Below, one piece after another: positions 1 to 28,537 of a stretch of 28,537 bases of DNA. The stretch is from positions 1 to 28,537 of IMG/VR virus record IMGVR_UViG_3300020347_000021; one strand, written 5' to 3'. A program made the translations under genes and the position numbers. The number at the start of each line of letters is the position of its first letter. Within the stretch, counting starts at the first letter, position 1. Below the pieces are notes generated by a model. That model had not been told where the DNA came from. It did no database searches and worked only from the letters and a program-made list of their open reading frames with translations. The stretch is from a virus.

Positions 1-1525
1 CTTCTTTGCGGTAAACCTTTTTAGCGTCTATCATTTTTTTACAGAATGGTCTTGAATTTGCGCTGTATCTTTCTGGGCTGTATTTATAACGTACTAAAAA
101 TTCATTTCCTTTTTCATCCGTTTGTTTACTAGTACCATCTTGTTCGCTTTCCCTATAAGGTTTAGCGCTTCCAGTACTTACAAACTCCCATAACTTTGAT
201 AAGGCACTTTTTTCTTTAGGTTTGTTTAAATCCGTTATAACCTCATCTAAGCCATCTTCTTCTTCATAACTTACTTCTCGCTCATCTATAACCTCAAAGT
301 CGCTTAAAAGGTCTGTTTCATCTTCTCCTAGGTCTATTAAGGCATCTGCAATATCACTACCTAATCCCTCTGGTAATTCTTTAGCTAGTTTTACTCCCGT
401 TTCTTCTTCCCTTGTTTCTTCATCTTCCACATTTTCTAAGTCTGTAAATTCAAGCGGTTGTAAGGTCTTAAAGTATAGTTTTAAAGAGATATTATTAAAA
501 GCTAGTATAGAGTCAAAGGCATCTATTAAAAGGTGCTGAAACGGTCTAACAACGGTGTTATCCATTAATATAGAAGCGGTCTTTAATTCTTCTGCGTTAT
601 TACCTAATCCGCTACTGTCTTTAATACCTAAAAGCATTGGGCTAACAACTCTGTGTGCTACCATTATTTTTTTGCCGCTTTCATCACTTAAGAATTGGTA
701 TTGGTTATGTGCGTCGCTTAATTGTATTGGCTCTATTGTAGCTTGACTCTCTGAGTTATCATTAAAAGCTAATATAAACTTACCAGCGTTACTAGAACCG
801 CTAAACTTAGAGTAAATTCTATTCTCTAAGGCTTGACGTTCTTCAGCGTTTGGAGTTCCGTTATTAAAGTTGATTAACATTGAAGGCGCTAGACCGTTTA
901 GTATATTATTTAAGTGATAGTTAGAAATCTCCTCTTCAAGCTCTGCGTATTGTAAACCACCTTGATAGTCTGGACTTGAATAATACTTATAACCAGCTCT
1001 GTAGGGCTTAACATATATAATCTCTATATTCTCATTACTGGAGCCAAAAGCTGGTATTCTTTTTAGCTCTGTTCTTGGTTTTACATTTGTCCAATCATCA
1101 CTATAAAAATATCCTTCTATTTCTCCTTTTTCGTTACACTTCTCAGCTCTTAAATTCTCAACTGGTATGTGAGCAACTTGTGCAATGGTCTTTCTGTCTT
1201 TTGAGTAAATAACTTGTATAGCGCACTGACCCATAAGTTTAAGGTCATAACATAGCTTGCGAACACAATCCTTATGAAACAAAGAAGCCATTTTAGCGTA
1301 AGCCTCTGGTTTTCTGTTTGAGTCTAAAGCATCTAAGCCTTTGCCATAAATCATTTGGCTAACACCATTAATAATAGCGTTGTTTGTAGGACTTCCGTTG
1401 TAGCGGTCAATAAGGTACTGAAAGTAGTTATTATCACTTCCATAGGCTACCCATTGTTTGTTAGACTTCTCTACAATTTCTGGGCTTGTGTAACTACTTA
1501 AATTAACTATTCTTAAATCGTTCAT
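1..1525 (-). CDS. Phage portal protein, 3' end cut by window edge
   Basis: An open frame of 508 codons starts at ATG 1525 and runs off the left edge without a stop. The product should form the dodecameric ring at the capsid vertex through which DNA is packaged. The call rests on overall likeness to portals of Bacteroidetes phages: an N-terminus beginning MNDLRIVNLSSYTSPEI, then SDNNYFQYLIDRYNGSPTN near residue 30, and a conserved core around residues 250-320 with VVSPMLLGIKD. After about residue 360 there is a very acidic linker, then a separate C-terminal segment (NSRPFCKKMIDAKKVYRKE at the edge). I know that segment as a tail on portals of this phage group, and it is probably missing another 60-100 residues here. 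The start overlaps the stop of the upstream 116-residue gene as ATGA, which fixes it. Portal is the best reading; the C-terminal extension has no known function. Confidence 0.85.
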   Translation of the reverse strand, partial: MNDLRIVNLSSYTSPEIVEKSNKQWVAYGSDNNYFQYLIDRYNGSPTNNAIINGVSQMIYGKGLDALDSNRKPEAYAKMASLFHKDCVRKLCYDLKLMGQCAIQVIYSKDRKTIAQVAHIPVENLRAEKCNEKGEIEGYFYSDDWTNVKPRTELKRIPAFGSSNENIEIIYVKPYRAGYKYYSSPDYQGGLQYAELEEEISNYHLNNILNGLAPSMLINFNNGTPNAEERQALENRIYSKFSGSSNAGKFILAFNDNSESQATIEPIQLSDAHNQYQFLSDESGKKIMVAHRVVSPMLLGIKDSSGLGNNAEELKTASILMDNTVVRPFQHLLIDAFDSILAFNNISLKLYFKTLQPLEFTDLENVEDEETREEETGVKLAKELPEGLGSDIADALIDLGEDETDLLSDFEVIDEREVSYEEEDGLDEVITDLNKPKEKSALSKLWEFVSTGSAKPYRESEQDGTSKQTDEKGNEFLVRYKYSPERYSANSRPFCKKMIDAKKVYRKE

Positions 1526-1872
1526 AAAATAATATAATCGTTATCAAAACTATTCTCTGTGGTATATTCTCCATCATTTACAGAGTAGTAATCGTTATTT
1601 ACTTGGTTTATCGCCTGGTCTGTACAAAATACTCTGTCCTTGTATATAACAGAAGTTCCGTTTTTAATTTCAAGCGTGTAAAAGTCTGCTTCCGTCAAAG
1701 TACCAAAAGCAACAGTAAAAGACATATAATTAACATCCGTTGAAGCTGTGGGAGTTTTAGTTATTACCGACCCAGTGCTTTCGCTTGTTAGATTTACAGT
1801 TATAGCGCCATTAATAAATTGCCTTGGTATGACCTTAAAAGTTTTATCTCCGTTAGTTCCTATTAACTTCAT
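1522..1872 (-). CDS. Small beta-rich structural protein preceding the portal
   Basis: This 116-residue protein has alternating hydrophobic and polar stretches (TFKVIPRQF, SFTVAFGTL, FYTLEIKNG) typical of a small beta sandwich, and ends in an acidic tail, FDNDYIIL. There is no signal peptide or membrane segment. Its stop overlaps the portal start as ATGA, so the two are translationally coupled. Similar short proteins sit just before the portal in flavobacterial phages as I recall them, which suggests an accessory head or neck component; no biochemical role is known to me. A terminator lies just upstream and an AT-rich promoter-like box ends 2 bases before the ATG, so this gene may start a new transcript with almost no leader. 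Confidence 0.75.
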   Translation of the reverse strand: MKLIGTNGDKTFKVIPRQFINGAITVNLTSESTGSVITKTPTASTDVNYMSFTVAFGTLTEADFYTLEIKNGTSVIYKDRVFCTDQAINQVNNDYYSVNDGEYTTENSFDNDYIIL

Positions 1873-1874
1873 AC

Positions 1875-1886
1875 TAATATATAAAC
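1875..1886 (-). promoter_or_regulatory. GTTTATATATTA box before the 116-residue gene
   Basis: The minus strand reads GTTTATATATTA directly before the ATG at 1872. The same 12-mer occurs at 13083-13094 and 15353-15364, each time in front of a structural gene. It follows the terminator at 1918-1945, where a new promoter would be needed. A transcript starting just downstream would be nearly leaderless. AT-rich context makes chance matches likely, so this is tentative. Confidence 0.35.
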
Positions 1887-1917
1887 AAAACTAAATTATT
1901 TTGTATTGTATATAAAT

Positions 1918-1945
1918 AAAAAAAGCCCTCCCAAAAGGAAAGGCT
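1918..1945 (-). terminator. Rho-independent terminator after the tube-like gene
   Basis: The minus strand reads AGCCTTTCC, a TTTT loop, GGGAGGGCT, then a run of seven T. The 9-bp stem has one G-U pair in an otherwise AT-rich gap. It sits 22 bases after the stop of the 179-residue gene and insulates the downstream 116-residue gene and portal. Confidence 0.85.
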
Positions 1946-1967
1946 AATTTTAAATATAAATAATATA

Positions 1968-2507
1968 TTAAGCTGGGTCAATTGGAGTTGTTGAAGCTAC
2001 ATCTGGAGCGGTTGCGAAGAATGGTGGGTCCACCTCTGTTGCAACAGCAGTTAATGTAAATCCTTGTAAATCTCCAGCAGCAGCACCAGATACAATTGTA
2101 CCTCCAGTGATTTCAGCTCCGTTAGCTTTACCTATTAGTAAGTACTTAGTAACTCCAGCACCATTTGGATAAAGTTCAGCTACATAATGCGCACGACCTC
2201 TATTTAAGAGTTTAATCTCTTCTTGTGTCGCTACGTCTAATACTTGAAAAGTAATGTTTAATGTACTTTCATAAAATGTAGTTCCGTTTTCCCTTGAAGA
2301 TGTTACAGTTGTCTCTAAAGACGTTTGCCCTCCTTTAACTTCAAACTTAAAAAACTCAGAGCTTGATAAAGCCCCCAAGTCAACAGTACCAGCAGAAGGA
2401 GTTGCATTTGCAACCTCTGTTCCAAAGTCTAAGATGTAAATATTTTTAATTCCAGCAAAGGCGGTCTTACATCCTACCCCTCTACCTTTCGTTATTGCAC
2501 AAGCCAT
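1968..2507 (-). CDS. Probable tail tube or related virion structural protein
   Basis: This is a 179-residue beta-rich protein starting MACAITKGRGVGCKTAFAG. It has a central segment (SLETTVTSSRENGTTFYEST, about residues 60-79) and ends in a flexible Pro/Thr-rich tail. This pattern recurs in Bacteroidetes phage virion proteins encoded next to the capsid gene; the length and the repeated strand-turn-strand character fit a tail tube subunit, but I see no decisive motif. It lies between two strong terminators (2563-2595 upstream and 1918-1945 downstream), so it may be made in its own dosage class. Alternative: a head decoration or connector protein. Confidence 0.6.
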   Translation of the reverse strand: MACAITKGRGVGCKTAFAGIKNIYILDFGTEVANATPSAGTVDLGALSSSEFFKFEVKGGQTSLETTVTSSRENGTTFYESTLNITFQVLDVATQEEIKLLNRGRAHYVAELYPNGAGVTKYLLIGKANGAEITGGTIVSGAAAGDLQGFTLTAVATEVDPPFFATAPDVASTTPIDPA

Positions 2508-2562
2508 AATTGTTAAAAAATTTTTTTTAACTTACTGATAGTCAATAAGTTAGGTTAATATT

Positions 2563-2595
2563 AAAAAAGGGTAGGCAGTTTTCGCCCACCCCTTT
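2563..2595 (-). terminator. Rho-independent terminator after the major capsid gene
   Basis: The minus strand carries GGGTGGGC, a 7-base loop, GCCTACCC, then six T, extended at the base by AAA/TTT. It begins within about 20 bases of the capsid gene stop. It probably stops most transcripts coming from the capsid gene and so raises capsid message relative to downstream genes. Confidence 0.85.
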
Positions 2596-2613
2596 GAATC
2601 AGTTAATTAGTAA

Positions 2614-3537
2614 TTAAGAATAAAGAACGATATCGCTACCAACTCCTATTTGTACTCCAGCAGTGTAACGCATTACTACACGTACATTCTGAGAACCATC
2701 AAGGTCAGCCATATCAATTACTTTAACTTCGTTTCTGTCATCTAAAAGACCAGTTCCAAAGAACAAGTTAGACTTCTGAGCCAATACAGCTTCGTTATCT
2801 CCAAGTCCTTTAGCTACAAAGATGTTGATACCCTCAAAAGATAACTCTCCACCGTTGTACCAAGTTGTACCTTTGTTATCAATACCATTTGCACCTACGT
2901 TAGAAGCAAAACCACCTAAAGCACGGATATATGCTCTTGCGATGTTTGTTGAAACGTAAAGAGTTAAATCTTCTTTACCTAAGATAGTTGATGGTGCAGC
3001 ATCTACAATAGCACCTAACTGAGCAATTACGTTTGAACTTGTTACAGTAGCTTGAGCCACATCTACAACAGTAGCATCAGCACCTAACAAGGTAGTAAAG
3101 CCATCAAAAGAACCCTCTCCAGCAGAACCACTCCAGATAGAAGTTTCAGTTGCATTTGCAACCTCAGCAGCTACTCTTGAAATAACATAGTCAGAGAATA
3201 AAGGTGGTAACTCATCAAAAGCACTAAAGCCCATCTGGGCCGCCTCCCAATCCGACACCAAATTCGACTTGCAAATTTGCAAATTTATTTGTAATTCAGT
3301 GGGAGTCAATACTTTTTCAGTCAATGTAAGACCAGAAGTAGTAGCATCAAAATCACAATCAGCAGAACGTACTAAGTTAGAAAAAGTGCCTACTTTCATA
3401 GCAGCTTTATACTTAATGTTCGGTAAGATTGTTACAGCTCCAGCGTCTAATGTTGAAGCAGATAAAAGGGCAGCACCTAAGTACTTCCCAGCAAATTCTC
3501 CAGCATAACTGGATGATGTAATAGTTGGATTAGCCAT
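2614..3537 (-). CDS. Major capsid protein (HK97-fold type)
   Basis: This 307-residue protein is preceded by scaffold and prohead protease genes, the standard capsid neighbourhood. It begins MANPTITSSSYAGEFAGKYL and is rich in Ala, Gly, Thr and Val. It has a helical central region (FSDYVISRVAAEVANATETSIW, about residues 113-134, like the HK97 spine helix) and ends in beta-rich sequence (VRVVMRYTAGVQIGVGSDIV). The cysteines at about residues 60 and 88 are not in any motif I recognise. Length is typical for HK97-type subunits lacking a fused scaffold. The strong terminator just downstream suits a highly expressed product. The family call is from context and composition rather than a signature motif. 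Confidence 0.8.
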   Translation of the reverse strand: MANPTITSSSYAGEFAGKYLGAALLSASTLDAGAVTILPNIKYKAAMKVGTFSNLVRSADCDFDATTSGLTLTEKVLTPTELQINLQICKSNLVSDWEAAQMGFSAFDELPPLFSDYVISRVAAEVANATETSIWSGSAGEGSFDGFTTLLGADATVVDVAQATVTSSNVIAQLGAIVDAAPSTILGKEDLTLYVSTNIARAYIRALGGFASNVGANGIDNKGTTWYNGGELSFEGINIFVAKGLGDNEAVLAQKSNLFFGTGLLDDRNEVKVIDMADLDGSQNVRVVMRYTAGVQIGVGSDIVLYS

Positions 3538-3548
3538 TTAATTTAAAT

Positions 3549-4160
3549 TTAGTTGTTAATTATTTTATTCATTACTCTATCAAGAGTGCTTAGTTTTCTT
3601 TTGTTAGCAAACTTGAAATTTTGTTTGTTTGTTGAGTCAGCTTCTGGGTTTGCCATAATAGGCTCAGCGGAAGGCTCATTCAATTCTTCTTGTACTTCTT
3701 GTGGTACTTCGCTTAGTTCGTGCTTAGATAATTCTTCTGTTAATAAGTTTCCTAAGTCTTCAGCGCTTAAGTCTTCTTTAGGCTCTAACATAGCTTTGAT
3801 TTCTTCAATCATTTCTTTGACCTCAGCAAGTTCTTGTTTAGTAGCGTAGCCCATTTCTTCCTTTTCTTCTTCTGCTTCTACTTCTTCAATTACTTCTTCT
3901 TCTTTTTCTTCCTCTTCGGCTTTAATCTCAGCAATTAATCCCTCTTCTGCTACTACTAAAATTCGCCCGTCTTCCATTTGGTATTCGCCTACTGGTACGG
4001 CTACTTTTTCATCTTCTGTAACAATAAAGATTTCTTTACCAGCTTCAAAAGAATCTGCCTCTAAAACAGTTCCGTTTTCTAAAGTTTGTTGCTCTAGTTT
4101 AATCTCCTCAGATAAACCTACAACTTCCTTGATTTTTGATATCATATCATTTGTATTCAT
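3549..4160 (-). CDS. Probable capsid scaffolding protein
   Basis: The 203-residue protein is extremely acidic in the middle (several EEEEKEEE-like runs around residues 85-105), followed by a predicted helix with coiled-coil spacing (LAEVKEMIEEIKAML). The C-terminal segment is basic (FANKRKLSTLDRVMNKIINN). An acidic helical body with a basic C-terminal helix that docks on the capsid subunit is the usual design of phage scaffolds. It lies between the protease and capsid genes, where scaffolds normally sit. The ATG at 4160 directly follows TATATATTAAT, so the leader may be very short; a second in-frame ATG lies five codons later. Confidence 0.7.
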   Translation of the reverse strand: MNTNDMISKIKEVVGLSEEIKLEQQTLENGTVLEADSFEAGKEIFIVTEDEKVAVPVGEYQMEDGRILVVAEEGLIAEIKAEEEEKEEEVIEEVEAEEEKEEMGYATKQELAEVKEMIEEIKAMLEPKEDLSAEDLGNLLTEELSKHELSEVPQEVQEELNEPSAEPIMANPEADSTNKQNFKFANKRKLSTLDRVMNKIINN

Positions 4161-4196
4161 ATTAATATATAATGGTTAAAAATTAATTTTGCATTT

Positions 4197-4343
4197 TCAA
4201 ACGTTTCCTACACCTTGCGCCCTTAAACTTCCATCGCAGCATTTGGTTTTATAAGTGTTGTCTTTACATAAACAACCGCCCCTACTACTTCCCTTAGGGC
4301 TTGTTTTACTTGGTGTTATAAATTTTTTAATTCCTTTTAGCAT
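4197..4343 (-). CDS. 48-residue Cys-rich protein between protease and scaffold
   Basis: ATG at 4343 lies one base after the protease stop and the frame ends at TGA 4197. After a basic N-terminus (MLKGIKKFITPSKTSPKG) the protein has a compact cysteine cluster, GGCLCKDNTYKTKCC, followed by DGSLRAQGVGNV. Four cysteines in C-x-C-x(8)-CC spacing could bind metal or form disulfides. Short proteins with this CLCKD...CCDGS pattern occur near capsid genes in flavobacterial phages as I remember them, but I know of no function. The frame fills a gap of almost 200 bases in an operon that otherwise has almost none, which supports it being real. Confidence 0.75.
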   Translation of the reverse strand: MLKGIKKFITPSKTSPKGSSRGGCLCKDNTYKTKCCDGSLRAQGVGNV

Positions 4344-4344
4344 A

Positions 4345-5514
4345 TTACCTTACGCAATTTCCGTTTTTCTTTTTAAACCCTTTAGGGCATTTACCGTACA
4401 TATCTACGCTGTGCTGTTCGCAAGGCATAAACCAAGTTTTACCCATAAATTCGTGTTCGTGATATTTATCACAACCAATATCTTGTGCAGCCTTTATAGC
4501 AAGTTCTTTAGTGGCATAAGCCAAGCGGTCATCTATAATGGCCATACTGTCATTTATAACTTCACTCGCTAACTCAATTTCGCCTAGTTCTTTTAGTTTG
4601 CTTTCTGCCCAACGCTTACCAGCTTTACCACCCCATAGTAAATAAGAGATAGTTCCACAAGCCTTAGTATCTCCTTCATCGTAATACTCCTCAGCTCTTG
4701 ATAAATAAGAATACATCCTTTTAATTGTTTCTTTACTTATTGGTTTTCCTTGTGCTAATTGCTGCGCTCTTATCTTACCTACTTGTGTAGCGCATTTGTT
4801 ATTGACTTTCTCGTTTAATTCTAAGCCTCTTTTAGCGTTATTCTTTACTCCGCTTGGATAATCTCTATAACTTTCAAGAACCATTTTTTTACCACCTTTT
4901 ACGCGCTTATCATTTTTGATAATTGCCTTAACCTGGCCTAGTAAATACTCTGCTTCCGCTTCTTCTATCTTAGCAAGTTCGTCTTTAATGCTTTCTTTAG
5001 GTCTTTCCATTTTATCCGCAAAGTACCCTTCAATACTAAAACCCTTAACCTTTCCAGTTTTTACAAACTCGGTCCAGATTTTATCGTTGTTTACTTTTAC
5101 AGCACCTACCCAAGTACCTAAAGGTAAATCCATTCCATACTTTACTGATTTGTCGTGTACCTTATCTTCTACTATCCAAGACTCAACTAAACTAAGTCCG
5201 TTTATTTCGTATTGGTGTTCTAGTGTTGAGTTATTCTGTTTGCCTTGCATTAAGTACATTTGAGAGGCTTTTAAGACAGTATCTTTTGAGAAATATATAT
5301 AGTACTCATCTTCTCCATTGCGTCTATATATGGGCTTATTTGGTATAAGTAGCGCACCCATAAGTATTCGCTTTTCTTTGTCAACCTCTGCAAGTTTAAA
5401 CTCTTGTGATTTAAGTGCAATGAAGTCTTCTTCTATTGCTGGGTTTTCCACTACGCTAATAGCTTCAATTCCTATATCTTGGTCTTCATCTAAAATGAGT
5501 TCTACTATTCGCAT
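4345..5514 (-). CDS. XkdF-like prohead serine protease with two C-terminal extension modules
   Basis: The 389-residue protein looks like three modules. Residues 1-170 match the XkdF-type putative phage serine protease (S78-like) pattern: VVENPAIEEDF near 22-31, a candidate catalytic His in STLEHQ (H100), VESWIVED, and LGTWVGAVK. The candidate catalytic Ser is in VKGFSIEGYF (S160). It would cleave scaffold and capsid subunits during maturation. Residues about 216-312 are a helical lysine-rich module with ACGTISYLLWGGKAGKRWAE, which I recall as a recurring piece in Bacteroidetes phage proteins. The last 60 residues carry paired Cys and His (CDKYHEHEF, MPCEQH, CPKGFKKKNGNC) and may bind zinc. 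Such fusions to the protease are common in this phage group, but the roles of the extra modules are unknown. The gene is followed by the small Cys-rich gene and the scaffold. Confidence 0.8.
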   Translation of the reverse strand: MRIVELILDEDQDIGIEAISVVENPAIEEDFIALKSQEFKLAEVDKEKRILMGALLIPNKPIYRRNGEDEYYIYFSKDTVLKASQMYLMQGKQNNSTLEHQYEINGLSLVESWIVEDKVHDKSVKYGMDLPLGTWVGAVKVNNDKIWTEFVKTGKVKGFSIEGYFADKMERPKESIKDELAKIEEAEAEYLLGQVKAIIKNDKRVKGGKKMVLESYRDYPSGVKNNAKRGLELNEKVNNKCATQVGKIRAQQLAQGKPISKETIKRMYSYLSRAEEYYDEGDTKACGTISYLLWGGKAGKRWAESKLKELGEIELASEVINDSMAIIDDRLAYATKELAIKAAQDIGCDKYHEHEFMGKTWFMPCEQHSVDMYGKCPKGFKKKNGNCVR

Positions 5515-5548
5515 ATTATTATATAAAGATTTTTAATTTATTTTGTAT

Positions 5549-8029
5549 TTATCCTATTGTGGCCCCCTCAACAATATTATTTTGTAAACTCTGTGCTGTT
5601 GTTACATCATTAGCTACTACATAAGCCTGGACTGGCTGTTGCGTCTGCCCACCTATTGCATCTGCTAATTGGTTTGTATCACTTGCACCTACTACATTAA
5701 AACTCGGTGGTGCTGGAGCTGCAATACTTCCGCCACCGCTAGGAGTTCCGCCTCCACTTCCTCCACCGCCTGGCACGTTTACAGATGCTATGCTTTTTAC
5801 AGTCTTTAAACCAGTAGCTAGAACTGTCGCAACATTCGCAACCTTTGCCACTACATCAAAAGGTGAAGGTAATGTACTTTTTTGTTTTAGAGCTTCCGAT
5901 GCTCCTTGAAACGTATTTACTGTTGCAGTTGCAATCCCTATTGCTTTACCAGCCACTGTATTCTTACCAGCTAGAGCTTGTGCTTTATTTGCCAAGTCCA
6001 TAGCTTCTGCCATCATTTTTTCTTTACCAGCGAACTCAATGTCATCTAGTTTTTTATCGGCAGCCTTATATTGTTTAGTTAATTCTAGCTTTTGCTCATC
6101 TGTTAAAGTTTCATCATTTTTTAAGGTTTCTCTTCTTTCAGCAAGTATAGCTCTCTGTTCCTCAAAAATAGCCTCTTCAAATGCTTTGTCTAGCTCTAGC
6201 TCTTCTGCTTTTTTTTGTTGTTTTGCTAATTTCTTAGCCTCGTCCTGTTCGTCAAATGTTAATTGCTGAGCCTCTAACGCTAATCTTTGTACTTCTCTTA
6301 ATTCCTTAACTTTCTCTGTCTCTTCTCCATAATACAGTTCTGCAAGTTTAATTTGCTCATCATAATCAGCTTTTATTAACCTTAATTTTTCAGCTCTTTC
6401 TTCTGCCTCTGTGTCTATTAAGCCTTTTCTTATTCTTTCTAACGCAGCTTGTTTATCTTTCTCAGCCTGTATCTCAGCATCGGCTTCTGCTTCAGTTTCC
6501 TCATCTATTTTTATTTTCTTCTCTTCCCCTAATTCGTTTAATACTTTTTGTAATTCTTCTTCAGATTTTATAATTTTCCTATTTTTCCATTCTTGCCAAA
6601 AAGTTCCTTTTTTAGCTCCTTCTTCCTCTAGCTTAGAAATCTCTTTCAGTTTTTTATTTGCAAAATCTACCATTAAGACAGCTTGAGCTAATTCTTCTCC
6701 AGCTTTATCAACATCAATACTACGTCCAATAATTGGTATATCTGCCAAGAACAGTTTAAACGTAGAGAATTGTTTTTTCATTTTACCAACAAATAAACCA
6801 ACGTTAGCAGCTCTCTTTGATAAGCCAGCTTCTTGCTCTGCTGCGCTATCAGAATCGCCAAAATAATAATCTAATGTAAACCCAGCAAATTCAGTAACAG
6901 CAGTTAATCTAGATATAGATTCAGTAAGGTTTTGAATTGCCACTCTAGATATTTTATTTAAAATTCCTTCTCCATCCTCTATGTTTAACAAGAAACCATC
7001 CCAAGCAGAAGATAGTTTTGTTGTATCTCCTTCAAGGTTATCAAGTCGAATCTCTGCCATTGCTTTAGCAGCACCCTCCGCATCTTCAAATGCTACTTTT
7101 AAATCTTCAATGTCTTTAGTTCCTTCAGCTAATGATAAAAATGATTTAGCACCTACAACACCAACTAATTCAATAGCTGTTCCAAGTCCGTTTGATGAAT
7201 TAACAACTTTTTCAAAAGCATCGTTAATGTCAATGCCTTTTTTATTTAACTCAATAAATGACTTTGACAAACCAGTTCCAGCTACACTACCCTTTAAACC
7301 ATTATTTGCTAATACTCCAAGATAAGCTGCTGTTTGCTCAATGCTTACCCCAGTTGCTCTTGCTACTGGTGCAACGACTCTTAAACTCTCTTTTAATGCT
7401 TCAAAATTTAATGCAGAGCTAGAGGTACTTTTAGCCATTACATCTACAACCCTTTGGGTTTCAGCAGTAGTCAAACCAAATGACCTAACGACAGACCCAG
7501 CGAATTCAGCAGCATTAGCTAAGTCAATTTCTAAAGATGCAGCTAAGTCTAATATAGCTGGAGTAGAGTTCTTAATATCTTGAATAGTAAAACCTAACTT
7601 AGCTAACTCAGTCTGTAACCCCACAACCTCGATAGCAGTAAACTGTGTAGTCGCACCTAATTGTTTAGCTTGACCCCCAAGCACCTTTAACTCATCAGCA
7701 GTATTACCAGTAACAGCTCTAAGTGTACTTAATCCTTTAGAAAAGTCTGCTCCTATTTTGTTAGCTTTTTTTAAGACTGTTCCGAGCGCCCCTATCCCAA
7801 CAACAAGAGCACCAATGCCAGTAGATATGATAGCTGCCTTAAGTGCTTGAAGTGATGGTATAGCAGCCTTAATGGATGCACCCATACCAGAAAAAGCACC
7901 GCTTAACCCTTTACCAGTTTTCTTTGCAGTTTTTGAAGTTTTATCTACTTGTTGGTCAAGACCTTTTAACTTCTTGTCTACATCACTAGTATCTCCCTTT
8001 ATTACTATTGTCTTTACTATCTTAGCCAT
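5549..8029 (-). CDS. Tail tape measure protein (TP901 type)
   Basis: At 826 residues this is the longest gene here. Residues 1-60 form a basic coil, followed by a hydrophobic Ala/Gly/Ile stretch (GIGALVVGIGALGTVL, about 73-88). The TP901-type core spans about 90-360, with FSKGLSTLRAVTGNTADEL, LGATTQFTAIEVVGLQTEL and NNGLKGSVAGTGL. Residues about 480-690 are a long charged coiled coil (runs of E, K and A). The end has a glycine-rich linker (PGGGGSGGGTPSGGGS) and a short C-terminal domain. It sets tail length and is ejected during infection. By the rough 1.5 angstrom per residue rule the tail would be about 120 nm. The 47-residue frame upstream overlaps its start by 13 bases. Confidence 0.92.
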   Translation of the reverse strand: MAKIVKTIVIKGDTSDVDKKLKGLDQQVDKTSKTAKKTGKGLSGAFSGMGASIKAAIPSLQALKAAIISTGIGALVVGIGALGTVLKKANKIGADFSKGLSTLRAVTGNTADELKVLGGQAKQLGATTQFTAIEVVGLQTELAKLGFTIQDIKNSTPAILDLAASLEIDLANAAEFAGSVVRSFGLTTAETQRVVDVMAKSTSSSALNFEALKESLRVVAPVARATGVSIEQTAAYLGVLANNGLKGSVAGTGLSKSFIELNKKGIDINDAFEKVVNSSNGLGTAIELVGVVGAKSFLSLAEGTKDIEDLKVAFEDAEGAAKAMAEIRLDNLEGDTTKLSSAWDGFLLNIEDGEGILNKISRVAIQNLTESISRLTAVTEFAGFTLDYYFGDSDSAAEQEAGLSKRAANVGLFVGKMKKQFSTFKLFLADIPIIGRSIDVDKAGEELAQAVLMVDFANKKLKEISKLEEEGAKKGTFWQEWKNRKIIKSEEELQKVLNELGEEKKIKIDEETEAEADAEIQAEKDKQAALERIRKGLIDTEAEERAEKLRLIKADYDEQIKLAELYYGEETEKVKELREVQRLALEAQQLTFDEQDEAKKLAKQQKKAEELELDKAFEEAIFEEQRAILAERRETLKNDETLTDEQKLELTKQYKAADKKLDDIEFAGKEKMMAEAMDLANKAQALAGKNTVAGKAIGIATATVNTFQGASEALKQKSTLPSPFDVVAKVANVATVLATGLKTVKSIASVNVPGGGGSGGGTPSGGGSIAAPAPPSFNVVGASDTNQLADAIGGQTQQPVQAYVVANDVTTAQSLQNNIVEGATIG

Positions 8030-8160
8030 TTTATCTCTTGTTTAAGTGCTTTGTAACCTTCTTTTAGTGTTGTAGGTAGTTTATATTTACCTTGTGCTAT
8101 ACGGATAGCCTCAGTTTCTCCGTTAACGTATTTTAAACCCTCTAATATTAATTTTATCAT
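8017..8160 (-). CDS. 47-residue protein just before the tape measure gene
   Basis: ATG 8160 overlaps the stop of the 672-residue gene as ATGA, and the TAG at 8017 lies inside the tape measure gene, so the frame is locked to both neighbours. The product begins MIKLILEGLKYVNGETEAI and is a basic helical protein ending KQEIKWLR. It fills an otherwise empty 127-base gap in a region where genes abut. No family is recognised. Its position directly before the tape measure could suit a chaperone-like or tail accessory role, but that is inference from place only. Confidence 0.7.
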   Translation of the reverse strand: MIKLILEGLKYVNGETEAIRIAQGKYKLPTTLKEGYKALKQEIKWLR

Positions 8161-10175
8161 AATTCGTTTAATAGTTCTATGTCTGACTTTCCAGTTTTTA
8201 GGTTAGTCTTTATTGAGTTTATTTTATATCTCTGTCCGTTAATATCAAATCTATCTGCAAGAGAAAAGTTTAATAATATCTTTAAAGGTAAATACGCTGT
8301 CACTTTTGTTAATCTGTTTTTGTTATTAAATATATTCCCTATGTAGTTTGAGTAGTGTTTTTGAAATAAGGTATCTGTAAAACTTGTGTCTCCAGTATAT
8401 TCGTTTATCTCGTTTTTAAAGTTTATATTATCTTTACCAGTTGCTGGGTCCAAGTATAAAGAATTACTAGGCACGTTATAGTTTTGTATTTCTAAATAAG
8501 GAATAAGACTATTTTCAGTTAAAAAAGATATTGGAAATGATGAACTTGTAACTTTATTAGCATAGAATAAAAAAGGTAGCCCAATATAAGGCTCTTGATT
8601 ATCGTCTACACAATAACCCCACTGTATAGGTGTATTTGTAGCAGTTGCAACGTTTACTATTCTTTCAAATTTAAAATGCGCAAAAGGCAGCTCTACTTTG
8701 TAAATACTACCATCTAAATTTTCATTATTATTGTATGACTCCTTACCCCAAGTGTAGCTAAATTGTTGGCTGTGTGTAGCGGCTAAAAAAGTGTTATTGT
8801 CTTTATAATCAAAAACTATTTCTTTGTATGGCAGTGCTACATTTACCTCGCTACTATTAATGTCAATGTATTGGCTTATATCATAATTTATGCCTATTGA
8901 ATAAAAACTATCTAACGTATTTACTACTACTTTTCCCGTGTTATCTACGAACGCTACCAAATTAAACATCTTGAATAGCCCAGATAAAAAGTCTATAATC
9001 TTAATATCTGGAATTTCAGAAGTAATAACAAACTCAAACTCAGTTGTCAAAATATAACTACCAGTGCTAAAAGTTTCATCAGTACCAGAAGGTACTACTA
9101 CAGTCCAGCTAATAAAGTTAAAAATAATGGAAGATAAGTAATTTATAGTTACTGTAAACTCATCTCCAGCGGTAGCAGAAACAACTATAATTTTATTTGT
9201 GAGCGTTACGTTGCTTTCAGCTTCTATTGTTTGCCCATTTCGTTTTACTATAACATCGTAAGGAGTTGTGTTACTTCTATTTAAACGTAAAAAAGCAGTG
9301 GTTACACTAGGCCCCGTAATCTTAAGGGTAGAAGTGTTAATCATTGAAGAGTTAAGGTCGGTTTGAACAGTCCAACCATTAACTAAGTTTGTAAATTTTG
9401 AGTCACTTTCATTTTGAACACTTCCTTTTTTTCTATGTAACCACATAAATAAATTGTAGTAGGGCAAATTTGAAGAAGTAAAGAAATCATTTGAAAAAGC
9501 TAAAGAAGGATAACTTGCTGTAATCGCTTGTACTATTTTGTCTACTCTTAATGCGAATTTTAAATCACTCCATAAAACACCATTAGCATTAGACCCTCCA
9601 CCAGTATGATAATATAGGTTACCATTTGCTGTTCCGTGATTATCTGAATCATAATATAAACGAGATTGAGTAATTCCACTCGCTCCAGAAGTTATTAATG
9701 GTGTTATTAAATCGTTAGTTGCTGGGTCTGCTTGTAGTGCGCCTAATATACTTGAGTAATTATAATCTGGGCTTATAGAGTTTAAAGAAAAAAGCTGGTT
9801 TAGTTTTGCCTCTCCTACCAAATCTTTTAAGTTTACTGTATTACCAAAGAATGTAATTTTATAAGAGTAAGCTTGATTCTCTTTTAGTTTAACACCTTCA
9901 AGTTTTATTTTACCATCTTTAAACGGAAAACCATTTAACTCAATAGTTCCAGATACTTTAGTCCTTGCATCAAAACCACCATCTATATTAAAGTTATAGT
10001 AATGTTTAAATATTTTGTTATTAGTCTTAGAAGATGGTACATTAAAGGTCTTAGTAAAGCTTGTGAAAACCTTAGCAACGTCTCTTGCGTTTTTAATCGT
10101 TTGCGTTAGAGATACCGATTCGTCATTAAACAAATCAAGCCTTTGACCTTCTATGTATAACTCAATATTTTGCAT
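8157..10175 (-). CDS. Large tail-tip/baseplate-like protein
   Basis: The 672-residue beta-rich protein begins MQNIELYIEGQRLDLFNDE and continues with a segment typical of a Bacteroidetes phage tail family (KTFNVPSSKTNNKIFKHYYN near 42-61; FPFKDGKIKLEGV near 87-99). It has many Asn, Ser, Tyr and Phe and no membrane segment. Its place among tail genes, next to the tape measure, points to a tail-tip or baseplate subunit that links tube and fibres. It overlaps the 392-residue gene by one base (TAATG) and the small downstream gene by ATGA. I recognise the family as recurring in these phages but not a precise role. Confidence 0.65.
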   Translation of the reverse strand: MQNIELYIEGQRLDLFNDESVSLTQTIKNARDVAKVFTSFTKTFNVPSSKTNNKIFKHYYNFNIDGGFDARTKVSGTIELNGFPFKDGKIKLEGVKLKENQAYSYKITFFGNTVNLKDLVGEAKLNQLFSLNSISPDYNYSSILGALQADPATNDLITPLITSGASGITQSRLYYDSDNHGTANGNLYYHTGGGSNANGVLWSDLKFALRVDKIVQAITASYPSLAFSNDFFTSSNLPYYNLFMWLHRKKGSVQNESDSKFTNLVNGWTVQTDLNSSMINTSTLKITGPSVTTAFLRLNRSNTTPYDVIVKRNGQTIEAESNVTLTNKIIVVSATAGDEFTVTINYLSSIIFNFISWTVVVPSGTDETFSTGSYILTTEFEFVITSEIPDIKIIDFLSGLFKMFNLVAFVDNTGKVVVNTLDSFYSIGINYDISQYIDINSSEVNVALPYKEIVFDYKDNNTFLAATHSQQFSYTWGKESYNNNENLDGSIYKVELPFAHFKFERIVNVATATNTPIQWGYCVDDNQEPYIGLPFLFYANKVTSSSFPISFLTENSLIPYLEIQNYNVPSNSLYLDPATGKDNINFKNEINEYTGDTSFTDTLFQKHYSNYIGNIFNNKNRLTKVTAYLPLKILLNFSLADRFDINGQRYKINSIKTNLKTGKSDIELLNEL

Positions 10176-11353
10176 TATCTAATATTGTTTATTTTATTAT
10201 TAGCAATGTCAAACTCTATAGTATAATCTATTAGCTTATCGTTTAACTGTGTCTTATGTGTAAATGACTTTGTCTTAGGAACTAAAGGCCTTACTTCTTC
10301 TGTGTCTGTAATAAATGTAGCCCATACTTGCTCACTTAGCATTAGCTGCTCAATGACCTGGTTATAATCTTCACTTATATATCCAGTATTCATTGTTATA
10401 CTGTCCGTTCCTTGTACCATAAATTGAGTGCGTTGGTGCTGGTATGTTTTGTAGGTTAGTGTAGCTTGGTTAAATATAGCTGTCTTAAACTCTTCTCCTT
10501 TTACGCTTGTTTTATCTATAGACTTCTTAAAAAATATTAAGTCTTGAAATGCTCCAAACTTATTCACAAAGGTTACTTTGATAGGTGTATATAAACACTC
10601 CTCTAAAGTCTTCACCTTAAACACCTCTACACCACTTGCTGAACTCACATAGACCTCATCAATTAAACCTATTGAAACACTGTCTAAGAACTCACTTAAA
10701 CAACTACTACCTTCAAATGTTCCACCATCATTTAAAACTCTTTCTTGAAATGAATCATAGCTTACATCTCCAGTGCTTGTTGAGTTTGCTGTTATATATC
10801 TTATTTGTTCTGTTGTTTCATCTACACTTGCAGAGCTTAGGTCAATAGTTTGTTTAACTTCTCCTTTATATAATAAAGATACTGACTCAGTACCAGCTAC
10901 AAATACTGGAACTCTAAATAAGTTATCGTCTAAAGCTATTATAGAATTATTAGACTGTAGTGCTGTTGTGCTTAGTGTGGGATTTGCTCCTTCTTCAAAA
11001 TATCCATAACCATCAAGACCTATAAATCCGTTAGTGTTGTCTGGGGTTACTGTAACACTTCCAGAGCCACCAGTAACAGTTTCTATTGCATTAAGCCATA
11101 CCGATTCGCTATTATATTCGCCATTAAATTCAACTTCTAAATAATCTCTTACAAGCTCGCTAACCTCAAACACTACATAGGCATTAGTGCCTAAGGGTTT
11201 TTTATTTATTGTGTACCTTAAAGTTCCAGCTGCTACACTACCATTAGCAGTGAATGTTCCCGTATAAATATATAGCTTAAGTTCTACTGACGTTAAAGCT
11301 GTCTTAGATACCTTTATATAGTAAGGACTTCTTAAATTAATCTTTGTAGCCAT
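10175..11353 (-). CDS. Conserved tail structural protein of Bacteroidetes phages
   Basis: The 392-residue protein begins MATKINLRSPYYIKVSKTAL and is beta-rich with few charged clusters. The opening NLRSPYYIK motif recurs in uncharacterised tail-region proteins of Bacteroidetes phages. Regions such as FEVSELVRDYLEVEFNG (about 62-78) and VNKFGAFQDLIFFKK (about 262-276) suggest domains of the kind found in distal tail proteins. It sits between the gp10-like gene and the baseplate-like gene, with 1- to 2-base spacing or overlap, so the three are probably made together. Function beyond a virion component is not established. Confidence 0.6.
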   Translation of the reverse strand: MATKINLRSPYYIKVSKTALTSVELKLYIYTGTFTANGSVAAGTLRYTINKKPLGTNAYVVFEVSELVRDYLEVEFNGEYNSESVWLNAIETVTGGSGSVTVTPDNTNGFIGLDGYGYFEEGANPTLSTTALQSNNSIIALDDNLFRVPVFVAGTESVSLLYKGEVKQTIDLSSASVDETTEQIRYITANSTSTGDVSYDSFQERVLNDGGTFEGSSCLSEFLDSVSIGLIDEVYVSSASGVEVFKVKTLEECLYTPIKVTFVNKFGAFQDLIFFKKSIDKTSVKGEEFKTAIFNQATLTYKTYQHQRTQFMVQGTDSITMNTGYISEDYNQVIEQLMLSEQVWATFITDTEEVRPLVPKTKSFTHKTQLNDKLIDYTIEFDIANNKINNIR

Positions 11354-11354
11354 T

Positions 11355-11864
11355 TTATTTCTTATTAATGTTTACTTGTATTTGTTTTTCTAATCCTATT
11401 GAGTAAGCCTCTACTAATTCATCTGGCAGCCTTTTGAAAGCTGCTTCAAAGGGCTTTGTAAAAAACATACTAGGTCTTATTCCCTTTTTATAAATAGACT
11501 TAGCAATAGCAAATTTTATTCCTTCTCTTGATGTAAACTTACCGCCTTTGCCTCTTGGTGCTAATCCTTTTCTTACTACCCATTTATCAAAAGCCTTTAC
11601 TGGAGGCATCTTTGATGTGTATGAGTAAGGTGTATTATATTTCTTTTCAGTACCACTAACCCCTTTATCTTGAAACTTACCGTAATCAGACATATTAAGG
11701 CTCATAGAGGTAGTTCCACTGCTCTGGCTTATGTCATAACCTAAAGAGTTATAAAGTTCCTTAGACGCGTTCTTTTTTCCTTTAGTTAAGTTGCTTCGTG
11801 ATTGTTGTATAACATACTTAGCAAACTTATTTAACTCATCCCTTAAATATTTATCTGCTAGCAT
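11355..11864 (-). CDS. HK97 gp10-like tail completion protein
   Basis: The 169-residue basic protein has an N-terminal helix (DKYLRDELNKFAKYVIQQSR), then a conserved DYGKFQDKGVSG motif at about residues 59-70, then lysine-rich turns and a closing helix (FFTKPFEAAFKRLPDEL). The YGxFxDkG element followed by a RPSMFFTKPFEAAF-like end is the usual look of HK97 gp10-type neck or tail completion proteins, which help close the head-tail joint. It overlaps the upstream 156-residue gene by 7 bases. It is close to the usual length for the family. Confidence 0.7.
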   Translation of the reverse strand: MLADKYLRDELNKFAKYVIQQSRSNLTKGKKNASKELYNSLGYDISQSSGTTSMSLNMSDYGKFQDKGVSGTEKKYNTPYSYTSKMPPVKAFDKWVVRKGLAPRGKGGKFTSREGIKFAIAKSIYKKGIRPSMFFTKPFEAAFKRLPDELVEAYSIGLEKQIQVNINKK

Positions 11865-12328
11865 ATACTAATGTCGTTATGAATTACAATATCCATAGTA
11901 GCAGCAAACCCAGCTAGACGATTATCAAACCGCTCATAAAAAGGCTCTAAGGTTGCATCTCCTTCTAATTGAAACTTATCGCTATAAAGCGTACCCCTAC
12001 GCAATACCATTACTAATTTGTTTAATACCGCTAACTGTGTATTAAGCACGTCTTGCTCGTTGTTGTTGCCTCTGAATATATCTTCTGTTTTTTCTTTGCT
12101 CTCATCTACAATATCCATTGCCATTACAGTAATGTTAAAAGATAAAACTTGCTCTTGTGTAGTTACAGAGTTTATAACAATATGACTTAATGGGAAAACA
12201 CTTTGCTTAGATAAATCAATATCAAAAATATCGCCAGTTGTTACGGTGTTAACATTTACATCGCTTAAGAGTTGTGTTTTAATTGTTTCTGTTAGTTGGT
12301 AAAATCCCCTTATCCCTTGTTGGCTCAT
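11858..12328 (-). CDS. Probable tail terminator-like protein
   Basis: The 156-residue protein begins MSQQGIRGFYQLTETIKTQL and continues with alternating strands and helices (FPLSHIVINSVTTQEQVLSFN, FAATMDIVIHND). This order, with an N-terminal helix, a central curved sheet and a long helix around residues 93-110, resembles tail terminator proteins that cap the tail tube, and the next gene is gp10-like, its usual partner. I do not see a diagnostic motif, so the name rests on fold impression and context. Its start lies 6 bases after the end of the frameshift extension of the preceding gene. Confidence 0.5.
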   Translation of the reverse strand: MSQQGIRGFYQLTETIKTQLLSDVNVNTVTTGDIFDIDLSKQSVFPLSHIVINSVTTQEQVLSFNITVMAMDIVDESKEKTEDIFRGNNNEQDVLNTQLAVLNKLVMVLRRGTLYSDKFQLEGDATLEPFYERFDNRLAGFAATMDIVIHNDISIC

Positions 12329-12334
12329 TATATG

Positions 12335-13068
12335 TTATTTGAATTTGTTTTTTATTTGTGCTGATTCTATTTGGTTTTTTTCTTTAGTGTATTCTAAATA
12401 GGTTAAGCATTCGTGTAAATTTAGTTTAGTGATATATTTAAATTTTGTAATATCTCCGTCAGCGATTCCATAGATGGAATTGTACCATCCGTATTTTGCA
12501 GTGAAATTAGATGTTGTGCTAAAGCCTTCTCGTTCTTGGAGTCCAAAGAGTTCATCATAACTAGTGATAAGTCTTTCCCTAAAGTGTAAAAAAAAACAAT
12601 AGCACCAAGCACCGCATCAAGTGGAAAGTTTTTAGCCTCTTCACTTGTGTTTGTGTCATAATCTTCAATTACATATCTATCTCCTTTTTTTAGTTTTATA
12701 GGTCTGTATAGAACATTCATAGCCCTATGTATATTTTCGTTATCGCCTATAAAAGTGTCCAAGTCCATATACTCGCCAAAACTCATATCATCTAAATCTG
12801 GGATAAAGCCATATTCAACACCATTATAACTAAACCTATTCATAAGCTGATGTTCGGTATCAAACATATTATTTAATATTTCGCATATTTCTGAAATATC
12901 AGTAGCCTTCATATTTCTAACTACAACCTCTGGAACGTTGCAAAATATCTCAATCATTTTTAATTGTATAGCAGTTGTTTGCTGTTGACCTTCTAGTTTT
13001 GCAAACTCTTGATATTGACTTAAAGACAATTCATTTAAAGATGTCGGTATTTTAAGATTTACTTTCAT
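12335..13068 (-). CDS. Tail assembly chaperone, -1 frameshift extended form
   Basis: At the end of the 215-residue gene the ribosome meets A AAT TTA (zero-frame codons AAT and TTA) nine codons before the stop. Slipping back one base continues in an open frame for 34 more codons after the slip (KYITKLNLHECLTYLEYTKE, then KNQIESAQIKNKFK) and stops at 12335, six bases before the next start. The extension has no ATG of its own, its frame is open from the heptamer to the next gene, and it fills the only sizeable gap among the tail genes. Short and -1-extended products made from one gene are the hallmark of siphovirus tail assembly chaperones (lambda G and G-T). The fusion would be about 243 residues. 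Supported by sequence pattern only. Confidence 0.72.
12421..13068 (-). CDS. Tail assembly chaperone, zero-frame form
   Basis: The 215-residue acidic protein begins MKVNLKIPTSLNELSLSQYQ and is mostly helical (EFAKLEGQQQTTAIQLKMIE; GEYMDLDTFIGDNENIHRAM; AVLGAIVFFYTLGKDLSL). It has no membrane or signal segment. Proteins of this look occur in the tail region of Bacteroidetes phages. The slippery heptamer near its end makes a G-like tail chaperone role likely: such proteins coat the tape measure before tube assembly. Here the tape measure lies four large genes downstream instead of next door, which is unusual. The start is ATG 13068, after a GTTTATATATTA box. Confidence 0.7.
   Translation of the reverse strand: MKVNLKIPTSLNELSLSQYQEFAKLEGQQQTTAIQLKMIEIFCNVPEVVVRNMKATDISEICEILNNMFDTEHQLMNRFSYNGVEYGFIPDLDDMSFGEYMDLDTFIGDNENIHRAMNVLYRPIKLKKGDRYVIEDYDTNTSEEAKNFPLDAVLGAIVFFYTLGKDLSLVMMNSLDSKNEKALAQHLISLQNTDGTIPSMESLTEILQNLNISLN
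12439..12445 (-). other. -1 ribosomal frameshift slippery heptamer A AAT TTA
   Basis: On the minus strand this is AAATTTA with zero-frame phase A_AAT_TTA, a perfect X_XXY_YYZ site (the same heptamer used by Rous sarcoma virus gag-pol). The zero-frame stop follows soon after, at 12421. A second AAATTTA occurs about 20 bases downstream, in the -1 frame. I see no strong stem-loop immediately after it. Confidence 0.75.
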
Positions 13069-13082
13069 ATTACTTTACTTAT

Positions 13083-13094
13083 TAATATATAAAC
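13083..13094 (-). promoter_or_regulatory. GTTTATATATTA box before the tail chaperone gene
   Basis: The minus-strand 12-mer GTTTATATATTA lies 14 bases before the ATG at 13068, in the 40-base gap after the methyltransferase gene. It is identical to the box before the terminase genes and the one before the 116-residue gene. It may be the -10 part of a late promoter read by the host or the phage sigma factor. Confidence 0.4.
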
Positions 13095-13108
13095 GTTTTT
13101 AAATTATT

Positions 13109-13837
13109 TTAGAAGAGTTTTAATTGTGCTTGTCCTATTCTTTGTTTTGCTATGTCAAAATACTTATCGTCTAACTCAATACCTATAAAATTTCTGTTTG
13201 TATTAACACAAGCTACACCAGTTGAACCGCTACCCATTGTAAAATCTAACACCGTTTCGTTTTCGTTAGTGTATGTTTTAATTAAGTATTCCATTAACTC
13301 AACTGGCTTTTGTGTTGGGTGTTGTTTCCTTTTTTGGTTGGCGTTGCTAAATTCAATAATAGAACTAGGGTAGTAGTCGTCATTAAAATTGTCAATAGGG
13401 TTCTTTAGTTGTCCGTATGTTTGAAAATCTTTAGAAGTTTGTATTTTTTTATTTCTGAATTTACCTTTGGTCATTTGTGGGTTGTACACATTTTTAGCAT
13501 TGAACACCATTACGTCCTCGTGACGTCTTAAAGGCATTCTTTTACAATTCAACATACCTACTTTCATTCTTTTATCCCAAACCCAATCATATTTGTAGTT
13601 TTTAATATTACTCATTCTTAAAGCGCTTGAAAACGGTTCACTTCCAAACAGTACTATTGCACCATTAGGTTTAATTATTCTGTTTAGTTGTTCCCACATT
13701 AAGTCAAAGTCTATAACGCTGTCCCATTTACAAGCAGTAGTACCGTATGGTGGGTCTGTTATTATTGCGTCTATTGAAGCGTCTGGTATTGACTTCATTA
13801 CCTCTAAGCATTCTCCTTTTATTAAATCTATTTTCAT
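13109..13837 (-). CDS. DNA methyltransferase, N6-adenine or N4-cytosine, beta class
   Basis: The 242-residue enzyme should transfer a methyl group from S-adenosylmethionine to an exocyclic amino group in DNA. The catalytic motif IV is ITDPPYGTT at residues 26-34. The AdoMet-binding motif I comes later, LDFTMGSGSTGVACV at about 197-211, and HPTQKPVELMEYLI (about 173-186) precedes it. Catalytic motif before binding motif defines the beta class (N6_N4_Mtase family). There is no restriction endonuclease next to it, so it is probably an orphan that protects phage DNA or marks it for packaging. It lies between large terminase and the tail chaperone. The target sequence cannot be read from the protein. 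Confidence 0.92.
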   Translation of the reverse strand: MKIDLIKGECLEVMKSIPDASIDAIITDPPYGTTACKWDSVIDFDLMWEQLNRIIKPNGAIVLFGSEPFSSALRMSNIKNYKYDWVWDKRMKVGMLNCKRMPLRRHEDVMVFNAKNVYNPQMTKGKFRNKKIQTSKDFQTYGQLKNPIDNFNDDYYPSSIIEFSNANQKRKQHPTQKPVELMEYLIKTYTNENETVLDFTMGSGSTGVACVNTNRNFIGIELDDKYFDIAKQRIGQAQLKLF

Positions 13838-13838
13838 A

Positions 13839-15047
13839 TCAGTGTACTATATACTTACCTCTATTTGGGTTTTGCAACTGATAGCCAACAGCGTATCTAA
13901 TCGCATCTATTAAGTGGTTGTACTTGTCTATTGGTGTGTTTGATTTACGCTCTAACCAGCGGTAGTTGTTTAACTCTTTGATAAGGTTTGTACTGTCTGG
14001 ACTTACCACCAGGTCATAATCTTGTAGTAGGCTTATTCCATATGTTACGCTTCCTTGTCCTTTTATGCTTGGCTTTACGTTGCATCCTTTGGCTTTTATC
14101 TCACTTAGTAGTCTAGGCTCTGCACTGTCTCCAATTATTAAACCGCCTTTAGAGTGCTTTAAATTAAGCTCAGCTATTTGTGTAGTGGTTAATCTTTGCA
14201 AGTAAAAACATTCTTTTAGATATATTGTTTTAGTGCTGGTGTCTATGTTACACTCAACCAATGTAGAAGGATCTGCTGCGAAACCGTAATCTTGACCCCA
14301 TACACTTACACTACTTCTTTTAAATTCCCCTATTGTCCAGTTATCAAATATAACCCCTTCAGCTTTATTAAGCCAAGAGCCTAACATCTGTTGCTTGTAT
14401 TTCTCTGGTCTACGTTCACGCATCTGCGCTATTTGGTCAATATAGCTTTTAGATAAGTTATCTATGTTGTCAATGTAAGTAGTATGTATATAGGTAGTAT
14501 TATCTTTAGTTGTATTGCTACCCTCTTGCACTCCTTTAGATTCAAAGAACCTGGTATAAATAAAATGCTCTTTAGTTGTTGGGTTTAGTATTAGTATAAC
14601 TCTATTCTTGTTTCCTTTCTGTCTAACCGATAAGTCTATTGTATCAAACTTCTGTTCGTCTGTTAGTTCTTCTGCTTCATCTACTACCCAAGTAGTAATG
14701 CCTTGTAAAGATTTAAGGTTTGCAGTCTGGTCTCCGCTTGATGTCTTTATCCCTCTAAATATTATCTTGCTACCAGTCTTTTTGTTTAGTATCTCATCCT
14801 TTGTAATATGAAAGTGTTCTATTGAGCCGAACTGTTCAAGCTTATCTATAAACTCTGGAATGATAGATATATAAGCTGAGGTTAGTGTATAACGTGTAAA
14901 TAAGATAGTGTGCCCAGCTTCATAGGTAAGCATAACTAAAAGGGCATTTACTGAAAATGACTTCCCAGAACCACGACCACCACTTACTATAAAATACCTA
15001 CTGTCTGTTTCAACAATAGGTAGATATTTCTTTTTTACTTCAATCAA
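13839..15047 (-). CDS. terL: Terminase large subunit (PBSX/Terminase_3 type)
   Basis: The 402-residue packaging motor has the ATPase and nuclease signatures in order. Walker A is VSGGRGSGKSFS at residues 21-32, Walker B is TWVVDEAEEL with D123 and E124, and the coupling region is ILILNPTT (151-158). The RNase H-like nuclease carries candidate metal-binding aspartates at D253 (GQDYGF), D307 (IIGDSAEPRL) and D381 (NHLIDAIRYAVG). Length fits the PBSX-like group. No ATG is available near the start; the frame opens with TTG at 15047, four bases after the small terminase stop, so a TTG start is the best choice. It would dock on the portal and cut and pump DNA. Confidence 0.93.
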   Translation of the reverse strand: MIEVKKKYLPIVETDSRYFIVSGGRGSGKSFSVNALLVMLTYEAGHTILFTRYTLTSAYISIIPEFIDKLEQFGSIEHFHITKDEILNKKTGSKIIFRGIKTSSGDQTANLKSLQGITTWVVDEAEELTDEQKFDTIDLSVRQKGNKNRVILILNPTTKEHFIYTRFFESKGVQEGSNTTKDNTTYIHTTYIDNIDNLSKSYIDQIAQMRERRPEKYKQQMLGSWLNKAEGVIFDNWTIGEFKRSSVSVWGQDYGFAADPSTLVECNIDTSTKTIYLKECFYLQRLTTTQIAELNLKHSKGGLIIGDSAEPRLLSEIKAKGCNVKPSIKGQGSVTYGISLLQDYDLVVSPDSTNLIKELNNYRWLERKSNTPIDKYNHLIDAIRYAVGYQLQNPNRGKYIVH

Positions 15048-15050
15048 TAG

Positions 15051-15314
15051 TTAATCCACGAATTTAATTAAATCTCTAAAGTTGATGTTTAAGCCCTCAC
15101 TAGAGTTAAGGTCAATACTTTCCTTAGGTTTTCCATAACGATAGCTTAAATACAGCTGTAAGGCCCTTATATCGGCTTTAGCTACTAACTCCCCTAGTTT
15201 ACCTAGTGCTTCGTCTTTGTCTATTATAGCGTCTAAGCGTTCTATTAGTTTTACTTCGTCTGCTTTAGCTGGTCTTCCAGCTCCTTTTCTTACTCCTCCG
15301 TGTTTCTCACTCAT
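15051..15314 (-). CDS. Probable terminase small subunit
   Basis: The product is about 87 residues and begins MSEKHGGVRKGAGRPAKADE; the GGxRKGAGRP turn is a basic AT-hook-like opening common in small terminases of this type. It is followed by helices (EALGKLGELVAKADIRALQL YLSYRYGKPKE). I prefer ATG 15314 over the in-frame TTG at 15347 because the conserved segment begins there. Immediately downstream is large terminase. It would recognise phage DNA and deliver it to the large subunit. Confidence 0.75.
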   Translation of the reverse strand: MSEKHGGVRKGAGRPAKADEVKLIERLDAIIDKDEALGKLGELVAKADIRALQLYLSYRYGKPKESIDLNSSEGLNINFRDLIKFVD

Positions 15315-15352
15315 AGTTTTAAATCTTGATATATCTTGTTTATTCAAGTTAT

Positions 15353-15364
15353 TAATATATAAAC
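15353..15364 (-). promoter_or_regulatory. GTTTATATATTA box before the terminase genes
   Basis: The minus-strand 12-mer GTTTATATATTA, here extended to GTTTATATATTAATAA, matches the box at 13083-13094 exactly over 16 bases. It would start the structural transcript, leaving a leader of about 30 bases before ATG 15314. No clear -33 TTG partner is visible at the expected spacing, which could mean a phage-specific sigma factor. Confidence 0.4.
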
Positions 15365-15378
15365 ACTTTTACTTTTTT

Positions 15379-15444
15379 TTAGAACAACCTTTGTTGTGCC
15401 TTGTGCTGCTTTAGTTCCATATTATCTTCGTTTGTTATTAGCAT
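15379..15444 (-). CDS. Possible 21-residue micro-ORF
   Basis: An ATG at 15444 overlaps the stop of the DnaA-like gene and opens a frame of 21 codons (MLITNEDNMELKQHKAQQRL plus F), ending at TAA 15379 just before an A-rich stretch. The overlap mode is the same as for accepted genes here, but a frame this short can arise by chance. It could encode a micro-protein or just be leader sequence. Confidence 0.3.
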   Translation of the reverse strand: MLITNEDNMELKQHKAQQRLF

Positions 15445-15959
15445 AGTAAAGAGCTTTTAATTCTCTTGTTTAGTATAGCTCCTTTTACTTCTGCTATTGT
15501 CTTTGGTTTGACTCTGTGCTTTAATGATTTGTTAAACGGGTCTAAGCGTGTTTCTTTAAACTCCGTTACTGTTTCTATATCCCAGCCGCTTAAGATGTCT
15601 ATAACGTCTTGTATTTCTTTTATAGTCTTAGTTGTTTCTGCTTTTTTAATCTCTTTCTTTATTTTGTCTTGGTCTGAATTAAAGAAAGGTTTAGAGAATA
15701 CTAAGTCTAGTTCTTGTATTATCTCGTCGTGTTTTCTTTTATCTTCTAAGCTTATTACATTAACGCTATTTACGTGATGTAGTATATTACAATGACTTTT
15801 TTTTATTGTAACCCCTACCTCTTTAAAAGTACTGCCAGATTCATAAGCAAGTTTACAAAACACTTTCTTTGCATATGTGTAATTCCTTTGCCTTGTTTTT
15901 AAGGTAATGTCTAAGTTAAACTTTTTATTAACTGCTTCTTTTATTATATCTAATTTCAT
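15438..15959 (-). CDS. DnaA domain IV-like DNA-binding protein
   Basis: The 173-residue basic protein has an N-terminal helix-turn-helix that resembles the DNA-binding domain IV of DnaA: RQRNYTYAKKVFCKLAYESG followed by STFKEVGVTIKKSHCNILHH at about residues 23-62. The latter lines up with the DnaA signature DHTTVLHA, here SHCNILHH. The rest is a charged helical region without recognised domain. There is no ATPase domain, so it is not an initiator on its own. It may bind a phage origin or promoter, or recruit host replication proteins. It is the last sizeable gene of the second early unit, just before the terminase genes. The family call is moderate confidence. Confidence 0.6.
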   Translation of the reverse strand: MKLDIIKEAVNKKFNLDITLKTRQRNYTYAKKVFCKLAYESGSTFKEVGVTIKKSHCNILHHVNSVNVISLEDKRKHDEIIQELDLVFSKPFFNSDQDKIKKEIKKAETTKTIKEIQDVIDILSGWDIETVTEFKETRLDPFNKSLKHRVKPKTIAEVKGAILNKRIKSSLLC

Positions 15960-16090
15960 ATCTTATTGTCTACTACTTCTATTAAGTATCTTAATTCGCT
16001 TCGCTCCCACTCCCCTAAGTTTACTCCATTTATTAGGAACTTATAGTAGTCTTTTCTTTCTGTGTCTTTTACTTCAATATTTATATACAT
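15956..16090 (-). CDS. 44-residue hypothetical protein
   Basis: ATG 16090 lies just after the DUF3310 stop and the TGA overlaps the next start as ATGA. The product begins MYINIEVKDTERKDYYKFLI and ends LRYLIEVVDNKI; it looks like a small mixed alpha/beta protein with a strongly charged core (VNLGEWERSE). No family is recognised. The perfect chaining with both neighbours supports translation. Confidence 0.7.
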   Translation of the reverse strand: MYINIEVKDTERKDYYKFLINGVNLGEWERSELRYLIEVVDNKI

Positions 16091-16091
16091 A

Positions 16092-16319
16092 TTATTTATT
16101 TTTTTCTATCCATTGTTGTTGTTGTTCTCTTAAGTATTCTATCTCACGTCTTAAGTAGTCCGCTGCTTTCTCTAAGTCTTTTAACTCATCGTCTTTCTTA
16201 CCGCTTCTACAAACATACTTAATTATATTACCCTTATTGAAAGATAGTTGATAATCTTTTATAAAGTCTATAACATCATAGCCTTTTCCGTTTTCGTAAT
16301 GTAAATAGGTTGCTCTCAT
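16092..16319 (-). CDS. DUF3310 family protein (T7 gp1.7-like)
   Basis: The 75-residue protein carries the whole DUF3310 pattern: YLHYENGKGYDVIDFIKDYQ, then GNIIKYVCRSGKKDDE, then LKDLEKAADYLRREIEYL. The family includes T7 gp1.7, a nucleotide kinase; smaller members like this one are widespread in phages and their activity is not established. I choose ATG 16319 because the upstream gene stops at 16321, giving TAATATG. A longer frame from ATG 16349 would overlap that gene and add ten poorly conserved lysine- and asparagine-rich residues. It belongs to the second early unit, so a nucleotide metabolism role is plausible. Confidence 0.8.
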   Translation of the reverse strand: MRATYLHYENGKGYDVIDFIKDYQLSFNKGNIIKYVCRSGKKDDELKDLEKAADYLRREIEYLREQQQQWIEKNK

Positions 16320-16320
16320 A

Positions 16321-16458
16321 TTATTTTTGTTGTTTATCTGTTTCTTCATTTTCTTTATCTATTATTAGTTTTAGTGCCTCTAACTTTACATACATTTGGG
16401 CTACTATATTCTCAAGTCTTAGTATGCGTTGTATCTGTGTGTGTTTCTTTTTTTTCAT
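16321..16458 (-). CDS. 45-residue basic coiled-coil protein
   Basis: ATG 16458 follows the Mom-like stop by 5 bases and TAA 16321 abuts the DUF3310 start. The product begins MKKKKHTQIQRILRLENIVA and continues as an amphipathic helix (QMYVKLEALKLIIDKENEE). It has heptad-like leucines and a Lys-rich head, so it is probably a small dimeric protein. There is no recognised family. Confidence 0.65.
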   Translation of the reverse strand: MKKKKHTQIQRILRLENIVAQMYVKLEALKLIIDKENEETDKQQK

Positions 16459-16463
16459 TTTAT

Positions 16464-17171
16464 TTAATCATTATTATAATGCTTTAGATATGGTTGCTCT
16501 TTCTTAGTGCATTTTTTTATCCAGCTTTTATCTAAAAACTTAATATATCTAAATTGTCTTAAATCGTGTTTTATTGCATTTTTTTTATTTGTTTGTAAAT
16601 ATCTGCAACCACCAACATTATTTTTGTAACGTTGGCTTTTTTTAGATACAGTCATACTTGTATTATGATACATTGTAGATTCAAGTTCCCAAAAACTGCT
16701 GGTGTGTTCTCCATAGAATCTAAAGCTACAAGCTTGATAAACAATACCTAAACCACCGCATCTTTCATCTGCAAAACTTTGTACCCATTTAATGGTTTTA
16801 AGCTTTCCCTTAATGTACTTTATTGAATAGCTTATAGCCATACTTTCACTATTTCTTTCAGCTTTATCATCTAACCACATTCTATTTAATTCTAAGTATT
16901 GGTTCATTTCAGTGCCTTTAACTACGCTTCCACAACTTGCTGGGTTCATTGCATATCCATACTGTAGGACACCTAAAAACTCTTGATTTATAAAAACACC
17001 TAAATTAATATAAGTTCCATTATATACTTTTTTAGAATAATGGTTTTTTATAATTGTTTCTTTTGCTAAATCCTTATCAATCTCTTTTACTTGAAAATTA
17101 TTAGTTCCATAGCCTATTACATCTTTATGCCCAAACATTGGTATCTGGTCGCTATAAATATATCCTTTCAT
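16464..17171 (-). CDS. Mom-like DNA modification protein
   Basis: The 235-residue protein matches the Mom family (Mu Mom, 231 residues, converts adenine to N6-carbamoylmethyl adenine and protects phage DNA from restriction). Visible blocks are IIKNHYSKKVYNG (41-53), INLGVFINQEFLGVLQYGYA (55-74), YLELNRMWL (92-100), AERNSESMAISYSIKYI (104-120) and VQSFADERCGGLGIVYQACS (130-149). These follow the GNAT-like order of Mom homologues (HYS, ELNR, RNSES, SFAD). The frame overlaps the ParB-like gene by ATGA, so the two are made together. No Com-like zinc finger regulator lies next to it, though a small CxxC protein lies at 18766-18888. The exact modification cannot be read from sequence. Confidence 0.85.
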   Translation of the reverse strand: MKGYIYSDQIPMFGHKDVIGYGTNNFQVKEIDKDLAKETIIKNHYSKKVYNGTYINLGVFINQEFLGVLQYGYAMNPASCGSVVKGTEMNQYLELNRMWLDDKAERNSESMAISYSIKYIKGKLKTIKWVQSFADERCGGLGIVYQACSFRFYGEHTSSFWELESTMYHNTSMTVSKKSQRYKNNVGGCRYLQTNKKNAIKHDLRQFRYIKFLDKSWIKKCTKKEQPYLKHYNND

Positions 17172-17974
17172 ATAGTTGTTAAGTAAGCGTTAAAACTTTT
17201 ATCTATTGCATCTTTTGTAAAAGAGCAGTTATCCATAGAGTTATAGTGATAAAAAGTAAAATCAATTAGTAGGTTTAATATTTCTTTATTTGACATTGAT
17301 AAAATCTTTTCGCTTCTTTTAATTTTTTTAAATACTGGAATAATACTACCTCCGTTTAATTTCATAGACCTTCCATTTTTATTTAAATGTTTTATAAGTC
17401 TTCCGTTATATAAATAGTTTTGCCCTAAATACTCAACAATTTCTAAAAGTCTATTATGGTTTTTAGGTAGTTTACAATTACCTTTTTTAACATTATTTGT
17501 AATGCCTAAAAATATGGAAATTAAAGCGGGAATAGTAAAAAGTTTTCCATAAACACCCTCCGCTTCCTTTAAGCTGTTAGGACTTTTCATAACCTCTAAT
17601 AAAAACCTTTTATAATCTTTATTACCGCTACCAGCATAACTAACAATGTAATCAATAACTTTTAAAGATTTACCTCTTGTGTTAAAAGATATAAATGTTT
17701 CTCTTGCTTCTTCATTGTCTTTAACTTGTTTTTCTAAAACATTAATTTTTTTATGTTTAAGGTAATCAAAAACAGCACTATATAAATGATTTCCGTCAGT
17801 TAATATTTTAGTTCCGTCTTTAGTTATACATATAAGCACGTCCCTAAGCTGTCCGTTTTCAGATACTGCTTCCGAAAGGTCTTTAACATTCTTTTCATTT
17901 CTCCATCTTTGCCAAGTTGGAATAATTACATTTTTAAAATCTTTTTTCGTGTAATTTGTTCTTTTTGTTTTCAT
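17168..17974 (-). CDS. ParB-superfamily (ParB/DGQHR/DUF262-like) protein coupled to Mom
   Basis: The 268-residue basic protein has a ParB-type fold at its N-terminus: QRWRNEKNVKDLSEAVSENG (22-41), then GTKILTDGNHLYSAVFDYLK (54-73), where DGNH stands in for the usual DGxHR. Next is ARETFISFNTRGKSLKVIDY (90-109), which resembles the FxxxNTxGxxL element of DGQHR and DUF262 proteins. The remaining 150 residues are helical and unassigned. ParB-superfamily domains repeatedly accompany DNA base-modification genes and can bind DNA, hydrolyse NTP or cut DNA. Translational coupling with the Mom-like gene suggests a partner in the same reaction or its targeting. The Arg after DGxH is replaced by Leu, which may alter activity. 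Confidence 0.7.
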   Translation of the reverse strand: MKTKRTNYTKKDFKNVIIPTWQRWRNEKNVKDLSEAVSENGQLRDVLICITKDGTKILTDGNHLYSAVFDYLKHKKINVLEKQVKDNEEARETFISFNTRGKSLKVIDYIVSYAGSGNKDYKRFLLEVMKSPNSLKEAEGVYGKLFTIPALISIFLGITNNVKKGNCKLPKNHNRLLEIVEYLGQNYLYNGRLIKHLNKNGRSMKLNGGSIIPVFKKIKRSEKILSMSNKEILNLLIDFTFYHYNSMDNCSFTKDAIDKSFNAYLTTI

Positions 17975-17999
17975 TTTGTTTTTTGTTTTTATGTTATTA

Positions 18000-18779
18000 T
18001 TATAATTCCCCAGTTAAGCAATAGTTATCTAAGTCAGCACCCTCTATAAAGAATTTATTGTATAAGTCAAGTGCTTTTTCTACTTTTTGTTCGCCTCTGT
18101 AATAAAATTCTTCTGAGCAGTTAAATATACCAATGTCAAGTGAGCCTTTGTCTAATACCAAGAACTGAAAGTCTTTGTATTCTTTATTGAATAGGTTGCA
18201 ATATAAATAGCATTGCACATCGTAACCATATTTATTAGCACTCCAGCTAAAGTCCTTGATGTTTGTTGTAGTCTTAATGTCGCAAATTCTATTCTCCCCT
18301 AACACATCAGCCTTGCCTCTGAATGGCATACCTAAGACGTTATCTATTGCTGGTATCTCAAACTCTGCTTTAGTGATTAGTTCTTTTGCGTGTTCGTTGC
18401 GATAGAACGCATCTACAAGCCTTTCTGTTTCGCTTCTTTCCTTAGCGGTGTAAACAGTTCCAAACTCTGCCACAGCTTCCTTAAACTTCTTTGTGTTTCT
18501 GCTCTGTACCTCTACAAACTTTTGTTCTGAAAATTTTTGAGGCTCAAGGATTGCCCAGTGAAACAATGCACCAGCCCTTAAAGCTGCGCTATCCCCACTG
18601 CCATACTTCAAGCTAAAGCTATAAGTTTTTGGGCTTGACAGAAGCTGTTTAAGGCTGCTACTACTAAGAGCTAACTTGTTTAGTTCTCCATAGTAAAAAG
18701 TGTCATCTTCCATACGCTTAAGCAGTTCTGCTCTATCGTAATGCTTTCCGTCTAATAGTTTTATTTTATTCTGTATCAT
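18000..18779 (-). CDS. RecB/RecE-like PD-(D/E)XK exonuclease
   Basis: The 259-residue protein fits the phage RecE/Cas4-like exonuclease family (PDDEXK, DUF3799-like). It shows SSSSLKQLLSSPKTYSFSLK near residue 38, AALRAGALFHWAILEPQKF with the conserved His, FRGKADVLG and ICDIKTTT carrying the catalytic D...DxK, and YDVQCYLYC as the trailing Q-x-x-x-Y motif. It should degrade one strand of linear double-stranded DNA to feed annealing recombination together with the annealing protein at 22564 and the SSB-like protein at 22250. A longer frame exists from ATG 18830, but a zinc-ribbon gene occupies that stretch, so I take ATG 18779, which overlaps that gene by 14 bases. Confidence 0.85.
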   Translation of the reverse strand: MIQNKIKLLDGKHYDRAELLKRMEDDTFYYGELNKLALSSSSLKQLLSSPKTYSFSLKYGSGDSAALRAGALFHWAILEPQKFSEQKFVEVQSRNTKKFKEAVAEFGTVYTAKERSETERLVDAFYRNEHAKELITKAEFEIPAIDNVLGMPFRGKADVLGENRICDIKTTTNIKDFSWSANKYGYDVQCYLYCNLFNKEYKDFQFLVLDKGSLDIGIFNCSEEFYYRGEQKVEKALDLYNKFFIEGADLDNYCLTGEL

Positions 18780-18888
18780 AGTTGTAGCAATTTTTAGAGC
18801 AGTAAGTATCTCCGTTAGTTTCCGTTCCACAAGTTCTACATTCCGTTATCTCATCTGGTTTATCTATGTGGTAGTCTAAGTAATTCAT
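18766..18888 (-). CDS. 40-residue zinc-ribbon-like protein
   Basis: ATG 18888 overlaps the stop of the upstream coiled-coil gene as ATGA, and TAA 18766 lies inside the start of the exonuclease gene. The product begins MNYLDYHIDKPDEI and continues TECRTCGTETNGDTYCSKNC, giving C-x-x-C...C-x-x-x-C, a classic zinc knuckle with treble-clef-like spacing. Such a minimal finger could bind nucleic acid or a partner protein. Mu Mom is regulated by Com, a small zinc-finger protein, but this protein is not adjacent to the Mom-like gene, so a Com-like role is speculation. Confidence 0.75.
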   Translation of the reverse strand: MNYLDYHIDKPDEITECRTCGTETNGDTYCSKNCYNYDTE

Positions 18889-19160
18889 ATATTATATTTT
18901 TTTAATTTGTTTTCTAAGTCTTCTATTTGTTTGTTTAGTTCTAAGATAGTTTGATTCTTACTATCTCTTACAGCGCTTACTTTTTGTTCAAGTACTTTAT
19001 TTTCTATATTAAGCTGGTTAACATATTGACCTATCTCGCTAACCCCTTGTATAAAGTGTTTAAGGTCTTTGTTCTTTGGCTTTGCATCAGACCACTTAAT
19101 AACCCTATCGGATATAAAGTTAAACCATAATACATAAGACTGTCTTTGTAGTAAAGTCAT
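18885..19160 (-). CDS. 91-residue coiled-coil protein, unknown
   Basis: The protein starts MTLLQRQSYVLWFNFISDRV, with an aromatic-rich N-terminal helix, then KDLKHFIQGVSEIGQYVNQL. It ends in a long heptad-patterned coil (LELNKQIEDLENKLKKYNI). It probably dimerises. No membrane segment is clear. Its start overlaps the upstream small membrane gene by one base (TAATG). I do not recognise a function; proteins of this shape are common in early regions of flavobacterial phages. Confidence 0.65.
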   Translation of the reverse strand: MTLLQRQSYVLWFNFISDRVIKWSDAKPKNKDLKHFIQGVSEIGQYVNQLNIENKVLEQKVSAVRDSKNQTILELNKQIEDLENKLKKYNI

Positions 19161-19339
19161 TATATTGACATCCCTATTACAACCCCAATAGATAATAATA
19201 AAATAGATAAAGAAAAAACAATAAGTAAATCTAACTTAGTCTGAGCTTCTTGTTCTAGCTTTTCTAACTCTTTTTTAGTGTAAACCTCAATTCGCTTACC
19301 TTTAACGTCAATGTGTAATCCCGTTTTTGTTTTTTTCAT
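19160..19339 (-). CDS. 59-residue tail-anchored membrane protein
   Basis: ATG 19339 follows one base after the stop of the upstream 48-residue gene. The N-terminal 35 residues are basic and coiled (KRIEVYTKKELEKLEQEAQT) and the C-terminus is one hydrophobic helix, LDLLIVFSLSILLLSIGVV, ending near the stop. This is a single-pass, probably C-tail-anchored inner membrane protein with the charged part in the cytoplasm. It lies in an early unit and far from the lysis genes, so host takeover or superinfection exclusion are as likely as lysis. No family is recognised. Confidence 0.7.
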   Translation of the reverse strand: MKKTKTGLHIDVKGKRIEVYTKKELEKLEQEAQTKLDLLIVFSLSILLLSIGVVIGMSI

Positions 19340-19340
19340 T

Positions 19341-19487
19341 TTATTGTATGTTAATTATTATACTATTTATATGGTCTTTTCTTTCTAATAATTTTTTTAA
19401 TACGTCTTCTGGTACGTTATCTGGAAAGAGTAAGGTTTTGTTAATTTGTTTTAACTCAAGATTTAAGTCTGTTAGTTGTGTTCGCAT
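19341..19487 (-). CDS. 48-residue first gene of the second early unit
   Basis: ATG 19487 lies 14 bases after the end of promoter element A, and the frame ends at TAA 19341. The product begins MRTQLTDLNLELKQINKTLL and then has FPDNVPEDVLKKLLERKDHI; both parts are amphipathic helices. It is the leader gene of its transcript, the usual spot for host-takeover proteins, but nothing in the sequence identifies a role. The identical promoter-to-ATG spacing at both early promoters fixes this start. Confidence 0.7.
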   Translation of the reverse strand: MRTQLTDLNLELKQINKTLLFPDNVPEDVLKKLLERKDHINSIIINIQ

Positions 19488-19501
19488 TTTGTTTTTGTTT
19501 T

Positions 19502-19555
19502 ATTAATATACCGCAATATAAAATTAATTATACTTATAAACAAATTATAAACAAA
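19502..19555 (-). promoter_or_regulatory. Early promoter element A with helically phased direct repeats
   Basis: On the minus strand the 9-mer TTTGTTTAT occurs twice with a 2-base spacer (19536-19555), followed 15 bases later by TATATTGCGGTATATTAAT (19502-19520), which contains TATATT twice in 10-base phase. The second TTTG and TATATTG are 20 bases apart, close to the Bacteroidetes -33 TTG / -7 TAnnTTTG arrangement. A near-identical element lies at 23319-23371. Both end exactly 14 bases before a start codon. The repeats look like sites for a regulator as well as the promoter core. Confidence 0.7.
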
Positions 19556-19560
19556 GTATT

Positions 19561-20019
19561 TTATTCTTTTACCTTAAAATAGCTATCCCATATACCCAGC
19601 TCAGTGTCTTCTTCATTAATGTTTATTATAGCTGCGTCGCTTTCTTTAAGCAAATAACAAGGCTTAGATACTTTCTTACTATTCCAAAGGGTAGTACTTG
19701 GGCAGTACATATTTTTAATTTCTAAGTCCTTTAGGTTATTAAGCCAAAACATATAATTTCCTTTGGGGTCATTAACAAAATACAGAGCAACCTTACCGGT
19801 GTTTATTAATCTATCAAACTTATCTTTTTCTATTATCTTAGTATCATAGTATTTATTTCTGAATTTCATTTCTATGACACAGTCCTGGAATTTTGGAGTT
19901 GTACCCTCAGCATCCCAGCTTTCACTGCCCTCTCCAGTATGATTTAACTTCCAACCATCTAAGTTTAGCAATGTTATTATTGACCGCTCCCAATTATGTA
20001 TATCTTTAATTTTTGTCAT
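19561..20019 (-). CDS. PD-(D/E)XK-like putative nuclease
   Basis: The 152-residue protein opens IHNWERSIITLLNLDGWKLN, where the Glu and the DGW turn resemble the first helix and strand of small PD-(D/E)XK enzymes. It has FQDCVIEMKFRNKYYDTKII near residues 44-63, with Glu and Lys spaced as E-x-K. A later stretch (TGKVALYFVNDPKGNYMFW) would be the next strand pair. This would make it a small resolvase or endonuclease acting on phage or host DNA, but the motif is short and the assignment uncertain. It is the last gene before promoter element A and overlaps the upstream gene by 14 bases. Confidence 0.5.
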   Translation of the reverse strand: MTKIKDIHNWERSIITLLNLDGWKLNHTGEGSESWDAEGTTPKFQDCVIEMKFRNKYYDTKIIEKDKFDRLINTGKVALYFVNDPKGNYMFWLNNLKDLEIKNMYCPSTTLWNSKKVSKPCYLLKESDAAIININEEDTELGIWDSYFKVKE

Positions 20020-20203
20020 AAACCTTGTTTATTTCATTAATCCATTGAACTAATCTTTTTGGGTTGCAGCTACAAGGCTCGTGATACTTGTGTTTATAAT
20101 ATATAGAATGGAGTTTACACAATAGCTTATATTGTTCTTGAGTTAGCTTACCTTTAACATCAGCTTTAAACTGCTTCCATTGTTCGCGGTGTTCTATTTC
20201 CAT
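20006..20203 (-). CDS. 65-residue CxC-motif protein, copy 2
   Basis: A basic helical protein beginning MEIEHREQWKQFKADVKGKL, with a C-terminal segment HEPCSCNPKRLVQWINEIN. This segment parallels PDCGCDKRRDEWNDIN in the 45-residue protein encoded just upstream: a Pro/Asp/Glu turn, C-x-C, a basic pair and a Trp helix. The two genes overlap by 10 bases. A shared small metal-binding or protein-binding element is likely; function unknown. Confidence 0.7.
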   Translation of the reverse strand: MEIEHREQWKQFKADVKGKLTQEQYKLLCKLHSIYYKHKYHEPCSCNPKRLVQWINEINKVYDKN

Positions 20204-20331
20204 AAGTCTATATTAATATCGTTCCACTCATCTCTGCGCTTATCACACCCACAGTCTGGGTTTATTTTTTTCCATATATACCTTATACCAGTGTAGTAAG
20301 TAATGTAGTATACTAAATCTCCTAATTTCAT
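20194..20331 (-). CDS. 45-residue CxC-motif protein, copy 1
   Basis: ATG 20331 overlaps the sigma factor stop as ATGA and TAG 20194 lies inside the next gene. The product begins MKLGDLVYYITYYTGIRYIW and ends NPDCGCDKRRDEWNDIN plus a short tail. The aromatic N-terminal half may be membrane-associated or a packed helix. The CGC followed by a basic pair recurs in small phage proteins of this host group as I recall. See its neighbour at 20006 for the matching motif. Confidence 0.72.
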   Translation of the reverse strand: MKLGDLVYYITYYTGIRYIWKKINPDCGCDKRRDEWNDINIDLWK

Positions 20332-20822
20332 AATTTATCTTTAATATTTTTAAGTGCTGTTCTATAAGTGTTATATAAGCTATAATAACTTATCTTAGTG
20401 TCTCTGCTAAGTGATGCTACAGACTTACCAGAAGCTACTAAACTGAATACCTTAGAGTCGTACCAGTACATTTCTTTTAGTATATCGTCTATGTTATCTT
20501 TTTGTTTAGCATATTCTACTTCGTCTATCCCTAAGTCTTCAACTTCTTTTATCTCTCCGTTAATGTCTTCTATATAAGTTTTAAGGAACTTAGCTTCTTT
20601 CTTATGGGTGTTTAAATATATCCCCCTAAGTACTTTATAACAGTAGTAAGTGTTTATGTCATCATTGTAAGAAAGGTCAAGCCCTTTTTTTATATCGCAT
20701 ATAAGCTGGATATACATTTCCTGGACAATATCCTCAGCATAGTTTTTATTAGCACCAAATGATTTGACTATATTTATCCAATCTTTATGTTTTTCGTAAG
20801 CAAGTTCTACTAAGGATTTCAT
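20328..20822 (-). CDS. RNA polymerase sigma factor-like protein (sigma-70 superfamily)
   Basis: The 164-residue protein has a region 2-like helix set near its N-terminus (FGANKNYAEDIVQEMYIQL, about 22-40, matching the AEDxxQExF pattern of sigma region 2). Its C-terminal region 4-like helix-turn-helix is WYDSKVFSLVASGKSVASLS then RDTKISYYSLYNTYRTALKN (about 119-159). Regions 1 and 3 are absent, as in ECF-type and phage sigma factors. It would direct host RNA polymerase to phage promoters, possibly those with the GTTTATATATTA box before structural genes. It is encoded in the first early unit, the expected timing. It may instead be a sigma-like DNA-binding protein without sigma activity. Confidence 0.72.
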   Translation of the reverse strand: MKSLVELAYEKHKDWINIVKSFGANKNYAEDIVQEMYIQLICDIKKGLDLSYNDDINTYYCYKVLRGIYLNTHKKEAKFLKTYIEDINGEIKEVEDLGIDEVEYAKQKDNIDDILKEMYWYDSKVFSLVASGKSVASLSRDTKISYYSLYNTYRTALKNIKDKL

Positions 20823-20823
20823 A

Positions 20824-21306
20824 TTATTTTAAATTTAAGTCTAATTCCGATATCTTCATACTATAACTATCTGCTCTAAATTTAAATTGGCTTCCGTTAG
20901 GGTCAATATCTCCTTTTTTTCTAAATATTGCAGTATTGTAAAATTTATCTTTTGCAATAAATCCATATAAATAAGCTTTTTTGTAATCATCAGCCATACC
21001 AACAAAGCAGTAGTAATCACATTTTTGTTTAGTATTAAAAGCAAAAAGACTCATAGTCCAATTATTATTTGGTTTCAAATTTGCACTATGTCTTTTGGTT
21101 TTTACATCTATCTTTTTATTGTCTATTATTAAATCATAGTCATAAGTATTTTCTTGAATAGCGTTGTAATACTGTCTTACTAAGACCTCTCCTAAAGCAC
21201 CGCATTTATTCCCTTGGCCTTGTGTGTAACTGTTATTTAATACCCCAAACTCATATAGCTTTTTAGCTTCTGCAATACTTTCTTTTGTTATTTGTAACTC
21301 TATCAT
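20824..21306 (-). CDS. PD-(D/E)XK family nuclease-like protein
   Basis: The 160-residue protein carries a clear nuclease-like layout: CGALGEVLVRQYYN with the leading Glu (about 36-49), YDYDLIIDNKKIDVKTKRHS with D and DxK (about 55-75), then strands and a helix (KCDYYCFVGMADDYKKAYLY). E...D...DVK is the PD-(D/E)XK core, here in a small single-domain protein, fitting a junction resolvase or host DNA-degrading enzyme. It overlaps the RecA-fold ATPase gene by ATGA and is followed by the sigma factor. Substrate unknown. Confidence 0.65.
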   Translation of the reverse strand: MIELQITKESIAEAKKLYEFGVLNNSYTQGQGNKCGALGEVLVRQYYNAIQENTYDYDLIIDNKKIDVKTKRHSANLKPNNNWTMSLFAFNTKQKCDYYCFVGMADDYKKAYLYGFIAKDKFYNTAIFRKKGDIDPNGSQFKFRADSYSMKISELDLNLK

Positions 21307-22172
21307 AGTGTAGATTTAGTTAAAGTTCTAGGTACATAGTATTCTAATGGGTCGTATATGTCAGCCCAGATACAAGGTAATCCAAATTCATTAATCGTAA
21401 AGCTAAATGTTTCAAATGGATAACCTCTGCTTCGCATACACTTAACTGTAACCAGGTCTTTATTAGTTGTGTTTAATTCCAAACTAGTTACAAGCTCCGC
21501 CTTCTTCTCTAAGAAACTACCTAAATGACCAGTCATTTTAGAACTTCCAAAATTTTGATGTATGACACATAAAATGTGAGCATCGTATTTAGTAGATAAT
21601 TGCATAAGTTTTGATACTGCTGCGTTACAAGAAATTAAATCATTAACATCTGCTACTATGTCAGCCACACCATCAAGAATAACAAGACCATTTTTACCTT
21701 TATTTTTTTCTAGTATATATTCTATAAATTGTAATCGTTCTTTATATCCTACTGTTCTTAAAGCAAAAGTCTTATAGCAACCTACATCCTTAGTTATACT
21801 CATATCTTCAATGCGCTTAAAGCTTCTAGATGCGTGCCAATGTCCTTGCTCTGTATCTATGTGAATTAAACAGCGGCCATCTCTATGACCTCTAAGTTTA
21901 CCTCCAAAGTTATTAGCACCACTTAAATAAACTGAAGCTAAAAGAGAGCAGTAAAAAGATTTTTTTGACTTTGGTGGAGCTGTTACTACAGAGATATTTC
22001 CATAGCTTCCTAAAGAAACTGGATATTTTAACTCTCCTCCTTTTGTTTGAATTGTTGAATGCCCAAAGCTCAAGGCACTAGGAGGATAATCAATAACCTC
22101 TGATGTGTCTATTGTACACTCTTCAACTATTAACTCCATTAACATATTATCTGTTGTTTGTTCTTCTGTCAT
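21303..22172 (-). CDS. RecA-fold ATPase (RepA/AAA_25-like) with a divergent P-loop
   Basis: The 289-residue protein has a RecA-type ATPase core: P-loop VVTAPPKSKKSFYCSLLAS (62-80), a catalytic-like Glu in IHIDTEQG (103-110), Walker B LVILDGVADIV (163-173) and CVIHQNFGSSKMTGHLGS (202-219), the polar motif before loop 2. The P-loop reads A-x4-K-K-S instead of G-x4-G-K-S; related Bacteroidetes proteins keep KS but vary the glycines. It may act as a replicative helicase loader, a RepA-like helicase, or a Sak4-like recombination ATPase. It sits between SSB-like and nuclease genes, so recombination-dependent replication is a natural reading. A terminator lies just upstream. Confidence 0.7.
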   Translation of the reverse strand: MTEEQTTDNMLMELIVEECTIDTSEVIDYPPSALSFGHSTIQTKGGELKYPVSLGSYGNISVVTAPPKSKKSFYCSLLASVYLSGANNFGGKLRGHRDGRCLIHIDTEQGHWHASRSFKRIEDMSITKDVGCYKTFALRTVGYKERLQFIEYILEKNKGKNGLVILDGVADIVADVNDLISCNAAVSKLMQLSTKYDAHILCVIHQNFGSSKMTGHLGSFLEKKAELVTSLELNTTNKDLVTVKCMRSRGYPFETFSFTINEFGLPCIWADIYDPLEYYVPRTLTKSTL

Positions 22173-22208
22173 TTCTTTTGTTATTGTTTTTGTTTTGTTT
22201 AAAGGTAT

Positions 22209-22234
22209 AAAAAAAGGGTCAATTAAGACCCCTT
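22209..22234 (-). terminator. Rho-independent terminator after the SSB-like gene
   Basis: The minus strand has AAGGGGTC, loop TTAATT, GACCCTTT, then T-rich sequence, a perfect GGGTC/GACCC stem with A/T extension. It lies 16 bases after the SSB-like stop and 37 before the ATPase start, so it probably acts as partial attenuator giving more SSB and annealing protein than downstream products. Confidence 0.85.
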
Positions 22235-22249
22235 AGTTATAAGAAAAAA

Positions 22250-22552
22250 TTAAAACGGAAGTCCGTCGGCCTCAGCTTCTTGAGTAACTGGCTCTTGTTG
22301 TTGTTGTTTTTCAGCGTTTACAATTGTCCCGCTATTCCAAACTACTTTGCCATTGCCTAAGTAAGACTTTTGTTTTTTAGCCTCACGTTCTTCTTGTGTT
22401 TGGCTTACATAGATACCAGTATTGTTACCGTATCTTGTTTCATCGTTTACTGACATTGTAAGATTTACATAAACTGCTCCATCTTTCCCAGCAATAAACT
22501 TCTCTTTTGGTAGCTTTGCTACATTTAAACTAAAATTAATTAATGCACTCAT
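22250..22552 (-). CDS. Probable single-stranded DNA-binding protein
   Basis: The 100-residue protein is a beta-rich OB-type candidate (INFSLNVAKLPKEKF; AVYVNLTMSVNDETRYGNN; VWNSGTIVN) with a Gln-rich flexible tail and the C-terminal end EADGLPF. An acidic tail ending in a hydrophobic tip is the usual partner-docking feature of bacterial SSB (DDDIPF). It lies next to the annealing-type gene and is followed by a terminator. It is shorter than bacterial SSB (about 170). The assignment is from tail, composition and context. Confidence 0.7.
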   Translation of the reverse strand: MSALINFSLNVAKLPKEKFIAGKDGAVYVNLTMSVNDETRYGNNTGIYVSQTQEEREAKKQKSYLGNGKVVWNSGTIVNAEKQQQQEPVTQEAEADGLPF

Positions 22553-22563
22553 ATTTATTTATA

Positions 22564-22968
22564 TTAAAGGGTTTTTATTTGTGTAGGTTTTTTAAATGAT
22601 TCTGATTCGTCTTCTCCAAAGACTCCTAATTCATAGAATCCAGTAAGTTTTAGAACAGCTCTTGACATCGCTCTTTTCTCTGCCATTTCTGCTACATACC
22701 AAGAGTTCGTGTTACCATCTTTGTAAGTAGCTCCTTTGAAAGCGCTACCGAAAGTTTCTATACGTTTATTATCTTTAGAGGCTATTGCTTTAAATACAGC
22801 ATAGTTAGGTTCGCACCTTATCACATCATAGTTTACAGACATCTGCTCTAAGGCTTGTATTTTATCTATACCTTGCCTAGTAATAATAGTGTAATGTTGG
22901 TGCTTAAAAAAGTCTTCTTTTGTTAGATTGTATTTCTTATACAAATCTGTTAGTTTTTGTTTATTCAT
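22564..22968 (-). CDS. Probable single-strand annealing recombination protein
   Basis: The 134-residue protein has a central curved-sheet-like region (NYAVFKAIASKDNKRIETFG) and a distinctive helix, WYVAEMAEKRAMSRAVLKLT, around residues 89-108. Alternating Ala, Glu, Lys and Arg with RAxxRAxxxLTG resembles the conserved helix of phage annealing proteins (Sak/Rad52-like and ERF groups). It would anneal single strands exposed by the RecE-like exonuclease. It is short for these families (usually 180-250), so it is either a minimal member or a different single-strand binder. The upstream gene overlaps as ATGA and the SSB-like gene follows closely. Confidence 0.55.
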   Translation of the reverse strand: MNKQKLTDLYKKYNLTKEDFFKHQHYTIITRQGIDKIQALEQMSVNYDVIRCEPNYAVFKAIASKDNKRIETFGSAFKGATYKDGNTNSWYVAEMAEKRAMSRAVLKLTGFYELGVFGEDESESFKKPTQIKTL

Positions 22969-23099
22969 TGTTGTTTATTTAAAATTTCGTTTTGTGCTTC
23001 TAAGTATTCTACCCTTAGTTCTAACGCTTCTATTCTTGCGTTTAAGTAGTCTATTGTTTCTGGGCTTGATGTTCTTTTTACGTCTTCTGAATATGTCAT
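22965..23099 (-). CDS. 44-residue coiled-coil protein
   Basis: ATG 23099 follows the 67-residue gene by one base and TGA overlaps the annealing-type start as ATGA. The product begins MTYSEDVKRTSSPETIDYL and is a leucine-heptad coil (ARIEALELRVEYLEAQNEIL). It is probably a small dimeric helper of its neighbours; unknown family. Confidence 0.7.
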   Translation of the reverse strand: MTYSEDVKRTSSPETIDYLNARIEALELRVEYLEAQNEILNKQQ

Positions 23100-23100
23100 C

Positions 23101-23304
23101 TTAAACCTCGTTAAATAGTTCGTAAGGACTTTCATAGTAGCTTAGTAAAGTGTGTAAGCTCATAACAACCCCATAGCTTAATTCACTTACCTTAGTCTTA
23201 CTTTCTAACTCTTGTGTTACTTCTTCTACCACTAAAGGAAATTCAAAGTTCTTGTTTCTTAACCTTGCTAGATGCTGAGGTTTTAATCGTTCTTGTAAAT
23301 ACAT
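23101..23304 (-). CDS. 67-residue first gene of the first early unit
   Basis: The ATG at 23304 lies 14 bases after promoter element B. The product begins MYLQERLKPQHLARLRNKNF and then has FPLVVEEVTQELESKTKVSE and SYGVVMSLHTLLSYYESPYE; it is helical and mixed in charge, with no known motif. As leader gene of the early transcript it may act in host takeover, but this is inferred only from position. Confidence 0.7.
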   Translation of the reverse strand: MYLQERLKPQHLARLRNKNFEFPLVVEEVTQELESKTKVSELSYGVVMSLHTLLSYYESPYELFNEV

Positions 23305-23318
23305 TTGTTTCTGTTTTA

Positions 23319-23371
23319 ATTAATATACCGCAATATATAAAAAAATATTTAATAAACAAATTATAAACAAA
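23319..23371 (-). promoter_or_regulatory. Early promoter element B with helically phased direct repeats
   Basis: A near copy of element A: TTTGTTTAT twice with a 2-base spacer (23352-23371), then 14 bases, then TATATTGCGGTATATTAAT (23319-23337), ending 14 bases before ATG 23304. TTTG and TATATTG are 19 bases apart, again like Bacteroidetes -33/-7 spacing. It follows directly on the NinG terminator, whose T-run overlaps the first TTTG. It drives the recombination, ATPase and sigma gene unit. Confidence 0.75.
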
Positions 23372-23395
23372 AAAAACCCCCCATTCCTGGAAGGT
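23369..23395 (-). terminator. Rho-independent terminator after the NinG-like gene
   Basis: The minus strand reads ACCTTCC, loop AGGAAT, GGGGGGT, then eight T. The stem contains two G-U pairs but four G-C pairs. It separates lysis and NinG transcription from the early unit, and its T-run runs into promoter element B. Confidence 0.75.
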
Positions 23396-23454
23396 CTTTA
23401 AAAACAAAACAAAACAAACATTATTAAAACAAATATAAGTATTATATATGAAAC

Positions 23455-23856
23455 TTAAAAATTTTGAAGCTTTTTTAATTGTATTAATTTAGTATTATAA
23501 TTATTAAATATATCTAACCATTCATCTTCTGATAGTTTACATATTTCCCTAGACTTTATTAATAATTCTTCTGATAGTTGTTCTCCTAATGCTAGTGAAT
23601 ATTCATACTGCCTACCATATTCAAACCTATTGCATTTTCTACATTGAGCATAAACGTTTCTAGAGTCATAGCGAGTTGATAGCTTGCCTCTTGATATAAA
23701 GTGTCCAGCATCGCTTTCTGTGTAGTGTATAGGTTTATTACAAGTTATGCAATTACAATAACCAGTATTATTATCAGCATCCCTACGCCTTATGTATTCG
23801 TGAAATACCTTATCTATCTTAGTCTTCCAATATTTTAAAGTTTTCTTTTTTGGCAT
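23455..23856 (-). CDS. ninG: NinG-like HNH recombination protein
   Basis: The 133-residue protein fits the lambda NinG (Rap) family, which acts at recombination junctions. It shows the paired Cys cluster CNCITCN (34-40), the conserved AGHFISRGKLSTRYDSRNVY (50-69) with H52, and the second zinc pair CRKCN (72-76), then a helical end. The basic N-terminus (MPKKKTLKYWKTKIDKVF) is typical. It is somewhat shorter than lambda NinG (about 200) because it lacks the longer N-terminal part. It sits alone between an AT-rich gap and a terminator, so it may be its own small unit or the end of the lysis transcript. Confidence 0.85.
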   Translation of the reverse strand: MPKKKTLKYWKTKIDKVFHEYIRRRDADNNTGYCNCITCNKPIHYTESDAGHFISRGKLSTRYDSRNVYAQCRKCNRFEYGRQYEYSLALGEQLSEELLIKSREICKLSEDEWLDIFNNYNTKLIQLKKLQNF

Positions 23857-24016
23857 TTGAATATAACTCAGAAGTCTTATCTATTTATTTAAATTTTTTT
23901 TATTTTTTTTATCTATATTTTTAGAAATATATTTATATATAATTTCTTAGAAAACTATAAACACATTCTAATAAGAAATGGCTCAAAGTTATATCTTTTA
24001 TTTTAAATAAAAAAAT
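23857..24016. other. 160-base AT-only-like intergenic region with an inverted repeat
   Basis: This is the longest stretch without a gene. It is almost pure A+T with long T and A runs. At 23923-23947 there is an imperfect inverted repeat (AGAAATATAT ... ATATAATTTCT with a one-base bulge), and short arms GAATATAACT (23859) and AGTTATATC (23987) face each other across it. It could hold a promoter for the NinG gene or a melted origin region. No clear TTG/TAnnTTTG pair or coding frame is visible. Confidence 0.45.
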
Positions 24017-24409
24017 TTATTTTTTAAATGTAACGCTTTTAGCTATCTTTTCAGCAGAACGGCCTACAACGTAACCACCAATACCAATTTGTAGCAAGTC
24101 CCAAAACTCATTCTCTAAAGGCGGTATTGTGAGGTCAAACAAAGGCGCTAAGAACTTTACATAAATAACTATAAACCCAAAAGAAAGCATAAGTATAGGG
24201 CGCCAGGAGCGTTGTAGCCAATTTCCTTTAGCCTCTGCAATAATTATATCAGTCTGCATTTTTTGCAGCTCTAGCTCTTTTTCTTGTATTACTTTAAATA
24301 TCTTGTTTTTAGCTTCTAAGCGTTCTTCATCAGTAGTAAATAAGTTGTCTATTATACCTCCTATTTCTTTTATTACATTCCCACCTAAAAAATCAAGTAT
24401 TTTCTTCAT
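24017..24409 (-). CDS. Holin of the 3TM (gene-transfer-release) type
   Basis: The 130-residue protein has a charged N-terminal coil (DEERLEAKNKIFKVIQEKELEL). Then comes the family signature GNWLQRSWRPILMLSFGF (62-79) leading into a membrane helix to about residue 90, and a second hydrophobic segment FWDLLQIGIGGYVVGRSAEK (102-121). WLQRSWRP and IGGYVVGRSxEK are the features I associate with the 3TM holin family that opens the inner membrane for the endolysin. Its start overlaps the peptidase stop by one base (TAATG). Two hydrophobic segments are clear, a third is doubtful. Confidence 0.8.
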   Translation of the reverse strand: MKKILDFLGGNVIKEIGGIIDNLFTTDEERLEAKNKIFKVIQEKELELQKMQTDIIIAEAKGNWLQRSWRPILMLSFGFIVIYVKFLAPLFDLTIPPLENEFWDLLQIGIGGYVVGRSAEKIAKSVTFKK

Positions 24410-24780
24410 TACCAGCGAGCTTTAGTCTTTCTTATATCATAGTGTGTGAAGGTGTCGTAATTTCCTAAGCCACCTTGTAACATTAAACCCATATCGATAA
24501 GTTCTTCTATCAGACTATAAACTTCCGCTGGTTTTAAGCCCTCTATTGTGATGTCTGCGGCTTTACCTAGTAAGTGTTGGCTTGTTTTGCTTCCTTTAAC
24601 CTTATCGCTTGCGTTATGCTCTGGGCTTCTATATCCGCTATTTACTGTTATAGCTCTACCAGTATAGTCTCGTAGGAACTGTAATTGTCCTACAAGCTTT
24701 ACAATGTTTAAATAAACATCAGAAGGCATTTTACTACCATCCTTACACTCAAATTCTTTTAAGCTAAAGTTTTTTGTCAT
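24409..24780 (-). CDS. M15-type peptidase endolysin
   Basis: The 123-residue single-domain enzyme is a zinc D-Ala-D-Ala carboxypeptidase-like (M15A) endolysin that cleaves peptidoglycan stem peptides. Visible features are ITVNSGYRSPEHN (44-56), the metal-binding SQHLLGKAADI (67-77) with H69 and D76, and FTHYDIR (111-117) with H113. These fit the SxHxxGxAxD plus HxD pattern. No signal peptide is present, so it needs the holin encoded next to it. Length is typical of small phage M15 enzymes. Upstream is a small one-helix protein whose frame overlaps by 17 bases. Confidence 0.88.
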   Translation of the reverse strand: MTKNFSLKEFECKDGSKMPSDVYLNIVKLVGQLQFLRDYTGRAITVNSGYRSPEHNASDKVKGSKTSQHLLGKAADITIEGLKPAEVYSLIEELIDMGLMLQGGLGNYDTFTHYDIRKTKARW

Positions 24781-24931
24781 TCTTTTTTTTATGCGTTTCG
24801 TATATCTTTTGCGCTGTATATCCTATTGACAAAAGCAATAAAATAACCTTTAAACTGTTTTCTACTTGTGTAAAGCTAATCCCTAAAGAAATAGCGTTTA
24901 ATATGCCTATTTTCAAATCTTGTATATTCAT
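24764..24931 (-). CDS. 55-residue one-helix membrane protein, holin or spanin-like candidate
   Basis: ATG 24931 overlaps the stop of the 32-residue gene as ATGA; TAG 24764 lies inside the peptidase gene. The protein begins MNIQDLKIGILNAISLGISF and has a hydrophobic helix KVILLLLSIGYTA (28-40) and a Lys-rich end (QKIYETHKKKNDKK). This is the usual shape of small class III holins or antiholins. In flavobacterial phages a protein of this kind regularly precedes the endolysin. With the 3TM holin downstream this would be a second holin-like product. Confidence 0.7.
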   Translation of the reverse strand: MNIQDLKIGILNAISLGISFTQVENSLKVILLLLSIGYTAQKIYETHKKKNDKKL

Positions 24932-25026
24932 AATTTAATACTTTCTAAAAACCTATTCCATTTGACTATACAGAAAATTTGGACTATTTCTATTTTATCG
25001 GCCAAATACCTTAAACCTCTAACCAT
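24928..25026 (-). CDS. 32-residue micro-protein before the lysis genes
   Basis: ATG 25026 overlaps the upstream stop by one base (TAATG) and TGA overlaps the membrane protein start as ATGA. The product begins MVRGLRYLADKIEIVQIFCI and ends with a basic helix (VKWNRFLESIKL). It is very short, but the perfect coupling on both sides argues for translation. It may be an amphipathic lysis regulator, or only an RNA-level bridge between genes. Confidence 0.6.
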   Translation of the reverse strand: MVRGLRYLADKIEIVQIFCIVKWNRFLESIKL

Positions 25027-25388
25027 TAGAATTTATGCTTTAAATAGTCAACCCCATAAAAAGAGTGTACTCCGTTATTGTCTAGGTCTACATTAGCCGA
25101 CTTCCAACCGTATGGGTGTTCTGCTTTTATTAGCTCTCCGTCTTCGCTATAAGTGTCTTCTAAACACCACGCTACGTCTAAGTGATATTTACTGCTTAAT
25201 ACTGGTGGTTTAGTTTCATTGCCTTCATCGTCGTATTCTCCACGCTCTAAGACTATATTACCTAGTTTAACAATACTATGGTTGTGCGTTGGGTATTCGT
25301 TACCGTCTTCATCTTTTGCTACCCCTAAGCCCTTTATTTTAGCCTCAGCGGTTTTTTGGTCTTTAAATTCGTATTTTCCTATATACAT
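25026..25388 (-). CDS. Conserved hypothetical phage protein, 120 residues
   Basis: The protein begins MYIGKYEFKDQKTAEAKIKG and is acidic with a beta-rich look (SIVKLGNIVLERGEYDDEGN; YHLDVAWCLEDTYSEDG; GVHSFYGVDYLKHKF). I recall homologues in flavobacterial phage tail and fibre regions, always uncharacterised. Its position between fibre and lysis genes could suit a virion accessory or fibre chaperone. No membrane segment. Confidence 0.65.
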   Translation of the reverse strand: MYIGKYEFKDQKTAEAKIKGLGVAKDEDGNEYPTHNHSIVKLGNIVLERGEYDDEGNETKPPVLSSKYHLDVAWCLEDTYSEDGELIKAEHPYGWKSANVDLDNNGVHSFYGVDYLKHKF

Positions 25389-25398
25389 TTTATTTATT

Positions 25399-26616
25399 TT
25401 ATATTGTTGTTAAACAAGTTAATTCTTCGTCTGTTAATGCTTCTTTAAATACTGCAACGCATTTAGTTTTTCCGTGTAAATAAGCGCTGCCATTACTATC
25501 AAAATCTAATTGACTTAAAGTACCTATCGGAAATGTAACCCCACTTGTGTCTGTGAAAACTTCAACACCATTAATCCAAAGAGCGAAATCATTCTCTTTG
25601 TACTTAAAGGCTATTTTATTAAAGCCAAGTATGTCGTATGAAGTGCTACCTTGAAAAACTTGAGTAACATTCCCCGCTTTTACTAAAGCTCTAATCTCAT
25701 TACTTGAAGTCCAATATCCAATAAAAATTCTGTTTGAATTTGTACCATCTGAAAGCTGTATAACTCTAGTACTACCATCATCAGTCAAAGCCGCTATCTC
25801 TGCATATAGCACACCCTCTGTTGAGTTTATTAAATCTGAACTACCAGCGTTATTTAGTGTTTCTCCTAAACGAGTAAATGTGCTTCCGCTTGTTGGAATG
25901 TATGAAGTAGCGTATGGTAGTTGTTCTAGTTGTGCGCCAAATACATACATAGATTTTCCGTCTTCTAAAATATGTCTGATTTGTGAAGATGATCCAGTTG
26001 CGTTAGTGTATTCAAAAGTCATTTCTACCCTATACCATCCATTACCATAGTTTAATGAGTTTCCAGTTGCGTTATTCTCTACTGTAAACGTGTCTGTATC
26101 AATATTATAAGTTACACTTGATTGTGGACTGTTACTTACATTTTTAATTATAACGGTGCTTGATGTACCTTTTTTTACAAACAATGAATGAGTGTATGTT
26201 TGACCATTAGTTGAACTTAAATTACCTGTTCCAAACCAGCCACTAGTGCCAGTATTCCTAGAAAATAAAGAGGCATTTGTTTCTCCATCTGGGGATGATT
26301 GATTATCTACTCTAGTTGTATTGTTTGTATTCCCACTTCCACCAAAAACCCATTGACTTGCATTACCAGAATAAATTGCTGCATTTGTACTCTGCGGCTC
26401 TAATAATATATGTCCTACTCCGTCAGTATAATCTATTCTAGATAATCCACTTGCTACGTCTTCTATAAGACCATTTGAAGCAACTCTTGTAGCACTTGAG
26501 TTTCTTGTGAAGTCGAAATCACCTACACTCGTATTTGGTTTAACGCTTAATAATTTACCATCATTGTACGCTGTTGGAGTAGTTAATATACTCGCTTTTT
26601 CTAATAAATTACTCAT
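25399..26616 (-). CDS. Fibre-like receptor-binding candidate, copy 2 (LamG/concanavalin-like C-terminus)
   Basis: The 405-residue beta-rich, Asn/Ser/Thr-rich protein begins MSNLLEKASILTTPTAYNDG. Its first half shares a pattern with the 309-residue protein upstream: DFTRNSSATRVASNGLIEDV (34-53) against DFTINRGTVSTRVRKDGLIE, ILLEPQSTNAAIY, SPDGETNASLFSRN, and SYIPTSGSTFTR. The second half (VLYAEIAALTDDGSTRVIQL, KENDFALWINGVEVF, FKEALTDEELTCL) looks like a LamG-type concanavalin-fold domain, typical of host-surface polysaccharide binding. It is probably part of the tail fibre or tip. Its start overlaps the small WW-protein stop by one base. Confidence 0.7.
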   Translation of the reverse strand: MSNLLEKASILTTPTAYNDGKLLSVKPNTSVGDFDFTRNSSATRVASNGLIEDVASGLSRIDYTDGVGHILLEPQSTNAAIYSGNASQWVFGGSGNTNNTTRVDNQSSPDGETNASLFSRNTGTSGWFGTGNLSSTNGQTYTHSLFVKKGTSSTVIIKNVSNSPQSSVTYNIDTDTFTVENNATGNSLNYGNGWYRVEMTFEYTNATGSSSQIRHILEDGKSMYVFGAQLEQLPYATSYIPTSGSTFTRLGETLNNAGSSDLINSTEGVLYAEIAALTDDGSTRVIQLSDGTNSNRIFIGYWTSSNEIRALVKAGNVTQVFQGSTSYDILGFNKIAFKYKENDFALWINGVEVFTDTSGVTFPIGTLSQLDFDSNGSAYLHGKTKCVAVFKEALTDEELTCLTTI

Positions 26617-26810
26617 TATTCACAGTTTTCTAAAGCGGTTAATATTGTAGTCGTTCCAGTTGCATTCTCGTAATACGTCGCTCTGGCTTGTAAAGTCGTT
26701 AAAAGGTTAGGTACTGCACTAGTAACAGATAAGTCATAATAAATACCTCCCCATCCGTCTTGTACTGGGTTACCCCACCACGTTGTTTTATATATTTCTC
26801 CGTATGCCAT
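26616..26810 (-). CDS. 64-residue WWxNPxxDGW protein, copy 2
   Basis: A small protein beginning MAYGEIYKTTWWGNPVQDGW then GGIYYDLSVTS, followed by a helical Thr/Ala-rich tail. The opening matches MSYGSIYESKWWVNPQEDGW of the 39-residue protein at 27732. Each copy precedes a fibre-like gene, with one-base overlaps here. The tryptophan-rich head looks like a short binding module, perhaps a joint between fibre and tail. No known family. Confidence 0.75.
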   Translation of the reverse strand: MAYGEIYKTTWWGNPVQDGWGGIYYDLSVTSAVPNLLTTLQARATYYENATGTTTILTALENCE

Positions 26811-27739
26811 TATTCCATTATTATTTTTTTAATCAATCCGTTGCTTACTGTATATGTAGATGGTATCGTGGTGATTATGTTAGTTGTATCGTCTGCGAAA
26901 GTTTCTACTATTTGTGTTACCCCACTTGGTGTTGTTACACTACAAACACTAGCTTCTCTTGTTACTGCTCCACTTGTTGTTTTTATATAGCTTGATACAG
27001 AGTTCCCCTCCTCAACTTGTATTCCCCATACATAAGTAAATGCAGTTGTAGAGGTATCTGTACTATCTATAAAACCACTAGTAGCTCTTGGACTAAAATA
27101 AGTTGTTACTGTTGCAGCAGTATCTGTATTAAATGTAACAGATAATCTATGCCAACCATTAACATAATTTTCTACACTTGAATTAACTACTGTATAATTA
27201 CTACCATCAACACTTATTGTAAGTGTATTAGTGCTAAATTGGTAAATAGCTTCGCCTCTATTTGGATAGCTGCCTTGTGAACGAAAAGCAAAAAAATCTC
27301 CCTCTCCTTGTTTAATAAAAACAGACGTTGTTATATCTATTTGAGAAGATGATGACTTAGTCGAGGAATCACTAATATAATTCGCACTTGTAGAAGTTCT
27401 AATTAATTTATCAGCATTTGATTCGCCAGTTGGCGATATTACTTGATTAGCTGTAACGGTTGTAGAACTTTTTGCCCAAGCTGCATTGTCTATTTCCTCT
27501 GACCTAATTTGCCTATTAGTTCTTAATGGCTCTATATTTAAACTTGGACAATCACTGTTTAACCAATCTAAACAAGGAACATCAACCGAAACGGTTTCTA
27601 TAAGTCCATCTTTTCTAACTCTTGTGCTTACGGTACCTCTATTTATAGTAAAATCCCCACTCCCATTGCTAGGAAGTATTGAGTAAAGACTAGAAGCTTT
27701 GTAGCCACTAGGTATTAATGCTAGTTTTGGATTACTCAT
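26810..27739 (-). CDS. Fibre-like receptor-binding candidate, copy 1
   Basis: The 309-residue beta-rich protein begins MSNPKLALIPSGYKASSLYS and carries blocks shared with the 405-residue protein: DFTINRGTVSTRVRKDGLIE, LNIEPLRTNRQIRSEE, SPTGESNADKLIRTS and SYIKTTSGAVTREASV. It also has FNTDTAATVTTYFSPRA. It lacks the extra C-terminal concanavalin-like domain and instead ends FADDTTNIITTIPSTYTVSN plus a short tail. It is probably a tail fibre or receptor-binding subunit, with the repeated block as a structural or carbohydrate-binding module. The last base of its stop (TAATG) is the first base of the next gene. Confidence 0.7.
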   Translation of the reverse strand: MSNPKLALIPSGYKASSLYSILPSNGSGDFTINRGTVSTRVRKDGLIETVSVDVPCLDWLNSDCPSLNIEPLRTNRQIRSEEIDNAAWAKSSTTVTANQVISPTGESNADKLIRTSTSANYISDSSTKSSSSQIDITTSVFIKQGEGDFFAFRSQGSYPNRGEAIYQFSTNTLTISVDGSNYTVVNSSVENYVNGWHRLSVTFNTDTAATVTTYFSPRATSGFIDSTDTSTTAFTYVWGIQVEEGNSVSSYIKTTSGAVTREASVCSVTTPSGVTQIVETFADDTTNIITTIPSTYTVSNGLIKKIIME

Positions 27740-27851
27740 AATTATAAATATTCAGTATCATAGACAATCCACTATTTAAGCTTTGTGCTGCCCAGCCATC
27801 TTCTTGCGGATTAACCCACCACTTACTTTCGTATATACTCCCGTAACTCAT
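27732..27851 (-). CDS. 39-residue WWxNPxxDGW protein, copy 1
   Basis: ATG 27851 overlaps the upstream stop as ATGA; TAA 27732 lies inside the fibre-like gene. It begins MSYGSIYESKWWVNPQEDGW then AAQSLNSGLSMILNIYNYE. The first 20 residues match the start of the 64-residue protein at 26616 at most positions, including WW, NP and DGW. The tail has no similarity. The pair with the fibre-like gene is repeated downstream. Confidence 0.72.
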   Translation of the reverse strand: MSYGSIYESKWWVNPQEDGWAAQSLNSGLSMILNIYNYE

Positions 27852-27964
27852 TTATTTTTGTTTTTTATAATATTATCATAAAACCATTTAGCTTCTTTTT
27901 CGCTTTTACTTTCTATATATTTCTTGAGTTTAATGAGATTAGTTTTTTTTACTTTATACTTCAT
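27848..27964 (-). CDS. 38-residue lysine-rich protein
   Basis: ATG 27964 overlaps the neck-like stop as ATGA; TGA overlaps the next start as ATGA. The product starts MKYKVKKTNLIKLKKYIESK and ends in KWFYDNIIKNKNK; about one third of residues are lysine. It is likely a short basic helix that could bind nucleic acid or acidic protein. No family. Confidence 0.6.
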   Translation of the reverse strand: MKYKVKKTNLIKLKKYIESKSEKEAKWFYDNIIKNKNK

Positions 27965-28476
27965 AAGACCCAGCCTTTAAAAGTTGTATCTGTATCTGGA
28001 CTAATATCCTCATCGCTATTTGAGTTATACTCTGGGAATAAATTATCGTTAAATATTAAATAATCTACTAACCTGGTTGAATAATAATTAGCGTACTCCC
28101 TAGCCTTACCTACTAAATAATCAACTTCGTTTTTATCTACGTTTTGAGCTGTTTCACTGCTGTGTTTAAATACACCACCGTTTTTAATTTGATAAGCTGC
28201 AAACGGAATATAGTTCATTTGTGCAAACCATATTAAAGTAGGTTGTACGAATGTGTTAACAAGTGTTAAATAATTACCGCTTAAACCAGCACCGCCAGCA
28301 GCACCCGAGGCAATATCAGCTCCTATCTTATTATATAAGTCTGTACCTAATAGATTTTGAATATCTATCTGTTGAGCTACCTTGATAAATTGTATAAACT
28401 TATCTGTATCTACATTCCCATCAATAATAGAATTTTTAACTAAGTCCGTTCTGTTTATAAATAATGCTGTTGCCAT
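27961..28476 (-). CDS. Neck / head-tail connector-like protein (DUF6712-like)
   Basis: The 171-residue protein begins MATALFINRTDLVKNSIIDG and has TDKFIQFIKVAQQIDIQNLL, then a helical centre (LVNTFVQPTLIWFAQMNYIP) and an acidic end (SDEDISPDTDTTFKGWVL). This layout of helices with the conserved LGTDLYNKI turn (43-51) is the one I associate with the head-tail connector-like proteins encoded after the portal in Bacteroidetes phages. It would close the portal on the tail side. The upstream gene ends one base before its TATG. The name is from pattern memory, not a diagnostic site. Confidence 0.6.
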   Translation of the reverse strand: MATALFINRTDLVKNSIIDGNVDTDKFIQFIKVAQQIDIQNLLGTDLYNKIGADIASGAAGGAGLSGNYLTLVNTFVQPTLIWFAQMNYIPFAAYQIKNGGVFKHSSETAQNVDKNEVDYLVGKAREYANYYSTRLVDYLIFNDNLFPEYNSNSDEDISPDTDTTFKGWVL

Positions 28477-28477
28477 A

Positions 28478-28537
28478 TTAATTCTTAAATCCTATTTTAT
28501 TCCAATATTCAGTGGTATAACCTTTATACTTCATATC
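28478..28537 (-). CDS. Right-edge fragment of an upstream gene
   Basis: An open frame enters from the right edge and stops at 28478, one base before the spacer to the neck-like gene. It reads D-MKYKGYTTEYWNKIGFKN. Because no stop is seen before the edge it may be the end of a longer gene, or an 18-residue gene starting at ATG 28534. Not assignable. Confidence 0.4.
   Translation of the reverse strand, partial: DMKYKGYTTEYWNKIGFKN

Follow-up and report, generated by a model that had tools for sequence, protein, structure and literature searches.

Sequence comparison indicates that a marine phage gene on the minus strand of the window, the whole 28,537-nucleotide stretch of the IMG/VR virus record IMGVR_UViG_3300020347_000021, features a real and widely conserved -1 frame switch, which an earlier sequence-only reading had misplaced, and that transcriptional slippage is its most likely mechanism. 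The switch is located at a run of nine T's (T9), and the formation of a short and a long product by it is strongly supported by the relatives of the gene. The features of the region are the following.

12421..13068, minus strand: zero-frame gene, short product of 215 aa, stop codon at 12423-12421; full-length relatives exist, and phrog_32199 matches at E=1e-22.
12588..12596, minus strand: T9 run, the frame-switch site, GTT TTT TTT TAC, which holds the heptamer T_TTT_TTT; at least nine T's in 507/507, entropy 0 at nine bases.
12335..12595, minus strand: -1 frame extension of 86 codons, counted from the slip codons, followed by TAA; -1 frame in 505/507, conserved protein.
12421..12587, minus strand: dual-coded overlap with both frames conserved, as seen in the flattened codon-position entropy and the alignments of both frames.
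12439..12445, minus strand: A_AAT_TTA heptamer, not conserved and not the slip site; exact in 6/493.
11858..12328, minus strand: next gene, function unassigned (phrog_30964), with its ATG at 12328, six bases past the end of the extension.

The sequence-only reading described much of this layout correctly, including the boundaries of the zero-frame gene (13068..12421, minus strand), the A_AAT_TTA in zero-frame phase at 12445-12439, the end of the -1 frame at the TAA at 12337-12335, six bases ahead of the ATG at 12328, and the 92-base gap (12329-12420) between the zero-frame stop and that ATG. It also held that the extension has no start codon, and ATG, GTG, and TTG are indeed absent from the -1 frame of the window downstream of the T9 run. 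The -1 frame was said to be open from the heptamer to 12335; the end stands, but the frame opens at about 12616 and runs for about 94 codons, overlapping the zero-frame gene for most of 200 nt. The long product predicted for a switch at T9 has 244 aa and reads ...AIVFFLHFRERL... across the junction, and the predicted junction peptides of the gene are NFPLDAVLGAIVFFLHFR for the long form and NFPLDAVLGAIVFFYTLGK for the short form.

A total of 512 relatives were collected from IMG/VR, GTDB genomes, and cultured phages, giving 513 sequences with the window; some contigs were fetched repeatedly, and 340 sequences are distinct in the region analysed. Each half of the gene was detected by its own profile. 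The zero-frame protein is present in 513/513 and the extension in 507/513, and the six sequences without an extension all stop at the end of a contig. Of these 507 extensions, 505 lie in the -1 frame, more than chance would give, the exceptions being the contigs L497 (T11) and L503 (T12), so the conservation of the -1 frame for which an alignment of homologues had been proposed is borne out. Only the Nonlabens phages P12024S and P12024L match among cultured phages. One of the four genome-derived relatives (L305, JAHZJZ010000222.1) sits in a bin labelled Epsilonproteobacteria, which reflects either a binning error or a wider host range, and the other three are in Bacteroidota bins. In the sequence L213 (L213:3333), the zero frame is cut short by a stop that precedes an intact T9 and an intact extension, probably because the sequence contains an error or the copy is damaged.

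The position of the switch was determined from the variability of codon positions in 161 distinct gap-free sequences. Upstream of T9 the mean entropy at zero-frame positions 1/2/3 is 0.61/0.43/1.33, in the overlap it is 0.51/0.69/0.76, and below the zero-frame stop it is 0.41/0.97/0.55. The last pattern is that of the -1 frame, the third position of which is zero-frame position 2. The shift from zero-frame to dual-frame variability starts exactly at T9, where all nine bases have an entropy of 0, and dual coding spans about 165 nt from T9 to the zero-frame stop. At the level of coding pattern, these data establish a conserved frame switch at T9 with dual coding. The protein read from either frame of the overlap is conserved, and thus the short form has its own conserved tail after the slip point.

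The programmed -1 frameshift proposed by the sequence-only reading is therefore retained as a conserved -1 switch (505/507), but its site is T9, which lies 143-151 nt upstream of A_AAT_TTA. That heptamer exists in phase in the window, just ahead of the zero-frame stop, and a -1 ribosomal slip there was the original proposal. It is exact in only 6/493 relatives, AAATTTN is found in 57/493, and only 115/493 have an in-phase XXXYYYZ of any kind within the final 46 nt of the zero frame, while selection on the -1 frame begins about 150 nt upstream of it. Homologues lacking the heptamer had been named beforehand as the refutation of this proposal, and they refute the A_AAT_TTA version; a slip at this site is close to impossible.

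Two readings without a programmed switch can be weighed against the same data. The extension may be an independent gene that begins at its own start codon, which is how P12024S and P12024L are annotated and which fits the restriction of phrog_38404 to the C-terminal part. There is, however, no ATG, GTG, or TTG in the extension of the window and none between T9 and the zero-frame stop in 322/502 sequences, and the conservation reaches T9, upstream of any possible such start, making a separate gene extremely improbable. Alternatively, the run may change in length in the DNA itself, through phase variation or an error of sequencing, and not during the synthesis of RNA or protein. Run lengths of T11 and T12 in two contigs that are 99.6% identical agree with this reading, but T9 or T10 is present in 505/507, including two cultured genomes, and both frames are under simultaneous selection, so that DNA variation is very unlikely. 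Sequencing error in the homopolymer was ruled out by the presence of T9 in hundreds of contigs and two cultured genomes. L497 (T11) and L503 (T12), which share the 99.6% identity in this region, differ in run length from T10 relatives, and this difference is either real DNA variation or sequencing error. In L497, T11 puts the two halves into a single frame.

The switch at T9 may be made by RNA polymerase or by the ribosome, and the sequence data tilt toward RNA polymerase. Slippage of the polymerase is favoured because one U added at nine T's yields exactly the -1 frame. Homopolymers are reported to give mostly one-base insertions, and the RNA:DNA hybrid is nine bases long (PMC5574713). A poly(T) preference was reported for E. 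coli polymerase (PMC6260861), and nine is a common length at which selection against A/T runs is seen in many bacterial genomes (PMC1088944). The T run is 9 long in 489, 10 in 16, 11 in 1, and 12 in 1 of the 507 sequences with both halves, and it is never shorter than nine. T runs of at least nine are rare in other ORFs, with only 2 in 0.92 Mb. On the other hand, a preference for certain amino acids, namely V, L, or I before and an aromatic residue after, can account in part for the outer two T's.

A programmed -1 ribosomal frameshift, with tRNA-Phe slipping on U_UUU_UUU within the T9 run in both the P and A sites, is a serious rival, although a somewhat doubtful one. All sequences with the standard arrangement have T_TTT_TTT in phase, UUY codons shift well in E. 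coli (PMC4066793), and ribosomal shifts are used by all well-described tail chaperone pairs (PMC5009743). A ribosomal heptamer needs only seven T's with UUY (PMC4066793), yet the run always has at least nine T's and UUC is never used. The third base of the second slip Phe codon is T in 340/340 distinct sequences. TTC at this codon would alter neither protein (F-Y is kept in the zero frame and L, as CTA, in the -1 frame) and would retain U_UUU_UUC; it is expected in about 6% of sequences in the absence of selection, an estimate from codon usage alone. In a tree of 122 sequences this base has 0 changes, compared to 5-28 changes at single-coded conserved Phe codons and 7-24 changes at most other conserved Leu codons. 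Fixation is also seen at two further Phe columns and one Leu column of the extension, and since other doubly constrained positions of the overlap thus show the same behaviour, the absence of TTC is suggestive only.

After the slip pair comes Y, W, S, L, or F, and its codon begins with T in all sequences except those of one CTN clade. The first, preceding codon of this clade is TTT, and its run, in a shifted register, again counts nine T's. The clade was considered as proof of selection on run length; it is a single event (0 changes compared to 0.86 expected), so this evidence is weak. A search for conserved RNA structure downstream of T9 in 32 representatives found none (mean z 0.01 to -0.5). 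The lack of a stimulatory structure also argues against the ribosome, as U-heptamers without stimulators shift weakly in E. coli (PMC4066793).

In the favoured mechanism, the nine-base RNA:DNA hybrid at T9 would consist entirely of U:A pairs, which would allow RNA polymerase to step back by one base and occasionally add one U. The unslipped mRNA would be translated into the short form of 215 aa, which ends in a conserved tail of its own, and ordinary translation of the U-inserted mRNA would enter the -1 frame and produce the 244-aa long form. The two forms would share residues 1-160, and the C-terminus of the long form would differ, with 84 further residues. The rate of slippage would set the ratio of short to long form, which probably serves tail assembly as in lambda gpG/gpGT. 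Slippage by the polymerase and by the ribosome gives an identical long protein, and therefore proteomics alone cannot distinguish the two.

The products are quite likely tail assembly chaperones, a role that is inferred from the two-product design, a weak fold match, and the nearby tail genes. The Pfam search of the gene product gave no match, searches of the PDB by sequence and by fold gave no usable match, and phrog_166 ('tail protein') matches only weakly at E=0.004. A named tail assembly chaperone in BFVD is also a weak match (E=0.008, TM ~0.4), and the BFVD matches further include P12024S, many uncultured phage proteins, and Flavobacterium phage 6H. The structure of the N domain was predicted with good confidence. 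The fused form was modelled from L497, where T11 joins the halves, and the extension is poorly predicted with a pLDDT of ~45-60. The gene of Flavobacterium phage 6H (L514:10352-10927) is structurally a remote relative of the short form; it has no T9, and its frames suggest a different kind of recoding.

The tape measure gene is located downstream at 8029-5549, with four genes between it and the zero-frame gene, so the gene is not in the lambda position directly upstream of the tape measure. A gene resembling DNA methyltransferases (13109-13837) lies between the large terminase and the zero-frame gene of the window, and in P12024S and P12024L the homologous gene comes immediately after the terminase. 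The gene order of the window between 2 and 15047 is unusual in that, in the direction of transcription, the terminase, the T9 gene, the tail genes, and the tape measure precede the capsid-like and portal-like genes.

A tail chaperone gene with two products is well known. The ratios of tail chaperone products have been described as set by ribosomal -1, -2, or +1 shifts (PMC5009743). A literature search covering mainly open-access papers gave no account of tail chaperones that use transcriptional slippage, and the making of two tail chaperone products in this way would be new as far as was checked. The chances are about even that, in a large and mostly uncultured group of Bacteroidota phages, the tail chaperone ratio is set by RNA-polymerase slippage at a conserved T9, which would replace the ribosomal frameshift of other tailed phages. 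If polymerase slippage is true, these phages arrived at the known two-product design by way of another enzyme.

Lambda gpG/gpGT and related tail chaperone pairs use a programmed -1 ribosomal frameshift, and the known tail chaperones rely on ribosomal shifts, some without a known RNA stimulator. The gene of the window shares with lambda gpG/gpGT the overlapping frames, the -1 direction, a small acidic short form, a C-terminally extended long form, and a tailed phage as its source. The G/G-T design suggested by the sequence-only reading thus holds for the two overlapping frames and the conserved -1 shift, but not for a place directly before the tape measure gene. The window gene differs from the lambda pair in that its slip site is an invariant run of at least nine T's, about 165 nt are dual coding, the short form has a conserved tail, the gene adjoins the terminase region four genes ahead of the tape measure, and its sequence has no detectable match among the known Pfam chaperone families. 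Bacterial genes that use transcriptional slippage include mxiE (T9) and spa13 (A10) of Shigella and dnaX (A9) of Thermus. These genes likewise feature a run of nine A's or T's, reach an extension by a one-base change in run length, and do not need RNA structure, whereas the gene described here is a phage structural-assembly gene with putative slippage.

The closest comparison is with genes 38/39 of P12024S (L002) and 40/41 of P12024L (L003), which are ~30% identical to the window gene, feature a T9 and a -1 extension, and occupy the same place after the large terminase. Unlike in the window, their short form ends earlier, the methyltransferase gene between the terminase and the homologous gene is missing, and the halves are annotated as two separate hypothetical proteins. 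PHROGs also lists the halves separately, as the families phrog_32199 and phrog_38404, each without an assigned function. Annotation splits the protein into two unrelated 'unknown' families, and consequently the pair goes unnoticed in hundreds of phage genomes from marine and freshwater sources. P12024S genes 38/39 and P12024L genes 40/41 should each be regarded as one recoded gene.

Follow-up and report, generated by a model that had tools for sequence, protein, structure and literature searches.

A ParB-fold gene overlapping mom in a metagenomic phage may encode a companion of interchangeable DNA-modification enzymes

Mom modifies adenine and protects the DNA of phage Mu. In a viral DNA fragment of 28,537 nucleotides (IMG/VR record IMGVR_UViG_3300020347_000021; this whole stretch is called the window below), a Mom-like gene overlaps the end of a gene for a ParB-like protein, which raises the question of what a ParB-like protein does beside a base-modifying enzyme. 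A sequence-only reading of the window had described the two as translationally fused and had suggested that the partner could supply targeting, a nucleotide-dependent step or demodification. Here, we report homology searches, a structure model and gene-neighbourhood surveys of viral contigs that bear on this question. The answer that we favour, tentatively and at just under an even chance, is that the ParB-like protein is a DNA-level accessory of whichever modification enzyme is encoded directly behind it, which in the window is Mom.

Table 1. Features of the locus, with positions counted from the first nucleotide of the window.
Feature	Position	Strand	Length or site	Evidence and remarks
Source record				IMG/VR virus record, 28.5-kb window; metagenomic fragment
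ParB/Srx-fold companion gene	17168..17974	-	268 aa	ORF
mom	16464..17171	-	235 aa	PF25680, phrog_1384 and 8bv8 matches
ATGA overlap (ParB-like stop/mom start)	17168..17171	-		Two ORFs
DGNHL motif	17783..17797	-	Residues 60-64	P-motif GxxR position, Arg to Leu; alignments
Beta-class N6/N4 DNA methyltransferase	13109..13837	-		PF01555 4.5e-34; outside the overlapping pair, beyond terminase
DnaA C-terminal-like protein (family F1)	15438..15959	-		Bac_DnaA_C 8.3e-5, below cut-off; syntenic neighbour
Exonuclease, DUF3799/exonuclease VIII type (family F3)	18000..18830	-		PF12684 3.1e-18; phrog_412 1.3e-31; upstream syntenic neighbour

Read along the minus strand, the gene order was exonuclease, ParB-like gene, mom, DUF3310 protein, DnaA C-terminal-like protein, terminase genes and methyltransferase (Table 1), and the DnaA C-terminal-like gene was a neighbour in most relatives. 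The ATGA overlap was confirmed. What had been called a translational fusion is two overlapping genes, ParB first; as the frames are separate and no ParB domain was found in any long Mom ORF sampled, a ParB-Mom gene fusion was rejected. The orphan beta-class methyltransferase that had been grouped with the pair is indeed present, with DPPY preceding a motif-I-like DFTMGSGSTG, but it lies ~2.6 kb downstream of the overlapping genes and past the terminase genes. Its DNA was 81% identical to that of the methyltransferase of Flavobacterium phage snusmum6, and the window terminase resembled that of a Nonlabens phage, likenesses from which the host of the phage is probably a marine flavobacterium. 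Two nearby proteins (25399–26616 and 26810–27739, both on the minus strand) each carried a GTA head spike fiber domain (NF048003).

The Mom-like gene proved to be a genuine mom, as had been read from its HYS, ELNR, RNSES and SFAD blocks, all of which are present. Its product matched Pfam PF25680 (E = 4.3e-66; 222.9 bits against a cut-off of 27.1; profile positions 1–200 of 202), phrog_1384 (1.9e-54) and, among solved structures, the Mu Mom chain 8bv8 (1.7e-55), and was 44% identical to Mu Mom with homology over the full length. HYS, ELNR and FAD were invariant across 22 diverse Moms (H44, Y45, S46, E94–R97, E109 and F133–D135); the 8bv8 chain has Ala at S110, where both Mu Mom and the window Mom have Ser. 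Judged by these alignments, the window Mom is a confident new member of the known Mom family. By homology to Mu, it would put a bulky carbamoylmethyl group on adenine N6 and thereby block host restriction enzymes, and the earlier expectation that it should shield phage DNA is supported. Among the contigs surveyed, second, diverged Mom paralogues were seen in L005 (4832–5470; PF25680 7e-32), where the gene follows the DnaA-like one and takes the slot that a methyltransferase has in relatives, and in L061 (1453–2133), where two mom genes stand in tandem. In Enterococcus phage LoneStar and relatives (L139, 2968–3800), mom overlaps a thioredoxin/glutaredoxin-like gene by 4 nt, and by this arrangement the encoded protein is possibly another Mom partner.

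The ParB-like protein comprises a ParB fold (approximately residues 1–105) and a helical C-terminal domain (residues 106–268). Although its recognition by library models was weak (phrog_12305 ParB-like, 3.3e-8), its family profile matched the solved ParB 4umk (1.1e-6) and sulfiredoxin (4.4e-4), and an AlphaFold2 model built from 27 sequences (pLDDT 91.8) matched the ParB-CDP structure 6sdk with a Z of 11.8 and an rmsd of 2.5 over 96 residues. By its predicted fold, the protein is a member of the ParB/Srx superfamily; this and its QR, DGNHL and FxxFN motifs fit the earlier description of a partner from the ParB/DGQHR superfamily whose motif is changed to DGNHL. The helical domain gave at best middling fold matches (helices of ClpB, ORC and ATP synthase; Z 5–6.6) that permit no safe assignment, and a family search of this half identified no DNA-binding domain. 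The gene is under purifying selection, since its dN/dS was ~0.07 to 0.27.

Membership of three known groups was considered. A canonical ParB of the ParABS type was rejected, as no parA-like gene was found among the window proteins scanned, the record being incomplete, and the ParA-binding motif (L/F/I)G(K/R)G(L/F/I) is missing from the sequence. GmrSD (DUF262) membership was also rejected, with GmrSD_N scoring 20.1 bits against a cut-off of 33.2 and no HNH/DUF1524 half found in the window protein scan, and no DndB family model matched the protein. The Arg of the GxxR P-motif, which is needed for NTP binding in the ParB/Srx fold (PMC12704722), was absent from the whole window clade, where the motif reads GNHL, GAHL or GKHL (DGNHL/DGAHL/DGKHL), whereas distant ParB relatives retain it (EGQHR/EGHHR/DGYQR/EGQNR). 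Its loss in a branch that pairs with Mom only suggests weakened or absent NTP binding in the DGxHL branch, and the nucleotide-dependent step that had been proposed for the partner is doubtful in the window clade, every member of which has Leu at this position.

To see whether the pairing is real, viral contigs were scanned with a ParB-family profile and no Mom query, which gave 51 loci. mom was adjacent in 49 of these (after the ParB gene in 46 and before it in 3), and in the remaining two the ParB gene lay within ~50 nt of a contig end. Many contigs were near-duplicates; once these were set aside, 38 distinct pairs bearing DGxHL were left. An overlap of -4 or -1 nt was the rule among relatives, and the pair stayed together amid no fewer than five different sets of flanking genes. 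Conversely, a profile search found the ParB family in 0 of 30 Mom-only contigs and in 15/15 positive controls; ParB family profile A5 was used here in place of PF02195, which gave no match at E 0.01 even in companion-bearing contigs. That Pfam model lacks the sensitivity for this branch, and its absence was not counted. Chance pairing was rejected on the basis of the Mom adjacency and of a control against other genes (below), and the co-occurrence survey, fixed beforehand as the test of the sequence-only reading, thus gave a non-random distribution. So far the ParB family is metagenomic only, with no member found in cellular genomes or isolated-phage records. In Psychrobacter phage Y8A, a different ParB overlaps a different mom by 8 nt, independently. 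The Y8A ParB was matched by phrog_498 (1.9e-53), which also matched distant partners; this class is joined to methyltransferases too, and in some phage proteins a ParB-type N-terminus and a methyltransferase are fused in one chain.

Distant ParB relatives, used as queries, yielded 80 loci. The gene that follows, in many cases with an overlap of 1–20 nt, was mom or a gene for a beta-class N6/N4 or C5-type methyltransferase, as identified by Pfam (PF25680, PF01555 and PF00145). A modification enzyme was adjacent in 65 of 95 non-identical, non-edge ParB loci (Mom 39, C5 15, beta 11), and the approximately one-third of loci that had none were all distant ones, where the partner side was visible. 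As a control by gene family, an enzyme was adjacent in 64 of 97 cases for ParB and in 25 of 749 for all other genes of these loci together, giving an odds ratio of 56 that is descriptive, as rows were not independent and some loci had been fetched by Mom searches. Adjacency was 2/51 for the exonuclease, 18/74 for the DnaA-like gene, which is conserved in this phage group and often has a modification enzyme straight behind it, and 0 for most other families. On a ParB tree of 63 rows (quick method, long branches), the partner type changed at least 17 times; the Mom label changed 8 times, with at least 7 of these changes forced by well-supported (starred) branches. Within the DGxHL branch (21 rows, starred support of 98), Mom was the sole partner wherever a partner was visible. 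The gene after ParB in L334, L345, L361 and their relatives encodes a short (212–218 aa) C5-methyltransferase-like protein that matches only the N-terminal quarter of PF00145, and its activity is uncertain.

Compared to the exonuclease, with which ParB distances were well correlated (Mantel r 0.72, n = 16), Mom showed weak co-inheritance with ParB (r 0.19, n = 38), which indicates that Mom alleles have been exchanged while the ParB gene stayed. Moms 59–92% identical to that of the window were paired with ParBs 85–95% identical to its own, and near-identical Moms occurred with ParBs ~25% identical, mismatches by which inheritance of the pair as one fixed block was rejected. Three natural contig pairs (L300/L301, L294/L295 and L303/L305) record an exact gain or loss of mom, each time at the stop codon of the ParB gene. 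Between L303 and L305, DNA identity in the ParB gene dropped sharply at mid-gene, from ~97% in the N-terminal half to ~62% in the C-terminal half; this one event is suggestive of an exchanged block made up of the ParB C-terminal domain and mom.

The reading of the ParB-like protein as a DNA-level companion is supported by the adjacency in 49 of 51 loci, in both gene orders and with no counter-example where both sides were visible, as well as by the adjacency in 65 of 95 loci of the wider set, the repeated partner swaps, the exact gains or losses of mom, the persistence of the pair across flanking contexts, the absence of the ParB family from Mom-only contigs and the ParB-methyltransferase fusions. 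A helper that fits three chemistries probably has no part in any of them, and DNA or gene expression is the likelier route. Comparison of the loci indicates that the protein is probably an enzyme-agnostic accessory (in loading, targeting or dosage) and not part of Mom chemistry. Mechanistically, the overlapping genes would give coupled, balanced synthesis of the ParB-like protein and the enzyme, and the ParB-fold protein may act on phage DNA, where it would load, target or gate the enzyme; action on DNA is preferred because the partner chemistries differ. Where Mom is the sole partner, as in the window clade, the companion probably works without an NTP switch, given the loss of the nucleotide-binding Arg. 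A broader proposal, that the ParB-fold family loads or gates any plugged-in base-modifying enzyme and that one branch became specialised for Mom and gave up its nucleotide switch, is conceivable but doubtful. Against a DNA-level companion, Mom and methyltransferases clearly work without the ParB-like protein (in Mu and, presumably, in the Mom-only contigs), about one-third of ParB loci lack an adjacent modification enzyme, and the region is a hotspot in which the DnaA-like gene also precedes modification enzymes. The weak co-inheritance of ParB and Mom is also hard to square with a complex in which the two proteins bind tightly and specifically.

Alternatively, the ParB-like gene could control expression, setting how much of the modification enzyme is made, or when, as Com or DndB do, which we consider unlikely. 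It occupies the position of com, just upstream of mom and overlapping it; Com activates mom translation in Mu (PMC6483171), and DndB, a ParB-superfamily protein with the ParB fold, represses the dnd modification operon to which it belongs (PMC12704722). The overlap of ParB and mom is conserved, and their loose allele pairing suits regulation better than a tight complex. However, RNA structure around the mom start was unremarkable (z -0.75), with no sign of the inhibitory mRNA hairpin found there in Mu; mom precedes the ParB gene in three loci, so the overlap is not essential; and the family search of the C-terminal half, with no DNA-binding domain, also speaks against a regulator. Promoter and terminator signals at the locus were no more frequent than in shuffles.

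It is also possible, but in our judgement improbable, that the association is one of position only, with a resident backbone ParB-like gene in a variable recombination-terminase region and mobile modification genes landing behind it, at a site that tolerates insertions. Such a history would account for ParB divergence that tracks the backbone exonuclease while Mom alleles are exchanged, for mom gains and losses precise to the ParB 3' end, and for distant ParBs that sit in the same slot without a modification enzyme. It is harder to reconcile with the rarity of enzymes behind most other genes of the region, the exonuclease included, with the survival of the pair through changes of neighbours and reversal of gene order, with Mom-only contigs that have no ParB gene, and with the existence of ParB-methyltransferase fusions. 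Finally, a part in chemistry, demodification or nuclease action (an NTP-dependent Mom step, removal of the mark, or GmrSD-like cutting of unmodified DNA) is very improbable, in spite of the weak GmrSD_N similarity and of the kinases and NTPases within the ParB fold, as the same ParB family pairs with SAM-dependent N6/N4 and C5 methyltransferases, the P-motif Arg is lost in the window clade, the HNH/DUF1524 half was not found, and Mom acts unaided in Mu, as it presumably does in Mom-only contigs. The methyltransferase pairings and the unaided action of Mom make a step specific to Mom chemistry unlikely, and likewise the demodification put forward earlier.

If the DNA-level companion reading is true, phages would possess a plug-in modification cassette in which the ParB-fold protein is constant and the chemistry is swapped, presumably outpacing host restriction. 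It would also give a testable role to the many ParB-like genes that are orphans in phage genomes and frequently carry the annotation 'partition protein' or 'nuclease', and would unite ParB-methyltransferase fusions, the ParBs of thymidine hypermodification and Mom under one idea. The three mom-present/mom-absent pairs and the branch with Leu in place of Arg would constitute a natural experiment on the ParB NTP switch in DNA modification. In the open-access literature searched, no account was found of the ParB-Mom pair as a functional unit, nor of a ParB gene with a swapped modification partner; the association of the ParB fold with modification enzymes is itself already known from fusions, DndB and thymidine-hypermodification clusters (PMC11955845).

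Among known systems, Mu Mom shares the conserved HYS, ELNR, RNSES and FAD blocks, but the window mom lies near exonuclease and terminase genes rather than terminally in a Mu-like genome. The com-mom operon of Mu is similarly a small operon in which the gene preceding mom overlaps it, in that case by 50 nt; Com, however, is a zinc-finger RNA-binding protein, unlike the ParB fold of the upstream gene here. No Com zinc-ribbon gene overlaps mom in the window, where that place is taken by the ParB-like gene, and a sample of 97 genes neighbouring mom on its upstream side included Com just 3 times. The DGQHR/DndB branch, for which QR, DGQHR and FxxxN are the listed motifs (PMC4619093), and GmrS (DUF262) resemble the window protein in the QR pair, the DGxH core and the FxxxN motif; the window protein has DGNHL for DGQHR and neither a nuclease half nor dnd genes. 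A ParB-like gene adjoins base-hypermodification genes in thymidine-hypermodification clusters as well, such as that of phage Tonitrus (PMC11955845), a likeness drawn from gene neighbourhood, with thymidine pathway enzymes there and Mom here. ParB-CTPase/sulfiredoxin proteins, including the reported phage ParB-methyltransferase fusions (PMC12704722; phrog_498), share both the N-terminal fold and the association with a DNA-modification enzyme, whereas the window ParB is a separate gene, has Mom as its partner and carries Leu for the GxxR Arg.
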